Source: Actinomycetota bacterium (GTDB taxonomy: Bacteria; Actinomycetota; Nitriliruptoria; Nitriliruptorales; Nitriliruptoraceae). Taken from it: a stretch of DNA of 64,000 nt. The translations under genes and the position numbers were made by a program. The stretch lies in assembly GCA_019347575.1 (NCBI GenBank), contig JAHWKY010000004.1, positions 1 through 64,000 on the forward strand. Direction: 5' to 3'. The notes under the pieces are model-generated. The model worked only from the letters and a program-made list of their open reading frames with translations, was not told the DNA's origin and ran no database searches. This document shows positions 1 through 64,000 of the stretch, one piece after another; the stretch's first letter is position 1; every line of letters begins with the position of its first letter.

Positions 1-322
<322 letters not shown>

Positions 323-326
323 TCAC

Positions 327-367
327 TGCTGGTGCATCGCACCCGCGAACGATGCGATGTAGCAGCA
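327..367. promoter_or_regulatory. 41-bp imperfect dyad upstream of katG
   Basis: Arms TGCTGGTGCATCGCACC (327-343) and GATGCGATGTAGCAGCA (351-367) are near-perfect inverted repeats around a 7-nt centre. The dyad lies 35-75 bp upstream of the katG start and about 85 bp upstream of the divergent response-regulator start. Position and symmetry suggest an operator for a peroxide- or metal-responsive regulator of katG. This is inference; the regulator is not in the window. Confidence 0.45.
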
Positions 368-450
368 TCGATGTCAGTCTAGTGGGGCCGAGTTGCTCGA
401 CCTGGATCCGTCCGGGAGGATGCTGGGTCACCACCCCCTGGAGGAGCCAC

Positions 451-900
451 GTGCGCGTCCTGATCGTGTCCGAGGATCCCGCCGTGCGCTCACGCGCGGC
501 GACCGCGCTGCACCTGCACGGGGAGGCGGACGTCGTCCACGCCAGTGGGGCCGAGGAGGCGCACGCCCTGGTCACGGCAGGCTCGTTCGACGTGATCGTG
601 ATGGACGGCGACCTGTCGCCCGAGGGCGGGTTCTCGGTGCTGTACGAGATCCGTGCTCAGGGCGAGCTCCGCGGGGAACTCACCCCGCCGGCCGTGGTGA
701 TGGCGGGGCGAGCCGATGACCGGTGGTTGGGAGACTGGGCGGGCGCCAACGTCGTGCTGGTCAAGCCGGTGGACCCCTTCGTGCTCGCGGCGCGGGTCGC
801 GGAACTCGTCGGCGCGGCACCGGCTCCCGCGGATGCTGGCGACGAGTCCGGAGGGGAGGTCCGGGCCGCACGCCACGACGGCATCGCGCCCGGCACCTGA
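451..900 (+). CDS. Single-domain response regulator receiver protein
   Basis: 149-aa CheY-like receiver with no visible output domain. It begins MRVLIVSEDP, giving the acidic pair near residues 8-9. The phospho-acceptor Asp52 lies in VIVMDGD, and the conserved Lys is in LVKPVDPF. A short Ala/Gly-rich tail follows the receiver. Start GTG 451 was chosen for its GGAGGAG site 5 nt upstream; a longer in-frame start at 352 would add unrelated sequence. It converges with the next response regulator (9-bp gap). No histidine kinase is adjacent, so its partner is unknown. Confidence 0.8.
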   Translation: MRVLIVSEDPAVRSRAATALHLHGEADVVHASGAEEAHALVTAGSFDVIVMDGDLSPEGGFSVLYEIRAQGELRGELTPPAVVMAGRADDRWLGDWAGANVVLVKPVDPFVLAARVAELVGAAPAPADAGDESGGEVRAARHDGIAPGT

Positions 901-909
901 CGACGACCC

Positions 910-1665
910 TCAACGCTCGAGCAGGCGCGCCATCGTGTCGGCGACGTCGTCCGGAGGGACCCCTAGCTTGCGTGCGATGCGCTTGCGCGTGGCGTACACG
1001 TTGCTCCGGGACACACCCAACTCGTCGGCTAGCTCGCGGGCGCCGCGCCCCCACCCGAGCTGCTCGGCGACGTAGCGCTGCTTGTCGGTGAGCCGCGACA
1101 GGCGTGTCAGCTCCTCGTCCGTCGGAGCGTGCTGACCGCCCTGCGGCTGCGGGGCGCGCTCGATCTTGGACCAGCGGACACCGCCCTCGCCGGTGCGGCC
1201 CGAATCCAGCTCGGCCAGGCGCTGCAGCAACGTCCGGACGCGTTCACGGCGACGGTCACGTTCCTCGTCGTCCGGCTCCGTGAGGCTCTCCTCGACCGCT
1301 CGGAGCAACGTCGCCATCTCGAACGGCTTGGTGACGTAGCGGATCGCTCCTTGGAGGTGACCGCGGATGAAGTCGCGCTCCTGGCTGAGCGCGGTCAGCA
1401 TGACGACGGGGATGTCCTGTGTGGCGTCGTGCTCCTTGAGCGATCGCAGCACCTGCCAGCCGTCGAGGACGGGCATCATCACGTCGAGCAGGACCAGGTC
1501 GGGGGGGTCGCTGCGGATGCTCGCCAGCGCCTCCGCCCCGTCCGCCGCCGTGTCGACGGTGTACCCCGCGAGCTCGAGGTTGATCCGGACGAGCTGGGAC
1601 AGGTCGTCCTCGTCCTCCACGACGAGGACGCGTTCGCCGTCGCCCTGCGAGGGTGCTGGCCCCAT
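910..1665 (-). CDS. Response regulator with C-terminal helix-turn-helix
   Basis: 251 aa. The receiver domain is at residues about 12-130: acidic pocket VVEDEDD, Asp61 in LVLLDVMMP, Thr/Ala switch in VVMLTA, Lys in VTKPFE. A charged linker follows, then a C-terminal helix-turn-helix (LTDKQRYVAEQL, then ELGVSRSNVYATRKRI) resembling LuxR/sigma-70 region 4 DNA readers. It is probably a transcription factor of a two-component or atypical pathway. Start ATG 1665 has a GAGAGAGG site. A much longer in-frame extension to 2814 lies antisense to trpD and is not credible. It is divergent from trpD. Confidence 0.85.
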   Translation of the reverse strand: MGPAPSQGDGERVLVVEDEDDLSQLVRINLELAGYTVDTAADGAEALASIRSDPPDLVLLDVMMPVLDGWQVLRSLKEHDATQDIPVVMLTALSQERDFIRGHLQGAIRYVTKPFEMATLLRAVEESLTEPDDEERDRRRERVRTLLQRLAELDSGRTGEGGVRWSKIERAPQPQGGQHAPTDEELTRLSRLTDKQRYVAEQLGWGRGARELADELGVSRSNVYATRKRIARKLGVPPDDVADTMARLLER

Positions 1666-1749
1666 GTACCTCTCTCCGCTGCCCGGATCGCAGCCGGGTT
1701 CCGTGCGTACCGTAGTGTGCAGCCTCATCCCGAGGTTGGAGGCGTTCCT

Positions 1750-2802
1750 GTGGGATCGGCCGAGGTCGTGTGGGGCGACGTGCTCGAGGGCCTGCTCGAC
1801 GGTCACGATCTGAGCGAGGAGCAGGCCGAAGCGGTGCTGGGCGCGATCATGGCGGGCGAGGCCGAGCCGTCGCAGGCAGCCGGCTTCCTCGTGGCACTGC
1901 GCGCCAAGGGCGAGACCGCGGCCGAGCTGGCCGGCCTGGTCCGGGCGATGGTGGCGGCGGCGGTGCCGCTGGAGGTCTCCGGCCCCTTGGTGGACACCTG
2001 CGGCACGGGTGGTGACCGGGCGGGGACCTTCAACATCTCCACGGTGTCGGCCGTGGTGGTCGCGGCCGCCGGGGCGCGGGTGGCCAAGCACGGCAACCGA
2101 GCGGCATCGAGTGCCTGCGGATCGGCTGACCTGGTGGAGGCGTGGGGGATCGACCTCGAACTGCCCCCTGCTGCCGTCGCCACGACGATCGAGGAGCTCG
2201 GTATCGGGTTCCTCTACGCGCGGTCGTTCCACCCCGCGATGCGCCACGTCGGTCCCATCCGTCAGCAACTCGGCATCCGCACGGTGTTCAACGTCCTCGG
2301 CCCGCTGTGCAACCCGGCTCACGCCGAGCGGCAGGTCGTCGGGGTCGCCGACGCGGCCCTCGCCCCGGTGATGGCCGAGGCACTGGCCCGGCTCGGTCGA
2401 CGGGCGATGGTCTTCCGGGGTTCCGACGGGCTCGACGAGCTGACGACCACCGGCCCCAGTGACGTGTGGGATGTGCGGGACGGCGAGGTCACACCGGGCA
2501 CGATCACCCCGGACGAGCTCGATCTGCCCCGCGTGCGCCCCGAGGATCTGCTCGGGGGGGACCTCGACACGAACGTCCGGATCGCCGAGCGGGTGCTGGC
2601 TGGCGAGCCGGGACCCGCTGCCGACGCGGTGGCCCTCAACGCCGCGGCGGCGCTCGTCGTGGCCGACGTCGTCTCCGACCTCGCCGCAGGCGTGGCCCGC
2701 GCTCGAGAGGTGCTGTCCTCGGGAGCGGCCATGGAGCTGCGCGACCGGTGGGTGGCGCGAGTCCGCGAGCTGCAGGGCGAGGAGATGGTGGACGGTGACT
2801 GA
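1750..2802 (+). CDS. trpD: Anthranilate phosphoribosyltransferase
   Basis: Second step of tryptophan synthesis from chorismate: transfers phosphoribosyl from PRPP to anthranilate. The 350-aa length is typical. The PRPP/Mg motif DTCGTGGDR..TFNIST and the substrate loop KHGNRAASSACGSAD are both present, as is GPLCNPA. Start GTG 1750 is supported by a TTGGAGGCG site; upstream in-frame sequence is antisense to the response regulator. It is followed with an 8-bp overlap by a tRNA-binding-domain gene, so the two are probably co-transcribed. No other trp gene is in the window. Confidence 0.95.
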   Translation: MGSAEVVWGDVLEGLLDGHDLSEEQAEAVLGAIMAGEAEPSQAAGFLVALRAKGETAAELAGLVRAMVAAAVPLEVSGPLVDTCGTGGDRAGTFNISTVSAVVVAAAGARVAKHGNRAASSACGSADLVEAWGIDLELPPAAVATTIEELGIGFLYARSFHPAMRHVGPIRQQLGIRTVFNVLGPLCNPAHAERQVVGVADAALAPVMAEALARLGRRAMVFRGSDGLDELTTTGPSDVWDVRDGEVTPGTITPDELDLPRVRPEDLLGGDLDTNVRIAERVLAGEPGPAADAVALNAAAALVVADVVSDLAAGVARAREVLSSGAAMELRDRWVARVRELQGEEMVDGD

Positions 2803-3193
2803 TCGGCACCGCATCGACCCCGCGACGCGCCCCTACGACCCGGCGGAGCTGGCGCGCAAACCGGAGGTCGAACCCGGTGACTTCTTCTCGATCGACCTGC
2901 GTGTCGGGCGTGTGGTCGCGGTCGAGCAGTTCCCGGAGGCGCGCAAGCCGGCGTGGAGGATCCGGGTCGACTTCGGACCGGTCGTCGGCGAACTGGCCTC
3001 CAGCGCCCAGATCACCAACTACTCGGCTGACGAGTTGAACGGACGGCTCGTCGCGGCCGCGATAAACCTGGGGGAGAAGCGCATCGCCGGCTTCGTGAGC
3101 CAGTTCCTGGTCCTCGGGGCGCTCGAGCCCGACGGCACCGTCCGGCTGCTCGAGATCCCCGAAGACGTCGTGCCCGGATCGCCGATCGCCTGA
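2795..3193 (+). CDS. tRNA-binding (EMAP/OB-fold) domain protein, CsaA-like
   Basis: 132 aa with one EMAP-II-like OB fold: FFSIDLRVGRVVAVEQFPEA, RKPAWRIRVDFG, SSAQITNYSADEL, GRLVAAAINL. This matches the CsaA/Trbp111 group, which bind tRNA elbows or act as export chaperones. Relatives are stand-alone dimers. Start GTG 2795 overlaps the end of trpD by 8 bp. The molecular role here is unknown beyond the fold. Confidence 0.85.
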   Translation: MTDRHRIDPATRPYDPAELARKPEVEPGDFFSIDLRVGRVVAVEQFPEARKPAWRIRVDFGPVVGELASSAQITNYSADELNGRLVAAAINLGEKRIAGFVSQFLVLGALEPDGTVRLLEIPEDVVPGSPIA

Positions 3194-3258
3194 CGTGGAA
3201 CTCCGGCCCCCCGGGCCGCGTCCCACCCACCAGGCAGCGATCGATCGGGAGTCGGATC

Positions 3259-5343
3259 ATGCGGCGGATGTTGGCAGGAGCGACCGTGGTCGTCCTCGCG
3301 GCGGGGGTGGCGCAGGTGGTGACGCAGGAGCCGGCGCCGCTGGAACCCGGTCCGGCACCGATCGCGGTCGGACACGCTGCCGCGCTGCGGACCTTCGAGG
3401 CCTGCGATGACGCGCTCGCGCACATCCGCGCGGAGGCGGCCGATCGCGTCGGACCGTGGGGCCTCGAGGGCCAGTACTGGGCGTTGGCCGACGGCCAGGC
3501 GGTCGCCGCCGAAGGCGATGCCACCAGTGGCGCGGGCCTCGACGACGCTGCAGCCCCGGCGGCACGCGTCGCGGGAGCGGACTACTCCACGACCAACGTC
3601 CAGGAGGTCGGGGTCGACGAGCCCGATCTGGTGAAGACCGATGGGTCCTACCTGTACACGGTCGTGCAGGGACGTCTGCGCGTCCTCGACGTGCGGGGGG
3701 CGGACCCCGCGGTTGTGCACGACGAGCCGCTCGGCAACTCGTGGGATCACCAGCTGCTGCTCGATGGCGATCGGCTGCTGGTCCTCAGCTCACGATCAGG
3801 CGTCTTCGCCGGCCGGGAGGCGCCCGTGGACCAGCCGATGTCGGACGTCGCCTTCACGCCGGTCCACGATCTCGGGACCGCCACCGCGACCCTCTACGAC
3901 GTCAGTGATCCGGCCGCCCCGCACGAGATCGAACGCCTCGACGTGGAGGGTTGGCGCGTCGCCGCTCGGATGATCGACGGGGTGGCACGGCTGGTCGTGC
4001 GCGCGGACCCGGCCGGCATGCCCTGGGCGTTCCCGATGGAGGGCGGGCCAGAGCAGGAGCGGGCCGCGTTGGCGGCCAACCGTGAGCTCGTGATGCGTTC
4101 GACCCTGAGTGACTGGCTACCAGCGGCGGTCCACACCGATCGCACCGGCGCGACACCTCTCGTCAGCCGGGAACCGATCGTCCCCTGCGACCGTATCCAC
4201 ACGCCGGTCGAGTTCTCGGGGTTCGGATCGCTGTCGGTGCTGACGCTCGACCTCGCGGGCGGGTGGGACGATGCCGAGGCCGCCACCGTCCTCGCCGGAG
4301 GCGACACTGTCTACGCCTCGGCGACGTCGCTGTACGTCGCCACCAACCGGTGGATCGAGCAAGCCGCCGACGGGCAGATGGGGGACGGGGCCGACGACGC
4401 CATCTGGAGGCCGTGGGTTCCGGGAGCGACGCAGACGGACCTGCACGTGTTCGACATCGCCGACGCGTCGGGTGCGACCTACCTCGGGTCCGGCTCGGTG
4501 CCCGGTCAGCTGCTGAACCAGTTCTCGATGTCGGAGCACGACGGGTACCTGCGCGTCGCCACCACCGTGGAGGCCACCCCGGAGCGCCCCAGCCAGAGCG
4601 CGGTCCGGGTGCTCGAACTGCGTGGCGATCGCCTCGCCGAGGTCGGGTCCGTCGGTGGTCTGGGACTCGATGAGCGCATCTACGCGGTCCGCTACCTCGG
4701 CGACGTCGCGTACGTCGTCACGTTCCGCGAGACCGATCCCCTCTACACCGTCGACCTGTCCGACCCCACGGCCCCGCACGTCCGCGGCGAGCTGAAGATC
4801 CTGGGCTACTCGGCTTACCTGCACCCGGTCGGGGACGGCCTGCTGCTGGGCATCGGTCAGGACGCGACCGAGCAGGGGCAGACGCTCGGGACCCAGGTCT
4901 CGCTGTTCGACGTCAGCGATCTCGACGCGCCCCGCCGCGTCGCGAACACGACCGTGCAGCAGGGCTACTCCGACGCGGAGTACGACCACCACGCGTTCCT
5001 GTGGTGGGCGCCCACCGGGATGGCGATGCTGCCGGTCAGCATCTGGAGCGATACGGGATCGTGGTCAGGCGCCATCGGTTTGCGTGTGGACACCGGGGCG
5101 CGCACGCTCGACCGCGTCGGCCAGGTCAGCCACGACAGCATCCTGAACGGGGCGGTGGCGCAATCCGACCCGGCTGCGGACCCTGCTGCGCTGGAGGAAG
5201 CCAGGGTCGCTCTCGCCGAGGGTTGGGTCCCACCGATCGTACGCTCGGTCGTGATCGACGGGTCGGTGTACACGTTCAGCGAGATCGGCCTCGTCGTCGC
5301 CGATCTCGACACCCTCGAGGTGGAGTCGTCGCTGGCGTGGTGA
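3259..5343 (+). CDS. Secreted beta-propeller domain protein
   Basis: 694 aa with an N-terminal signal/anchor helix (about residues 4-21) and a large extracytoplasmic body. It contains the phrase TTNVQEVGVDEPDLVKTDG typical of the bacterial Beta_propel family (secreted proteins with a C-terminal propeller). Repeated blades end in 'L.DVSDP..P' phrases (LYDVSDPAAPHEIERL, TVDLSDPTAPHV, LFDVSDLDAPRRV). Function in this family is not established. Start ATG 3259 follows a GGGAGT site. It converges on the nuclease gene with a 6-bp gap. Confidence 0.85.
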   Translation: MRRMLAGATVVVLAAGVAQVVTQEPAPLEPGPAPIAVGHAAALRTFEACDDALAHIRAEAADRVGPWGLEGQYWALADGQAVAAEGDATSGAGLDDAAAPAARVAGADYSTTNVQEVGVDEPDLVKTDGSYLYTVVQGRLRVLDVRGADPAVVHDEPLGNSWDHQLLLDGDRLLVLSSRSGVFAGREAPVDQPMSDVAFTPVHDLGTATATLYDVSDPAAPHEIERLDVEGWRVAARMIDGVARLVVRADPAGMPWAFPMEGGPEQERAALAANRELVMRSTLSDWLPAAVHTDRTGATPLVSREPIVPCDRIHTPVEFSGFGSLSVLTLDLAGGWDDAEAATVLAGGDTVYASATSLYVATNRWIEQAADGQMGDGADDAIWRPWVPGATQTDLHVFDIADASGATYLGSGSVPGQLLNQFSMSEHDGYLRVATTVEATPERPSQSAVRVLELRGDRLAEVGSVGGLGLDERIYAVRYLGDVAYVVTFRETDPLYTVDLSDPTAPHVRGELKILGYSAYLHPVGDGLLLGIGQDATEQGQTLGTQVSLFDVSDLDAPRRVANTTVQQGYSDAEYDHHAFLWWAPTGMAMLPVSIWSDTGSWSGAIGLRVDTGARTLDRVGQVSHDSILNGAVAQSDPAADPAALEEARVALAEGWVPPIVRSVVIDGSVYTFSEIGLVVADLDTLEVESSLAW

Positions 5344-5349
5344 GCGGTC

Positions 5350-7098
5350 TCACGCCCCGCGGCGTGCCACCTTCGTCCCGCTGAGCACCTGCCGGTCACG
5401 CCGTACGGCACGCTCGACGTGGCGGGCCTCGCGCCGGGTGATCGCGAGGGCGGCGCCGCCCGCCACGGGTTCGGCGTACGTCCCGTCGGACCAGAGCACG
5501 ACCGCCCCGTCGTCGAGCCACGACCGCACGAGACGCAGCTCGGCGACGGCGTCGGGACCGATCGGTCCGGGACCGGGGGGCGGGTGGGGGAGCGCACCCA
5601 ACCGTAGGCGCAGCTCGTCCACGTGCGGCAGGGTCGCGGCGACCTCGGTTGCGACGAGTCGCCCCTGCCGGATCAGCGCGATCTCCCAGCCTTCCTCCGA
5701 GGGACACGCTGCGAGGAGCTCGGGCACCCGCGCCAGGCTGTCCAGCCGGCGCGCTTCGCGCAGCAGCGTCGCCGCGGTGTGCAGGCGTGCGCGCACGCCG
5801 GCTGCCCGCTCGAAGCGCCCGGTACGCGCGAGCTGCAGCATCCGGGTCCGCAACGGTCCGAGCAGCGCGTCCACGTCGCCGGTGAGTGCGGACACGTACC
5901 GACCGACGGTCGCGCCGTAGTCGTCCACGGACTGCGTGCCGTCGCACGGGGCACCACAGCGCCCGAGCTCCTTCAGCACGCACGCCCCGTGGTCCTGGGC
6001 CACCCGGATCCGCATCGTGCACTGCCGCAACGGGATGGCCTCGTGCACCGCCTCGACGAACTCCTCAGCGGTTCGTCGCGACGCCACCGGACCGAGGTAG
6101 TGCGCCCCGTCGTCACGCGGCTGGGTCACGATGGACAGCCGCGGGAAGCGCTCGCGGGTCAGCTTGACGAACACGGCCCGCTGGGGGTGACGTGACCTGC
6201 GGTTGAAGCGCGGTCGCTCGTCCTGGATGGCCCGCACCTCACGCACCTGCGCCTCGAGGTCGGTCGGAGCGAGGTCCCACTCGACCCGCGCCGTCAGCCG
6301 CACCATGTCGGCGATCCGTCGGCGCCGGTCCTGGCCGAAGTAGCGACGGAGACGCTGGCGCAGGTTCCTGGCCTTGCCCACGTAGAGCGTCTCGCCGCGC
6401 TCGTCGAGGAAGCGGTACACGCCAGCCGCATCCGGTGCGGACCTGACGAGGTCCACCTTCCGGAACAGCGGGTCGGACGTCGAGCGGCAGTAGTCGAGCA
6501 GGTCCTCGAGCGTGACGACCCCGAGGCTCCCGGTGCGCTCGAGCAGGCCGTGGAGGACGTCGACGGTGGCACGCGCATCGGCCAGCGCCCGATGCTCGGG
6601 TGTGAAGCGGCTGCGGAGGTGGCGAGCCAGGGTGCTCAGACGGCAGTCGCGAACCTCGCCGCCCAGAGCCCGGCGGGCCAACCGTGCGGTGTCCACGACC
6701 GTGTTGGTCAACCGAGGCCGTCCGCTGCGTGCCAGCTCGTGGTCCAGGAAGCCGACGTCGAAGCCGGCGTTGTGCGCGACCAGGACCCCGTCACGGAGGA
6801 ACTCGAGCAAGCTGGGCAGGACGGCCTCGATCGGCGGGCTCGAGCGCACCATCGCGTCCGTGATCCCGGTCACGGCCGTGACCGCCGCCGGCACTCGGCG
6901 CCCGGGGTGGACCAGGGTGTGGAACTCGCCCAGCACCTCACCAGCACGGACCTTCACCGCCCCGACCTCCGTGATGCGATCGCTCGCCGGTGACAGACCC
7001 GTGGTCTCGAGATCCACGACTACGAAGGTGACGTGGATGAGCGCCGGACCGAGGTCCTCGAACGATCGCTGCGTCGCCCCGGCGGTCTCGCCCACCAC
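5350..7098 (-). CDS. DEDDh exonuclease fused to UvrC-like GIY-YIG nuclease domain
   Basis: 582 aa. Residues about 23-190 form a DnaQ-type 3'-5' exonuclease with all DEDDh residues: DLE at 29-31, HNAGFD, and HRALADA. A GIY-YIG nuclease domain related to the UvrC/Cho N-terminus follows (AAGVYRFLD, ETLYVGKARNLRQRLRRY), with a UvrC-like Cys-rich segment (KELGRCGAPCDG). This fusion is known from actinobacteria and is presumed to act in DNA repair. Start GTG 7098 was chosen for its GGAGGG site. A LexA-type box 57 bp upstream (7155-7170) supports damage induction. Confidence 0.88.
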   Translation of the reverse strand: MVGETAGATQRSFEDLGPALIHVTFVVVDLETTGLSPASDRITEVGAVKVRAGEVLGEFHTLVHPGRRVPAAVTAVTGITDAMVRSSPPIEAVLPSLLEFLRDGVLVAHNAGFDVGFLDHELARSGRPRLTNTVVDTARLARRALGGEVRDCRLSTLARHLRSRFTPEHRALADARATVDVLHGLLERTGSLGVVTLEDLLDYCRSTSDPLFRKVDLVRSAPDAAGVYRFLDERGETLYVGKARNLRQRLRRYFGQDRRRRIADMVRLTARVEWDLAPTDLEAQVREVRAIQDERPRFNRRSRHPQRAVFVKLTRERFPRLSIVTQPRDDGAHYLGPVASRRTAEEFVEAVHEAIPLRQCTMRIRVAQDHGACVLKELGRCGAPCDGTQSVDDYGATVGRYVSALTGDVDALLGPLRTRMLQLARTGRFERAAGVRARLHTAATLLREARRLDSLARVPELLAACPSEEGWEIALIRQGRLVATEVAATLPHVDELRLRLGALPHPPPGPGPIGPDAVAELRLVRSWLDDGAVVLWSDGTYAEPVAGGAALAITRREARHVERAVRRDRQVLSGTKVARRGA

Positions 7099-7154
7099 CG
7101 CTGCCCTCCGTTCGCCGTGGCGCGTGTCGGTCGTGCACCAGGAGCGCTGGCCGC

Positions 7155-7170
7155 TTGAACGTACGTTCCG
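7155..7170. promoter_or_regulatory. Probable LexA (SOS) box
   Basis: TTGAACGTACGTTCCG contains the exact dyad GAAC-N4-GTTC of actinobacterial LexA sites, whose consensus is close to TCGAAC-N4-GTTCGA; the core is perfect and three flanking bases differ. It sits 57 bp upstream of the DEDDh/GIY-YIG nuclease start on the minus strand, a sensible position for promoter occlusion. Confidence 0.7.
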
Positions 7171-7380
7171 TACGCTAGCGCGGCGGCGCTGCGGCCGGGC
7201 CGCACGATCAGCGGCAGCCCAGCGGAACCACATGCCTGTGGTTCATCGTGGTGGGAGGGTGTGACACAGCGAACTCCGCAGCCGTCGAGATCGAGCAGCC
7301 GGGTCAGCAGGTGGCCCCCCGAGCTGTGCGCTCGGAGCACACCCGGCGCCGTTGCCGCGGCGGGATCTACCCGGGAAAGA

Positions 7381-7413
7381 CGACGCCCCGGCGCGGGGGG
7401 AGCCGGGGCGTCG
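7381..7413 (-). terminator. Intrinsic terminator-like hairpin downstream of whiB
   Basis: A perfect 12-bp stem (CGACGCCCCGGC with GCCGGGGCGTCG) has a 9-nt loop. Read on the minus strand it is followed by a short pyrimidine tract TCTTTCCC. It lies about 120 nt after the whiB stop codon and would end whiB transcription before the nuclease gene. The T-tract is weak, so pausing or an RNA-stability role is also possible. Confidence 0.6.
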
Positions 7414-7531
7414 AGGTGCGAGGCGAAATCACCGAGGATCTGGAGGGGGAAGCCAGACCTCTCGATGTTGCGGGGAGGACACCGGGACTCGGGCGGGGGG
7501 GTCCGAAGCCCGGTGAACTGCAGCTCGGCCG

Positions 7532-7843
7532 CTACGCGGCATCGTGCTGCTTACGACGGTCGCGTTCCTCGCGTTCGCGACGTCGTAGGTCTCGGATGAT
7601 GGCGCGGCGTTCGGATTCCTGCATGCCGCCCCAGATGCCGTACATCTCGCGCTCCTGGATCGCGTGCTCGAGGCACTCGCGACGGACAGGGCAGGACTGG
7701 CAGAACTCCAGAGCGCGGCGCTGGTCGTCCTCGTCGAGGGAGAAGAACAGATCGATGTCCGCGTCGCGGCAGGCCGCGCGCTCCTGCCAACCACCGCCGG
7801 CGTAGGGGTGGTCGACGCCGAAGAGCGTGGGGGAAACGGCCAC
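7532..7843 (-). CDS. WhiB-family iron-sulfur transcription regulator
   Basis: 103 aa. Four Fe-S ligands are at Cys25, Cys48, Cys51 and Cys57 (AACRDAD, CQSCPVRREC), followed by the GIWGG turn (69-73) and a basic C-terminal tail that reads DNA in this family. WhiB proteins bind sigma factors and control development, redox or virulence genes, and are confined to actinobacteria and their phages. Start GTG 7843 follows an AAGGGA site. Which WhiB class this is cannot be settled by eye. Confidence 0.93.
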   Translation of the reverse strand: MAVSPTLFGVDHPYAGGGWQERAACRDADIDLFFSLDEDDQRRALEFCQSCPVRRECLEHAIQEREMYGIWGGMQESERRAIIRDLRRREREERDRRKQHDAA

Positions 7844-8242
7844 AGCGGTCCCTTCGTCGGTCGTGGCGCCAGGGTCTGCTCGTCTCCCTCGCGCCGTTCT
7901 GGTCCCAACCGGGAGGTGCGCCCTGGACGCTGACGAGCGGCCTGTCGGCTCAGGCTCGTCGAGCGCACGTCGTACCTCCCCGCGGTTCGCTTGCTCACGG
8001 TCCGTTCCGGCTCGTCGATGACGGGACGCTACGGTGCCGTCCGCCGCCCGGACCGGCGACACGTGGGAAGCATGGTCGATGCACCCGCTACCCGGTACCG
8101 ACGGAAGTAGGGGTTCGGTCGCGCCGGCGCGGCCGCCGGTCCGTACGGCCAGGCACAACCCGGCCCTCGGGACCCCCGCAGACGGCCAGGGAGAGGGTCG
8201 AACAGCCTCGGAACGGGCAGTTCGGACACCAGGAGGAGCACC
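7844..8242. other. Divergent intergenic region, whiB / BKACE gene
   Basis: This 399-bp gap separates two divergently transcribed genes and must hold both promoters. The right end has an AGGAGGAGC ribosome site for the gene at 8243. I see no RNA gene and no credible small coding frame. Confidence 0.5.
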
Positions 8243-9118
8243 ATGGCGTTCTCGGATCCGTGTGTGGTGACCTGTGCCATCAGCGGCGCGGTCACCACGA
8301 AGCAGCAGCACGACGCGATCCCCTACACCCCGGAGGAGTACGGCAAGGAGGCCCGTGGGGCGCGAGACGCGGGCGCCGCCGTGGTGCACATCCACGCCCG
8401 GACCCCCGACGGGACGCCGACCTGGGAGGTGGAGCACTACCGCGCCATCACCGACGCCATCCTCGAGGCCGCCCCCGACATCATCATCAACTACTCGACC
8501 GGAGCCGTCGGTGTGCCCCTCGAGACCCGCCTGCGGTTCCTGCGCGAGTTGAAGCCGGAGATGGGCGCGCTCAACATGGGCTCGATGAACTACGCGAAGT
8601 GGTCCAACTCGCGCGACGACTTCGTGTTCAACTTCATCTTCGAGAACTCGTTCGACGACATCATGGCGTTCGTCGAGACCATGCACGACAACGACATCCT
8701 GCCGGAGATGGAGTGCTTCGACGTCGGCCACGTCGAGTCCATCGAGCCGCTGGTGGCCAAGGGATGGCTGCGCGAACCGATGCAGTTCTCGCTCATCCTG
8801 GGGGTCCTCGGCGGTATCCAGGCCGACCCGCGCAACCTCGCGCACCTGGCGTCGCGGGTGCCGCCGGGCTCGAACTGGGAGGTCATCGGCATCAGCCGGG
8901 ACCAGTGGATGCTGATCGCCGCCGCCGCGTCGCTGGGCGGCAACGTGCGGGCCGGACTCGAGGACAACTTCTACCTGGCGAACGGCGACTTGGCGTCGGG
9001 CAACGGGGCGTTGATCGCCCAGGCCGTGTCGATCGTCGAAGCGCAGGGCCGGCGCACCGCCACCCCCAACGAAGCACGCGAGCTGCTGGGTCTTCCGATC
9101 CCCGACCGCGCCCGCTGA
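8243..9118 (+). CDS. BKACE-family (DUF849) beta-keto acid cleavage enzyme
   Basis: 291-aa TIM-barrel enzyme of the 3-keto-5-aminohexanoate cleavage family. Members condense a beta-keto acid with acetyl-CoA to give acetoacetate and a new CoA ester, using a zinc ion. The zinc His pair is at residues 49 and 51 (VVHIHAR); the later RAGLEDN supplies the conserved Glu. Start ATG 8243 has an AGGAGGAGC site. Family members accept many beta-keto acids, and no lysine-fermentation genes are near, so the substrate is unknown. Confidence 0.88.
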   Translation: MAFSDPCVVTCAISGAVTTKQQHDAIPYTPEEYGKEARGARDAGAAVVHIHARTPDGTPTWEVEHYRAITDAILEAAPDIIINYSTGAVGVPLETRLRFLRELKPEMGALNMGSMNYAKWSNSRDDFVFNFIFENSFDDIMAFVETMHDNDILPEMECFDVGHVESIEPLVAKGWLREPMQFSLILGVLGGIQADPRNLAHLASRVPPGSNWEVIGISRDQWMLIAAAASLGGNVRAGLEDNFYLANGDLASGNGALIAQAVSIVEAQGRRTATPNEARELLGLPIPDRAR

Positions 9119-9819
9119 TCCGCACGATCGGCGCCCTCCTCGCCGCGGTGCTCGCGGCGTGCTCTCCAACGGCGCTGCCTGCCGGCTCGCCGACGACCTC
9201 GGCGGTCCCGGCGCCGGACCCTGGCTCGCCGGTGCCGATGTCCCCGACGTCGTCTCCGGAACCGCGCGGGACCGAGGTCCGCTACCGCGTCGAGGTGCTC
9301 GCGTCGGAGCTCGACCCGGCCGCGGTGACCGCTACGATCGATGCCATCCTGACCGATCCCCGCGGGTGGAGGCGTGCCGGCTTCCTCTTCGTCCTCGCCG
9401 ATGGTGGGGAGCACGTCATCACGGTCGCGGAGGGCCCCGAGGTCGACGCGCGCTGCGCCCCCTACGACACGGGCGGTCGCTACTCGTGCCAGCTCGGCCC
9501 CACCGTCAACCTGAACGCGGACCGCTGGCGGACCGCGACGCCGCAGTGGCCCGGTTCGCTGGAGGACTACCGCGTCATGCTCGTCAACCACGAGGTGGGA
9601 CACCTGATCGGACTGCACCACCCCAGGCCACAGTGTCCAGGTGCGGGTCTCCCCGCTCCCATCATGGCGCAGCAGTCCACCGAGCTGGGCGAGTGCCTGG
9701 CGAACCCCTGGCCGCTGCAGTGGGAGATCGACCTCGCAGCGAGCGGCACGGAGCCGTTCGCACCCGGCTACGAGTCCGACCCGCCGGGGCGGCCCTCACC
9801 TCCGCCGGTCACGCGGTGA
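9115..9819 (+). CDS. DUF3152 zinc-protease-like lipoprotein
   Basis: About 234 aa. A signal helix ends in lipobox LAAC (Cys16), followed by a Pro/Ser/Thr-rich linker and a DUF3152 domain with NHEVGHLIGLHH, a metzincin-like zinc motif, and IMAQQS downstream. It is probably a membrane-anchored, extracytoplasmic peptidase of unknown target. No ATG, GTG or TTG lies close upstream of the signal helix. CTG 9115 overlaps the preceding stop as CTGA, copying the GTGA/ATGA couplings seen elsewhere here, so a CTG start is proposed. Confidence 0.75.
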   Translation: MIRTIGALLAAVLAACSPTALPAGSPTTSAVPAPDPGSPVPMSPTSSPEPRGTEVRYRVEVLASELDPAAVTATIDAILTDPRGWRRAGFLFVLADGGEHVITVAEGPEVDARCAPYDTGGRYSCQLGPTVNLNADRWRTATPQWPGSLEDYRVMLVNHEVGHLIGLHHPRPQCPGAGLPAPIMAQQSTELGECLANPWPLQWEIDLAASGTEPFAPGYESDPPGRPSPPPVTR

Positions 9820-9827
9820 GCGATCGA

Positions 9828-10187
9828 TCACGCGACGTAGCTGTACACGAGGTAGCCGAGGGTGGCGAGGGTCGGCAGTATCGCGAGCAGGGCCCACCGG
9901 GTCCAGGGCGTGAGGACGAGCACGATCCGCGCGACGACGATCCCACCGACGTGCAGACCTGCGCCCACGAGGAGCATCCCGAGCGACCCGAGGAGGTTCG
10001 CGTCGCTGAGGCACCACGTCCCGTCGCCGCAGAACTCGGGGTCGACGCCGACGTAGATGCCGAAGAGCAGCGCTATGGCACCGAACCAGGCGGTGATGGC
10101 CACCGCCACGGCGGCACCGACCCAGCGCAGCGGCTCGAGCCGCACCTGATCGACGAGTCGCTGCCAGGCCGTCACGGGCGCTGACAC
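9828..10187 (-). CDS. Small membrane protein, unknown function
   Basis: 119 aa with about three hydrophobic segments (residues about 22-46, 66-90 and 97-117) and a CGDGTWC motif in the first extramembrane loop. It overlaps the end of mutM by 16 bp if GTG 10187 is the start. The internal GTG 10175 would give a GTGA overlap. No ribosome site discriminates the two. No family recognised. Confidence 0.6.
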   Translation of the reverse strand: MSAPVTAWQRLVDQVRLEPLRWVGAAVAVAITAWFGAIALLFGIYVGVDPEFCGDGTWCLSDANLLGSLGMLLVGAGLHVGGIVVARIVLVLTPWTRWALLAILPTLATLGYLVYSYVA

Positions 10188-10990
10188 CGGGCGCAGTAGG
10201 TCGTGCCCCGCTGCGCGACGACGATCTTGCGCATCGGGGTACCGCAGCGACGGCAGGGCAGGCCCTCCTGGCCGTAGGCGTCGAGGAAGTCGGCGTTGCG
10301 ACCGCTCTCGCCGTTCACCATCCGGTAGTCGCGGAAGGTCGTGCCCTCACGCTCCACCGCCTCGCTCAGCACGGCACGGATGGCGCCGTGGAGCGCCTGG
10401 GCTCGTGAGCGTCCGACCCGACGCGACAGCGGGTGGATGCGGGCCCGCCAGAGCGCCTCGTCGGCGTAGATGTTGCCCACCCCCGCGACCAGACGCTGCC
10501 CGAGCAGCGCAGCCTTGACCGGTGCTGTCGTCGCGCTGAGCCGGGCCGCGAACGTGTCCGGGTCGAAGTCGTCGGTGAGCGGCTCGGGTCCCAGCGCGGC
10601 CAGCGTCGGGATCGAGGCGTGGTCGCCAGCGGGGACCACCGAGACCCTGCCGAAGCGGCGTGGATCACGGAACACCAACGTGCGACCGTCATCGAGATCG
10701 AAGGTCGCGCGGGCGTAGGCATCACGGCGGTCGAACGCGAACGAACCCGTCATCCCGAGGTGCAGCACCAGTTCCTGGTCGGGCTCGCCACCGGCGCCAG
10801 CCTCGACCAGGGGCAGCAGCAGGAACTTGCCACGTCGCTCGACCGCGATCACGCGGCCCCCGACCGCGTCGTCGACGTCGTTGAAGCGCTGCTGGGGGTG
10901 ATGGTCCCACCACACATCGACGATCGTCCGGCCCGTCAGCTCGGGAGCGAGCTGACGGCGGACGGATTCGACCTCGGGCAGCTCGGGCAC
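10172..10990 (-). CDS. mutM: Formamidopyrimidine-DNA glycosylase
   Basis: Base-excision repair enzyme that removes 8-oxoguanine and formamidopyrimidines and nicks the abasic site. The 272-aa length is standard. The N-terminal MPELPEVE supplies the Pro2 nucleophile and Glu3; Lys55 lies in RRGKFLLL; the helix-two-turn-helix VAGVGNIYADE is present. The C-terminal zinc finger uses Cys246, Cys249, Cys266 and Cys269, with the catalytic Arg261 in QRGTTYC. All key residues are intact. It is divergent from the DUF309 cluster. Confidence 0.96.
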   Translation of the reverse strand: MPELPEVESVRRQLAPELTGRTIVDVWWDHHPQQRFNDVDDAVGGRVIAVERRGKFLLLPLVEAGAGGEPDQELVLHLGMTGSFAFDRRDAYARATFDLDDGRTLVFRDPRRFGRVSVVPAGDHASIPTLAALGPEPLTDDFDPDTFAARLSATTAPVKAALLGQRLVAGVGNIYADEALWRARIHPLSRRVGRSRAQALHGAIRAVLSEAVEREGTTFRDYRMVNGESGRNADFLDAYGQEGLPCRRCGTPMRKIVVAQRGTTYCARCQRP

Positions 10991-11033
10991 GGGCCGAGCC
11001 TAACGAGTGACGTCACCTACGCTCCCGGTGACG

Positions 11034-11050
11034 CTACGACTCAGAACACT
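11034..11050. repeat. 17-bp sequence shared with the end of the 42.9-kb inverted repeat
   Basis: CTACGACTCAGAACACT here is identical to 43079-43095, the right end of the inverted-repeat element at 42937-43094. It lies in the short mutM/DUF309 divergent region. The matching partner arm is not present nearby, so it could be an element remnant or a shared binding site. A single 17-bp match could also be chance. Confidence 0.35.
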
Positions 11051-11061
11051 CGGAGCAGACC

Positions 11062-11634
11062 GTGTCCGATGACCGACCACGTGACGTGCGCCGGTTCGAC
11101 CGCGACCGCGATGCGGCGGGGCGGCCCGAGAACGCGCGACCGCGCGACCTGCTCGGGCAGCCACTGCCGTACGGGACGGAGCGGACCGATCTGGCGAGGG
11201 ACTGGGAGTACGACACCGTCGAGGAGGCGCTCGCGACCGGTGTGGAGCTGTGGAACCACGAGCGCTACTTCGAGGCGCACGAGTGCCTCGAGGATGTGTG
11301 GCACCGCGCCCTGGACCCCGACCGGCTGTTCTGGCAGGGCGTGATCCAGGTGGCGGTTGCGTGCTGCCACCACCAGCGCGGCAACGCCGACGGCGCGAGC
11401 GCGCTGTTCGACCGCGCCGCCGACAAGCTCGAGGCGTACCCGGATGTGCACCACGGCGTGGACGTGGAGCAGCTGCGGGTCTTCGCGCGCGGCGCCGCGG
11501 AGGCGGTTCGCCAGGCCGGCTTCACGGTCGAGATCGGCTACCCGGAGTTCCCAGCGATGGACGACGGCCCGTGGTTCGAGCGGGGCGCCGCCGCCACGCC
11601 TCTGGGAAGGTCGGATGAACGGCGCACGACGTGA
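11062..11634 (+). CDS. DUF309 domain protein
   Basis: 190 aa. An N-terminal Arg/Asp-rich stretch is followed by the all-helical DUF309 core with its signature WNHERYFEAHECLEDVWH and FWQGVIQVAVACCHHQRGN. Function in this family is not established. The start is GTG 11062 behind a CGGAGC site. It is translationally coupled by GTGA to the small zinc-ribbon gene and begins a four-gene plus-strand cluster. Confidence 0.8.
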   Translation: MSDDRPRDVRRFDRDRDAAGRPENARPRDLLGQPLPYGTERTDLARDWEYDTVEEALATGVELWNHERYFEAHECLEDVWHRALDPDRLFWQGVIQVAVACCHHQRGNADGASALFDRAADKLEAYPDVHHGVDVEQLRVFARGAAEAVRQAGFTVEIGYPEFPAMDDGPWFERGAAATPLGRSDERRTT

Positions 11635-11906
11635 GCGACCTGGCCGCCGGACTCGAGCCGGGTCAGCGCTACCGCTGCGACGGTTGCGGCAACGTGACCC
11701 GGTTCGACGTGGTCGAACGGGCTCGCACCCGCCGCTACCACCACGTGGACCTCGCTGGCCACGCTCACACCGAGGAGGAGGAGGAGGTGCTCGAGCGCAC
11801 GACCGAGTCGGTGACGTGCCGCTGGTGCGGCCGTGACGACGCCATCTCGGTCGAACCCGTGCCGGGGGGAACGGACGGATCGGACATGGACGCGTCGGCC
11901 TCGTAG
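11631..11906 (+). CDS. Small zinc-ribbon protein
   Basis: 91 aa with CDGCGN near residue 16 and CRWCGRDD near residue 62, a two-knuckle zinc ribbon separated by a His- and Glu-rich stretch (YHHVDLAGHAHTEEEEE). Start GTG 11631 overlaps the DUF309 stop by 4 bp. No specific family recognised; metal binding is inferred from the cysteines. Confidence 0.65.
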   Translation: MSDLAAGLEPGQRYRCDGCGNVTRFDVVERARTRRYHHVDLAGHAHTEEEEEVLERTTESVTCRWCGRDDAISVEPVPGGTDGSDMDASAS

Positions 11907-11946
11907 ATGCCCGCCGCGGGCCCCCCCGAGGCGGTACCGTGTGTGC

Positions 11947-12399
11947 ATGGAGCCGAGCAGCAGGATCAGGTCCCGTCTCAGCGGGGGGACGGTTGCTTGG
12001 ATCCTCGCCGTCGCTGGCGCCATCGTGGTCGGCACGATCGTGGTCGCGAGCCGTTCCCGTCGCAGGGCGGCCGATGCTCCGATCGTGGAGGCCGACGTGC
12101 CATCCGCATCGCCCTCGGGTGTCGTCGCCAGCGATCGAGAGGAACGACGCCGTGGTACGCCCCACGACCGCGGACGCATGCCAGCGTACGCGCTCGACGT
12201 CGAGCGGATCCGGACGCGGGAAGGCATGGAGCCGGTCGTGCAGTACCTGACGTTCATCCAGTCGCAGCGTGGAGACGACTCCACCCTCCTGTTCGTCAGG
12301 TACGAAGACATCGATGCCATGGCTGCCATCGAGGGCACCGAGACGGGCGACTTCCTCGAGCGCCTCGATCAGCTCGGTGTCGTGGTGTCCAACAACTGA
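11947..12399 (+). CDS. Single-pass membrane protein, unknown function
   Basis: About 150 aa. A basic N-terminus is followed by one membrane helix (about residues 12-32) and a charged domain after it. The start could be ATG 11947 or GTG 11941; ATG is preferred. The C-terminal half has the phrase VVQYLTFIQSQRGDDSTLLF. No family recognised. It is followed within 4 bp by the NYN-domain gene. Confidence 0.6.
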   Translation: MEPSSRIRSRLSGGTVAWILAVAGAIVVGTIVVASRSRRRAADAPIVEADVPSASPSGVVASDREERRRGTPHDRGRMPAYALDVERIRTREGMEPVVQYLTFIQSQRGDDSTLLFVRYEDIDAMAAIEGTETGDFLERLDQLGVVVSNN

Positions 12400-12403
12400 T
12401 CGG

Positions 12404-13561
12404 ATGACCACGGCGGTGCCCGTACCGACCGTGGATCTGCTCCTGAGCCTGTCCTCCGATCACTGGGCGACGTTGCAGCGCCACGTCCGTGCGGTCATGC
12501 ACGAGCTGGAGCCGCCGGAGCTCACGCCGCGCCTGGTCCAGCTGCGCGCGCTGCCGGCCGGTCGGCTCGTTGGTGGGCGCGCACGACGTGATCTGTCGGA
12601 GGCACTCGCCCAGGGCGGGGCGCTGTGGACCGCAGCCGTGGGCGCCCTCCGCCACGACCCCGCCGCGGGTGAACTCGTCGAGGTGCTGCGGGGAAGCGAG
12701 CAGCCGGAACCGGCGCCCGCGCCCCCACCCCAGGGCGATGTCGCGCCCGATGCAGCGTCCGACGCCCTCCGGCGGCGCGTTCGGGAGGTGCTCGAGGAAC
12801 GCGACGACGCGCGGCGGCGGTTCGAGGGAGCCGAAGCGCGTGCTCGTGCGGCGGGGGAACGCGTCGCGGCGGGCACCGCCGAACTCGACGCTGCCAACGC
12901 GCGTATCGCTGAGCTCGAGGACGAGCTCCGCAGCGCCGACGAGCGGCACCGCCAGGCCGTCGACCGGGAACGCCGCCGCGCGCAGTCCGAGATCGACGCG
13001 CTGACCGACGAACTCCGCCGACACCGGCGCCTCGCGGAGGAGCGGCGTGCCCGCTCACGACGACGTGCGGAGCAGGATGCCGCGGAGCCGACGTCCCCGC
13101 CTCCGACGCCGCCGCGACGGACGCCGCCGAGGACTCCACCCGACCCAGCCACGCTCCGTGCGGGCACGACCGAGCACGCTCAGGCGCACCTCCGTCGCGA
13201 TCGACGGGTCATCGTCGACGGCTACAACGTCACCCGACAGCACCGCGGCGACGTGCCGTTGGCAGATCAGCGCGCCTGGCTGGTCAAGCTGCTCGAGCAG
13301 GCCGTCTCGCGCTACGGCATCAGGGCGACGGTCGTCTTCGATGCCGAGGAGGCGCTGCCACCGGGTTCGACGGCGCCCTCGCGGATCGTGACCGTGGTGT
13401 TCGCGAGCCGGACGGCCACGGCGGACGACGAGATCGTGTTCGAGGTCGAAGCCGCCGAGGACGTGCTCGTCATCACCGACGACCGCGAGCTACGCGAGCG
13501 CGTCGGTGCCGCAGGTGGGGACAGCGTGGGCACGCTGCCGTTCCTCTCGGCGGTGCAGTAG
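12404..13561 (+). CDS. NYN (YacP-like PIN-fold) nuclease-domain protein with coiled coil
   Basis: 385 aa. The N-terminal helical region (1-100) and a long Arg/Glu/Ala coiled coil (about 120-220) are followed by a Pro-rich linker and a C-terminal NYN domain. That domain opens with VIVDGYNVTR and continues with ATVVFDAEE and ITDDREL, which hold the acidic residues of this RNase-like fold. Relatives are putative RNA-binding or RNA-processing factors. Start ATG 12404. Confidence 0.8.
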   Translation: MTTAVPVPTVDLLLSLSSDHWATLQRHVRAVMHELEPPELTPRLVQLRALPAGRLVGGRARRDLSEALAQGGALWTAAVGALRHDPAAGELVEVLRGSEQPEPAPAPPPQGDVAPDAASDALRRRVREVLEERDDARRRFEGAEARARAAGERVAAGTAELDAANARIAELEDELRSADERHRQAVDRERRRAQSEIDALTDELRRHRRLAEERRARSRRRAEQDAAEPTSPPPTPPRRTPPRTPPDPATLRAGTTEHAQAHLRRDRRVIVDGYNVTRQHRGDVPLADQRAWLVKLLEQAVSRYGIRATVVFDAEEALPPGSTAPSRIVTVVFASRTATADDEIVFEVEAAEDVLVITDDRELRERVGAAGGDSVGTLPFLSAVQ

Positions 13562-13632
13562 CCTGCCGCCCGCGAACGGCTACGGCGGGGGGCGGCCCGA
13601 GTCCTCGCGTCACCGTTCGTGGCCTCGCAGGC

Positions 13633-13652
13633 CGTCGGAGGGGCCTCCGACG
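13633..13652. other. Hairpin between NYN gene and sepH
   Basis: CGTCGGAGG and CCTCCGACG form a 9-bp inverted repeat with almost no loop, in the 134-bp gap between the two plus-strand genes. It has no following T-tract, so it is only a possible terminator or RNA processing site. Confidence 0.35.
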
Positions 13653-13695
13653 CCGCCCGCGTCCGACGGCGCCCCGACACTCCGCGGAGGAACCG

Positions 13696-14994
13696 GTGAT
13701 CGACGTCCACCTGATCGGCTACACCGCCGACCTGCGGTACGTCGTACTGGACCTCGACGCCGAAGCCGGTGGCCGCTACCGGCTCCTCATCGACGGCGAC
13801 CTGTTCGCCACGCTCGACGAGGTGCATGAGCTCCGGATCGAGTCGGGACTCGCCGAACCCGGTACCCGCTCGCCCGGGTCGGTCGACGAGGGCCTCGACG
13901 AGGATGGTGACGTCGAGCCGGACGACGAGGCCGCTGTCAGCACCGACCTCGAAGACGACGAGCCGTTCTCGGCCGACGCGGCGCCGTCCCCGATCCCGTT
14001 GCTGCGAGATGCGGCCGAGGGTCTCGAGCGTGATGTGGCCGAGGCGACCGCGGCGGCTGATGCTCCGTTGAGCTTCATCGACGAGCACCTCGATCGCGAT
14101 CCCTTCGAGGACCGTATCGACGACCGGTCACCGTTCGCTCCGCCGCGTGAGGGCAGTGCGGGCGGGGGCGTGCGCATCGTGCCTCGACCCGCGGACCCGC
14201 CGCCCCCGGCGCCGCTGTTCGACAGGCTCGACCTCGACGAAGATGATGACGACGAGCTCGGCCCGGCCGCAGCGGCCGACGAGGTCGCCGATGTCGAGTC
14301 CGCTCCCGAACCGGAACCCGAACCGGAACCCGAGCTGCAACCCGAGTCGGAACCCGAGCCCGCGCCCGAGCCGGAACCGGACATGGCCGAGCCGGAGTCC
14401 CGACCCCCACCATCGCCTCCCGAGCCCGAGTCCCGACCGCGTTCGCCGAGTCCTCGGCAGGAGCGTGCGCCCGAGCCGGCTCCCGAACCGCAACTCAGCC
14501 CGGCGGAGATCCAGGCGCTGCTGCGGTCGGGGAAGTCGCCGCGGATGGTCGCCGAGCAGGCTGGGACCGACGAGGCGTGGATCGAGCGCTGGCTGCCACC
14601 CATCCTCGAGGAGCGCGCCCGCATCCTGCGCGACGCACAGTCGATCAAGCTGGAACGACCGCGGCTGGGTCGATCCCGCGATGCACTCGGGGATGCGGTC
14701 CGCAAGAGCCTCAAGCGGCGCAACGTCGATCCGGAGGACGCTTCGTGGGAGACGACCCGGCGCGCCGACGGCCGCTGGCGGGTGAGCGTCCGGTTCCGGC
14801 ACCGTGGCCGGAGCCGCACGGCGTCGTGGGTCTTCGATCCTCGCGAACGCGAGCTCGACGCTTCGAGCGAGCTGGCCCGCGACCTGGGCTTCACCCGACG
14901 ACGCAACGGCACCTCCCCGAACAAGTCGGGGTCACGGGGTCAGGGCTCGGGCCGCCCGAAGGGCGGCGCGAAGGGCGGCGCGAAGCGTCGCTGA
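13696..14994 (+). CDS. sepH: SepH-type septation regulator with Pro-Glu insertion
   Basis: 432 aa. The N-terminal DUF3071 beta-domain (residues 1-50) and the helix-turn-helix region (about 268-330: LSPAEIQALLRSGKSPRMVA, WIERWLPPILEERA) with its C-terminal partner (LGDAVRKSLKRRNVD, WRVSVRFRHRGRSRTASWVF) match SepH, which binds FtsZ and promotes filament assembly in Streptomyces. About 215 residues of acidic and Pro-Glu-repeat sequence separate the two halves; they are nearly contiguous in known SepH. The C-terminus is Gly/Lys/Arg-rich. Start GTG 13696 follows GGAGGA. Confidence 0.85.
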   Translation: MIDVHLIGYTADLRYVVLDLDAEAGGRYRLLIDGDLFATLDEVHELRIESGLAEPGTRSPGSVDEGLDEDGDVEPDDEAAVSTDLEDDEPFSADAAPSPIPLLRDAAEGLERDVAEATAAADAPLSFIDEHLDRDPFEDRIDDRSPFAPPREGSAGGGVRIVPRPADPPPPAPLFDRLDLDEDDDDELGPAAAADEVADVESAPEPEPEPEPELQPESEPEPAPEPEPDMAEPESRPPPSPPEPESRPRSPSPRQERAPEPAPEPQLSPAEIQALLRSGKSPRMVAEQAGTDEAWIERWLPPILEERARILRDAQSIKLERPRLGRSRDALGDAVRKSLKRRNVDPEDASWETTRRADGRWRVSVRFRHRGRSRTASWVFDPRERELDASSELARDLGFTRRRNGTSPNKSGSRGQGSGRPKGGAKGGAKRR

Positions 14995-15027
14995 GCTGAC
15001 GCGACGAGCACGTACCCTCCCCGTCCC

Positions 15028-15786
15028 ATGCGTCGTCCCGTCGCTGTGTTCTGTGCCCTCCTCGCCCTGGCGGCTCCCGCCTGCGGCGGTAACAGCGTGG
15101 GGTCGCAACCCACCGCGCCGGTCGACGACACCTCGATCCGCGTCGCCGCGCTCCATGACGAGATGGCCGAGGTCGCGGAGCACCAACAGGTCGCCGACCT
15201 CGCCCTCGCCGATGCGCTCTCGGCCGTGCGCCGGCTGGAGGAGGTCGTCGCGCAGCTGCGTGATCCCGAGCGGGTGGACGACGCCCAGGACACGTCGGAG
15301 GGTGTGGACGCGGCGTTCACCGGCGTCGATCCCGCCCGTCTGCGGCAGCCGTTCATCGACCTCGCGCTCGCGGTCGACGACGCTCGTGCCACGCTGCGTT
15401 CCACCCGCGAGGTCCTCGACGAGGACTGGCAGCGGGGCTACCTCGACGCCGAGGACCAGGTCCTGACGGCCGTGCGGGCCTACGCCGAGACGGCCGACAA
15501 ACTGGTCCAGGTGGTCGTGCGCCACTGGCCCACGTTCGAGTCCGCCCACGCGGTCGCCGCGCGGTTCGTCGAGCAGAGGTGGTTCTACCGCAGCGCACAG
15601 GAGGCTGCCGACGCGTTCGAGGTGCAGATCGGCGATCTGCTCCCACGACTCAACTCCGCGCAGCGAGAGATCGCCAAGTTCGTGGCGCAGCGTCAGGACG
15701 CCGCGAGGGCCGTCAACGAGGCATCCGAGACCGCGTCCCGGCACTGGCGCAGGCGTCCCGGTGGCGATCCCACACCGACGCCGTGA
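15028..15786 (+). CDS. Helical lipoprotein, unknown function
   Basis: 252 aa. The signal peptide ends in lipobox LAAPAC (Cys19). The mature part is almost entirely helical, rich in Ala, Glu and Gln, with heptad-like spacing, so an elongated periplasmic coiled bundle is likely. It is coupled by a GTGA overlap to the M48 protease gene, suggesting a partner or chaperone role at the membrane. This is inference from context; no family recognised. Confidence 0.7.
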   Translation: MRRPVAVFCALLALAAPACGGNSVGSQPTAPVDDTSIRVAALHDEMAEVAEHQQVADLALADALSAVRRLEEVVAQLRDPERVDDAQDTSEGVDAAFTGVDPARLRQPFIDLALAVDDARATLRSTREVLDEDWQRGYLDAEDQVLTAVRAYAETADKLVQVVVRHWPTFESAHAVAARFVEQRWFYRSAQEAADAFEVQIGDLLPRLNSAQREIAKFVAQRQDAARAVNEASETASRHWRRRPGGDPTPTP

Positions 15787-17114
15787 GACGTCCGTCGGGA
15801 CGCACCCTCGTGGTGGCCGTCGCGGTCGCACTGGCCGTCACCGGTGTGGTCGCGAACCTCTGGCGGCCGGTCGCCCCGCCGCCCTCCGGCGGTCCGCCGG
15901 CGGTCGCGACGTTCCCGGTGGAGGTGTTGGCGGTGATCGAGCGCTACGCGATGCCCCGGTACCTGGCAGCACTCATGAGCCTGGTCCTGGCGACCGCCGT
16001 TCCCATCCTGGTGGTCGCGACCCGTCCGGGACGCCGACTCGTCGCGTGGCTCGCCGGACCGGAGGGGCGGCCGCGACCCCTCGCCGCCTTCGCCGTGGTC
16101 GGAGGCATCGTGCTCGCGGCTGCGATCGTCACGCTCCCCATCGACCTCTGGCGCGGTTACCTGCACGAGCAGGCGTGGGGGTTGCGCACCGCCGGCGCGG
16201 TGGGTTGGTGGCGTGACCACCTGCTCGACGTCGGCATCGTGACCGTGGTGGCCGGACTCGTCGGAGCCGGCCTGTTGACGGCGGTCCGACGCTGGCCGGC
16301 TTCGTGGCATTGGGGGCTGGTGCCCATCGTGACGCTGCTCGCCGCCGCGTTCGCCCTGGTCCTCCCCCTGATCGTCCAGCCGCTGTTCCTGTCGACGCAA
16401 CCGCTCGCACCCGGCCCGGTACACGACGCAGTGGCGGAGGTGCTGACACGGGCGGGGGAGGACGAGCTCGAGGTCGAGGTGGCCGATGCCAGCCGTCGCA
16501 CGACCCGGTCGAACGCATTCGTCACCGGCCTGGGACCAACTCGGCGGGTCGTGCTCTTCGACAACCTCGTGGCCGCCCCGGCGGATCGCGTGGCCGCGAC
16601 CGTCGCCCACGAGCTCGCGCACCGCGAGCACCGTGACATCGCCCGTGGGATCCTACTGACCGCGTCCGGCGTGCTACCCGTCGCGCTGGTGCTGCGATGT
16701 CTGTGGGGATCGCGATGGGCGGCCGCACGGATGCGAGCCCGATCACCATCGGACCCACGTCTGCTGGCGGTCGCGCTCGCTTTGGTCGCGGTCGCCCAGG
16801 TGGTCGGCCAACCGGTCGCCAACTGGGTCTCCCGTCGGGCGGAGGCGAGCGCTGATCACCGCGCGGCGGAGCTGACCGACCGGCCCGAGGCGCTCATCGA
16901 ACTCCAGCGTTCGTTCGTGCTGCGCGACCTCGCGAACCCCTCACCACCCGGCTGGGTGACGCTGCTGTGGGGCACCCATCCCTCGGTCTCTCGACGGATC
17001 CACGCTGCGGCGACGCAGGCCGACGAGCTGGACTGCGAAGGTGTCGGCCCGCCGCCGGGCGAGTGGCATCCCCGCCTACCCGTACGCTTCGGTCGATGCG
17101 CGTCCTCTGGGTGA
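15783..17114 (+). CDS. M48-family (Ste24-like) membrane metalloprotease
   Basis: 443 aa, multi-pass membrane protein. The zinc site is H276-E277-x-x-H280 (VAHELAHREH), with the third ligand Glu354 in RRAEASADHRA, matching the CAAX prenyl protease 1/Ste24 arrangement. RTTRSNAFVTGLGPTRRVVL, before the zinc helix, is also typical. In bacteria these proteases act in membrane protein quality control. Start GTG 15783 overlaps the lipoprotein stop. The final 19 bp overlap the next gene. Confidence 0.9.
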   Translation: MRRPSGRTLVVAVAVALAVTGVVANLWRPVAPPPSGGPPAVATFPVEVLAVIERYAMPRYLAALMSLVLATAVPILVVATRPGRRLVAWLAGPEGRPRPLAAFAVVGGIVLAAAIVTLPIDLWRGYLHEQAWGLRTAGAVGWWRDHLLDVGIVTVVAGLVGAGLLTAVRRWPASWHWGLVPIVTLLAAAFALVLPLIVQPLFLSTQPLAPGPVHDAVAEVLTRAGEDELEVEVADASRRTTRSNAFVTGLGPTRRVVLFDNLVAAPADRVAATVAHELAHREHRDIARGILLTASGVLPVALVLRCLWGSRWAAARMRARSPSDPRLLAVALALVAVAQVVGQPVANWVSRRAEASADHRAAELTDRPEALIELQRSFVLRDLANPSPPGWVTLLWGTHPSVSRRIHAAATQADELDCEGVGPPPGEWHPRLPVRFGRCASSG

Positions 17115-18220
17115 CCAACGACCTGCCGCCCCGGTCGGGCGGGATCGAGCAGTTCGTGCACAACCTGCTCGTCCGCGTCCACGCCGCGACCACGGTCGTG
17201 CTCGGTCCTGCCCACGGCGATGCGCGCGCTCACGATGCCGATGTCCCGTACCGGGTCGAACGCGCGGATGGGCCAGTGCGGCCAACGCGGGCCATCCGCG
17301 CCGACGTCGAGAGGTTGGTCGAGGACCACGATCCGGTCGTCGTGGTGCTCGGGGCGTCCTGGCCGCTGGGCGAACTCGCACCCTGGCTGCGGGATGGGCT
17401 CGGCCTCCCCGTCGTCGGTCTCACCCACGGGCTCGAAGCGGGTCTGTGCCGGATCGGGCTGGGCGCGCTCGTGCGGCGAGCGACCCGCAGCCTCGCCGCT
17501 GCGACGACCATCAGCGATTTCGCACAGGATGCGATGGGCGACCGTCTCGCTGCGCAGCGCATCCGTCGCATCCCCCCTGGTGTTGATCCCGACGTCTTCG
17601 CACCGGCGCGGCCGGGTGCCCTGGCGATGCGCACGCGTTGGGGTGTCCCCGATGACGCCCCGCTCGTCGGCTGCATCTCGCGACTCGTCCGCCGGAAGGG
17701 CCAGGACACCTTGCTGAGGGCCTGGCCGGCAGTGCACAACGCTCATCCCGGCGCGTGGCTCACCGTCGTCGGCACGGGGCCACTGGAGGGGACGCTGCGT
17801 GACGCGGCGCGGGATCTGCCGAACGTGGTCGTCACGGGCGAGGTCTCGTGGGCCGAGCTCGCGGACGCCCACGCCGCGTTGGAAGTGTTCGCGATGCCGT
17901 GCCGGACACGGCTGCTCGGAACCGACGTCGAGGGACTCGGCATCGTCTATCTCGAGGCCCAGGCTTGTGGTGTCCCCGTGGTCGCGGGGCGCTCGGGAGG
18001 CGCTCCCGAGGCCGTGCGCGATGGTGAGACGGGCCTGGTCGTCGACGGACGCGACGAGACGGAGGTCGCGGCCGCCGTGACCCGGCTGCTCAGCGACCGG
18101 GACCTGCGCGAGGACCTGGGGCGCGCCGGTCGTGAGTGGGTGCTGCAGAGGTGGACCTGGGACGTTATCGCTGAGCGCTTCGAGGGGCTCCTGGACGAGG
18201 TCGCGGCGGCGAAGCCGTAG
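17096..18220 (+). CDS. GT4-family glycosyltransferase, PimB-like
   Basis: 374 aa GT-B fold enzyme. The N-terminal MRVLWVTNDLPPRSGGIEQF is characteristic of phosphatidylinositol mannosyltransferases and their relatives. The C-terminal nucleotide-sugar region has VGCISRLVRRKGQD, VVGTGPLEGTL and the E-x7-E motif (YLEAQACGVPVVAG..GGAPE). GDP-mannose transfer to a lipid acceptor on the inner face of the membrane is likely, but acceptor specificity cannot be read from sequence. Confidence 0.85.
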   Translation: MRVLWVTNDLPPRSGGIEQFVHNLLVRVHAATTVVLGPAHGDARAHDADVPYRVERADGPVRPTRAIRADVERLVEDHDPVVVVLGASWPLGELAPWLRDGLGLPVVGLTHGLEAGLCRIGLGALVRRATRSLAAATTISDFAQDAMGDRLAAQRIRRIPPGVDPDVFAPARPGALAMRTRWGVPDDAPLVGCISRLVRRKGQDTLLRAWPAVHNAHPGAWLTVVGTGPLEGTLRDAARDLPNVVVTGEVSWAELADAHAALEVFAMPCRTRLLGTDVEGLGIVYLEAQACGVPVVAGRSGGAPEAVRDGETGLVVDGRDETEVAAAVTRLLSDRDLREDLGRAGREWVLQRWTWDVIAERFEGLLDEVAAAKP

Positions 18221-18306
18221 GTCCGGTCGGGCGATCGTCCACCCCGCCGGTACCTTGCCGCCTGCCGTCGCCCCACATCCCTCCTGGAGATCCTCTCGTC
18301 GACGCC

Positions 18307-19275
18307 GTGACCACCCGGGACGACACCGCCGACACCGAGCCCCGGCCGCCGCTCGGTATCGCCGGGCAGCTGGTGCGCGGCTTCGCCATGGGCAGCGCCG
18401 ATCTCGTGCCGGGCGTGTCGGGCGGGACGGTCGCACTGGTGCTCGGCATCTACGAACGCCTCGTCGACACCGTCCGCGACGGCGCGGTGATGCTCGGGAC
18501 GCTGCTGCGTGGTCAGGTCCGCGAGGGTGTCGCGCGGTTCCGCGCCATCGACTGGCGCTTCCTGCTGCCACTGCTCGGTGGGATCCTCGCCGCCATCGTG
18601 ACGCTTGCTGGCCTGCTCGGGACGCTGCTCGACGAGCACCCCGTAGCCATGTCGGGGTTCTTCGCCGGCCTCGTGGCAGGATCGATCGTGGTCACGTTGC
18701 CGGACGTGCGCCGTTGGGACGCGACGCGCGGAGCCGTCCTCGTCGGTGTGGCTGTGCTCACGTTCTTCGTGCTGGGTCTGCGCGGTTCATCGCACGACGA
18801 GGCCGCCGTGGTCGCCCTCGTGGGCGCCGGTGCGGTGGCCATCTGCGCCATGATCCTGCCTGGGATCTCGGGCAGTTTCATCCTGCTGATGATCGGGCTC
18901 TACGACCACGTCCTCGACCTGGTCCACGAACGTCGGGTGCTCGACCTCGCCGCAGTGGCGCTCGGGGCGGTCACCGGACTCGCGCTGTTCTCGACCGGCT
19001 TGTCGTGGCTCATCGACAACCACCGTGACACGGTGATCGCCGCTCTCATCGGCCTCATGGCCGGGTCGCTGCGGGTCCTCTGGCCGTGGCCAGCGACCTC
19101 CGGGGTCGGCGACACCCGCATCGAGGCTCCTGGCGACGCGATCGTGGCCGCGACGTTGCTCGCGCTCGGGGCGTTCGTCGTCGTTCTCGCCGTCGGCCGG
19201 TGGGGCCGCGTGCGGACGCCTCCTACGGGCGAGCACCCTCTGGGCGCGGATCGAGGCGTCCCGCTCAGTGGCTAG
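18307..19275 (+). CDS. DUF368 polyprenyl-phosphate transporter
   Basis: 322-aa polytopic membrane protein with the duplicated family motif: ADLVPGVSGGT early and MILPGISGSF in the second half. DUF368 proteins (PopT) have been implicated in recycling undecaprenyl phosphate across the membrane for cell-wall synthesis. The GT4 gene upstream works in lipid-linked sugar chemistry, so the pairing is sensible. Start GTG 18307. Confidence 0.88.
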   Translation: MTTRDDTADTEPRPPLGIAGQLVRGFAMGSADLVPGVSGGTVALVLGIYERLVDTVRDGAVMLGTLLRGQVREGVARFRAIDWRFLLPLLGGILAAIVTLAGLLGTLLDEHPVAMSGFFAGLVAGSIVVTLPDVRRWDATRGAVLVGVAVLTFFVLGLRGSSHDEAAVVALVGAGAVAICAMILPGISGSFILLMIGLYDHVLDLVHERRVLDLAAVALGAVTGLALFSTGLSWLIDNHRDTVIAALIGLMAGSLRVLWPWPATSGVGDTRIEAPGDAIVAATLLALGAFVVVLAVGRWGRVRTPPTGEHPLGADRGVPLSG

Positions 19276-19305
19276 CCTGCGCCGCGCCGACCGGCAGGAG
19301 CTCGT

Positions 19306-20094
19306 GTGTCGACGATGACCTACCCCGTCATGGACGGTGCCGAGGCGTGGTCCTCGCCTGGCAAGGGCGACACCGCGCAGACCGGCGTGGTCGTGGTCCA
19401 CGGGCTCACCGGCAACCCCCACTCGACCCGACCCATCGGCGAGCTGCTCGCCGACGATGGGTACGCCATCGAGGTCGTCCGCCTACCCGGTCACGGCACG
19501 CACTGGAAGGACATGGCCGCGACGCGCTACCTCGACTGGCGCGGCGAAGCCGAGCGCGTGACCGATGAGCTCAAGGGTCGCTGCGACCGAGTGGTCCTCG
19601 TTGGACTGTCGATGGGTGGGACGATCGCCCTCGACATCGCGTCACGCAAGCCCGAGGGTATCGCTGGTGTCGTGGCGATCAACGCGCAGCTGCTCGACCC
19701 CGATCAGTTCCTCGCCAAGCTGAGCCCCATCCTGCAGCACGTCGTCCCAGCCGTGAAGCGTGACCTGGCGGGCCTGCCTTCCGACGACATCGCCAAGCCG
19801 GGTGGGGACGAGCGCGCGTACGCGATGGTGCCCAGCAAGGCAGCGCGCTCCCTCGTGGTCGAGCTCCCGCGGATCCGGGCGCAGCTCATGGACCTCGAGA
19901 TGCCGATCCTCGTCGCGTACTCGCCCCAGGACCACACGGTCCCAGCGAAGAACTCCCTGGCCATCAAGCGGCTCGCATCGAGGGCCGACGTCACCGAGCT
20001 CGAGCTGGCCCGCAGCTATCACGTCGCCACCCTCGACTGGGACCGCGACCTGTTGGAGCAGGCGATACTCGACTTCGTGAAGCGGGTCTCCTAG
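19306..20094 (+). CDS. Alpha/beta-hydrolase carboxylesterase
   Basis: 262 aa. The nucleophile elbow is GLSMGG (Ser near residue 104), the oxyanion region is VVVHGLTGNP, and the acid and His of the triad are in SPQDHTV and SYHVATLD near the C-terminus. The pattern matches the Est30/monoacylglycerol-lipase-like group. Its substrate is unknown. Start GTG 19306, with ATG 19315 possible. It converges with the minus-strand gene (4-bp overlap). Confidence 0.85.
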   Translation: MSTMTYPVMDGAEAWSSPGKGDTAQTGVVVVHGLTGNPHSTRPIGELLADDGYAIEVVRLPGHGTHWKDMAATRYLDWRGEAERVTDELKGRCDRVVLVGLSMGGTIALDIASRKPEGIAGVVAINAQLLDPDQFLAKLSPILQHVVPAVKRDLAGLPSDDIAKPGGDERAYAMVPSKAARSLVVELPRIRAQLMDLEMPILVAYSPQDHTVPAKNSLAIKRLASRADVTELELARSYHVATLDWDRDLLEQAILDFVKRVS

Positions 20095-20519
20095 GCGGGG
20101 GGTTCCAGGACGAGGTCGGGTGGGGGGTCGGTGGGGATGCGCCAGACGATGAAGGCTTTGTCGAACTCCACGTGGTAGCGGTTCGCGGCCTCGACCATGG
20201 CGTCGAACGCGGTGTTGAACGCCTCGAGGTCGCCGGCCTCGAGGGCCGCGAGGACGGGTCGGCAGTCCGCGTCGATGAACGCCGTGATGGACTCCTGGTA
20301 CTTCGGCCGCACGATCGGCACCGTGCGGAGCACCTTCAAGCCCGAGCGGAACAGGTACCGGGTGAGGTCCCAGTTCCCCGCCTGGGCCGCGTGCCACGAC
20401 CCACCGATCCGCGGCCCGACCTCGGCCATGAGGCGGGCGGTACCCGGCAACGTCATCCCCAGCTCGTCGAGCGTTAGGCTCGACTTGCCGGTCGGGATGC
20501 TGATGTCGTCGGCGGTCAC
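20091..20519 (-). CDS. Conserved-looking protein of unknown function
   Basis: 142 aa, helical and soluble, with no signal peptide. Notable patches are RIGGSWHAAQAGNWDLTRYL and ANRYHVEFDKAFIVWRIP. It lies 59 bp downstream of the caspase-family gene on the same strand and may be co-transcribed. I do not recognise the family; a role with the caspase is only positional inference. Confidence 0.6.
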   Translation of the reverse strand: MTADDISIPTGKSSLTLDELGMTLPGTARLMAEVGPRIGGSWHAAQAGNWDLTRYLFRSGLKVLRTVPIVRPKYQESITAFIDADCRPVLAALEAGDLEAFNTAFDAMVEAANRYHVEFDKAFIVWRIPTDPPPDLVLEPPA

Positions 20520-20578
20520 GGACGCTCCGGTCGGGCGGGGCCCGGAGGCTAGCTGACGTCCGTGTCAGGCTCTGGGTC

Positions 20579-21841
20579 TCAGCGATCGCAGAAGGGGTCG
20601 GGCAGCGTGCAGGGGTTCGGCTGGGGTGATGGACGGGGTCCATCCGGTTCCGGTTCGGGCTCCGAGGAAGGGGGCGGGGGTGGCGGCGGCGGCGGCGGCG
20701 GCGGGGGGATCCTCAGCGACAGCTCGCCAGCGAGGTCGTCCATCACGACGGCGGTCTGAGGACCGTGGGACTGGCGCTCCGTGCGCGTGTGCGCGCGCGG
20801 CCCCGCGTAGTGGAACGCCTCCTCGACCGTGACCTCACCATCGCCGTTGCCATCGCCGTACCCGGCCAATGCCTCGAACAGGTAGTAGCCGTAGACGGTG
20901 TTGCCCGTGGAGGGGTCCTCGTACGATTTCTGGTGCTCCGCGGAGGAGAACGTCAGCAGCCGGCCTGGCTGGCGTAGCCCGGGATCGGCGAACCCCGCGG
21001 CCTCACACGCGACCAGGTTCACCCACAGCGTCCCCGCCCGTACCGCCGCCATCCGGGCGACGAACTCGCTGTCCACCATGCGGTCGTTGTCGGTCGGCCA
21101 CAGCCCCTCGTCGGGGATCTCGCCGTCGCCGTCGACGTCCACACCGTGCCACTGCTTGGTGTGGCCGGCGTAGTGGAACACCGCGACCGAGTCACCGTCG
21201 GTCTTGCGAGCTAGCCACGCGATCCCCTGCTCGAAGTTCTCCCGCGTGGCGACGTGGTCGGTCACGAGCACGATGTGGTCATCGCGCCACCCGAGCGCGA
21301 GCAGGTGGGCGCGCAGATCCTCGGCGTCCTGGCGTGACGTGAGGTTGTCCCGGGTCCGACCCGAGTGCTCGTTGATCCCGATCAGCAACGCCCACCGGGT
21401 GGTCGCGGGATCCGAGAGGTCCTGCACCGCTGCGGCCTGCGCCGGGAAGATCCGCTCGAAGCGCGCCTGTGCGGGGTCCGGCGGCGGGGGTGGTGGCTGC
21501 GCGGCCTGGTCGGGCGCCATGGCAGGCGGCGGGGGAGGCGGACGACGCACGGCCGGCGCGGTCGCGTCGGCGCCGGCGTCGTCAGGTGTCGTGACGCGGA
21601 GGTCACCCGGCTCGGCGGTCTCCGTCGAGTCGGGCGTCTCGGTCGAGGCGTCCGCCCAACGGGGAGCCGCGGTCGGCGGCTCCGGCCAGCGGGAGAGGTC
21701 GTCGGCTGACACCTGGGTGACGGGCGGAGCGGCGGTCGACGCGCCGGACCCATCCTGGTCGGGGCGGTCACGGAGCCGTGCATCGAGCACGCTCAGCTGC
21801 ACGATCAGCAGTAGCGCTGCCAAAGTGGCCAAGGGCCGCAC
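20579..21841 (-). CDS. Membrane-anchored caspase-family (C14-like) protein with EF-hand loop
   Basis: 420 aa. An N-terminal hydrophobic signal/anchor (3-19) is followed by a Thr/Pro-rich low-complexity linker (30-125), then a caspase fold: RWALLIGINEHSG (149-161), catalytic His227 in FHYAGH and Cys279 in VNLVACEAAGF. The loop DGNGDGEVTVEE (330-341) fits a calcium EF-hand consensus, and DVDGDGEI (235-242) is similar. A 13-proline run (379-391) precedes the C-terminus. Start GTG 21841 has a GAGAGGGA site. It is probably an extracytoplasmic cysteine protease, with calcium dependence inferred. Confidence 0.85.
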   Translation of the reverse strand: MRPLATLAALLLIVQLSVLDARLRDRPDQDGSGASTAAPPVTQVSADDLSRWPEPPTAAPRWADASTETPDSTETAEPGDLRVTTPDDAGADATAPAVRRPPPPPPAMAPDQAAQPPPPPPDPAQARFERIFPAQAAAVQDLSDPATTRWALLIGINEHSGRTRDNLTSRQDAEDLRAHLLALGWRDDHIVLVTDHVATRENFEQGIAWLARKTDGDSVAVFHYAGHTKQWHGVDVDGDGEIPDEGLWPTDNDRMVDSEFVARMAAVRAGTLWVNLVACEAAGFADPGLRQPGRLLTFSSAEHQKSYEDPSTGNTVYGYYLFEALAGYGDGNGDGEVTVEEAFHYAGPRAHTRTERQSHGPQTAVVMDDLAGELSLRIPPPPPPPPPPPPPSSEPEPEPDGPRPSPQPNPCTLPDPFCDR

Positions 21842-21911
21842 GTCGCCGTCCCTCTCCCCAGCGGTCTCCCCACCGCCGGTGTCGAACGAGGCTACCGGTA
21901 CGCTCGTGGCG

Positions 21912-22406
21912 ATGGATCCGCACGACACCGCCCACCAGTCCACCGACCCTCCCCGTTCCGACCTGCACCTCGACGACGACGGTTTCGTTCGCGCCCCGGT
22001 ACCGCTGGTGTACCGGCGCATCACCGACATCGCGGCGTGGGAGGAGTGGTGGCCGGGGTTGAAGGTCGAGCCCCGATCAGCCCCAGGGGAGGCCGAGCGG
22101 TTCGACCTCACGCTGCGGCGTCGGACCGCGCTGGGCTCGCTGCGACTCGAGATCCGCCCGCACTCGTGGCAGCACCACGACCGGTTCTCCTTCGAGTACC
22201 GCGGCGCGCTCGTCGGCCACGGTCAGTGGTGGCTCGAAGCCGGCTGGGGCGGCACGGTCGTGCACCACTGGTTCGTCGGGCACAGCGAACGCAGACAGCC
22301 CTTGAAGGTCCTCGCGGCCTACCGCCGCGCGTTGCGCCGTGGCCTGTGGGGGTTCAAGGACCACGTACAGTCGCTCGTGAGGACCGAAGCGGGGCGCCCC
22401 GCGTGA
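21912..22406 (+). CDS. SRPBCC (START-like) family protein
   Basis: 164 aa single-domain protein of the polyketide-cyclase/START-like fold, which forms a hydrophobic ligand cavity. The typical opening VPLVYRRITDIAAWEEWWPG is followed by strands and a long C-terminal helix (RRALRRGLWGFKDHVQSL). Ligand unknown. It is the first gene of a long coupled operon; start ATG 21912, with GTG 21906 possible. It overlaps the next gene by 4 bp. Confidence 0.8.
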   Translation: MDPHDTAHQSTDPPRSDLHLDDDGFVRAPVPLVYRRITDIAAWEEWWPGLKVEPRSAPGEAERFDLTLRRRTALGSLRLEIRPHSWQHHDRFSFEYRGALVGHGQWWLEAGWGGTVVHHWFVGHSERRQPLKVLAAYRRALRRGLWGFKDHVQSLVRTEAGRPA

Positions 22407-23125
22407 GGTGCCCGGCGTGCAACGCCCGCAACCCCGATGGCGCCGAGTGGTGCAGCCAGTGCTTCACCGACCTGCGCACTCCGACTCCGCAGCCCACACC
22501 TCCGCCGCCGGTCGAGGAGCACGATCGCCCCGTGCCCGCCGCGGTCGGCGCCGCGCCGTCCGTGCGGTCCGAAGGCGCCGTCGAGGGCTCGGCCCGGTTC
22601 CGCCGGACGGACCAGGGGATCGACTGGCGCTGCGCTGCCTGCGACACGTGGAACCCGCTGGAGGTGACCAGCTGCACGGTGTGCGGGGCGGCGTTCGCGC
22701 GGACCCTCCGTGCGGACGAGCCGGAGGGACCGCAGCCGGTGGAGCTGTCCGAGGGCGTCGCCCTGGCGGCCTCAGTCGCGCTGCCGGGCCTGGCGCACAT
22801 CCTCGCCAAGCGCACCGCCACCGGCGTCCTCCGCGCGCTGTTCTTCGTCTCGTGGGTGGTAGGGGGCGTGCTGCTGGCGCGCGAAGCGGCCGGCAGCGGC
22901 CAGGCGATCACGGCCAGCCTGCCGCTCTTCCTCGGGGCGCTGATCATCTGGGTCGGTTCGGTCCTCGACGCCCAGGCGATCACCCGGACGGGCGAGGACG
23001 TGGTCCTCGTCCCGAGGGTGTTCATGTGGGTGGTCGTAGGCGTCGTGGGGCTGCTGATGGTGACGTTCCTGGCCACGTCCCTCAGTGTCGGTGGCAGCGA
23101 GACCACCGTCGACGTCCCGGGCTGA
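22403..23125 (+). CDS. Double zinc-ribbon membrane protein
   Basis: 240 aa. Two CxxC zinc knuckle pairs form ribbons (CPACNARNPDGAEWCSQC near residue 3, and CAACDTWNPLEVTSCTVC near residue 85), separated by a Pro-rich linker. Three or four membrane helices follow (about 118-230). Function unknown. Start GTG 22403 overlaps the SRPBCC stop. Other zinc-ribbon/membrane fusions occur in this window. Confidence 0.75.
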   Translation: MRCPACNARNPDGAEWCSQCFTDLRTPTPQPTPPPPVEEHDRPVPAAVGAAPSVRSEGAVEGSARFRRTDQGIDWRCAACDTWNPLEVTSCTVCGAAFARTLRADEPEGPQPVELSEGVALAASVALPGLAHILAKRTATGVLRALFFVSWVVGGVLLAREAAGSGQAITASLPLFLGALIIWVGSVLDAQAITRTGEDVVLVPRVFMWVVVGVVGLLMVTFLATSLSVGGSETTVDVPG

Positions 23126-23211
23126 CCCGCCCCCCGCTTCCCGTGTCCGACGGGCCTCCGCTAGCCTCGCGTGTCTCACGTCCGACCTCCCGACCGGCAG
23201 GGTCCACCCTC

Positions 23212-24396
23212 TTGCGTATCCAGCTGTTCACGGGCAAGGGCGGCGTCGGCAAGACCAGCGTCGCAGCGGCGACCGCGGTCCGCGCGGCCGATCGTGGACT
23301 GCGCACGCTCGTGACCTCGACCGATCCCGCGCACTCGCTCGCTGATGCCTTCGATGTTGTGCTCGGCGACCGTCCGACCCCGGTCGCGACCCGCCTCGAT
23401 GCACAGCAGATCGACGCCCAGACCCGGCTCGAGCAGCACTGGCGTGACGTGCGCGACTACCTCGTCGAGCTGCTCTCCTGGGGTGGCATCGGCGACGTGC
23501 AGGCCGAGGAGCTGGTCCTGCTGCCCGGTCTGGACGAGATCTTCAGCCTCATCGACCTCCGGCGCCACGCCGAGTCGGGGGACTACGACCTCGTCGTGGT
23601 CGACTGCGCCCCGACCGCCGAGACGCTCCGTCTGCTCGCTCTCCCCGACGCTCTGCGCTGGTACGTCGACCGGATGCTGCAGCCCAGCCGGCGCCTGGCG
23701 CGGGCCGTCAGGCCGCTCGCGTCGCGCGTCACCGCGATGCCCCTGCCGGAGGACGGCGTCTTCAGCGTGGCCGAGCGGGTCCACGAGGATCTCGCCGACG
23801 TGCACGCGCTGCTGCAGGACAGCACGGTCGCCACGGTGCGGCTGGTCGTGAACGCCGAGCGGATGGTCATCGCCGAAGCCCTCCGCACCGCCACCTCGCT
23901 GTCGTTGTTCGGCTACGCGACCGACGCGGTCGTGGTGAACCGTCTCTTCCCCGACGACGTGACCGACCCCTACCTGCAGCGCTGGAAGGACGTCCAGGCG
24001 GAGCACCTCACCACCGTCCGGAGCTCGTTCGAGCCGACGCCGGTCCTCACCGCGCCCCTGTTCGCGGACGAACTCATCGGTGTCGGTGCCCTGCGAGCTC
24101 TCGGCGACGCGGTGTACGGGGACCGCGACGAGGCCTCGATCCTGCAGCGGTCGAATCCGATGGAGCTCGAACGCCGCGACGGTGGGTACCTGCTGCGCCT
24201 GCGGTTGCCCTTCGCGGGGCGGGAGGACGTGGACCTCTACCGCCGCGGCCACGACCTGTACGTCAAGGTCGCGGGTTCGAAGCGCACCGTGCCCCTGCCC
24301 AGCACCCTCCACCGTTGCGAGGTGAGCGGGGCCCGCCTCACCGACGGCGTCCTCGAGGTCCGCTTCGCCGTGCCGGCTACCACGGTGTCGTCGTGA
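23212..24396 (+). CDS. ArsA/Get3-family ATPase
   Basis: 394 aa. The deviant Walker A is FTGKGGVGKTSVAAATA (about 6-22), switch I is TSTDPAHSLADAF, and VVVDCAPTAETLRLL matches the A-loop of ArsA/GET3 ATPases. A C-terminal small beta-domain (YLLRLRLPFAGREDVDLYRR) resembles the Hsp20-like extension of actinobacterial ArsA proteins. No arsenic gene is adjacent, so an arsenite pump role is unlikely; membrane-protein targeting or an unknown cargo is more plausible. The start is TTG 23212. Confidence 0.88.
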   Translation: MRIQLFTGKGGVGKTSVAAATAVRAADRGLRTLVTSTDPAHSLADAFDVVLGDRPTPVATRLDAQQIDAQTRLEQHWRDVRDYLVELLSWGGIGDVQAEELVLLPGLDEIFSLIDLRRHAESGDYDLVVVDCAPTAETLRLLALPDALRWYVDRMLQPSRRLARAVRPLASRVTAMPLPEDGVFSVAERVHEDLADVHALLQDSTVATVRLVVNAERMVIAEALRTATSLSLFGYATDAVVVNRLFPDDVTDPYLQRWKDVQAEHLTTVRSSFEPTPVLTAPLFADELIGVGALRALGDAVYGDRDEASILQRSNPMELERRDGGYLLRLRLPFAGREDVDLYRRGHDLYVKVAGSKRTVPLPSTLHRCEVSGARLTDGVLEVRFAVPATTVSS

Positions 24397-24752
24397 GCTC
24401 CGCCTCCGCTCCGGACGGTGGGCCCCGCCGACCCTGGTGGGCGAGCCCGCCGGCCGGCGCGAGCGACGGGGCCGCAGCGTCTGGCGATCGACCACACGCG
24501 CCCGACACCGCGTCTCAGGACGGCGACCACGGTGGTGGCGACGCGCACGAACATGTGCACGTCGATGCGTGCCAGGTCTGCCCCGTCTGCTCGTTCCTGC
24601 GGGTCGCCGGTGAGGTCAGGCCCGATCTCGTGCACCACCTGGCCGAGGCTGCCCGGCAGGTGACGTTGGCGGCGAAGGCGGTCCTCGATGCGCAGGCACG
24701 AGGCTGGGACCGTCACACCGGGCTGCAGCACGTCCCGCTCGACGAGGAGTGA
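24393..24752 (+). CDS. Small conserved protein between ArsA ATPase and ROK kinase
   Basis: 119 aa. The first 55 residues are disordered (Ala/Gly/Pro/His). The C-terminal part has CQVCPVCSFLRVAGEVRPD and an amphipathic helix. A small gene of this kind sits beside ROK glucokinase in other actinobacteria (as I recall, DUF5304). It is coupled on both sides by GTGA overlaps. Metal binding through the CxxC pair is possible. Confidence 0.6.
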   Translation: MSSASAPDGGPRRPWWASPPAGASDGAAASGDRPHAPDTASQDGDHGGGDAHEHVHVDACQVCPVCSFLRVAGEVRPDLVHHLAEAARQVTLAAKAVLDAQARGWDRHTGLQHVPLDEE

Positions 24753-25684
24753 ACGCCACGCCGATCCAGGCCGTCGGCATCGACGTCGGCGGTACCAAGC
24801 TGGTCGCGGCGGCGATCGCCCACGACGGCAGCATCGTCGAGCGAGCACGGCGCGTCAGCCCGGCGGGTGATGCCGAGGCGCTCCTCGATCTGATCGCTGC
24901 GCTCGCCGAGGAGCTCGGTCCGGGGGCGCCGGTGGGGATCGGCGTGGCGGGCATCGTGGACCGCGGGGGAGTGCTCGTCTACGCGCCCAACCTCGATCTG
25001 GTCGATCTGCCGATGGGGCCGGCGCTCGAGGAGCGATTGGGCCGCCGGCCCGTGGTCCTGAACGACGCCAGCGCCGCCGTCGTCGCCGAGAGTCGGCTCG
25101 GCGCGGCGGCGGGGTCGCGCGACGTGGTGCTGCTCACGCTCGGCACCGGCGTCGGGGGCGGACTGGTCGTGGATGGCTCGGTCGTCGAGGGGGCGAACGG
25201 CTTCGCGACCGAACTCGGACACCTCATCGTGCACGAAGGTGGTCGGCGCTGTCCCTGTGGGAACCTCGGTTGCCTCGAGGCCTACGCATCGGGCACGGCG
25301 ATCGGAGTGCTGGGTCGCGAACGCGTCGAGTCTGGCGTCTCGACGACGCTCGCGGATGTCGACCCCATCGACGGCAAGGCCGTCAGCGCTGCGGCCCAGG
25401 CTGGCGATCAGGTGGCCCGCGACGTGCTGACCGAGATGGGGCACTGGCTGGGTGTGGGCCTCGCCGGCCTCGTGAACGCCCTCGACCCCGAGGTCGTCGT
25501 CATCGGGGGAGGGGCCGCCTCCCACACCGCCGGATACGTGCTGCCGGCGGCAACGGCGTCGATGTCCGCACGCGTGATCGGCACGCCCCGGCGCAAGCCG
25601 CCTTCGATCGTCCTGGCGCAGCTCGGTGACGACGCGGGCATGCTCGGCGCGGCGCTCGTGGCCGTCGAGCGGGAGGGCCCGTGA
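24749..25684 (+). CDS. ROK-family sugar kinase (glucokinase-like)
   Basis: 311 aa. The ATP-binding GIDVGGTKLVAA is at the N-terminus, the catalytic Asp is in LNDASAAVVAE, and the ROK signature ATELGHLIVHEGG precedes the zinc motif CPCGNLGCLEAYASG. Actinobacterial glucokinases of this type phosphorylate glucose to glucose-6-phosphate and take part in carbon-catabolite control. Start GTG 24749 overlaps the upstream gene by 4 bp. Sugar specificity is inferred from the family. Confidence 0.88.
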   Translation: MNATPIQAVGIDVGGTKLVAAAIAHDGSIVERARRVSPAGDAEALLDLIAALAEELGPGAPVGIGVAGIVDRGGVLVYAPNLDLVDLPMGPALEERLGRRPVVLNDASAAVVAESRLGAAAGSRDVVLLTLGTGVGGGLVVDGSVVEGANGFATELGHLIVHEGGRRCPCGNLGCLEAYASGTAIGVLGRERVESGVSTTLADVDPIDGKAVSAAAQAGDQVARDVLTEMGHWLGVGLAGLVNALDPEVVVIGGGAASHTAGYVLPAATASMSARVIGTPRRKPPSIVLAQLGDDAGMLGAALVAVEREGP

Positions 25685-26658
25685 GGCTCGTCGTCGCCCT
25701 GGGCGGCAACGCGCTCGACGCCAACACGCGCGCCGGCGAACGCGCACGCATCACCCGCACCGCCCAGCAGCTCGGTGACCTGTGCCTGGCCGGTCACGAG
25801 GTCATCGTCACGCACGGCAACGGGCCTCAGGTCGGTGAGCTACTGCTGGACCAGGAGGCTCGGATCGGCGGCGGTCGGGCGCGTCCGCTGCGACTCGACG
25901 TGCTCGTGGCGATGACCCAGGCGCAACTCGGCTACCGGCTGCAGCAGACCCTGATCACCGAACTGCGCGGTCGCGGCGACGGGCGCGGGGTCGTGGCGGT
26001 GGTGACGCAGGTCGTCGTAGCCGTCGACGACCCGGCGTTCAGCCGTCCCACCAAGCCGATCGGGCCCCGGTACGAAGAGCGTCCCGGAGGCAGCGACAGC
26101 TGGGCGCGCACGAGCAACGGTCGCTGGCGCCGGGTCGTACCGAGCCCACGACCGCAGGAGATCGTCGAACGCGATGCCCTCCGGGCCATCGTCGCCGAGG
26201 GGATCGTCCCGATCTGTGCAGGTGGCGGCGGCGTCCCGGTCGTGGCGGCGGGCGAGCGCCTGCGCGGGGTCGAGGCGGTCGTGGACAAGGACACGACGTC
26301 GGCGCTGCTCTGCTCTGACCTCGACGCGGAAACCCTGCTCATCCTGACCGATGTCGACGCGGTACACGTCGGCTACGGGACGCCAGACGCTCGGCCGCTC
26401 GCGCGCTTGACCGTCGGAGACGCGCGTGACCTCGTCGTGTCAGGGGAGGCTGCGGCGGGCAGCATGGCGCCCAAGCTGTTGGCGGCCGCCCGGGTCGTGG
26501 AGGAGGGGCGGGGCGCGGTGATCTGCCGCTTGGGAGAGGCCGCTGCCGGCCTGGCAGGTACGGCGGGCACCCGGCTGGTACCGGGTCCGGCCAGCGGCGA
26601 CTACCGTCGATCCGCTGGGGAGCCGGGACCGACGGCAACAGGAGAGCCGCGAGCGTGA
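25681..26658 (+). CDS. arcC: Carbamate kinase
   Basis: 325 aa. Amino-acid-kinase fold with VVALGGNALD, THGNGPQVGEL and the carbamate-kinase-specific DPAFSRPTKPIGP, plus DKDTTSALLC and ILTDVDAV. It converts carbamoyl phosphate and ADP to ATP, carbon dioxide and ammonia in arginine or purine fermentation, or runs in reverse. No arginine deiminase or ornithine carbamoyltransferase gene is in the window. An ornithine-cyclodeaminase-type gene lies 3 kb away on the other strand. Start GTG 25681 overlaps the kinase upstream. Confidence 0.9.
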   Translation: MRLVVALGGNALDANTRAGERARITRTAQQLGDLCLAGHEVIVTHGNGPQVGELLLDQEARIGGGRARPLRLDVLVAMTQAQLGYRLQQTLITELRGRGDGRGVVAVVTQVVVAVDDPAFSRPTKPIGPRYEERPGGSDSWARTSNGRWRRVVPSPRPQEIVERDALRAIVAEGIVPICAGGGGVPVVAAGERLRGVEAVVDKDTTSALLCSDLDAETLLILTDVDAVHVGYGTPDARPLARLTVGDARDLVVSGEAAAGSMAPKLLAAARVVEEGRGAVICRLGEAAAGLAGTAGTRLVPGPASGDYRRSAGEPGPTATGEPRA

Positions 26659-27362
26659 TCCGGTTGGTCAACTACAACACCAGCGGCGCGGTCGACGTGG
26701 ACGCGCTCGGTGCGGTGATCCGCGGGCTGCGACCCGACGTGGTGTGCCTGACCGAGGTGGGATCGTCCCGGGCGGTGCGCCGCATCGCGAGTCGGAGCGG
26801 TCTGCACGTCGCCACACGGGTGGGGCGACGTCGAAGCACGGTGGCCATCCTCGCGGGCGAGCGGGTCCGCGTGCTGAGCCGATCCAAGCACGAACTCTCC
26901 GCGCCCGAGGGTGCCCCGAAGCGTGCGGCGGCACTGGCGATCCTGGGTCTGGGGTCGCTGCGTTTCGCCGTGATGGCGGTCCAGTTCGGCTTGAGGCCCG
27001 AGGTGCGGATCACGAACGCGGCCGAGGTCGAGACCGTCCTCGCCAAGGTGGAAGCGCCGATCCTGGTCGCGGCCGATCTCAACGAGACGCCTGCGGGAGG
27101 TGCGGCGCAACGGTTCGCCGAGGTTCTCCAGGACGCGTTCGCGGTGGCCGGCGAGGGCCGCGGCGAGACCTACCCCAACCCCGAACCCAGCGCTCGACGC
27201 GACATCGTGTACGTGGGACGCGAGCTGGAGGTATCGCGGTGCTGGGTCCCCAGCGCCGCGCCCGTCGACGTCGCGAGCCACCACCGTCCCGTGTGCGTCG
27301 AGTTCGCCGGTCGTGACGACGACGAGGATCATCTCAGGCGTACGGCGGAGTCCGCCGCGTGA
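26655..27362 (+). CDS. Endonuclease/exonuclease/phosphatase-family protein
   Basis: 235 aa of the EEP (DNase I-like) fold. Metal and catalytic motifs are present in order: LVNYNTSG, CLTEVG, LVAADLNETP, and SHHRPV at the C-terminus, with RRDIVYV before it. There is no signal peptide. The substrate may be nucleic acid, a phosphoester or a lipid head group. Start GTG 26655 overlaps arcC by 4 bp. Confidence 0.8.
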   Translation: MIRLVNYNTSGAVDVDALGAVIRGLRPDVVCLTEVGSSRAVRRIASRSGLHVATRVGRRRSTVAILAGERVRVLSRSKHELSAPEGAPKRAAALAILGLGSLRFAVMAVQFGLRPEVRITNAAEVETVLAKVEAPILVAADLNETPAGGAAQRFAEVLQDAFAVAGEGRGETYPNPEPSARRDIVYVGRELEVSRCWVPSAAPVDVASHHRPVCVEFAGRDDDEDHLRRTAESAA

Positions 27363-29470
27363 ACTCGTCCGACTTCCCGCGCCAGCTCGCGCAGACGCGC
27401 CGGTTCACGGCGGGCCGTCCGAGGTCGTTCACCGTCGCGCCGAGCGGGCGTCACGTGCTCTTCCTCCGCTCGTCGCGTGGTGACGACCCCGTGAACAGCC
27501 TCTGGCACCTGGACCTCGAGGATGTGAGCGAGACCTGCCTCGTCGATCCGCGCTCGCTGCCCGCCGGCGACGAGGATGCGGAGCTGCCACCTGAGGAGAG
27601 GTCGCGGCGGGAGCGGGCGCGCGAGATGTCGGCCGGGATCGTCCGGTACGCGAGCGACCGGGACGTGACCGTCGCGCTGTTCGCCCTCGACGGTCGCACG
27701 TTCCGCGTCGACACGGCCGATGGCGCGGTCGTCGAGATGCCGCTGCCGGACGGGGCGTTCGATGCCCGCCCGGACCCCGCCGGAAGACGGGTCGCGTTCG
27801 TCCACGGAGGAACGCTGCACGTGCTCGACGGTGACGAGGTGCGGACGCTGGTGGACGAGGGCGGCGACGACGTGTCCTGGGGCGAGGCCGAGTTCGTCGC
27901 TGCCGAGGAGATGGGCAGGACGCGCGGCTTCTGGTGGAGCCCGGACGGAGAGCGGCTCCTCGTGGCACGCGTGGACGTCGGCCACGTGGCGAGCTGGACC
28001 ATCGCCGACCCCGCGCGCCCCGAGCTGCCGCCCTCATCTGTCCGTTACCCACACGCGGGTTCGTCCAACGCCGATGTCACGCTGTGGCTCGTCGGGCTCG
28101 ATGGCAGCCGGAGGCAGGTGACCTGGGACCGTCAGGACCTGCCCTACCTCGCCACCGTGGCGTGGGACCGATCGGCGCCACCGACGCTATCGGTGCAGTC
28201 CCGCGACCAGCGTCGCCTCGTGGTGGTGAAGGTGGACCCTCAGGACGGAGCCACCGAGCCGGTCCGGGAGATTACCGACCGGCGGTGGGTCGACCTCGTA
28301 CCGGGCGCTCCGGCCTGGCTCGATGGCGGCCTGCTCACCGTCGAGGTCGATGCCGACGTGGACACGTCCCGGCTCCACCTCGACGGCGAACCGGTCACGC
28401 CGCCGGGCATGCAGGTGCGCGCGATCCTGCACGCGGATGACGACGCCGCCTGGGTCAGCGCGAGCACCGATCCGCTCGACGTCGGCGTCTACCGGGTGAC
28501 ACGGGACGGTGTCCCCGAACGCCACGTGACCGCCCCGGGCGTCCACGGTGCCGCGGTCGAGGGTGACGTGACGGTGACCGTCGCCGCGACCCTGGAGCAG
28601 CCGCCGACCGTGACGGTCCAACGCGCGGGCACCGACGTGGCGACCATCGCCTCGATGGGGGAGGACCCCGTCGTCAGCCCCGCCCCGCGCTTCCTCGACC
28701 TCGGCACGTCATCGTTGCGGGCGGCACTGCTGCTTCCGACGCACGACGAGGGCGGGACGCTGCCGGTCCTGGTGTCGCCGTACGGCGGTCCGCACGCCCA
28801 ACGCGTCCTGCACGCCCGCGACCATCACCTCGTGTCGCAGTGGTTCGCCGATCAGGGCTTCGCGGTGCTCGTGGTCGACGGCCGCGGTACACCCGGACGC
28901 GGGCCGGCGTGGGAGCGCGCGGTCCACCGGGACCTGGCGCAGCCCGTGCTCGAGGACCAGGTGATCGCGCTGCGCGAGGCCGCGGCGATCGAGCGGCGCC
29001 TCGACCTCGGACGCGTGGGGATCCGCGGCTGGTCGTTCGGCGGCTTCCTCGCGGCGCTCGCGGTCATCCGACGCCCCGATGTCTTCCACGCGGCCGTCGC
29101 CGGGGCCCCGGTGGCCGACTGGCGGCTGTACGACACCCACTACACCGAGCGCTACCTCGGGCTGCCCGACGCGGACCCCGACGCGTACCGGCGCAGTTCG
29201 CTGGTGGACGAGCACGGCCAGCTCGTGGACGCCTCCGAGCCTCCCCACGACCGCCACCCGGCCCTGCTCATCGTCCACGGACTCGCCGACGACAACGTCG
29301 TCGCGGCACACAGCCTGCGGCTGTCGCACGCCCTGCTGGCCGCGGGGCGGCCCCACGCCTTCCTCCCGCTCAGCGGTGTGACCCACATGACGCCGCAGAC
29401 CGTCATCAGCGAGAACCTGCTCCGCCTCGAGCTCGACTTCCTCCGCGGGGCGCTCGGCAACTACTCGTGA
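27359..29470 (+). CDS. S9B dipeptidyl-peptidase-like protease
   Basis: 703 aa. The N-terminal beta-propeller contains the DPP-IV double-Glu motif (VAAEEMGRTRGFWWSPDG), which holds the substrate N-terminus. The C-terminal alpha/beta-hydrolase has Ser559 in GWSFGG, Asp644 in ADDNV and His676 in VTHM, a complete triad. No signal peptide is visible, so it is probably cytoplasmic and trims dipeptides. Start GTG 27359 overlaps the upstream stop. A frameshifted small membrane gene follows. Confidence 0.9.
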   Translation: MNSSDFPRQLAQTRRFTAGRPRSFTVAPSGRHVLFLRSSRGDDPVNSLWHLDLEDVSETCLVDPRSLPAGDEDAELPPEERSRRERAREMSAGIVRYASDRDVTVALFALDGRTFRVDTADGAVVEMPLPDGAFDARPDPAGRRVAFVHGGTLHVLDGDEVRTLVDEGGDDVSWGEAEFVAAEEMGRTRGFWWSPDGERLLVARVDVGHVASWTIADPARPELPPSSVRYPHAGSSNADVTLWLVGLDGSRRQVTWDRQDLPYLATVAWDRSAPPTLSVQSRDQRRLVVVKVDPQDGATEPVREITDRRWVDLVPGAPAWLDGGLLTVEVDADVDTSRLHLDGEPVTPPGMQVRAILHADDDAAWVSASTDPLDVGVYRVTRDGVPERHVTAPGVHGAAVEGDVTVTVAATLEQPPTVTVQRAGTDVATIASMGEDPVVSPAPRFLDLGTSSLRAALLLPTHDEGGTLPVLVSPYGGPHAQRVLHARDHHLVSQWFADQGFAVLVVDGRGTPGRGPAWERAVHRDLAQPVLEDQVIALREAAAIERRLDLGRVGIRGWSFGGFLAALAVIRRPDVFHAAVAGAPVADWRLYDTHYTERYLGLPDADPDAYRRSSLVDEHGQLVDASEPPHDRHPALLIVHGLADDNVVAAHSLRLSHALLAAGRPHAFLPLSGVTHMTPQTVISENLLRLELDFLRGALGNYS

Positions 29471-29677
29471 GCAGGCGACGCTTGGAACGGTGGTTTCGCC
29501 GAGCACCCGGTCCGGGGCGCGGTGCTCCTCGGCACTGGCTCAGGCGTGCTCGCGGCGGTGCTGTTCGCAGTAGCTTTCCATGGCCCCTCCCCACTGGCGT
29601 CCGGCATCGGCACCGGCGTAACGATCGGGGTCTTCCTCTACATCGCTGATCGGGCGGGATGGTTCCCCCCGCCCTGA
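29467..29677 (+). pseudogene. Small membrane protein gene split by a +1 frameshift
   Basis: GTG 29467 overlaps the protease stop as GTGA and encodes the basic start VSRRRLERWFRR. In that frame the sequence then becomes Arg/Pro junk. Shifted by one base at about 29500, it reads EHPVRGAVLLGTGSG and continues as a membrane helix to a stop at 29677, ending ADRAGWFPPP. The span of 211 nt is 70 codons plus one base. Either one extra base inactivated the gene or the assembly has an indel. Removing it gives a 69-aa two-helix protein. Confidence 0.6.
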
Positions 29678-29746
29678 GACGCTCGACCGATAGCATGCGA
29701 CGGAACGCGGTTGGCTCCAGCTGCTCCGTCCAGACCGTCGCCGCCG

Positions 29747-31102
29747 TCAGTCGGGGCGCCCCTCGCGGTATGTCGCTGCGTGCATCTGGGCCACCTCACG
29801 CGACCGCTGCAGCTCTTCGGCGAGCTCGGTGGGCGCGAGCTCCTCGGCGAGCTCCTTGACGAACAGCCCCACATCGGTCACGACCCCCGTGGCCTGCGCC
29901 GAGCCGCGGTCGGCGAGCTTGGTCACGGTGGCGAGGTTGATATCGACGCACACGAGCGGGACCTCGGCGGGGAGCATGTTCCCGGTCGCGATGCCGTGCA
30001 GCATCGTGGCCACGACCAGGCAGAAACCGACCCGTGGACGGTCCTCGGCATCCCACAGCCGCTCGCGCATCCGTGCCTGCGCGACCATCATGTCCAGGAT
30101 GACGTCCGGGAGCGGACCGTCGTCACGCGGCGAGGCGGCGAGCACGACGTCGACACCGTGCTTCACGCACGCGTGCATGATCCCGCTGGTGACCACCCCG
30201 TCCTCGACCGCCGCCGCGATCGACCCGGCACGCCGCACCGCGTTCACCGCGCGGATGTGGTGACTGTGCCCGTGCTCGGTGGGGACACCGAGAGCCTGTG
30301 ACACGCCCAGGCTCGTGCCGTACATCGCGGACTCGATGTCGTGGGTGGGCAGGGCGTTGCCGGCGAACACGACGTTCACGTAGCCGGCACGGATCAGCGC
30401 CACCATCGGCGCGATGGACCCGGTGTGGACGAGGGCTGGCCCCGCGACCCACAGCACTTCCTTGTTGGCGTCGCGACACGCCCGCATGCCGTCGGCGACG
30501 CCTTGGACGAGCAGTCCCTGCGGCTTCTCGCTGGAGACGTCCGAGGTCATGAAGCCGAACGTCTCGCCGACGCCGCGAGGCTGGCCGGGGGAGGGGATCG
30601 AGCGGTCGGGCCGCACGCGGACGCCCTGGTAGCCGACGACCAGCCGGTCGCCGACACGCACGTCCCCGACGGGGCGCGTGCGCGCCGTGACGGTTCCGTC
30701 CACTTCGCGCAGGACGATGCCGCAGTCCATCTCGGGTCGGGCGACGTCGACCCAGCGACCGGCGACCCGGACCTGAGTCGGCAGGTTGGTGGTCGAGTAG
30801 AACCCCGTCGGGAAGCAGCCGTCGAGGTCGGCTCGCGCCACCTTCGCGTCGGTGTCGACCAGAGGTGCCGCCCCGAAGTCCCCGATCGAGGCCAGGATGT
30901 CCGCGAGCTTCTCGGCGGTCGCCGCCGTCACCGAGAGCACGACGCGTGATTCGTCGTCGTGGCGCTTGCCGACGTCGAAGTCGGCGATCTCGTAGTCGGC
31001 ACCGTGCTCGATGATGGTGTCGAGGACGAGCTGCAGCTGGCCACTGTCGATCAGGTGCCCGCTCATGTGGACGGTCTCAGATCGCACGTCCCGCTCCTTC
31101 AC
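29747..31102 (-). CDS. Archaeal-type ornithine cyclodeaminase (LOR/SDH conserved-region family)
   Basis: 451 aa of the TIGR00300 group. The N-terminal domain (residues about 10-105) resembles the region conserved in eukaryotic lysine-ketoglutarate reductase/saccharopine dehydrogenase. The C-terminal NAD-binding part has VVFAGNALPTHDIESAMYGT, GHSHHIRAVN and VVTDVGLFVKE. A methanogen homologue and the C-terminal part of cyanobacterial ArgZ/AgrE convert ornithine to proline and ammonia, as I recall. Start GTG 31102 overlaps the small membrane gene upstream by 4 bp. Confidence 0.8.
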   Translation of the reverse strand: MKERDVRSETVHMSGHLIDSGQLQLVLDTIIEHGADYEIADFDVGKRHDDESRVVLSVTAATAEKLADILASIGDFGAAPLVDTDAKVARADLDGCFPTGFYSTTNLPTQVRVAGRWVDVARPEMDCGIVLREVDGTVTARTRPVGDVRVGDRLVVGYQGVRVRPDRSIPSPGQPRGVGETFGFMTSDVSSEKPQGLLVQGVADGMRACRDANKEVLWVAGPALVHTGSIAPMVALIRAGYVNVVFAGNALPTHDIESAMYGTSLGVSQALGVPTEHGHSHHIRAVNAVRRAGSIAAAVEDGVVTSGIMHACVKHGVDVVLAASPRDDGPLPDVILDMMVAQARMRERLWDAEDRPRVGFCLVVATMLHGIATGNMLPAEVPLVCVDINLATVTKLADRGSAQATGVVTDVGLFVKELAEELAPTELAEELQRSREVAQMHAATYREGRPD

Positions 31103-31320
31103 CCAGCCCCGGGCCCGTAGTCGCGGTCACGATCGCCTCGCCACGACCGCAGTGCGATGACGACGATCACCGCCCCGACGAACACGAGGATCCGGAACAG
31201 ACCCGGGACGACCTGGATCGCGATCGTCGCGGCCACCACCACGACGATCAGCGGCGCCGCGTTCCGCAGGCGCTCCATCACCAGCGGCCGCTGTGGATCG
31301 TCCACGGGATCGTCGTTCAA
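31099..31320 (-). CDS. Small membrane protein upstream of the cyclodeaminase gene
   Basis: 73 aa with two closely spaced hydrophobic segments (about 22-41 and 42-58) flanked by an acidic N-terminus and the basic tail SWRGDRDRDYG. The start is TTG 31320. It is coupled by GTGA to the cyclodeaminase-type gene. No family recognised. Confidence 0.6.
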   Translation of the reverse strand: MNDDPVDDPQRPLVMERLRNAAPLIVVVVAATIAIQVVPGLFRILVFVGAVIVVIALRSWRGDRDRDYGPGAG

Positions 31321-31497
31321 GCTTCGCCTTCCCGTAACACGTCGGACACGCGGTGATGGGAGTATCGCGGCAGGTGAGCACGGCTACCACCACGCGTGGG
31401 AACCGGCGGTCGGGCAGCCTCGACTCCGGGGCGCCGACGCCGTAGGCTCGGACGTCGGGAAGCCGTGGTGTCAACGCTGTCGATGCGAGGAGCCGAC

Positions 31498-32229
31498 GTG
31501 CCAGGGATGCGGGATGCGCCTCCCCTGTACCGGTTCCTCAAGAAGGTCCTCCCCCCGGTCATGAACCGGGCCTTCAAGGTCCACATCGAGGGCTTCGAGC
31601 ACCTGCCGGATCGCCAGCCGGCGATCCTGGCCGCCAACCACCTGTCGTTCATCGACTCGATCTTCCTGCCCCTCAACGTCCCGCGGCCGGTGTACTTCCT
31701 GGGCAAGGCTGACTACTGGGACTCGTGGCGGACACGGTGGTTCTTCGCCGGCACCGGCGTGGTCCCGGTGGATCGAGCGGGCGGGGACGCGTCGGAGCGC
31801 GCGCTCAACACCGGCATCCGCATCCTGCGCAGCGGCGATCTGCTCGGGATCTACCCCGAGGGGACGCGCAGTCCCGATGGCCGGCTGTACCGCGGGAAGA
31901 CCGGGCCCGTGCGCATGGCGCTCACCGCGGACGTCCCGATCGTGCCCGTCGGGCTCATCGGCACCGACCGGACGTTGCCCACCGGCAGCTACGTCCCCCG
32001 GCTCGAGCCCGTGACGATCCGCTACGGCCGTCCGCTCGACTTCTCGCGCTACCTCGACAAGGCTGACGACCCGTTCGTGCTGCGTTCGGCGACGGATGAG
32101 CTGATGTTCGAGCTCATGATGCTGACGGGGCAGGAGTACGTCGACGAGTACGCCTCCAACGTCAAGAGCGGCGAGGTGCAGCTCGACAGCCACGGTGGCG
32201 AGTCGGACGACCTGCGGCGCGCCGGCTGA
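31498..32229 (+). CDS. plsC: 1-acyl-sn-glycerol-3-phosphate acyltransferase
   Basis: 243 aa. The acyltransferase H-x4-D motif is in ANHLSFID, with the second block YPEGTRSPDGRLYRGKTG and the third VPIVPVGLIGTDR. It makes phosphatidic acid from lysophosphatidic acid at the membrane face. Start GTG 31498 follows GAGGAG; ATG 31507 is possible. It is divergent from the cyclodeaminase pair. Confidence 0.9.
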   Translation: MPGMRDAPPLYRFLKKVLPPVMNRAFKVHIEGFEHLPDRQPAILAANHLSFIDSIFLPLNVPRPVYFLGKADYWDSWRTRWFFAGTGVVPVDRAGGDASERALNTGIRILRSGDLLGIYPEGTRSPDGRLYRGKTGPVRMALTADVPIVPVGLIGTDRTLPTGSYVPRLEPVTIRYGRPLDFSRYLDKADDPFVLRSATDELMFELMMLTGQEYVDEYASNVKSGEVQLDSHGGESDDLRRAG

Positions 32230-32257
32230 CGGCGAGTTCGCGCGGAGCGCGCGTCAC

Positions 32258-32285
32258 GGTTCCTACTACCCCTATCGTAGAAACC
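32258..32285. promoter_or_regulatory. Dyad upstream of the peptide transporter operon
   Basis: GGTTCCTAC (32258-32266) and GTAGAAACC (32277-32285) form 9-bp inverted arms with one mismatch around a 10-nt spacer. The sequence is A/T-rich for this genome and lies about 100 bp upstream of the binding-protein start. It may be an operator or part of the promoter. Confidence 0.35.
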
Positions 32286-32381
32286 CCGACTAGTCTGCCT
32301 TGCGGCCGCCACCCCACGCGGCTTCGCGTAGCACCGCGCGTGCGACCCACGCGTCACCCGAACCCGGAATGGGGGAAGTGC

Positions 32382-34109
32382 ATGAGGATCAAGAGGCACC
32401 TGCGTCTCGTCGCGTCGTTCGCGGCGGTGGCGATGCTCGCCGTCGCCTGCGGCGGTGACGACACCACGGAGCAACCAACCGGAACCGACACCGGCACTGG
32501 CACCGAGACCGCCGAGCCGACCGAGACCGCTGCCGGCGACGGCACGCTCGTCTTCGGCACGTCCGCCGATCCCGTCGTGCTGGACGGTGCGCTCGTCTCG
32601 GACGGCGAGACGCTGCGTGCGATCGACCAGATGTTCGAGGGCCTGGTCGGGCTCGAGCCCGGCGGCACCGAGATCCGGCCGCTGCTGGCGACCGAGTGGG
32701 AGGCGTCCGAGGACGGTCTCGCCTGGACCTTCACGCTGCGTGAGGGCGTGACGTTCCACGACGGCACCGAGTTCAACGCCGCCGCGGTCTGCTTCAACTT
32801 CGACCGCTGGTACAACTTCACCGGCTCGTTCCAGAACCCCGATGCCACCTACTACTGGCAGACCGTCTTCGGTGGGTTCGCGACGCAGGACGTCGAGGGT
32901 GTCCCCGAGGAGTCGCTGTACGAGTCCTGCGTCGACAACGGCGATGGGACGGTGACCCTCAACATCACCAGCCCGTCGGCGTCGTTCCTGTCGGCGCTCG
33001 CGCTGACGAACTTCACCATCGCCAGTCCCACGGCGCTCCAGGAGTTCGGGGCGGACGAGGGTGAGGTTGGTGACGACGGCCTGTTCCGTCCCACCGGGAC
33101 CTACGGCACCGAGCACCCGGTCGGGACCGGCCCCTTCATGTTCGAGTCGTGGACGCGAGGTGACCGGCTGGTCATGGCGCGCTTCGACGACTACTGGGGT
33201 GAGGTCGAGGGCAACATCGAGACCCTGATCTTCCGTCCGATCGCCGAGGGGGCCGCCCGCCTCCAGGCGCTGCAGTCGGGCGAGATCGACGGCTACGACC
33301 TCGTTGCGCCCGAGGACTTCGAGACCATCGAGAGCGACCCGGATCTGCAGCTGCTGACGCGTCCGGCGTTCAACATCGGCTACATCGGGTTCACCCAGAC
33401 CGCCAACGAGGCGCTCCAGGACCGCGTCGTCCGGGAGGCCATCATGATGACGGTGAACCGACAAGCGGTCGTGGACGGCTTCTACGCCGGTCAGGGCGAG
33501 GTCGCGCACGCGTTCATGCCACCGGAGCTGTTCGGCTACGCCGATGACGTGACGCAGTACGAGTTCGACCCCGAGGGTGCCGTGGCGCTGCTGGAGGAGG
33601 CCGGTCACACGCTGCCGATCCAGCTGCAGTTCGCGTACCCGACGGACGTGTCACGCCCGTACATGCCCAACGCGCAGGCCAACGCCGAGGCGTTCGCCGC
33701 GGACCTGGAGGCCCAGGGTGCGTTCGAGGTCGAGCTGGTCTCCGACACCTGGAGCCCCGACTACCTCGGCAAGGCGTTCGCCGGTGACTACGAGCTGTAC
33801 CTGCTGGGCTGGACCGGCGACTTCGGCGATCCCGACAACTTCCTCGGGACGTTCTTCCAGACGCCGAACCAGCCGGAGTGGGGCTTCGAGGAAGCGGCGA
33901 TCCACGACATCCTCGACGAGGCGGAGTCGGAGACGGACGTCGACGCCCGCACCGCTCTGTACGAGGAGGCGAACCGCCTCATCGCCGACTACATCCCGGG
34001 CGTGCCGTACGTGCACACCCAGCCGGCGTTGGCGTTCCGTGCGAACGTGACCGGCTACCAGCCGAGCCCGGTCTCGCTGGAGCCGTTCTCGCTGGTCACG
34101 GTCAGCTAG
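32382..34109 (+). CDS. Family 5 solute-binding lipoprotein of a peptide/nickel ABC importer
   Basis: 575 aa. Lipobox LAVAC puts the lipid on Cys23; a Thr/Glu linker follows, then the family 5 fold (LATEWEASEDGLAWTFTLRE, VTFHDGTEFNA, GTGPFMFESW). Family 5 proteins capture oligopeptides, nickel chelates, opines or glycosides outside the membrane. Start ATG 32382 has GGGGGAAG. It heads a five-gene importer operon and is separated from the permeases by a strong palindrome. Substrate unknown. Confidence 0.93.
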   Translation: MRIKRHLRLVASFAAVAMLAVACGGDDTTEQPTGTDTGTGTETAEPTETAAGDGTLVFGTSADPVVLDGALVSDGETLRAIDQMFEGLVGLEPGGTEIRPLLATEWEASEDGLAWTFTLREGVTFHDGTEFNAAAVCFNFDRWYNFTGSFQNPDATYYWQTVFGGFATQDVEGVPEESLYESCVDNGDGTVTLNITSPSASFLSALALTNFTIASPTALQEFGADEGEVGDDGLFRPTGTYGTEHPVGTGPFMFESWTRGDRLVMARFDDYWGEVEGNIETLIFRPIAEGAARLQALQSGEIDGYDLVAPEDFETIESDPDLQLLTRPAFNIGYIGFTQTANEALQDRVVREAIMMTVNRQAVVDGFYAGQGEVAHAFMPPELFGYADDVTQYEFDPEGAVALLEEAGHTLPIQLQFAYPTDVSRPYMPNAQANAEAFAADLEAQGAFEVELVSDTWSPDYLGKAFAGDYELYLLGWTGDFGDPDNFLGTFFQTPNQPEWGFEEAAIHDILDEAESETDVDARTALYEEANRLIADYIPGVPYVHTQPALAFRANVTGYQPSPVSLEPFSLVTVS

Positions 34110-34126
34110 CCAGGTAGTACGAACGA

Positions 34127-34162
34127 CGAGAGGGGGGCGGCCACGTGGCCGCCCCCCTCTCG
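34127..34162 (+). terminator. 36-bp perfect palindrome after the binding-protein gene
   Basis: CGAGAGGGGGGCGGCCAC and its exact complement form an 18-bp inverted repeat with no spacer, between the binding-protein stop and the first permease. No T-run follows. In binding-protein operons such hairpins stabilise the upstream mRNA or cause partial termination, so binding protein exceeds permease. That role is inferred. Confidence 0.6.
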
Positions 34163-34190
34163 GCTGAGCCAGCACTTAGGATGCCCGGCC

Positions 34191-35195
34191 ATGCTCCGGT
34201 ACATCGGCAAGCGGCTGCTCGCGCTCATCCCGATCGTGATCGGGATGAGCCTCATCGTGTTCCTCTACGTGCGCGCCCTGCCGGGCAGCCCCGCCGACGC
34301 GCTGCTGGGGGAGCGCGCGACGCGCGAGACCACCGCAGCGCTCGAGCAGCAGCTCGGCCTCAACGAACCGATCCACGTGCAGTACTGGAACTACGCGACG
34401 AACATCGCGACGGGCGATCTCGGGATCTCGCTGCGCACTCGCCGACCGGTCTGGGACGAGCTCAGGGAGCGGTTCCCGGCCACGGTCGAACTCGCCCTCG
34501 CGGCGATGATCGTGGCCGTCGGCGTCGGGGTTCCCCTGGGCTTCGTGGCGGCGAAGCGCTACGGCGGCTTCCTGGACAACTCCAGCCTGGTGGCCTCCCT
34601 GATCGGGATCAGCTTCCCGATCTTCTTCCTGGCTCTGCTGCTGAAGTTCGTGTTCGCGGTGAAGCTGGGTTGGCTGCCGAGCATCGGCCGGCTGGAGGTG
34701 ACGCGCAACATCGCCCATCCGACCAACCTGTACCTGGTGGACGCGCTGGTCGCGTGGGACTGGGGCGCGTTCTGGGACGCGGTTCGCCACCTGATCCTGC
34801 CGGCGATCGCGCTCGCGACCATCCCGCTCGCGATCATCGCACGGATCACGCGCGCTGCCGTCCTCGACGTGCTCAACGAGGACTACGTGCGGACCGCCCA
34901 CGCGAAGGGTCTCCCGGGGAGGATCGTCGACAGCCGTCACGTGCTGAAGAACGCCATGCTCCCGGTCGTGACCGTCGTGGGCCTCCAGATGGGTCTGCTG
35001 CTCACCGGGGCGATCCTCACCGAGACGGTGTTCAACTGGCAGGGCCTGGGCCTGTGGATCCTCGACGCCATCCGGTTCCGTGACTTCGCGGTGCTCCAGG
35101 CGGGGATCCTCTTCTTCGCCGTCGTGGTCGCCGTTACCAACCTGCTCGTCGACATCAGCTACGCGTTCCTCAACCCCCGCATCCGGTACCGATGA
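34191..35195 (+). CDS. ABC importer permease, DppB type
   Basis: 334 aa, six membrane helices. It opens MLRYIGKRLLALIPIVIGM, typical of DppB/OppB permeases, and carries the EAA coupling loop around DVLNEDYVRTAHAKGLPGR. It forms half of the pore of the importer with the next gene. Coupled to that gene by an ATGA overlap. Confidence 0.93.
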   Translation: MLRYIGKRLLALIPIVIGMSLIVFLYVRALPGSPADALLGERATRETTAALEQQLGLNEPIHVQYWNYATNIATGDLGISLRTRRPVWDELRERFPATVELALAAMIVAVGVGVPLGFVAAKRYGGFLDNSSLVASLIGISFPIFFLALLLKFVFAVKLGWLPSIGRLEVTRNIAHPTNLYLVDALVAWDWGAFWDAVRHLILPAIALATIPLAIIARITRAAVLDVLNEDYVRTAHAKGLPGRIVDSRHVLKNAMLPVVTVVGLQMGLLLTGAILTETVFNWQGLGLWILDAIRFRDFAVLQAGILFFAVVVAVTNLLVDISYAFLNPRIRYR

Positions 35196-36088
35196 GCGTC
35201 GCCGAAGCCGAGAGCCTCGAGCTCGCCGTCGAGCAGACGTCGGGGCTGTGGCGCGATGCCTGGGGCCGTCTGCTGCACAACCCGGCAGCGATCGTCGGGG
35301 CGCTCGTCGTGCTCGCCTTCATCGGCGTCGCGGTACTCGCGCCCGTACTCGCCCCGCACGGCCCGACCGACCGTGTCGGGGGCTTGGCCGCGGTTCCGCC
35401 CGGGCCGTCCTCCGAGTTCCCCTTCGGGCTCGACATCCAGGGCCGCGATCTGCTGTCGCGCGTGATCTTCGGCACCCGCCTGTCGCTACTCGTCGGCGTC
35501 GTCTCGGTGGCGGTCGGGTTGTCGTTGGGGATGATCCTCGGCTCGGTGTCGGGCTACTTCGGCGGTCGGATCGACGGCGTCATCATGCGGGTGATGGATC
35601 TGATGATGGCGTTCCCCGCCTTCATCCTCGCGATCGGCCTGGTCACCGTGCTCGGTCAGGGCCTGGTGCAGATCATGTTCGCCATCGGGATCGTCCAGGT
35701 CCCGATCTTCGCGCGGTTGTTGCGCGGCTCGATCATCGGCCAGCGCGAGGCCGACTACGTCCTCGCGGCGCGGTCGCTGGGCACGCCGGGTCCGCGCCTG
35801 CTCATGGGTCACATCCTGCCGAACTCGGTCGCGCCCGTGATCGTCCAGGCGACGCTCGCGATGGCCACCGCGATCATCGAGGTCGCCGGACTTTCGTTCG
35901 TGGGGCTGGGTCCGGATGACCCGAGCCTGCCGGAGTGGGGGCGCATGCTGGCCGAGTCCGCCGATCGGCTGCAGAACGCGGCGCACCTGGTGATCTTCCC
36001 CGGGTTCGCCATCGTGATCAGCGTGCTGGGCATCAACCTGCTGGGCGACGGGCTGCGTGAGGCCATCGACCCCCGGCTCAAGTCGTGA
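35192..36088 (+). CDS. ABC importer permease, DppC type
   Basis: 298 aa. The N-terminal cytoplasmic stretch and helix WRDAWGRLLHNPAAIVGA lead into a DppC/OppC body with FGLDIQGRDLLSRVIFGTR and the EAA loop GQREADYVLAARSLGTPGP, which docks on the ATPases. Start ATG 35192 overlaps the DppB-type stop; the next gene starts on its stop in turn. Confidence 0.93.
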   Translation: MSVAEAESLELAVEQTSGLWRDAWGRLLHNPAAIVGALVVLAFIGVAVLAPVLAPHGPTDRVGGLAAVPPGPSSEFPFGLDIQGRDLLSRVIFGTRLSLLVGVVSVAVGLSLGMILGSVSGYFGGRIDGVIMRVMDLMMAFPAFILAIGLVTVLGQGLVQIMFAIGIVQVPIFARLLRGSIIGQREADYVLAARSLGTPGPRLLMGHILPNSVAPVIVQATLAMATAIIEVAGLSFVGLGPDDPSLPEWGRMLAESADRLQNAAHLVIFPGFAIVISVLGINLLGDGLREAIDPRLKS

Positions 36089-37110
36089 CGGCCGGACCCG
36101 TCATGTCCGTACGTGATCTCGCGGTGCACTTCCGCACGCGCAAGGTGACGGTCCACGCCGTCAACGGTATCTCGTTCGACATCCACGCCGGCGAGACGCT
36201 CGGGATCGTCGGGGAGTCCGGGAGCGGCAAGTCGGTCTCCGCGCTGGCGATGCTCGGGATCCTGCCGAAGGCCGGACGTGTCACCAGTGGGCAGGTGCTG
36301 CTCGACGGCACGGACCTACTAACGCTGGGCAAGCGCGGACTCCGCGATGTACGGGGCAAGGACATCGCGATGGTGTTCCAGGACCCCATGACCTCGCTGA
36401 ACCCGGTGCTGCGCATCGGCCGGCAGCTGACCGAGTCGCTGTCGGTGCACCTCGGCATGGACGACACCGCGGCACGGCAGGAGGCCTCCCGCCTGCTCGA
36501 CCGGGTCGGGATCCCCGATGCCCACCGACGCCTGGACGACTACCCCCACCAGTTCTCCGGCGGCATGCGCCAGCGGGTCATGATCGCGATGGCGATCTCG
36601 TGTCGTCCGAAGGTCCTGATCGCCGACGAGCCCACGACGGCGCTCGACGTCACCATCCAGGCGCAGATCCTGGAGTTGCTGCGCGAGCTGGTCGACGAGG
36701 AGCGGATGGCGCTCATCCTCATCACGCACGATCTGGGCGTCGTCGCAGGCGTGTGCGAGCGGACCCACGTCATGTACGCGGGGCGCTTCGTCGAGACCGG
36801 ACCGACCTCGCTGCTGTTCGATCGGCCCAAGCACCCCTACACGCTGGGTCTCCTGCGCTCGGTTCCGCGCCTGGACGCCGACGCGAAGGAGCGGCTTCAG
36901 CCGATCGGTGGGGTGCCTCGGGACCTGCGCGAGGAGCCGACGTTCTGTGCCTTCGCGCCGCGCTGCCCGAAGGCTCAGGACCGGTGTGTGGCGGAGCTGC
37001 CTCTGCTCGAGCCGAAGGACGGCCCCGGGCACGAGGCAGCGTGCTTCTTCCCGGTCACGCCGGAGGAGCTCGACCGCGGACTGATGCGCGGTGAGGAGCG
37101 GACGGCGTGA
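36085..37110 (+). CDS. ABC importer ATPase, DppD type
   Basis: 341 aa. Walker A GESGSGKS, signature [14 protein letters not shown], Walker [13 protein letters not shown] and the H-loop ITHDLG are all intact. The C-terminal oligopeptide-transporter extension has [14 protein letters not shown], likely an iron-sulfur or metal site conserved in this subfamily. It pairs with the following ATPase. Confidence 0.93.
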
Positions 37111-38165
37111 GTTCGATGACCATCGGCGAACGCCCCGCCGACGAGCTGGTCGGCATCGAGGAGCTCCGCGTCCACTTCCCGATCGAGGGCGGGATCCTGC
37201 TCGGCCGTGATCTGGGGGTGGTCAAGGCGGTCGACGGCATCAGCCTGTCCATCGGTCGCGGCGAGACCCTCGGACTCGTCGGCGAGTCCGGCTGCGGCAA
37301 GACGACGGTCGGACGCTCGCTGCTACGGCTCTACGAGCCCACGGCCGGACGCATCTGGTTCGACGGACAGGAGATCACCGCGCTGTACGGCAAGGAGCTG
37401 CGCCAACTTCGGCGTCGCATGCAGATGATCTTCCAGGACCCGTACTCGTCGCTGAACCCCCGCCGGAACATCGCGTCGATCGTCGGTGAACCGCTGCGGG
37501 TCCACGGCCTCGCCAACCGTGCCACCGCTGACAGCAAGGTCCGTGAGCTGCTCGAGGTGGTCGGGCTACCGCCGGACGCCATCAACCGCTACCCCCACGA
37601 GTTCTCGGGTGGACAGCGCCAGCGCATCGGCGTCGCGCGTGCTCTGGCGCTCAACCCCGACCTGATCGTCGCGGACGAGCCCGTGTCGGCGCTCGACGTG
37701 TCGATCCAGGCGCAGCTGATCAACCTCCTAGAGGACCTGCAGAACGAGTTCGAGCTGACCTACCTGTTCATCGCCCACGATCTGGCGGTCGTCCGCCACA
37801 TCTCTGACCGCATCGCGGTCATGTACCTGGGCATGTTGGCGGAGGTCGCCCTGGCCGCCGACCTCTACCGCGAGCCGCTGCATCCCTACACACGTGCGCT
37901 GCTGTCCGCGGTGCCGATCCCCGACCCGAAGGTCGAGCAGACACGCGAGCGCATCCTCCTGCCCGGCGACCTACCCTCGCCGGCGAACCCACCGTCCGGC
38001 TGTCGGTTCCACACCCGCTGCCCCTGGCGCCAGCCGACGCGCTGTCACGACGAGGTGCCCCCGCTGCGCAGCCTCCGGACCGGCCACGAGGTCGCGTGCC
38101 ACTACGCCGAGGAGATCGCCGACGGCGTGCTGCGCCCCGCCAGCGACACCATCGTCCGCGGCTGA
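37107..38165 (+). CDS. ABC importer ATPase, DppF type
   Basis: 352 aa. Walker [10 protein letters not shown], signature [14 protein letters not shown], Walker [13 protein letters not shown] and H-loop FIAHDLAVV are intact, with the C-terminal [15 protein letters not shown] motif. It is the last gene of the importer operon, coupled by GTGA to the DppD-type ATPase. It ends 7 bp from the convergent glpK. Confidence 0.93.
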
Positions 38166-38172
38166 ACCAGGC

Positions 38173-39678
38173 TCACGGTGCGACGACGTGCGCCCAGTCC
38201 AGCGAGCGCCGCACCGCCTCGGTCCAGCCGCCACGCAGGCCCGCGCGTGTGATCGCGTCCATGCCGGGTTCGAAGCGGCGGTCGAGCCGCCACGCATCGG
38301 TGATCTCATCCGTCGAGGACCAGACCCCCGCCCCGAGCCCGGCGAGGTAGGCCGCACCCATCGCGGTGGTCTCGTGGACGACGGGTCGCAGCACATCGAC
38401 ACCGAGGATGTCCGCCTGGAACTGGGCGAGCAGGTCGTTGCTGGAGGCACCCCCATCGATGCGCAACTCGGCGAGTGGCTGACCCGACTCACGGACCATC
38501 AGGTCGGCGACGTCCGCCGATTGGTAGGCCATGGCCTCGAGGGCGGCGCGTGCCAGGTGGGCACGGGTCGTCCCTCGGGTGATCCCGACGATGGTGCCAC
38601 GGGCGTCCTGGTTCCAGTGCGGTGCGCCGAGCCCCACGAAGGCGGGCACGAGGTACACGCCCTCGTTGCCGTCGGGCAGCGATCGCGCCAGCTCCTCGGT
38701 GTCCGAGGCGTGGGTGATCACCTCGAGACCATCACGCAGCCACTGCACCGCCGCCCCGGTCACGAAGATCGCACCTTCGAGGCAGTAGGTCACCACCCCG
38801 CCGAGCCGCCACGCCACCGAGGTCAGCAAGCCCTTCTCCGACACCGGCGCCTCGGAGCCGGTGTTCAGCAGCAGGAAGGAGCCCGTCCCGTAGGTGTTCT
38901 TCGACATCCCCGGGAACCAGCACCCCTGTCCGAACAAGGCGGCTTGCTGGTCGCCGGCGATCCCCGTGATCGGCGCCGCGATCCCGAGGAACGTCGCGGG
39001 GTCGGTGCGGCCGAAATCACCCGCCGAATCGCGGACCTCGGGCAGGACCTCCTCGGGGACGCCGAGCAGGTCCAGCATGTCCTCGCTCCACGCATCCCCA
39101 CGGATGTCCCACAGCATCGTGCGGGACGCGTTGGAGGGCTCGGTCGCGTGCACCCGCCCCGCGGTCAGCCTGGCCACCAACCAGGTGTCGATCGTGCCGA
39201 ACGCGAGCTCACCAGCTGTGGCTCGCCGACGTGCTCCCTCCACCTCGTCGAGGATCCAGGCCAGCTTCGTTCCGCTGAAGTACGCGTCGATGACCAGTCC
39301 GGTCGCCATCCGCACCTGGGTCTGGTTGCCCTCCTCCTTCAGCCGGTCGCACCACGCGGCCGTGCGCCGGTCCTGCCACACGATCGCCGGGTGGATAGAT
39401 CGGAGGTCCGCACGATCCCACACGACGGTCGTCTCGCGCTGGTTGGTGATGCCCACGCAGGTGACCTCGGTGGGGGGCGTCGCCGCGACCGCGAGGGCCT
39501 CGGTGCACGCCTCGACGGTGGCCGTCCAGATGGCGTCGGGATCGTGCTCGACCCAACCGGGTCGTGGGAAGTGCTGCTCGAACTCGCGGTAGCCCGCCCC
39601 CAGCACGTTCCCGGCGATGTCGATGATGAAGCCGCGTACGCCCGTCGTGCCCTCATCGATCGCGAGGATGCGCGTCAC
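38173..39678 (-). CDS. glpK: Glycerol kinase
   Basis: 501 aa, standard length. FGGY fold with ILAIDEGTTGVRGFI, glycerol-binding GITNQRETTVVWD, and WVEHDPDAIW, TGLVIDAYFSGTKLAW, AGDQQAALFGQ and YGTGSFLLLNTG. It makes glycerol-3-phosphate for catabolism or lipid synthesis. Start GTG 39678 follows GGGAGGAAC. There is no glycerol facilitator or glpD gene in the window; the plsC gene 6 kb away also uses glycerol-phosphate backbones. Confidence 0.95.
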   Translation of the reverse strand: MTRILAIDEGTTGVRGFIIDIAGNVLGAGYREFEQHFPRPGWVEHDPDAIWTATVEACTEALAVAATPPTEVTCVGITNQRETTVVWDRADLRSIHPAIVWQDRRTAAWCDRLKEEGNQTQVRMATGLVIDAYFSGTKLAWILDEVEGARRRATAGELAFGTIDTWLVARLTAGRVHATEPSNASRTMLWDIRGDAWSEDMLDLLGVPEEVLPEVRDSAGDFGRTDPATFLGIAAPITGIAGDQQAALFGQGCWFPGMSKNTYGTGSFLLLNTGSEAPVSEKGLLTSVAWRLGGVVTYCLEGAIFVTGAAVQWLRDGLEVITHASDTEELARSLPDGNEGVYLVPAFVGLGAPHWNQDARGTIVGITRGTTRAHLARAALEAMAYQSADVADLMVRESGQPLAELRIDGGASSNDLLAQFQADILGVDVLRPVVHETTAMGAAYLAGLGAGVWSSTDEITDAWRLDRRFEPGMDAITRAGLRGGWTEAVRRSLDWAHVVAP

Positions 39679-39751
39679 GGGTTCCTCCCTGCCGACGCCA
39701 CCGAACGTAGCTGGGTAGTCTCCGACCTCGGCTCGTCGAGCGGAACGCGGT

Positions 39752-40726
39752 TTGGGTCGCACGCCCGGTGTCACCGCCGCCGTGTTCGCGGCGGCACTCG
39801 CTGTGACCGTGGCGTGTGGGGCATCCGACGCCGCACCGCAGATGCCCCCGACGATCGGGATGCTCCGCGTCGTGCCGGACGAGGACCACGGCGTGTTCGT
39901 CTCCGAGCTGCGTGCACAGGGGTGGAACGTCGGGCCCGACGTGGTCGTGCTGCCTGAGGATCCCGAGCAGCTGTTCCCCGACGAGGAGGCGGCGAGGGTC
40001 GCGCTTCGGTCGTGGGTCGCGGGCGGCGTGGACGTCATCATCGCGTTCTCGACGCCGTTCGCACGGCTGGCTGCGGATGAGGGCCGTGGGTTGCCCGTGC
40101 TGTTCCTGCTGAACGATCCCGTGGCCGCCGGCCTCGTGGGGGACATCGGGCGCCCCGATCGGGGAGCGACCGGCGTCACGTTCCGCACCCCCGCTGACCG
40201 CACGCTCGCACTCGCCCAGCGACTGATCGGAACGCTCGACCACATCGGCTACCTGAGCCCGGACGATGACGCCGGCGTCGAGGGTCACCGTGCAGCGGTG
40301 CAAGCCGCTGCCGATGAGCTCGGCGTCCGCGTCTCCGAGTCGAGGTTCGCCTCCGATGGACAGGTCGCTACGGCGGTGGACGAGCTCGTCGCTGCCGACG
40401 TGGACGCGGTCTGGCTCGCGAACAGCACCGCGACCATCCAGGCGCTCGATCCGCTCCGGGCGGCGTTGGACGCGGCCGAGCTCCCCGTCATCGCGAACAC
40501 CGACTTCATCGACTTCGCCGTGCTCATCGTCACCCCCGAGGGTGCCGAGCTGCGCAGACAGCTCGCGCGCCAAGCTACTCGGCTGCTCGCCGGCGCCGAC
40601 GTCTCGGCGGTGCCGGTCGAGGATCCCCGGAAGTTCGTGGTCATCTTGAACCGCACGGTGGCGGCGGCGCTGGGCCTGCCTGAACCAGAACCGGAACTGC
40701 TCCGGCAGGCGGACGTGGTGCGGTGA
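39752..40726 (+). CDS. TrpX-like periplasmic substrate-binding lipoprotein
   Basis: 324 aa. Lipobox VTVAC gives Cys22. The mature part has the PF04392-type binding fold: VVPDEDHGVFVSELRAQGW, VDVIIAFSTPFARLA, RTPADRTLALAQRLI. Such proteins normally serve ABC transporters, but here no permease or ATPase is adjacent. Instead it is coupled by a GTGA overlap to a membrane histidine kinase, implying a ligand-sensing role. Start TTG 39752. Ligand unknown; aromatic amino acids are bound by some relatives. Confidence 0.85.
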   Translation: MGRTPGVTAAVFAAALAVTVACGASDAAPQMPPTIGMLRVVPDEDHGVFVSELRAQGWNVGPDVVVLPEDPEQLFPDEEAARVALRSWVAGGVDVIIAFSTPFARLAADEGRGLPVLFLLNDPVAAGLVGDIGRPDRGATGVTFRTPADRTLALAQRLIGTLDHIGYLSPDDDAGVEGHRAAVQAAADELGVRVSESRFASDGQVATAVDELVAADVDAVWLANSTATIQALDPLRAALDAAELPVIANTDFIDFAVLIVTPEGAELRRQLARQATRLLAGADVSAVPVEDPRKFVVILNRTVAAALGLPEPEPELLRQADVVR

Positions 40727-42924
40727 ACGCCATGAGCAGCCACGAGACGGGGGTGCGGGAGGCTCGGAGGGGCCCGAGCATCATCCGGCGCCTGGTGACG
40801 ATCACGGTCGTGGCCGGCCTCGTCACCGGTCTGGTCGGCGTCTCGCTCGTCCGCCAGGCGGAGCGACGCGAGGTGCGTGCTGACGCAGCCGCCAAGAACC
40901 TCGCCGCTGCGGAGCGGACCGCCACCCTGCTGGACGGCCGGGTCGATGCCGTCCTCGGACAGCTCGAGCTGCTGGCAGCCCGCCGCGTGATCGCACAGTT
41001 CGATCCTCGGGCGACCGACGAGCTGGGGGTCGCACTGCGGGTCTCCGACGAGCTAGACGAACTGCAGCTGTTCGATGACAACGGGCGCGCCGTGTCCGCC
41101 GCAGCCTCCGCACTGCTCCTGACCCCCGACGACATCCCACACCGTCCCGGGCTCGTCGAGGGGCTGGGGTCGGGGCGGCGGGTCACGGTCATCCGTGATG
41201 GCCCCCTCCCCGTCGTGGAGCTGGTCGTGCCGGTCGAGGACCCGCCAGGACACGTCGTCGGCGCCCTCGTCGGGCGCACCCCGCTGTCCATCCTCACCGA
41301 GGAGGCCGAGGCACGGCTCCGCGGGACCGGCACCACGGCGCTCGTGGTCGCGAGCGATGGCACGATCCTGGCTCATCGGGAACTCGACCGCGTGCTCCGA
41401 CAGGAGGTCTACCCGGTCGATGACGTGTTCTCGGGCGACCGGCGCGTCGCGACGCTCCGCGGTGACGACCGTTCCCCGACGCTCGCGGCGCTGGCCATGG
41501 CGGCGACGCTGCCGGTCTCGGTCGTCGTCGAGCAGAGCGAGGCGGACGCCCTCGCCCCGGTCGAGCCGGCCCTCGGGGGCGTGACGGTCGTCTTCCTCGC
41601 CGTGCTCATCGCCATCGTGCTGGCCGTGATCCTCATGGGCCGGCGCCTCCTGGCGCCACTGGGTGCACTCGCCGACGCGGTCGAACGGCTGGGGCGCGGC
41701 GAGCGTGGCACCCGTGTGGACCTGCACGGAACGACCGAGATCGACGTGCTGGCCACGGGGTTCAACACCATGGCGGACAAGCTGCAGCTGCGCCAGGAGG
41801 AACTCGAGGCCGCCGAACGGGCGGCGCGACGCTCGGAGGAACGCCTGCGGCTGATGGTCGAGGGCGTGGAGGACTACGCGATCGTGCTCCTCGACCTCGA
41901 GGGCAACGTCAGGACGTGGAACACCGGTGCGCGACGCCTGCTCGGTCACGAGGCCGAGGATGCCATCAGCAAGTCCTTCACGTCGATCGTCGCCGAGGGT
42001 GACCCCTCGATCATCGACGCCGCGAGCAGCTCGGGGCGCAACGATCAGGAGGGTTGGTGCAGGAAGGCCGACGGTTCGCGCTTCTGGGCGCGCACGGTCG
42101 TGACCCGCCTGCTCGATGAGGACGGCGCACCGTACGGCTTCGCGGTCGTCCTCCACGACCTGAGCGATCGTCAGGCTGCACGCGATGCGATGGAACAGGC
42201 CCTCCACCGTGAGCAGCAGGCCGCTGAGGAGGTCCGGCGTACCTCGCAGCTCAAGGACGAGTTCCTCGTCATCGCCGCGCACGAACTGCGCACGCCGCTG
42301 GCGACCATCCTCGGCGCCAGCTCGGTGCTGGCCGAGGACTGGGACGACCTGCCTGACGACGAGGCTGCTGACCTCGGTGCGATGGTCCACCGACACGCAC
42401 AGGACATGCGCCTCATCGTCGATCGGCTCCTGGACTTCAACCGCCTCCAGGCGGGTCAGGTGAAGCTGTCGCCGTCGACGTTCGACCTGCGTCGGGAGAT
42501 CGAGGCGGACATCGAGCTGTTGAGTGCACACCTCGTCGAGCATCACGTTCACGTCGATGCCCCGTCGCGCTCGGTGTGTCTCGACCGTTCCGCGCTGCGC
42601 CACGTCATCACGAACCTCGTCTCCAACGCGGCGAAGTTCTCCGCGTCGGGATCGCCCGTGATCATCAGCGGCGAAGTATCAGATGGAGAGGTCATCCTGC
42701 GCGTCGCCGACCAGGGCGTCGGGATCCACCCAGACGAGCGGGAGCACATCTTCGATCTGTTCCGGCAGGGGTCGCACCAGGTCTCGACGTCTCGTGGCAC
42801 GGGCGTGGGGCTCGCCATCGTCAAGCGGTACGTGACCCTCGCCGGCGGTCAGGTCGAGGTCGACAGCACGCCGGGAGACGGGACGACGTTCACGGTGACG
42901 ATGCCGCAGTCCGTGTCACGCTGA
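40723..42924 (+). CDS. Membrane PAS-domain sensor histidine kinase
   Basis: 733 aa. Membrane helices at about 23-45 and 285-305 bracket an extracytoplasmic Cache-like sensor region. HAMP (about 306-360), PAS (about 375-490), HisKA with phospho-acceptor His520 (AAHELRTPL), then N-box (TNLVSNAAKF) and G-boxes (VADQGVGI, GTGVGLAIVK) follow. No response regulator is adjacent, making this an orphan kinase likely triggered by the coupled binding protein. GTG 40723 is the coupled start; ATG 40732 is possible. Confidence 0.9.
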   Translation: MNAMSSHETGVREARRGPSIIRRLVTITVVAGLVTGLVGVSLVRQAERREVRADAAAKNLAAAERTATLLDGRVDAVLGQLELLAARRVIAQFDPRATDELGVALRVSDELDELQLFDDNGRAVSAAASALLLTPDDIPHRPGLVEGLGSGRRVTVIRDGPLPVVELVVPVEDPPGHVVGALVGRTPLSILTEEAEARLRGTGTTALVVASDGTILAHRELDRVLRQEVYPVDDVFSGDRRVATLRGDDRSPTLAALAMAATLPVSVVVEQSEADALAPVEPALGGVTVVFLAVLIAIVLAVILMGRRLLAPLGALADAVERLGRGERGTRVDLHGTTEIDVLATGFNTMADKLQLRQEELEAAERAARRSEERLRLMVEGVEDYAIVLLDLEGNVRTWNTGARRLLGHEAEDAISKSFTSIVAEGDPSIIDAASSSGRNDQEGWCRKADGSRFWARTVVTRLLDEDGAPYGFAVVLHDLSDRQAARDAMEQALHREQQAAEEVRRTSQLKDEFLVIAAHELRTPLATILGASSVLAEDWDDLPDDEAADLGAMVHRHAQDMRLIVDRLLDFNRLQAGQVKLSPSTFDLRREIEADIELLSAHLVEHHVHVDAPSRSVCLDRSALRHVITNLVSNAAKFSASGSPVIISGEVSDGEVILRVADQGVGIHPDEREHIFDLFRQGSHQVSTSRGTGVGLAIVKRYVTLAGGQVEVDSTPGDGTTFTVTMPQSVSR

Positions 42925-42936
42925 TGGCGCCACCTC

Positions 42937-43094
42937 GTGTCCTGAGTCGCAGATACGTTGAGGAATTCCGGCCTCAGCTCGCCCCTGGCGGCGTTGCGGA
43001 CTCGCCCACATAGCGCTGCTATGCGGGCTCGCCGCGCCTTGCCAGGAACGAGCTGAGCCTCGGACTTCTCTCAACAACCTACGACTCAGAACAC
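42937..43094. repeat. 158-bp inverted-repeat element (MITE-like or long hairpin)
   Basis: The left arm begins GTGTCCTGAGTCGCAG (42937) and the right arm ends with CTACGACTCAGAACAC, which reads GTGTTCTGAGTCGTAG on the other strand. The arms pair imperfectly over about 70 bp each, with the apex near 43015-43025. It lies between the convergent kinase and acyl-CoA-synthetase genes and supplies the last codons and stop of the latter. Whether it is a mobile element or a bidirectional terminator is open. Confidence 0.65.
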
Positions 43095-44555
43095 TTGGCT
43101 GCGCTCGGTGATGAGGTCGCGCTTGCGGACCTTGCCGTTGGGCTCCCGTGGCAGTCGGCTCACCACTTCCCAGCTGCCGGGCACCTTGTAGTCGGCGATG
43201 CGCGAGCTGGCGAAGCGGGTCAGGTCGTCAGGTGTCGCCTCGCTGCCGGCACGCAGCTCCACGATCGCGTGGACGCGCTGGCCCAGCCGCTCGTCGGGTA
43301 GGCCGATGACCGCCAGGTCCACGACGTCAGGGTGTCCGGCGACGACGGACTCGACCTCCGCGGGGTAGACGTTGACGCCTCCCCGCAGGATGAGGTCGGT
43401 GCGCCGGTCGGCCAGGTACAGGTAGCCCTCGTCATCGAGCCAGCCCAGGTCACCGACGGTGAAGCGGTCGTCCACGTAGGCCGCGGCCGTCTTGTCGGGA
43501 TCGTTGTGGTAGCGGGGCGCGTACCCGGGTACCGACGACAGGTAGACCGTGCCGACCTCGCCCGGCGAGAGGGGCTGGGCGTCGTCGTCCAGGATCGTGA
43601 TCGACAGGCCCGGGAAGGGCCGCCCGACCGAACCGGGGTGCTCGAGCCAGTCCTCCGGCCCGATGACCGTCCCCATGCCCTCCGACGCCCCGTAGTACTC
43701 CCAGACGGTCCCCTCGGGGAACAGCTCGATGACGGCACGCTTGACCGGCTCGGGACACGGTGCCGCACCGTGCAGGATCCTGCGGATGGACGACAGGTCG
43801 TACCGTGCCCGCACCTGCGGATCGAGTTGCAGGATGCGGACGAAGTTCGCCGGCACCATGTGGCTGTTGGTCACGCCGTGCTCGTCGATCAGCCGCAGGC
43901 ACCCCTCGGCATCGAAACGTTCCAGCACCACGACGGTCGCGCCCTCGACCAGATGCATCTGGGCGTAGGCCCCTGGAGCGGTGTGGTACGCCGGGCCGGT
44001 CAGGAGGTGCACGTCGTCGGCCCCGAACCCCCAGAAGTCCATGAACGGCTGGGGAGGCGCTTCGACGAGGGGGACCGGGTCGGGACGGTCGATCCCCTTG
44101 GGTCGCCCCGTCGTGCCGGAGGTGTAGTTCATCCACATCACGGGCGTGCCGAGGTGGTCGTCGCGCGGTGGCCACGGCGGGGCATCGTCTGGAACACCCC
44201 GTGAGACGTCCAGGGTGGCGACGTCGACGTCGGCGGTGCTGTCGTCGTGGACCAGCACCCGCGCCCCGCTGTCCTCGAGGACGTGTGCGACCTCGGGGCC
44301 CGCGGAGCGGTAGCTGATCGGCACGACGAGGCAGCCGAGGCGTGCGGCCGCGTTCCAGGCGGCGAAGATCTCCGGCCGGTTCCGGCAGCGCACCGCCACA
44401 CGATCGCCAGGTCGCACGCCCCGATCCGCGAGCGCGTGGGCGATGCGGTTCGTCGCGGCGTCGAGCTCGCCGAACGTCCACGCTCGGTCGCCGGCGACGA
44501 GGGCCGCCCGCTCGGGCTCGGCGGTCGCGATCGCGTGGATCCCCCGGACTGACAT
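43086..44555 (-). CDS. AMP-dependent acyl-CoA synthetase/ligase
   Basis: 489 aa ANL-superfamily enzyme. The P-loop is YTSGTTGRPKG, the A5 block YYGASEG, the hinge YLADRRTDLILRGGVN, and the catalytic Lys lies in REPNGKVRKRDL near the C-terminus. It activates a carboxylic acid to acyl-AMP and then acyl-CoA; the acid is unknown. Start ATG 44555. Its last residues (QVF) and stop fall inside the 158-bp inverted repeat, so the original C-terminus may have been altered. It is divergent from pfkA. Confidence 0.9.
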   Translation of the reverse strand: MSVRGIHAIATAEPERAALVAGDRAWTFGELDAATNRIAHALADRGVRPGDRVAVRCRNRPEIFAAWNAAARLGCLVVPISYRSAGPEVAHVLEDSGARVLVHDDSTADVDVATLDVSRGVPDDAPPWPPRDDHLGTPVMWMNYTSGTTGRPKGIDRPDPVPLVEAPPQPFMDFWGFGADDVHLLTGPAYHTAPGAYAQMHLVEGATVVVLERFDAEGCLRLIDEHGVTNSHMVPANFVRILQLDPQVRARYDLSSIRRILHGAAPCPEPVKRAVIELFPEGTVWEYYGASEGMGTVIGPEDWLEHPGSVGRPFPGLSITILDDDAQPLSPGEVGTVYLSSVPGYAPRYHNDPDKTAAAYVDDRFTVGDLGWLDDEGYLYLADRRTDLILRGGVNVYPAEVESVVAGHPDVVDLAVIGLPDERLGQRVHAIVELRAGSEATPDDLTRFASSRIADYKVPGSWEVVSRLPREPNGKVRKRDLITERSQVF

Positions 44556-44621
44556 AGCCGTCAGCCTACTGGCGTCCTCCGTGCCAGGGTTACGATGAGG
44601 CCGTTCGAGGACAGGTGAGGC

Positions 44622-45656
44622 GTGGTCTCCCGTATCGGGATCCTGACAGGTGGCGGCGACTGCCCCGGCCTGAACGCGGCCATCCGGGCCGTCGTGCGCA
44701 AGGCCGATCAGCACAACGTGCAGTGCTTCGGTTTCCCGGAGGGGTGGCGGGGCGTCATCGAGAACCAAGCGCAGCAACTGACACTGGGCTCGACGCGTGG
44801 CCTGCTCCACCGAGGCGGGACCATCCTCGGCACGTCCCGGACCGACCCCTACCGGGTCGACGACGGCATCGAACGCATCCACGACACCCTCGACATCCAC
44901 CGACTCGACGGCCTGGTCGTCATCGGGGGCGAGGGCACGCTGTCAGCGGCCACGCGCCTCTACGTGGACGAGGGCGTCCCGATCGTCGGCGTCCCGAAGA
45001 CGATCGACAACGACGTGGGCGGGACCGAGCTGACGGTCGGGTTCATCACGGCGGTGCAGGTCGCGACCGAGGCGGTCGACCGGCTGCACTCGACCGCCGA
45101 GTCGCACAACCGCGTGATGGTCCTCGAGGTCATGGGGCGCCACGCGGGGTGGATCGCCACCTACGCCGGCATCGCCGGCGGGGCGGACGCGATCCTGATC
45201 CCGGAGAAGCCGTTCTCCATCGACGACGTGGGTCGGCACCTCAAGCACCGCGTCGGTCACGGCCGCGACTTCTCGATCGTGGTCGTGGCCGAAGGAGCCC
45301 AGCCCGAACCCGGCACGATGGAGGTCCCCGAGCCCCCCAAGGACGAGTTCGGGCGGCCCCGGCTGGGGGGCATCGGGCACACGATCGCGCACGAGATCGA
45401 GACCCGGACCGGGTTCCCGTCGCGGGTCACGATACTGGGACACGTCCAGCGCGGTGGGACGCCCGAACCGATCGACCGCGTCCTCGCGACCCGGTACGGC
45501 GTCCGCGCGGTCGAACTCGCCAGGGACGGATCGTGGGGCGGGATGACGGCGCTGGCCGGCAGCGAGATCGTCTCGGTGCCGCTCACCGAGGCCACGAAGG
45601 AGTTGAAGCAGGTCCCGGCGACCCTCTACGAGGTCGCCGAGGTCTTCTTCGGATGA
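44622..45656 (+). CDS. pfkA: 6-phosphofructokinase
   Basis: 344 aa. Motifs: GILTGGGDCPGLN, GGEGTLSAATRL (residues 102-113) and PKTIDNDVGGTE with catalytic Asp129. Gly at the position where pyrophosphate enzymes carry Asp (GGEGT rather than GGEDT) predicts ATP as donor. It commits fructose-6-phosphate to glycolysis. Start GTG 44622 behind GGTGAGGC. It is coupled by an ATGA overlap to an inositol-monophosphatase-family gene that could catalyse the reverse step. Confidence 0.93.
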   Translation: MVSRIGILTGGGDCPGLNAAIRAVVRKADQHNVQCFGFPEGWRGVIENQAQQLTLGSTRGLLHRGGTILGTSRTDPYRVDDGIERIHDTLDIHRLDGLVVIGGEGTLSAATRLYVDEGVPIVGVPKTIDNDVGGTELTVGFITAVQVATEAVDRLHSTAESHNRVMVLEVMGRHAGWIATYAGIAGGADAILIPEKPFSIDDVGRHLKHRVGHGRDFSIVVVAEGAQPEPGTMEVPEPPKDEFGRPRLGGIGHTIAHEIETRTGFPSRVTILGHVQRGGTPEPIDRVLATRYGVRAVELARDGSWGGMTALAGSEIVSVPLTEATKELKQVPATLYEVAEVFFG

Positions 45657-46459
45657 CCACGGCGCCGGACGAACTGCTCGATCTCGCGGTCAGCACGGCG
45701 CGCGAGGCCGGTGCGCTCCTGCAGCGGTTCGCCGACGGCCGCGACCTCGACGTCGCGACGAAATCGTCCGCCACCGACCCGGTGTCGGAGGCCGACCACG
45801 CCAGTGAACGCCTGATCACCGAGCGTCTCCTCGGGGCACGACCCGCCGACGGCCTCCTGGCCGAGGAGGACACCGGGAACCGCTCGAGCACCAGCGGGCT
45901 CACCTGGGTCGTCGATCCCCTGGACGGGACGGTCAACTACCTCTACGGCATCCCGCAATGGTGCGTCTCGATCGCCGTGGAGGATGAGGACGGTCCCGTG
46001 GCCGGGGTCGTGTTCGATCCTGCGAAGGACGAACTGTTCAGTGCCGCTCGCGGCGGTGGCGCCCACCTCAACGGCGACCCCATCCGCACGAGCGGCGTCG
46101 CTGCACTCGCTGACACGCTGGTCGCGACGGGGTTCGCCTACGAACCGCCGATCCGCACCGATCAGGCGGAGGTCGCCGCGGCGATGGTGCGTGACCTGCG
46201 CGACCTGCGACGCGCAGGGGCTGCGGCCCTCGACCTCGCCTGGGTAGCGGCGGGACGACTCGACGCCTACTACGAGGGCAACCTCAAGCCCTGGGACTGG
46301 AGCGCGGGGCGGCTGCTGGTGGAGGAGGCAGGGGGCCGGACGACACCGTGCGAGGTGGAACTCGCGGGGCGCTGGCGTCCGGCGCTCGCCGCCTCGGGGG
46401 CGCCGGTGCACGATGCGCTCGTGGCGTGGGTCCGCGAGCACGGGGCGCGGCTCAGCTGA
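45653..46459 (+). CDS. Inositol-monophosphatase/FBPase-superfamily phosphatase
   Basis: 268 aa. Metal motifs: [11 protein letters not shown] (42-52), EED (71-73), [11 protein letters not shown] (86-96) and [15 protein letters not shown] late. Family members hydrolyse inositol-1-phosphate, histidinol phosphate or fructose-1,6-bisphosphate in a magnesium-dependent way. Translational coupling to pfkA raises the possibility of FBPase activity, which is inference. It overlaps the convergent gene by 8 bp. Confidence 0.88.
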
Positions 46460-47117
46460 GCACCGGCAGATCCGGGTCGTCGTGCTCGCGACGCCCCGTG
46501 GCGGCGAGGATCCACCCGATGTCGTCGCGTTCGAGGTCGACCGGGCGCGGAGCGGCGAGGAGGGCGTCGAGCAGCGCCGTCGTGACCTCCACCCCCAGCG
46601 GCGTCGCCACCTCCTCGAGGTCGAGTCCGTGTCGCAGGTCGAGGCCGTGCACGGTCGCCTCGACCACGCGCGAGGTCAGGTAGTGGTCCAGACGCATCGC
46701 GCCGAACGGCGAGCGGATGACGCGGTCGGGACGCGCCTCCTCGGCCAGCTGCACGGCGGTGGTGGTCGCGCTGTGGTACGCGGCGAGCACGTCGGCCGGT
46801 GTGCGGTCGCCGGCCTGCTCGATGGTCCGTGCGGCGATGTCGTCGGGGCGTGCCTGGCCTCGCGCCCCGCGCCAGTAGCCGAGCCAGTCGAGGTCGGGAC
46901 CGGGAGGCTCGGGGGCGCGCACGTAGGCGACGATGCGGTCGTAGGCGCGGGTGAGGTGCACCAGGAGCTGGCGCACGTTCCACGCCCCGAGCCTCGTGGG
47001 CTGGCTCCAGGCCTCGAGCGACAGCGCGTCGAGCGCTGGCGACAGGGCCTGTGCCTCGGCCTGCAGTGCGGCGATCGACAGCTCGAACGGCACGGGACAT
47101 CGATCCGCTGGCCCCAC
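46452..47117 (-). CDS. Maleylpyruvate-isomerase-like (DinB/MDMPI) family protein
   Basis: 221 aa. The N-terminal four-helix DinB/MDMPI bundle shows [20 protein letters not shown], with one metal His in the helix (LLVHL), and the C-terminal region has [15 protein letters not shown], typical of actinobacterial mycothiol-dependent-isomerase relatives. Some members use mycothiol or bacillithiol as cofactor. Start GTG 47117 was chosen for a GGGAG site; GTG 47093 and 47129 are alternatives. Substrate unknown. Confidence 0.8.
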
Positions 47118-47192
47118 GCGAGCTCCCACGTCGGTGCCGTCAACGTACCGTTGCTCGGTAGGGTCAGATCACCCGACACGGGAGGCTGCCCG

Positions 47193-48227
47193 GTGAGGCT
47201 GGTGGATCTGCGCTCGGACACGGTGACCCGACCGACCGATGGCATGCGCAAGGCGATGGCTGAAGCCGAGGTCGGCGACGACGTGTACCGCGAGGACCCG
47301 ACGATCAACACGCTCCAGGAGCGCGCCGCCGAGATGCTCGGCTTCCAGGCCGGTCTGTTCACTCCCAGCGGCTCGATGGCCAACGCGATCTGGCAGCTCA
47401 CGCTCGCCCGACCGGGCACCGAGGTGCTCTGTGAGGCGGATGCGCACATCGTCAACTACGAGGCGGGGGCGGGTGCGCTCTGGGCCGGCGTGCAGTACCG
47501 CACCGTGCCGGCGGAGCGCGGGCTGCTGACCCTCGAGCAGGTCGTCGCCAACGTGCGCCCCGACAGCTTCCCGGCGACGCCGACGACGCTGGTCAGTCTC
47601 GAGCAGACCCACAACCGCCACGGGGGGAGCGTCTACCCGATGTCGCAGCTGGCCGCGATCGCTGGCGCTGTCCACGACGCGGGGATCCCGGTCCACGTCG
47701 ACGGCGCCCGGGTCTGGAACGCCGTGGTCGCCTCGGCGGACGACGCGAGCACGTACGGCAGCACCGTCGACGGTATGAACTTCTGCTTCTCGAAGGCGCT
47801 CGGCGCCCCGGTCGGATCGGTGATGGTCGGGGCGGCCGACGCCATCGAGCAGGCACGGTCGTGGCGCCGACGACTCGGCGGGGGCATGCGTCAGGCGGGC
47901 GTGCTCGCCGCCGCTGCCCTGTACGCGCTCGACCACCACATCGACCGGCTCGCCGACGACCACGCGAACGCGCGCCTGATGGCGCAGATCCTGGCCGACG
48001 CGGTGCCGGACCGGGTCGACGTGGCTGCGGTCGAGACCAACATGGTCTACGTCGACCTCGGCGCCGTCTCGCTGCCGGAGGTGCTCGGGGCGCTGTCCGA
48101 GGAGGACGTCCTCGTCGGTGCGATGGGCCCGACCACCCTGCGGCTGGTGACCCACCTCGACGTCGACACCGAGGGGTGCCGCCGTGCCGCCGAGCTGCTC
48201 GCCCGGATCCTCACGGGGCGTCGCTGA
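47193..48227 (+). CDS. ltaE: Low-specificity L-threonine aldolase
   Basis: 344 aa PLP enzyme, fold type I. It begins [20 protein letters not shown], the classic opening, with [13 protein letters not shown]-like [19 protein letters not shown] and the Schiff-base Lys in [13 protein letters not shown]. It cleaves threonine or allo-threonine to glycine and acetaldehyde. Start GTG 47193 follows GGGAGGC. Confidence 0.93.
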
Positions 48228-48358
48228 CGACGCCACGACCCGCCTGCGTGGAGACCTGTGCGCATATCTGACGCCAACTCTCCACGGAGCCACGGCGGCG
48301 CGCGCGCCGTCCCGTCGCCGACGGGGGCAACGAGGTCTAGCCCCTCTACGCTGGCGTG

Positions 48359-51300
48359 ATGGAGTGCCTCTCGTGCGGAGCCGTCGCGCCCTCCGGCTCG
48401 CGTTTCTGCCCCACCTGCGGCTACCTGCTGACACCGGTGGGTGACGAACGCCGCGTGGTGACCGTCGTGTTCGCCGACCTCGTGGGCTACACGCGTCTCG
48501 GCGAGAGCATGGACCCCGAACGGTTGAAGCTGCTGCTCGACCGCGGCTTCGAGCGTCTGAGCCGGGAGGTCACCGCGTTCGGAGGGACCGTCGACAAGAT
48601 CGTCGGCGACGAGATCGTCGCGGTCTTCGGCGCCCCGACCTCGCACGAGGACGACGCCGAGCGCGCGGTCCGGGCCGCGTTGCGGCTGCACGAGACCCTG
48701 GCGGCGTACGGAACCGAGAGTGACCTCGATCTGCAGCTGCGGGTCGGGGTCAACACCGGCGAGGTCCTCGTCGGCACCATGGCCGGCGGCGACGACTACA
48801 CCGTCATGGGCGACGTCGTGAACGTCGCCCAGCGCCTCGAGACGGCCGCGCGCCCCGGCCAGACGCTCGTGGGCGCAGCGACCTACGCGGAGACGCGCGA
48901 CGTCATCGCGTACGACTCGGTCGGGCGCGTCCGACTGCGCGGCCGGGACGAGCGCATGGAGGCGTGGTCGGCGACCGCACCGACCGGCCCGCCGGGCTAC
49001 CGGCAAGCCACGCGACGGACCCCGTTCGTTGGCCGCGATCGCGAGCTGACCGTCGTCCGGACGCTCATCGATCTCGCCATGACGCGGTCGCGAGCCCAGG
49101 CCATCGTCCTCATCGGCGAGGCCGGGGTCGGCAAGCGCCGACTCGCCGAGGAGGCGGGAGCGCTGGCGACGGCTGAGCACGGCGCCAAGGTGCTCGTCGG
49201 TCGCTGCCTGCCCTACGGAGAAGCCGGCCCGATGTGGCCCCTCGTCGAGATGATCCACGCGGCTTGCGACCTCCCGATCGACACCCCCGCCGACGAACTC
49301 GCTGACGTGCTGCGGACCGCGGTGCGGGCCGATCTCGAGGGAGTGCGCAGCGACGAGCACATCGAGCGCATCACCGAGGGCGTGCTGCACATCGTCGGCG
49401 TCCCCGGGGCACTCGACGGACTCGAGCCCGCGAAGGCGCGCGACGAGTCCTACCGCGCGCTCGTCGATTTCCTCGACGTGATCATCAACCAGGTCCCAGT
49501 CGTGCTCGCGTTCACCCAGGTGCAGTGGGCCGACGAGTCCCTCGACGTGTTGTTCGCCCAGGTCCTCCGACGGCTGAACGACCGTCGCTTCGTGATCCTC
49601 GGCACCGGCCGGCCCGACCTACTCCAGCGGTGGCGGCCCCCTCCACGGACCAACGTGACGGTCCTCGAGATCGCGCCGCTCGACGCTGCCGGCGCGAGCG
49701 GTCTGCTGGCTGCTCTGCTCGGGCGTGAGATCGCCCCCGAGCGCCGCGATGTGCTGCTCGAGCGCAGCGGCGGCAACCCGCTGTACCTCGAAGAGCTGGT
49801 GGCGCTCCTCGACGCGTCCGGAGGCCTCGATGGTCGCGGCGACGAGGCCGAGAAACCCGACGCCCTGCGCGTGCCGGGTTCCCTGCGCGGCCTGATCGGC
49901 GCTCGACTGGATGCGCTCGCGCCGGAGTACCGATCCCTGGTCGAGGACGCCGCCGTCGTCGGTCGGACCGGGCCACTCGGTGCACTGCGGATCCTGTCGG
50001 ACCGGCGCGGAGCCGCGACCGAACCGTCGCTGCGGGGTGTGGGCGACCTGTTGGTGGCGCGGGACGGTGAGTACGAGTTCAAGTCGGACGTGGTCCGGGA
50101 GGTCGCCTACGCCCGGCTCCCGAAGGCGGAGCGAGCCCGCCGTCACGCGGCGGTTGGGTCCTGGTTCGCTGCGCGTCAGCGCGACACGGACCAGGACGTG
50201 CACGAGCACGTTGCTCAGCACTACGGGGCGGCCGCGCGCCTGGCCTCCGAGTTCGGCCACGTCGACGGTCTGCCGGACGATGTCCTCGACGCCGCCATCG
50301 TCGCGATCGACGAGGCGGCCACGCGCGCTAGCGAGCGTGATCTGCTCCCGGTGGCCGAGCGGTGGTACGACGAGGCGCTCGCGCTCGCCGCCGACCCAGG
50401 GCCAACCCGGACCCACTTGCTGCTGGGGCGAGCCCACGCGCGGGTCGGCCGCCGTGACCTCGACGGAGCTCAGGCCGACGTCGACGCCGTCCTGGACCAC
50501 GTCGAGGACGACGATGTGGTCACGCGTGCCACCGCGCTGACGATCCTCGGTGACATCCGCCAGAAGCGCGGACAGCTCGACGAGGCGGTCGCGACCCTCG
50601 AGTCCGCGACGGCGCTGTGGACCGAGATGGAGTCCGATGGGTCACCGGAGGGTCCGGCCGAGACGATGCGGACGCTCGGGATGACGCACCTGTTCGCAGG
50701 TCGCATCGACGATGCGGAGAAGGCGATCGTCGACGCCCTCGAACTAGCCCGCCTCGCCGCCGACCGTCGGGGCGAGGCGTGGGCAGAGCAGAACCTCGCG
50801 TGGATCAGCTTCATGCGCGGCGATACCCGCGAGGCGGAGTCACGCCTCGAGTCGGCAGCGCTGCGGTTCGGCGAGATCAAGGACCGCGCGGGACTCGCGT
50901 GGGCGTTCGGCCTCCTGGGGTGGGTGCGCTTCTACGAAGGTCGTCTCGAGGACGCCGAGGCGCTCGCGGAGCAGGTGCTGCCCGAGGCCGAGGCCGTCGA
51001 CGACCGCTGGGGTGGCGCGATCACGAAGGTCCTGCTCGCCGCTGTGAGGCTCTGGCGCGGTCGCGCGGCGCAGTCGGTCACGCTCGCGGACGAGGCACGG
51101 GCGACGTCCCGCGACCTCGGCGACGCGTGGGGGGAGCTGCAGTCGCTCCTGCCCCTCTCGCGCGCCCTGGTTGCGGTGGGCCGTCTCGCCGACGGTCGGC
51201 GCGCGATCGCCGACGCCCGGTCCCTGGCGAAGCGAGTCCCCGACCCCAGCGTGCGGCTGCTGATGAGCATGTACGCCGCGCAGATCGCCGTCACGGTCGG

Positions 51301-51874
51301 CGACGTGAAGGCCGTCCTGCGCGAGATGGAGGCGATCGCGGCCGACGTGGGCGAGAACGAGTTCGTCGACGACGCCGAGCGCCTCGGACTGCGCGGACTG
51401 GGCCGGCTCCTGGACGGTGAGGTCGGTGGGGCGCTGGCGGACCTGGCAGCGGCGAGGGAGGCTGCCGACACGGTGTCGCGCTGGGCGTTCGTCGGCGGGG
51501 CGTACGCCCTCGCCCTCCTCGCGGACGGGCAGGTCGACACGGCTGACGAGGTCGCCCTGGACGCGGCCACGAGCGCGATCACCTACCTCGACCGGCTCTT
51601 CGCCCACGCCGCCAGCGCGTTCGTGCACGTGCGGAGAGCGGACCCGGGCGGTGCCCGCGCCGCCCTGCGTGCCCTCGCCGAGGGCGTCGACGACACCGAT
51701 GACGTCGTCGCGAAGGTCCTGTCACGCCTCGTGGAGGCGCGCGTGCTGGCAGCGCTCGGAGACGGCTCCGCTGCCGCTGTCCTCGATGATGCGCGGGGCC
51801 GCTCCCGCGAGCTGGGCATCCGTCCGCGGGCGTGGGAGGAGCTGTTCGAACGGCTCGCTGAGCCAGTCGGCTGA
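48359..51874 (+). CDS. Zinc-ribbon class III cyclase fused to degenerate AAA/STAND ATPase and TPR repeats
   Basis: 1171 aa from ATG 48359 (GTG 48356 also possible). An N-terminal zinc ribbon (CLSCGAVAPSGSRFCPTCG) is followed by a class III nucleotide cyclase (about 35-200) with FADLVGYT, DKIVGDEIVAVFG and GDVVNVAQRLE, all key residues present. An ATPase-like domain starts at FVGRDRELTVV. Its Walker A reads GEAGVGKRR, lacking the Ser/Thr, and the Walker B region is LAFTQVQWAD, lacking the acidic pair. Tetratricopeptide-like helices fill the C-terminal half. It likely makes a cyclic nucleotide under control of protein interactions. Confidence 0.88.
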   Translation: MECLSCGAVAPSGSRFCPTCGYLLTPVGDERRVVTVVFADLVGYTRLGESMDPERLKLLLDRGFERLSREVTAFGGTVDKIVGDEIVAVFGAPTSHEDDAERAVRAALRLHETLAAYGTESDLDLQLRVGVNTGEVLVGTMAGGDDYTVMGDVVNVAQRLETAARPGQTLVGAATYAETRDVIAYDSVGRVRLRGRDERMEAWSATAPTGPPGYRQATRRTPFVGRDRELTVVRTLIDLAMTRSRAQAIVLIGEAGVGKRRLAEEAGALATAEHGAKVLVGRCLPYGEAGPMWPLVEMIHAACDLPIDTPADELADVLRTAVRADLEGVRSDEHIERITEGVLHIVGVPGALDGLEPAKARDESYRALVDFLDVIINQVPVVLAFTQVQWADESLDVLFAQVLRRLNDRRFVILGTGRPDLLQRWRPPPRTNVTVLEIAPLDAAGASGLLAALLGREIAPERRDVLLERSGGNPLYLEELVALLDASGGLDGRGDEAEKPDALRVPGSLRGLIGARLDALAPEYRSLVEDAAVVGRTGPLGALRILSDRRGAATEPSLRGVGDLLVARDGEYEFKSDVVREVAYARLPKAERARRHAAVGSWFAARQRDTDQDVHEHVAQHYGAAARLASEFGHVDGLPDDVLDAAIVAIDEAATRASERDLLPVAERWYDEALALAADPGPTRTHLLLGRAHARVGRRDLDGAQADVDAVLDHVEDDDVVTRATALTILGDIRQKRGQLDEAVATLESATALWTEMESDGSPEGPAETMRTLGMTHLFAGRIDDAEKAIVDALELARLAADRRGEAWAEQNLAWISFMRGDTREAESRLESAALRFGEIKDRAGLAWAFGLLGWVRFYEGRLEDAEALAEQVLPEAEAVDDRWGGAITKVLLAAVRLWRGRAAQSVTLADEARATSRDLGDAWGELQSLLPLSRALVAVGRLADGRRAIADARSLAKRVPDPSVRLLMSMYAAQIAVTVGDVKAVLREMEAIAADVGENEFVDDAERLGLRGLGRLLDGEVGGALADLAAAREAADTVSRWAFVGGAYALALLADGQVDTADEVALDAATSAITYLDRLFAHAASAFVHVRRADPGGARAALRALAEGVDDTDDVVAKVLSRLVEARVLAALGDGSAAAVLDDARGRSRELGIRPRAWEELFERLAEPVG

Positions 51875-51906
51875 CGCGACAGCCCCAACCAGCCCAGGAG
51901 GCGACG

Positions 51907-52560
51907 TCATCGGGATCGCCCCGCGGGTCGCATGGAGGGCGGGACATCTCCGTCCCAGGGTTCGAACGTGAACGTCACCGCCGCTCCTTCGGGGGCTTCC
52001 GTGATCCCGAAGTCCTTGTAGTTGACCGACATGGACGCCCCCCAGTGGATCACCAGCTCGCCCCCGAACGTCGCCGTGTCGGCCCTGGTGAGCACCACCA
52101 TGTACGACAGCGCGCAAGCCTCGCCGGGCTGGCACCGATCAGGGTGCGTCGGGAACTCCCGATCGTCGACGGTGGATATCTGACGGACCTTCTCCTCCAC
52201 CACCGCTCCGTCGGAGACGGGCGCTATGGCCGCCTCGACCACCGCGTAGGGGGACGCCATCACCCCACCCGAGGGCTCCGGCAACGTGATGGTGAGGGTG
52301 GGATCCCAGGGGAGGACGCCCCGGTCGTAGACGGCCCCTTCGACGTTCAGACTGATGGTGATCTGTCGCGCGACCGAGTCCTCGCCGGGGGCCAGGACGA
52401 CCCGCTCCCAGGGGGGCGAGGACAGATAGAGGATCTCGGGTTGGCGGTCCGAGGGGTCGATGTTGCTCAGGAACACGCATCCCGCCAGGCCCAGGCTCAG
52501 CACAGCGAGCACACCCAGCAGGTAGCTGGCACGAGCGGTCCGGGGTCGGTGTCGGGGCAT
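51907..52560 (-). CDS. Lipoprotein downstream of the giant secreted protease
   Basis: 217 aa from ATG 52560. Lipobox LGLAGC gives Cys28. The mature domain looks beta-rich (ILYLSSPPWERVVLAPGED, YMVVLTRAD, VIHWGASMSVNYKDFG). GTG 52587 is an alternative start that overlaps the giant gene stop as GTGA. No family recognised. Same-strand proximity suggests it works outside the membrane with the large protein. Confidence 0.7.
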   Translation of the reverse strand: MPRHRPRTARASYLLGVLAVLSLGLAGCVFLSNIDPSDRQPEILYLSSPPWERVVLAPGEDSVARQITISLNVEGAVYDRGVLPWDPTLTITLPEPSGGVMASPYAVVEAAIAPVSDGAVVEEKVRQISTVDDREFPTHPDRCQPGEACALSYMVVLTRADTATFGGELVIHWGASMSVNYKDFGITEAPEGAAVTFTFEPWDGDVPPSMRPAGRSR

Positions 52561-52583
52561 CGGTCGTGCCCGCCGCGTCGGGG

Positions 52584-55500
52584 TCACAGACTGTCGCTGT
52601 CCTTGGAGATGTAGCCGAGCATGAACGTCTGGGGCATGCCCAGGTTGGCGCCCTCCCACGAGTCCTCCTCGGCCAGCACCTGCACGTTGGCCTCAACCCC
52701 GTCCAGGGCGGCCTTGGCGGCGAACTGGTCGGGTGCCGCACCGACGAACAGGTCGAACGAGATCGACTTGCCCGGTGCGATCTGGCCGAGCGTGCTCGAC
52801 AGCAGCAGGTCCATCTGGACGCCGTAGTCGGCGCTGCTGCCGAACGGTGGGCTCATGTTCTCGCCGTAGTCGATGCGGTGGTCGCTGTTGTTGAACGAGT
52901 CGATGATCTGGGGGTCGGGATGTTCGGTTCCCTTGGTCGTCAGCACGACATCGTCGGGGATCCCGGTGAGGAAGGTGTGCTGGTTGGTGATGAACTGCAC
53001 CCCTGCGTAGTTGGCCTTCTCGACGTCCCAGTCCATCACTCGCCGGTAGAGGGGGTCGATGGTCGTGCTGCCGCGGTTAGCCAGGGTGACGCGGACCTTG
53101 AACAATCGCGGGTCGCCGGTCAGGCTGTACTGGTGCGTGACGCGCAGCCACACGTCACGGTCGAACGAGGTCACATCGATGGTGGACGTGGCGGTGGTGC
53201 CGCTGGAGTCGAAGTCGACGATGTCGAGGTTCTCCACCCCTCCCGGCAGGTTGACCAGCAGATGGTGGCAGCGGTTGACGCCGGTCGAGATGCCGCTGTT
53301 GAAGTCCAGGATGCCCCAGCCCTCGCACGGGTTGACAGGTTCGGAGAGCCCGTCGTTGCCGGTGTTGATGCTCCGTACCCCCCGCCACGGCGACTTGCGG
53401 TGCGGCGAGTCGTTGCTGGCGGGGGCACCGAGCGTGGCGCTGGAGGTCAGGCCCAGCTCCACGGAGCTGCTCGCGAGGGTCTGGTAGTCGTGGAAGTAGT
53501 CAGCGGTCCAGGACACGTCGACGCCGCGCAGCACCTGGTCGGGTCGTGCGCCGAAGGCGATCACCAGCGTGGCCAGGTCGCAGTCGGCGGGCATGTGGAC
53601 CTCCAGGGTCATCACGTTGTCCACCCACACCCCGGTCCTGGCACCGGCGACGCAGCCGCTGGGCCACGCGCCCGAGGGAGCGAGGACGACGGTCACGTCA
53701 CGTTCGCGGCTGGTCCGAACCTCCACGCGGAGCAGACCGGGCGGGCCGGTGGGGCTGAACTCGACGTAGTGGGCACCGCCCGGAGACATCTCGCCGCTGC
53801 CTTGCAGGCGGCTCTGGCCGATCGTGCGCCGGTCCGCCTTGGGCTTGGGGTTGTTGGCTAGGTGGATCCGCCGCCAGATCTCTTCGGGGTCCCGCAGTCC
53901 GCCCGGCATGGCGTCGGCGTAGGTGACGGGGTAGCGGTAGGTGTCGCGCCAGAAGTTGGCGACGACCTCGGGGAAGCTGCTGCCGTGGTTCTCCACGGTC
54001 TCGGTGATGCTGTGCTGGATGCTGTTGTCGAAGAACCCGTCACCGACGATGTCCCAGATCTGACGGATCACGTCGGTGCCGAACCGGTCCTCGAGGTGGG
54101 TGGCGAACACGAACGAGCCGTAGGCGCGGCCCGCCCTGGCGAACGGGTTGGAGATGTCGTTGAGCGGCTTGTGGGGTGAGGACAGCACGCTGCCGATGTC
54201 GTTGGCGTAGCGGCCACGCTGCTCGGCGTCGTTGAACAGTCCGTCGTCATCGGCGGGGACACGGTTCTTCTTCTCGAGGTCGACGAAGACGTGCATGGTG
54301 GCCCACTCGGCGGTGGCCTCCCCCCACCACAGGTAGTCGGTGCTCCAGTCGCTCATCGAGTAGTACTTCAGCTGCACGACGTGGAAGAACTCGTGGATGG
54401 GCAGGTTGATGCCGACGGTGCCGTTGTCCATCCAGATCGATTCCTCCGCGAACGGCAGCGGCGGCACCCAGCCCCCTCCGTCGGGCATGGCGGTCAGCAG
54501 CACCTGGGTCCGGGGCGGGGGCAGCAGGTAGCCCATATCGTCGTAGACGCGTCGAGCCTCCTCCAGCGACCACAGCACCCGGTCGACGATGTCGGGCACA
54601 CCGTTGCTGACCCTATTGAGGGAGGCATCAAAAAAGTCGGTCAGCTGCACCGTGTTGAGGCCCTCGACGCGGTAGCGGACGGTGAAGTTGGCGCTGTCGC
54701 GTCTGCACTGGAAGAGGATCAACCCCGCGTCGGCGAACTCGGGCGTGGGACACTTGGGCAGCGTCGACTGCGTCGTCGCGTCCAGCGTCGAGGCGGTGGA
54801 CCCGTCCAGTTTGACGGTGAGGTGGTCGGTGATCGCGTCGCGGGTGGCCTGGGTGAGGTCGTCCCAGCTCTGCAGGAACTGCATCCCGGCCTGGTCGGCG
54901 TCGAGCTCACCCATGTCGGTGGTCCGGTAGCGGTCAGGTAGACGGTCGGGGTTGGTCAGCGCGTACACGCCGTAGAGGGCACGGTCGTCCTGGTCCAGGA
55001 TGCCGGCTTGGTGGTCGGCTTCGACCCGTTCGGCGGCGGAGAGACCGTTGCCGACCGTGACCTGCGGCCCGATGAGTGGAGGAGCGCTCTGGCCATCGAG
55101 GTCGAACACGACGCGTGTGCGGTAGGTGCCGTCGGGGAAGTCGGCCGCCCCATTGGTTTGGGACGTCGTGTCCCAGGACCCCTGCCACGTCCCGTCCGCA
55201 GCGGGGGTGTCGGTCACGGCGACGTCTCGCCACGTCGACTCGGTGGCGGCGGCGACCTGGAAGGTCGCGCTCGTCGCCGAGGCCGGTCCGAGCGCGGACA
55301 GCTCGACGGCGGACCACACGCTCTGGGCCTCGCCGGGCTTGACGAACGAGTAGCTGCCTGTGTTGACCGCGAGACGCACGTGAGCGGTGGTTCCCAGGTT
55401 GCCGGCGGCATCGCGGGCCCGTGCATGCAGCCACCACACGCCGTCGTCGACGCTCGCGAGGATGCTGCGGTCGCTGGTGGTCTGGGTCGGGACCGTGTCG

Positions 55501-58139
55501 GGTACCTGGTCGATCGCCCAGCGGTGCTCCCGCACGGGCGCGACGCTGGCCGGCGGCGTCAGCTCGGCCACCAAGCCTGCAACCGGGTGCCAAGCGTCGG
55601 GGTCGGGATGGGTGGGGAGGGTGACGGCGGGGGCGGCCGGCGCGGTCGCGTCGATGCGGACCCGGTAGTGACCGGTACGACCCCACAGCCCGGCGACGTT
55701 CCTGGCCCGGACGTGGAACCACCACTCTCCATCCGACAGGCCCGTGTAGAGCTGCGACGCGGCGGTGCCCTCCGAGACCGCGTCGGGTTCGGTGCCGGGC
55801 AGCTGGTCGAGCACGTACGAGTAGCCGTCGACCTGCACCCCTGAGACCAGCACGTTCCACTCCACGTAGAGATCACGTGACGCGCGCCACAGGTTCTGGC
55901 TGGGATGTGTCTGGGAGAACACCGCGGGTGCGGGGGGAGCCGGGCTGGCACCTCCCAGCAGCATCGGGCCGTACGCCACGTCGGGTGTGGCGTTGCCGGC
56001 CTTGTCGATGGCGCGTACGTGGAACCACCACTCGCCGGCAGCGAGCTTCGCACCTGCTGCGTTGGAGAAGGTCACGTCGGGGTCGCCGTCGCGGACCGTG
56101 TCCGCAGATTCGTCCTCGGATTGGTTGAACGCCCACGAGTAGCCCGCCAGTTCTGAGTCGGCGTCCGGCGACGATCTCCACCACACGCGCGGGTTGAACG
56201 TGTCCACCAGCTCGCGCCTGGGGGTAGACCCCGCCAGGACCTCCGGCAGCGGAGGCAGGGCATCATCGATCCGGATCCGGTGGTGCGACGTCGCACTCGC
56301 GCCGCCGGCCCGGTCCACGGCACGCACGTGGAACCACCACTCCCCCGCAGCGAGGTTGAAGAACGATCGGCTGGGCGCGGTCGTCATGACCTGCGCCGAT
56401 GGCTGGGTGGTCGGCACCCTGTTGATCGTGTAGGCGTAGCCCGCGACCCCCGAGGTCGCGTCCGTCGCCGTCCACGACAGGCGCGGATCATCGCTGACGT
56501 ACCAGCTCGCGGGGTCGGGATGGGTCATCGATTTCAGGTCGCTCAGGTCCGGCGACGCCGTGTCGACCCCGACCCGGAAGTGGGCGGTACCACTCCACAG
56601 CCCATCGCTTCGCTGTGCGCGTACGTGGAACCACCACTCCCCATCGTCGAGTCCGGGCAGGGTGACCGACGGTGTCGTGGTCGGGTTGGTGTCCACAGGG
56701 ATGGTGGTCGCGGAGGTGTCCAACGTCCAGGTGTAGCCGGCGATGTCGGCTCCGTTGTCGATGCTCCACGCCAGCTCGACCTCGTTAGATGGGTACCAGG
56801 CGCCCTCGTCGGGATGCGTCACCGAGGACACCGTGGGGGCCGGCGGCGGAGGTGTGTAGTCAACCACGATCCTCGGAGCGTTCCCCGAGCTGTGCCTGCT
56901 CGAGTCGTACATGGGGCCGGCCACCGTCGTGGCCTCGTTGCCCAGCATCAGCGCGAACCCGTTGAACGGCGCGCCAGCGGTGACCCACGCCTCGACCTGG
57001 CTGGAGACGTCGAAGTCGTGCCATTCGGTCAGCCCCGACTGCCACGCGGGGCGATCGTAGGTGGCGAACGGCTGCGCCGCCGTGATCGCCGCCAGCTCAT
57101 CCCAGGTCGACGTCGCGTCCCACCCGCCCGTCAGCTCGCGCAACTCGATGCTGTAGTCGTGCTCGTTGCAACGGAAGGTACTGCCCAGACACGCTCGCAG
57201 GTGCGCGCTGAAGGTGGCACTGTTGATGGTCGAGCCCGCAGGGATCTGGGACAGGTCGAAGCGGAGGAACGACCGGAGCTGGTCGATGTCGTATCCGTCC
57301 TCGTTCCACGACCCCGCCCCGAGGTGGATGTCGGTGGTGTTCAGCGCCCAACAGCCGCCACACCCCTCGGACTGGCGGTACGTGTAGGCGTCCATCACCA
57401 GCCCGCTACCGTCGCTGAAGTTGATCGTGGGGTCCAGCACGATCGGGTAGGACCGCCCCTCCAGCCAGCGCTCGTCGACCGACACCACCAGCTTCCATCC
57501 GTGAGCGATCGGCTCCACGGCGAGATGGGCACTTGCAGGATCCATGGCAACCGGGACGTGCCCCTCGCCGACGTCCTCGTAGGCGAACGGTGGCGGCAGC
57601 TCGACCCTGACCCCGCCCTCCAGGAGTCGGCTCGCCTGCAGACCGCCGGTGGGGGTCGCCTCGAGCTCGCCCAGCAGACGATTGGGGTCGATCAGCTCGA
57701 ACGTGAAGCTGTGCGGTGCATCGGGCGACTTCAGCACCAACTTCTTGGTCACGCCCGCCGGCGCGACCAGGAACTGAAGGTCGGTGTCCGTCGCCACATC
57801 TCGGTAGACGACCCCTCCACCGCGGGGGTCAGGCAGAGGCTTGGCGATAGAGAGTTCCGGTGCCGCCACGCGCACCGTTCGGTTCTCCGCAAGCTCCACA
57901 CGCAGCAAATCCGCAGGTGAGTCGCCGAAGACGATCGGTCGCCAGGCTCCGTCGGCCACGAACGGCCTCCCGCGATGTCCCGTCGCGCGCACCCCGGCAT
58001 CCACCCGCTCGGGTCGGACCTCGCGCGTGTCGTGCACGGGAGCCGTGAACAGCTCCGTGGTGACGCTCCCGGCAGGGTTGACACGTCGATGCGTGAACGG
58101 TGTCCACGACTCCACGTGCTCCGGTGGACGGATCGGCAC
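52584..58139 (-). CDS. Giant secreted multidomain protein with HExxH peptidase region
   Basis: 1851 aa in the open frame. A DNRLRE-type beta-domain (about 245-430) is followed by five Ig/FN3-like repeats each containing (D/A)GEWWFHVRA or a close variant (about 440-930), then a linker and a peptidase region with H1249-E-F-F-H1253 and WWGEATAEW (Glu1274), resembling gluzincin-type or MXAN_6640-like putative proteases. A C-terminal beta-rich region closes the protein. This frame begins at GTG 58139 with no signal peptide; an obvious one lies just upstream in another frame (58140-58291), so the gene is probably frameshifted. Confidence 0.8.
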   Translation of the reverse strand: MPIRPPEHVESWTPFTHRRVNPAGSVTTELFTAPVHDTREVRPERVDAGVRATGHRGRPFVADGAWRPIVFGDSPADLLRVELAENRTVRVAAPELSIAKPLPDPRGGGVVYRDVATDTDLQFLVAPAGVTKKLVLKSPDAPHSFTFELIDPNRLLGELEATPTGGLQASRLLEGGVRVELPPPFAYEDVGEGHVPVAMDPASAHLAVEPIAHGWKLVVSVDERWLEGRSYPIVLDPTINFSDGSGLVMDAYTYRQSEGCGGCWALNTTDIHLGAGSWNEDGYDIDQLRSFLRFDLSQIPAGSTINSATFSAHLRACLGSTFRCNEHDYSIELRELTGGWDATSTWDELAAITAAQPFATYDRPAWQSGLTEWHDFDVSSQVEAWVTAGAPFNGFALMLGNEATTVAGPMYDSSRHSSGNAPRIVVDYTPPPPAPTVSSVTHPDEGAWYPSNEVELAWSIDNGADIAGYTWTLDTSATTIPVDTNPTTTPSVTLPGLDDGEWWFHVRAQRSDGLWSGTAHFRVGVDTASPDLSDLKSMTHPDPASWYVSDDPRLSWTATDATSGVAGYAYTINRVPTTQPSAQVMTTAPSRSFFNLAAGEWWFHVRAVDRAGGASATSHHRIRIDDALPPLPEVLAGSTPRRELVDTFNPRVWWRSSPDADSELAGYSWAFNQSEDESADTVRDGDPDVTFSNAAGAKLAAGEWWFHVRAIDKAGNATPDVAYGPMLLGGASPAPPAPAVFSQTHPSQNLWRASRDLYVEWNVLVSGVQVDGYSYVLDQLPGTEPDAVSEGTAASQLYTGLSDGEWWFHVRARNVAGLWGRTGHYRVRIDATAPAAPAVTLPTHPDPDAWHPVAGLVAELTPPASVAPVREHRWAIDQVPDTVPTQTTSDRSILASVDDGVWWLHARARDAAGNLGTTAHVRLAVNTGSYSFVKPGEAQSVWSAVELSALGPASATSATFQVAAATESTWRDVAVTDTPAADGTWQGSWDTTSQTNGAADFPDGTYRTRVVFDLDGQSAPPLIGPQVTVGNGLSAAERVEADHQAGILDQDDRALYGVYALTNPDRLPDRYRTTDMGELDADQAGMQFLQSWDDLTQATRDAITDHLTVKLDGSTASTLDATTQSTLPKCPTPEFADAGLILFQCRRDSANFTVRYRVEGLNTVQLTDFFDASLNRVSNGVPDIVDRVLWSLEEARRVYDDMGYLLPPPRTQVLLTAMPDGGGWVPPLPFAEESIWMDNGTVGINLPIHEFFHVVQLKYYSMSDWSTDYLWWGEATAEWATMHVFVDLEKKNRVPADDDGLFNDAEQRGRYANDIGSVLSSPHKPLNDISNPFARAGRAYGSFVFATHLEDRFGTDVIRQIWDIVGDGFFDNSIQHSITETVENHGSSFPEVVANFWRDTYRYPVTYADAMPGGLRDPEEIWRRIHLANNPKPKADRRTIGQSRLQGSGEMSPGGAHYVEFSPTGPPGLLRVEVRTSRERDVTVVLAPSGAWPSGCVAGARTGVWVDNVMTLEVHMPADCDLATLVIAFGARPDQVLRGVDVSWTADYFHDYQTLASSSVELGLTSSATLGAPASNDSPHRKSPWRGVRSINTGNDGLSEPVNPCEGWGILDFNSGISTGVNRCHHLLVNLPGGVENLDIVDFDSSGTTATSTIDVTSFDRDVWLRVTHQYSLTGDPRLFKVRVTLANRGSTTIDPLYRRVMDWDVEKANYAGVQFITNQHTFLTGIPDDVVLTTKGTEHPDPQIIDSFNNSDHRIDYGENMSPPFGSSADYGVQMDLLLSSTLGQIAPGKSISFDLFVGAAPDQFAAKAALDGVEANVQVLAEEDSWEGANLGMPQTFMLGYISKDSDSL
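55330..56880 (-). repeat. Five tandem Ig/FN3-like repeat units within the giant gene
   Basis: Units of about 285-306 bp recur, each with the same GTGGAACCACCACTC-like block on the plus strand near 56626, 56327, 56021, 55713 and (diverged) 55428. They encode about 100-residue domains ending in WWFHVRA-type strands and RVRID-type linkers. Similarity is highest in the WWFHVRA strand, consistent with ancient duplication and local conversion. Confidence 0.7.
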
Positions 58140-58291
58140 GTCGGCGACCGCACCGTCGGGAGCCAGCCCTGGCTGTCATCCTCCTGAGCGGAGGCCGCTG
58201 GCTGCCTCCACGGACCCGCCGTCGTCACAACGCTGGCCGCCAGCGCGGTCATGACGAGCCAGGACAGTCTCGATGAGCGCGGGCTTCGCAT
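58140..58291 (-). other. Signal-peptide segment of the giant gene in the -1 frame
   Basis: ATG 58291 with a strong GGGGGAGA site starts MRSPRSSRLSWLVMTALAAS, a signal peptide with SPase I site ASA-QE at 35/36. Its frame diverges from the 1851-aa frame. The latter has a stop at 58176-58178, so the join must lie in 58140-58175, where PGLAPDGAVADV leads into the body. A one-base loss explains the arrangement. Read through, the protein would be about 1900 aa with a normal export signal. Confidence 0.65.
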
Positions 58292-58589
58292 GGTGTTCTC
58301 CCCCGTTCGCCGCCGACCATGCGAGGCACCGCACCAAAGGCGGGGCTAGACCAAGTGCATCAGACGACGACCATGATCGCATCGGAGACCGAGGTCAAGC
58401 AGAACCCGCTATCGACGCATCGAACCGGACAAAGCGAGCGAAACCGAGCCGGTTCCGCACAGCCGAGCTGCGTCGGCGCACGCGGGGAGGGGCGATGCCA
58501 AGCTCGACGGCAGATCGGAGCAACCGCCGCTATCGCGTCCAGTGGCATGGTGGAGCGCGGAGGTGCGTCCGAGTAGCATCCCTCTGCGG
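58292..58589. other. Non-coding region upstream of the giant secreted protein
   Basis: 298 bp between the signal-peptide ATG (58291, minus) and the stop of the stress-like gene (58590, minus), so it carries the promoter of the giant gene. Inverted arms GAACCGG (58422-58428) and CCGGTTC (58449-58455) are the only structure I note. An 85-codon plus-strand frame here has no recognisable features and is not called. Confidence 0.5.
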
Positions 58590-59297
58590 CTACCGCGGCA
58601 GATCGAAGTGCATGCCCTCGGTCGGGTCACGTACCAGCGGATCGATGGGCGGCCCGGGTGTCCGTGTGTTCGACTTCGGCTCGCGTGGATCGTCAGGGTG
58701 CTCGAGGGTGGTGACGGGTACATCGAGTCGACGCGTGAGACGACTCGGTAGGTCGAGCTTCAACCAGCGCGACACGCCGGCGGGCAGGGTCGAGACGATC
58801 ACCTCGTTCACTTCCGGCCAGCGTTGGAGGGCGAGCGTCACCGCTTCCAGCGGATCGGGGGGGCCGACGTCTCCGGTCACCACGAAGCCCTGCGCCTGCA
58901 GCTGCTTGACGACCTCATCGAGTCGGGATCCGGCGACCGTCCGTGCTGCCGAACGGCCGGCCTCGATCAGGTCGTCGTCGACGAGCTCCTCCTCGGTCTC
59001 GGGATCGGGCGGTGTGGCTGGCACGATCACGAACACCTGCAACCGTTGGGCACGGGCGCGTCGCCGCAGCTCTCTGTGGAGCGCGGGACCGGCCAGCGTC
59101 TTGTTGGCCACCACCAGAACCGTCCGTGTGGCGCTGGGGTCTCCCCGGAGGGCATCGAGCTGTTCCTGTAGCGCGCGCCGACGGGTCTGCAGTTCCGACA
59201 AGCGCTGGTGATCGCCCCGATCGACCGACGCGAGGTCCTCGTCGAGCGCGTCGAGTTCGTCGATCAGCCCCTGCAGATCCCGGCCCTCGTGTCCCAC
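58590..59297 (-). CDS. Coiled-coil and universal-stress-like domain protein
   Basis: 235 aa. An N-terminal coiled coil (about 5-50, ELDALDEDLASVDRGDHQRL) precedes an alpha/beta domain resembling universal stress proteins (TVLVVANKTLAGPALHREL, VNEVIVSTLPAGVSRWLKLD, DVPVTTLEHPDD). The GVSRWLKLDLPSRL phrase recurs in actinobacterial proteins of unknown role. Start GTG 59297 has GGGAGGCG. Ligand and function unknown. Confidence 0.7.
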   Translation of the reverse strand: MGHEGRDLQGLIDELDALDEDLASVDRGDHQRLSELQTRRRALQEQLDALRGDPSATRTVLVVANKTLAGPALHRELRRRARAQRLQVFVIVPATPPDPETEEELVDDDLIEAGRSAARTVAGSRLDEVVKQLQAQGFVVTGDVGPPDPLEAVTLALQRWPEVNEVIVSTLPAGVSRWLKLDLPSRLTRRLDVPVTTLEHPDDPREPKSNTRTPGPPIDPLVRDPTEGMHFDLPR

Positions 59298-59432
59298 GTC
59301 TCGCCTCCCTGCGGCTGAACCACCATGCCAGCAGCATCCACGAACTCGGGTGCCGTCGGTGCCTGCCGGACTGGACGTGGTACCGGGTGTCGGTCACCGT
59401 CCGAACGGGCGGGGGTGACGAGCGGTGTGCGG

Positions 59433-60500
59433 TCAGGTGTGCGCGGACCGTCCCCACGCCCCCGCCTGTCGATCCCTCGACGGCTCGGCGAGGTCGCGAC
59501 CGACGATGTCGGAGAGGCGGGTCACGGTCTCGCGGAGGGTCAGGAGGTCGTCGCGGATCAGCGCCTGCGGTCCGTCGCACAGGGCGTGCTCAGGTTGCGG
59601 ATGCACGTCGATGATCACCCCGTCCGCACCCACGGCGATCGCCGCGCGCGTCAGCGGCAGCACCAGGTCGCGCTTGCCACCCGAGTGCGAGGGATCGACG
59701 ATGGTCGGCAGGTGCGTCAGGCTCTGCGCGACCGGGATCGCGGAGATGTCGAGCGTGTTGCGCGTGGTCGGCTCGTACGTGCGGATGCCGCGCTCGCACA
59801 GGACGATCTGCAGGTTGCCGGTGTGCGCGATGTACTCGGCGGCCATGATCCACTCGTCGATGGTGGCGGTCATGCCGCGCTTGAGCAGCACCGGCTTGCC
59901 GGCGATGCCGACCTCCTTGAGTAGCTGGAAGTTCTGCATGTTGCGCGTGCCGATCTGCAGCATGTCGGCCTTGGCCGACACCACCTCCACGTCCGCGGGC
60001 GTGACCACCTCGGTGACGAACGGCACCTCGAGGTCTCGGGACACCTCAGCGAGGATGTCCAGGCCCTTCTCACCGAGCCCCTGGAAGGAGTAGGGCGACG
60101 TGCGGGGCTTGTAGGCGCCGCCCCGGAAGATGGTGGCACCCGCCTCCTTCGCCATCTTGCACGCCGCGCGGGTCTGGTCCTCGGTCTCGACCGCACACGG
60201 TCCCGCGATGAGGGTGAACGTGTCGCGTCCTATCGGTACATCGCCGACCCACACGGTGGATGGTCGAGGGTGGGTCTCGGTGGACACCAGCTTGTACGGC
60301 TTGCTGACGCGGATGACGTCCTCGACGCCAGGGAAGGCGTGCAGTGGGAGCTCGGCGAACTGGGTGATGTCACCCACGAGCCCGATGATCGTCTGGTGCT
60401 TCCCGCGTGACACGAAGGCCTCGCCGCCCACCTCCGTCACCGCGGACACGACCTTGGTGATGTCCTCGTCGTTCGCGGTGTGGCGCATGACCACGACCAT
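59433..60500 (-). CDS. aroF: 3-deoxy-7-phosphoheptulonate (DAHP) synthase, type I-beta
   Basis: 355 aa. The N-terminal ferredoxin-like regulatory domain (1-70) is of the Thermotoga type, which in relatives binds aromatic end products. The catalytic barrel has IAGPCAVE, FRGGAYKPRTSPYSFQG, LQIGTRNMQNF, LLKRG and DPSHSGGKRDLV. It condenses PEP and erythrose-4-phosphate, the entry step of the shikimate pathway. Start ATG 60500 follows GGGAAGGA; GTG 60524 is possible. Four 39-bp repeats lie upstream. Confidence 0.95.
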   Translation of the reverse strand: MVVVMRHTANDEDITKVVSAVTEVGGEAFVSRGKHQTIIGLVGDITQFAELPLHAFPGVEDVIRVSKPYKLVSTETHPRPSTVWVGDVPIGRDTFTLIAGPCAVETEDQTRAACKMAKEAGATIFRGGAYKPRTSPYSFQGLGEKGLDILAEVSRDLEVPFVTEVVTPADVEVVSAKADMLQIGTRNMQNFQLLKEVGIAGKPVLLKRGMTATIDEWIMAAEYIAHTGNLQIVLCERGIRTYEPTTRNTLDISAIPVAQSLTHLPTIVDPSHSGGKRDLVLPLTRAAIAVGADGVIIDVHPQPEHALCDGPQALIRDDLLTLRETVTRLSDIVGRDLAEPSRDRQAGAWGRSAHT

Positions 60501-60557
60501 GCTCGTGTCCTTCCCGTAGGCCACACGTACCTCGTCGGCTCAGTTTCGAGTAGACCC

Positions 60558-60708
60558 GTGCTACCCGCCCTCCGGGCTACTTGAGCACGGTACTCCTGTG
60601 CTACCGCCCTCCGGGCTACTTGAGCACGGTACTCCTGTGCTACCGCCCTCCGGGCTACTTGAGCACGGTACTCCTGTGCTACCGCCCTCCGGGCTACTTG
60701 AGCACCGG
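60558..60708. repeat. 39-bp tandem repeat, four copies
   Basis: Exact units start at 60592 and 60631, a third at 60670 differs only in its last bases, and a truncated first copy (about 60558-60591) has one extra C. Each unit contains a small dyad GTGCT...GCCC-TCC-GGGC...AGCAC. The array sits 58-208 bp upstream of the aroF start. No variable spacers exist, so it is a direct-repeat (VNTR-like) array rather than a CRISPR. Confidence 0.9.
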
Positions 60709-60715
60709 ACACGTG

Positions 60716-60742
60716 AGCCCCGGAGCATCGCGCACCGGGGCT
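60716..60742. other. GC-rich hairpin beside the repeat array
   Basis: AGCCCCGG (60716-60723) pairs with CCGGGGCT (60735-60742) across an 11-nt loop. It lies just outside the 39-bp array in the aroF upstream region. It has no T-tract on either strand and could be a leader structure or binding site. Confidence 0.4.
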
Positions 60743-60860
60743 GATGAGACCAGCGTAACGCTCCGTGCAGACGGCCGACAACCGCATCCCGTGCTCGCGG
60801 CGGCCACACCGCTGCGTACCCTGCTGCGACGACGCCGCACCGGATCGAGAGAGGGCACAC

Positions 60861-61934
60861 GTGTACTGTCCCGACTGCGGCGCCGGGGCGCGCGACGACG
60901 CCAACTACTGCCTGAGCTGCGGCTACGACCTGACCGATGTGCCTGGGAGTGGCATCGGTGCGCAGGGCCCTGCCGACCGTCCCCACGTGCAGGAGGCGGA
61001 GGGTCCCGGTGGTCAGCCCACCACACCCGTCACCCTGCGACCCGACGGGACGAGTGTCTCCCCGATCGAGATCGTTCAGCGTCCCGACATCGGTGCACGC
61101 CGAGTCGATCTGCGTGAGTGCCCCTCGTGTGGCGCTCCCAACGCCACCGACCGTGTCATGTGCGGCCGCTGCGGTGCCGATCTGTCCACCGGTGCCACGG
61201 GTGCCGTACCGCGGGCGGCGCGCCAGGATGCGTCCGCGACGGAGGCTTCGCGGAGTGAGGAGAAGCGCTCGATGGCGCGCCGGTCGCGACCGGGTCGGGG
61301 CACGATCACCGCCCTGATCGTCGTCCTCGGTGCCCTGCTGGGCGTGGGCCTCGGGTGGGCGGTCGTCAGCGGCCCGCTCGCGTCAGAGGAACCGCCGGGG
61401 ACCCCCGCGACACCCACCTTCGACCCCCAGGTGTACGCCGTCGCCCCGCAACGTCTGGACGTGGCGACCGTCGAGGCCAGCTCGACCCAACCGCAGCAGG
61501 GCGAGAACCGCTACGACGCCCCGATGCTGTTCGACCGCGACCTCACCACCGCCTGGAACAGCCAGGGTGTCACCTCCGAGGTCGACGTCGGCGAGCTGCT
61601 TCGGTTCAACCTCACCGGACCCGCGTGGGTCAGCCAGATCCTGGTCGGTAACGGCTACCAGAAGGACGACGAACGCTACTTCGGCAACGCGCGGGTCCGG
61701 CGCGCACGCCTCGAGTTCGACGATGGCGAGATGTTCGCGGTCATGCTGCTGGACCAGATGGGGATGCAGAGCATCGATCTGCCCGAGCCGGTGCTGACCC
61801 GACGGGTGACGCTCAGGATCCTCGAGACCTACGCGGGCACGACCTACGCGGACGTCGCGCTGGCCGAGATCGAGATCCACGGGCACCCGGCGACCGGGCC
61901 CGATGCCGAGTTCACAGCCCCTGCTCGGAGCTGA
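60861..61934 (+). CDS. Zinc-ribbon membrane protein with discoidin-like C-terminal domain
   Basis: 357 aa. Two zinc ribbons (YCPDCGAGARDDANYCLSCG at the start; CPSCGAPNATDRVMCGRCG near 90) are cytoplasmic. One membrane helix (about 152-172) follows, then an extracytoplasmic beta-domain with LFDRDLTTAWNSQG and ADVALAEIEIHGH, typical of F5/8-type (discoidin, NADase-type glycan-binding) domains. It may link cytoplasmic proteins to cell-surface glycans. Start GTG 60861 has GAGAGGG. It overlaps the convergent EamA gene by 23 bp. Confidence 0.75.
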   Translation: MYCPDCGAGARDDANYCLSCGYDLTDVPGSGIGAQGPADRPHVQEAEGPGGQPTTPVTLRPDGTSVSPIEIVQRPDIGARRVDLRECPSCGAPNATDRVMCGRCGADLSTGATGAVPRAARQDASATEASRSEEKRSMARRSRPGRGTITALIVVLGALLGVGLGWAVVSGPLASEEPPGTPATPTFDPQVYAVAPQRLDVATVEASSTQPQQGENRYDAPMLFDRDLTTAWNSQGVTSEVDVGELLRFNLTGPAWVSQILVGNGYQKDDERYFGNARVRRARLEFDDGEMFAVMLLDQMGMQSIDLPEPVLTRRVTLRILETYAGTTYADVALAEIEIHGHPATGPDAEFTAPARS

Positions 61935-62880
61935 TGACGCCGGTCTGCGGGGCCGCCGTGAGATCGATGGGATCTCGGGAACGCAGCTCGGCCCACAGCA
62001 TCGCGGCGAGGATGAGCGCCGCCCCGACGCCCTCCCGCAGCCCGAAGACCTCGCGCTCGAGCCCCGTGATGCCCAACGCGATCAGCAGGGGCACGCCCAG
62101 CCACGCCGTGGCCCAGGCGAAGACGGGCTCCATCACGAGGATGATCGCGGCACGCGTCGGCGGCAGGACGGCTTGAGCCGCCGTCTGGACGGCGAAGGCG
62201 ATCGCCGACGCGAACACCGCGGTGAAGACGACCGCGGCCCACACGTAGAGGTCGGACGTCAGCCAGGGGTGATCCGACGTCGTGGCGACGTCCTGCACGA
62301 TCCCGCCCACCGCGTGCAGCAGGGCGCCGACGCCGAGCTGGACCGTCGCCAGCGCCGCTGCGTCGTACCGGTGGCTCCACAGTCCGAGACCGACGATGTG
62401 GAAGGCGAACGCGATCGCACACAGCAGCACGAGTCCGTCGCCGAGGCCCGGGACCAGCGACCCCTCGAGCGACAGCAGGCCGAGCCCGAGGAACGACAGC
62501 AGCGCACTCGCCGACGCGGTCGCTCCTGGAGGCTCGCGCACGACGAGCGCCTGGAGCAGCGGAGTGAACACGACGAACATGCCGGTGATGAAGCCGGCCT
62601 TCGCTGCCGTGGTGAGCTGCAGACCGAACGTCTGGAAGGCGTAGCCGCTCCACAGCGCCACCCCGAGGAGGGCGCCGTGCCACAACCCCGAGCGGCCGAG
62701 CCGCCGCAGGCGAGGTCCGGCCACGAGCGCGAGTGCGACGGTCGCGATCGCGAACCGCCAGGCGTTGAAGACGAAGACCGGGAGGCGGTCCACGGCCTCC
62801 TTGACGACGACGAACGTCGCGCCCCAGACGAACGTGATCGCGATGAGCGCGAGGGTCATCCTCGCCGCGCGCGAACCCAA
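61912..62880 (-). CDS. EamA/DMT-superfamily transporter
   Basis: 322 aa, ten membrane helices in two EamA halves; FVWGATFVVVKEAVDRLP is the characteristic first segment and RAAIILVMEPVFAWATAWL the matching one in the second half. Substrates are metabolites or amino acids in general and cannot be assigned. Start TTG 62880 is 1 bp after the upstream stop; ATG 62859 would remove seven residues. Confidence 0.88.
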   Translation of the reverse strand: MGSRAARMTLALIAITFVWGATFVVVKEAVDRLPVFVFNAWRFAIATVALALVAGPRLRRLGRSGLWHGALLGVALWSGYAFQTFGLQLTTAAKAGFITGMFVVFTPLLQALVVREPPGATASASALLSFLGLGLLSLEGSLVPGLGDGLVLLCAIAFAFHIVGLGLWSHRYDAAALATVQLGVGALLHAVGGIVQDVATTSDHPWLTSDLYVWAAVVFTAVFASAIAFAVQTAAQAVLPPTRAAIILVMEPVFAWATAWLGVPLLIALGITGLEREVFGLREGVGAALILAAMLWAELRSRDPIDLTAAPQTGVISSEQGL

Positions 62881-62881
62881 G

Positions 62882-64000
62882 TCAGTCCCAGACGAAGATC
62901 GTGACCTCGTCGCCCGCCTTCACCTTCTTGCCCGGTGCCGGATCCTGCTCGGCGACGACGCCCGGCGGTCGGAAGAACGCGCGGACCCGTTCCACCTCGA
63001 CCACGAGGTCGAGGCCCTGCAGGATCTCGAGCGCGCGCTCCTCGGTCTCGCCGCGCACCTCGGGCATGTCGAACTGCTTGGGCCCCAGCGAGACCGTGAG
63101 CTGGACCTGGTCACCGCGGAACAGGACGGCGCCAGGTTCCGGGTTCTGTTCCACGACCCACCCCTCGGGGACCTCCTGGTGGTTGACCTCGTCGACGACG
63201 ACGGCTTCGAGGCCGAGCGCCTCGAGCCGCTCGATGATGTCGTCACTCGGGGCGTTGAAGACGTCGGGAACGGTGATCGGCTCGCGTCCCCGGCTGATCA
63301 GCACCGTCACCGGCTCGCCCTCGCGTCCGACCGTGAACGCCGGTGGCAGCGTCCCGACCACCTGGTCCACGGGCACCGTCTCGCTGAAGGCGTCGCGGAC
63401 CTCGGGCTCGAACCCCGCCTCCCGGATCACGTCCAGCGCGGTCGCCTCGTCAGCGCCCGCGACCTGGGGCACCTCGGCGCGCCGTGGGCCGGCGGACAGC
63501 GTCAACGTGACCGTGCTCCCGCGACGGGCGCGGTCGGCGGGTTCGCTCTGCAGGACGTGATCCGCCGGGGTATCCGCTGAGTACACGTAGAGCGGCGCGA
63601 CGCGGACGTCGAAGCCGGCGGCCTCGAGCTCGGCGCGGGCGCTGTCGAGCGTGCCACCGGACACCTCCGGGACGTCCCGGAAGGGGGCGATCACGGTCGC
63701 CCACAGTCCACCCGCGACGAGCATGACGAGCAGTCCGATGAGCAGTGCGCGAGTGGCGATAACCACGGGGCGACGCGGCGGACGCAGCGCCTTGCGTCGC
63801 TTCCGCCGCTGCCGTCGGCTCGGGCCGGGCGCTCGGGCGTCGGGCTCGTCCGCCGTCCGCTTTCCCTTGCCCGGCTCAGACTCGTGGTCGCGGCGGCGGC
63901 GGGGCGCGGGGACCTCGGTGATGACCGACTCGGTCGGCAGCACGACGGTGTGGTGCTCGCCGTTGCGCAGGTCAACCGCGACGGGGCCCTCGGGGACCGC
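62882..64000 (-). CDS. PASTA-repeat protein, C-terminal part (probably PknB-type Ser/Thr kinase)
   Basis: The last 372 codons of a gene that enters from the right edge. A basic juxtamembrane stretch (RRQRRKRRKALRPPRRP) is followed by one membrane helix (ALLIGLLVMLVAGGLWATV) and four extracellular PASTA domains, each with the 'V..V.G......A...L...G' pattern. PASTA domains bind peptidoglycan fragments and control cell-wall kinases. No kinase catalytic motif is inside the window, so kinase identity is inferred from architecture. Confidence 0.8.
   Translation of the reverse strand, partial: AVPEGPVAVDLRNGEHHTVVLPTESVITEVPAPRRRRDHESEPGKGKRTADEPDARAPGPSRRQRRKRRKALRPPRRPVVIATRALLIGLLVMLVAGGLWATVIAPFRDVPEVSGGTLDSARAELEAAGFDVRVAPLYVYSADTPADHVLQSEPADRARRGSTVTLTLSAGPRRAEVPQVAGADEATALDVIREAGFEPEVRDAFSETVPVDQVVGTLPPAFTVGREGEPVTVLISRGREPITVPDVFNAPSDDIIERLEALGLEAVVVDEVNHQEVPEGWVVEQNPEPGAVLFRGDQVQLTVSLGPKQFDMPEVRGETEERALEILQGLDLVVEVERVRAFFRPPGVVAEQDPAPGKKVKAGDEVTIFVWD

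Follow-up and report, generated by a model that had tools for sequence, protein, structure and literature searches.

A large gene on the minus strand of the window (the whole stretch of 64,000 nucleotides that was analyzed) is carried as two pieces in different reading frames. We consider it very probable (about 0.88) that these pieces are a single gene for a Sec-exported, multidomain, protease-like protein, and that its reading frame is short of one base. The gene would encode, in order, a signal peptide, a DNRLRE module, five surface repeats, an HEFFH domain, and a C-terminal region; the product would be exported via the Sec pathway, and the lost base would fall at about 58177-58141, where the signal peptide gives way to the mature protein.

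The two frames and the junction between them

The upstream piece begins at ATG 58291 on the minus strand. Inspection of the sequence revealed a ribosome-binding site, GGGGGAG, at 58304-58298, six bases 5' of this ATG. The protein starts with MRSPRSSRLSWLVMTALAASVVTTAGPWRQPAASA, followed by QEDD; the n-, h-, and c-regions typical of Sec signal peptides can be recognized in this stretch. The sequence, together with a scan for signal peptide-like (SP-like) starts, predicts a signal peptide of 35 aa (58291-58187) that is cleaved between ASA and QE. A preliminary description of this DNA had reported the start and the cleavage site, and all of its coordinates hold. The ORF remains open to 57749 (58291-57749) and is noncoding 3' of the junction. 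It had been described as turning to junk, and the scores agree: the frame turns noncoding near 58150, with -28 bits over 58141-57902 compared with +16 bits for the body frame. As the sequence stands, a product begun at ATG 58291 would run to 180 aa and end in a junk tail, leaving the body without a good start.

The body frame lies one base away from the signal-peptide frame, equivalent to -1, and comprises 1863 open codons plus a stop (58175-52584). Its first start codon is GTG 58139, which has no ribosome-binding site ahead of it and from which 1851 aa would be read to the stop codon at 52586-52584; VNPAGSVTTELFTAPVHDTR is an example of a peptide from this body. Upstream of the GTG, the body frame contains only QPGLAPDGAVAD after a TGA at 58178-58176. 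No SP-like sequence was detected by the scan in the first 200 body residues, in line with the earlier statement that the body lies in another frame without an export signal. Under a base-composition model, an open frame of 1863 codons would arise by chance with a probability of about 1e-15. The GC3 of the body is 0.89, compared with 0.51 GC at position 2, and no signs of decay were seen in it. The view that this is not an old pseudogene is upheld by a fully open body with normal GC3 and retained active-site residues.

By codon usage, a single frame switch outscored an unbroken frame by 52 bits (51.8), with the best placement at 58165-58147 and the optimum at 58150; any point from 58174 to 58138 was within 4.6 bits of the optimum. 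TGA 58178-58176, a stop in the body frame, confines the switch to positions 3' of about 58177. From this stop codon and the codon log-likelihood, we place the junction, a change of frame by one base with one base missing, at 58177-58141. The join had earlier been confined to 58140-58175. The upstream limit of that interval stands, being set by the TGA; the lower limit is softer, as no stop bounds it, and relies on codon usage together with ESWTPFTHR, a conserved stretch that starts at 58112. Counted against the one-gene reading, the signal-peptide stretch had a codon usage score of -1.1 bits versus +1.7 bits for the body frame, and its own frame was not singled out. Readthrough of TGA 58178-58176 from an upstream ORF in the body frame (ATG 58382) was considered and rejected, as this ORF has no signal peptide. 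ATG 58179, which directly follows AGGAGG in the third frame, also was rejected; it is noncoding (-60 bits) and has no spacing.

Relatives and the ownership of the signal peptide

Because relatives of both the N-terminal module and the protease domain carry a signal peptide in frame, comparison of the sequences assigns the predicted signal peptide to the body protein and makes the break one missing base in one gene. Four relatives of the N-terminal module were found: one is a subtilase paralog encoded in the same genome, and the other three are large RHS-like proteins from G140, G023, and G031. All four have a hydrophobic signal sequence upstream of the module and in frame. The subtilase paralog (G000:C2, L020 5191-11835, plus strand), a cell-wall-binding protein of 2.2 k codons, resembles the window protein in its N-terminal DNRLRE module and repeats, with 37% identity over residues 9-609. 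Unlike the window protein, it has its signal peptide in frame, and Peptidase_S8 and CW_binding_2 replace the HEFFH domain. Its signal sequence ends about 20 residues before ESWTPFTH, and the spacing in the window gene is close to this once both frames are combined. By a lenient scan, an SP-like in-frame start was present in 24 of the 25 distant protease-domain relatives in which the 5' end is present, compared with 40 of 81 ordinary ORFs. The in-frame signal sequences of both groups support the earlier proposal of one secreted gene with the signal peptide as part of the body.

A scan of genome contigs for relatives returned only two distant matches. When the junction DNA was searched for in the 61 nearest genomes, none of which is of the same genus, only short chance matches emerged besides the window itself. 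The preliminary description had looked to the same junction in related genomes. Distant relatives are indeed in frame at this point; among the 61 genomes, no close relative spans the junction, and the intact form was not seen.

Domain composition of the body

The domains of the body point to a modular exported zinc-metalloprotease-like protein, with both secretion and zinc binding predicted from sequence. A DNRLRE domain at residues 282-426 (57296-56862) matched NF033679 with 64.9 bits, above the cutoff of 34. It is followed by five Ig-like/OmpL47-like repeats (56845-55361; approximate limits, residues 432-926), whose GEWWFHV or GVWWLHA cores lie at residues 500-906; the match to an OmpL47-type repeat in NCBIfam was below threshold. 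The core of an MXAN_6640-like metalloprotease domain was placed by alignment at residues 1249-1408 (54395-53916), where NF045524 scored 62.1 bits, below its cutoff of 140. The HEFFH motif occupies residues 1249-1253 (54395-54381). When the domain was aligned across 24 sequences (the window protein and 23 relatives), E1250, H1253, and E1274 were invariant and H1249 was nearly so, making E1274 (54320-54318) a candidate third zinc ligand. The putative zinc ligands of the HEFFH domain are all intact, and the layout of H1249, E1250, H1253, and E1274 is what we take to be expected for a gluzincin-type zinc site. A PDB search with the protease domain gave no match, and a literature search on MXAN_6640 found no paper.

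The window protein is like the MXAN_6640 family (NF045524) in its HExxH motif, the invariant E about 21 residues further on, the (G/E)ATAEW context, and its predicted secretion. It differs in its score (62 bits against a curated cutoff of 140), in sharing about 30% identity with its best relatives, and in carrying the domain as one part of a modular protein of 1851 aa. With the DNRLRE surface/secreted proteins (NF033679) it shares an above-cutoff DNRLRE domain near the mature N terminus, whereas its DNRLRE domain is joined to Ig-like repeats and a metalloprotease-like domain. CBM96, a carbohydrate-binding module, is related to the DNRLRE domain (PMC9971899).

We also noted that a small lipoprotein-like gene (52566-51907, minus strand; lipobox LAGC) starts just past the stop of the large gene. 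It had no Pfam match and may be cotranscribed with the large gene. On the other side of the large gene, a 39-bp unit is repeated in 3.8 copies with 99% identity at 60558-60705, a short distance 5' of the gene for DAHP synthase (59433-60524, minus strand). The protein encoded at 60765-61934 on the plus strand has zinc ribbons at its N terminus and an F5/8-type domain, NADase_transloc, at its C terminus.

Origin and meaning of the one-base offset

Four explanations of the offset had been put forward without a choice among them. Loss of one base, whether by assembly error or by recent deletion, is retained, and phase variation and -1 frameshifting are disfavored. On balance, the gene is probably continuous in the living cell, the missing base being a sequence or assembly error; a recent real deletion, by which an intact gene has only just been inactivated, is a tentative second choice, and we favor the error by about 2:1. 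This weighting follows from the draft state of the assembly, a second one-base loss, and the expectation from a published survey. The assembly comprises 120 contigs, with an estimated completeness of 98.8% and contamination of 4.6%. A frame-aware Viterbi scan for split genes across 303 kb of the same genome flagged three sites. C2:52543 was an ordinary overlap of transglycosylase and transporter genes and C4:155587 an ordinary gene end; the only real one-base break was in a DUF222/HNH-type endonuclease gene at about C2:202683 (L020 ~16644-18150, minus strand; G000:C2 ~201643-203149), which has lost one base in the same direction. The scan undercounts, since the window case itself went unflagged, GTG being available. 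This second broken gene lends little weight to a high error rate, since genes of its mobile-type family may decay of their own accord. Frame transitions that are unshared and supported by homology are expected to be mostly sequencing errors (Antonov et al., PMC3711429). The window gene resembles the singleton frame transitions of that GeneTack survey in having one frame change in one gene that is not common to relatives; it differs in that its junction lies at the signal-peptide boundary, so that homology does not span it tightly.

It is improbable that the body truly starts at GTG 58139 and is cytoplasmic, with the upstream signal peptide being a coincidence or a separate small ORF. The GTG is in frame and the codon signal in the stretch upstream is weak, both of which would suit such a start, but GTG 58139 is without a ribosome-binding site, and QPGLAPDGAVAD, immediately 5' of it, is still coding-like (+2.4 bits over 12 codons). 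Furthermore, relatives of the N-terminal module and of the protease domain alike have an export signal in frame. Across the 64-kb window, counting both strands and including real genes, no more than 18 start codons combined an SP-like sequence with a ribosome-binding site, and the probability of an accidental start of this kind in the given 150 nt before the body is about 2%.

Still less credence can be given to programmed -1 ribosomal frameshifting, which would join the signal peptide to the body and set the amount exported. The direction (-1) fits, and the junction contains two in-frame Z_ZZN tetramers, G_GGC at 58169 and C_CCG at 58160. However, the junction lacks an X_XXZ_ZZN heptamer, and among 13-codon windows taken from ordinary genes here, 46% contain a Z_ZZN tetramer. 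In E. coli, G_GGC is not among the shift-prone tetramers and C_CCG reaches 1.8 to 3.6 times background with the IS3 pseudoknot (PMC4066793), which makes both barely or not shift-prone in that organism. It is similarly doubtful that AGGAGG, as an internal Shine-Dalgarno sequence at the signal-peptide boundary, acts with G_GGC or C_CCG to drive a -1 slip and so set export of the giant protease: AGGAGG lies at a fitting distance upstream of a junction tetramer, but in 88 ordinary ORFs with 2192 tetramers, 22 of these had AGGAGG at the same spacing. In addition, downstream RNA folding was no better than that of shuffled sequences (z = -0.34), and relatives have the signal peptide in frame. Phase variation, in which the junction base count would switch between cells and turn export on or off, is just as hard to credit. 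In its favor, the body is intact, and a site that separates the signal peptide from it could work well as a switch. Against it, slipped-strand mispairing needs a repeat, and the junction has no tandem or simple-sequence repeat and no homopolymer of more than 3 bases in 58178-58140, its longest run being three bases.

The case serves more as a warning than as a new finding. An automatic annotation pipeline would be likely to start at GTG 58139, predict a cytoplasmic protein of 1851 aa, and overlook its export. The split itself is ordinary, and the gene is a modular exported actinobacterial-type protein of a known sort. If the offset is real and fixed, it would mean that a secreted protease has been lost only recently or, with far lower probability, that export is switched by recoding. 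In this genome, a single actinobacterial export module (DNRLRE plus repeats) is paired with protease domains of two different types.
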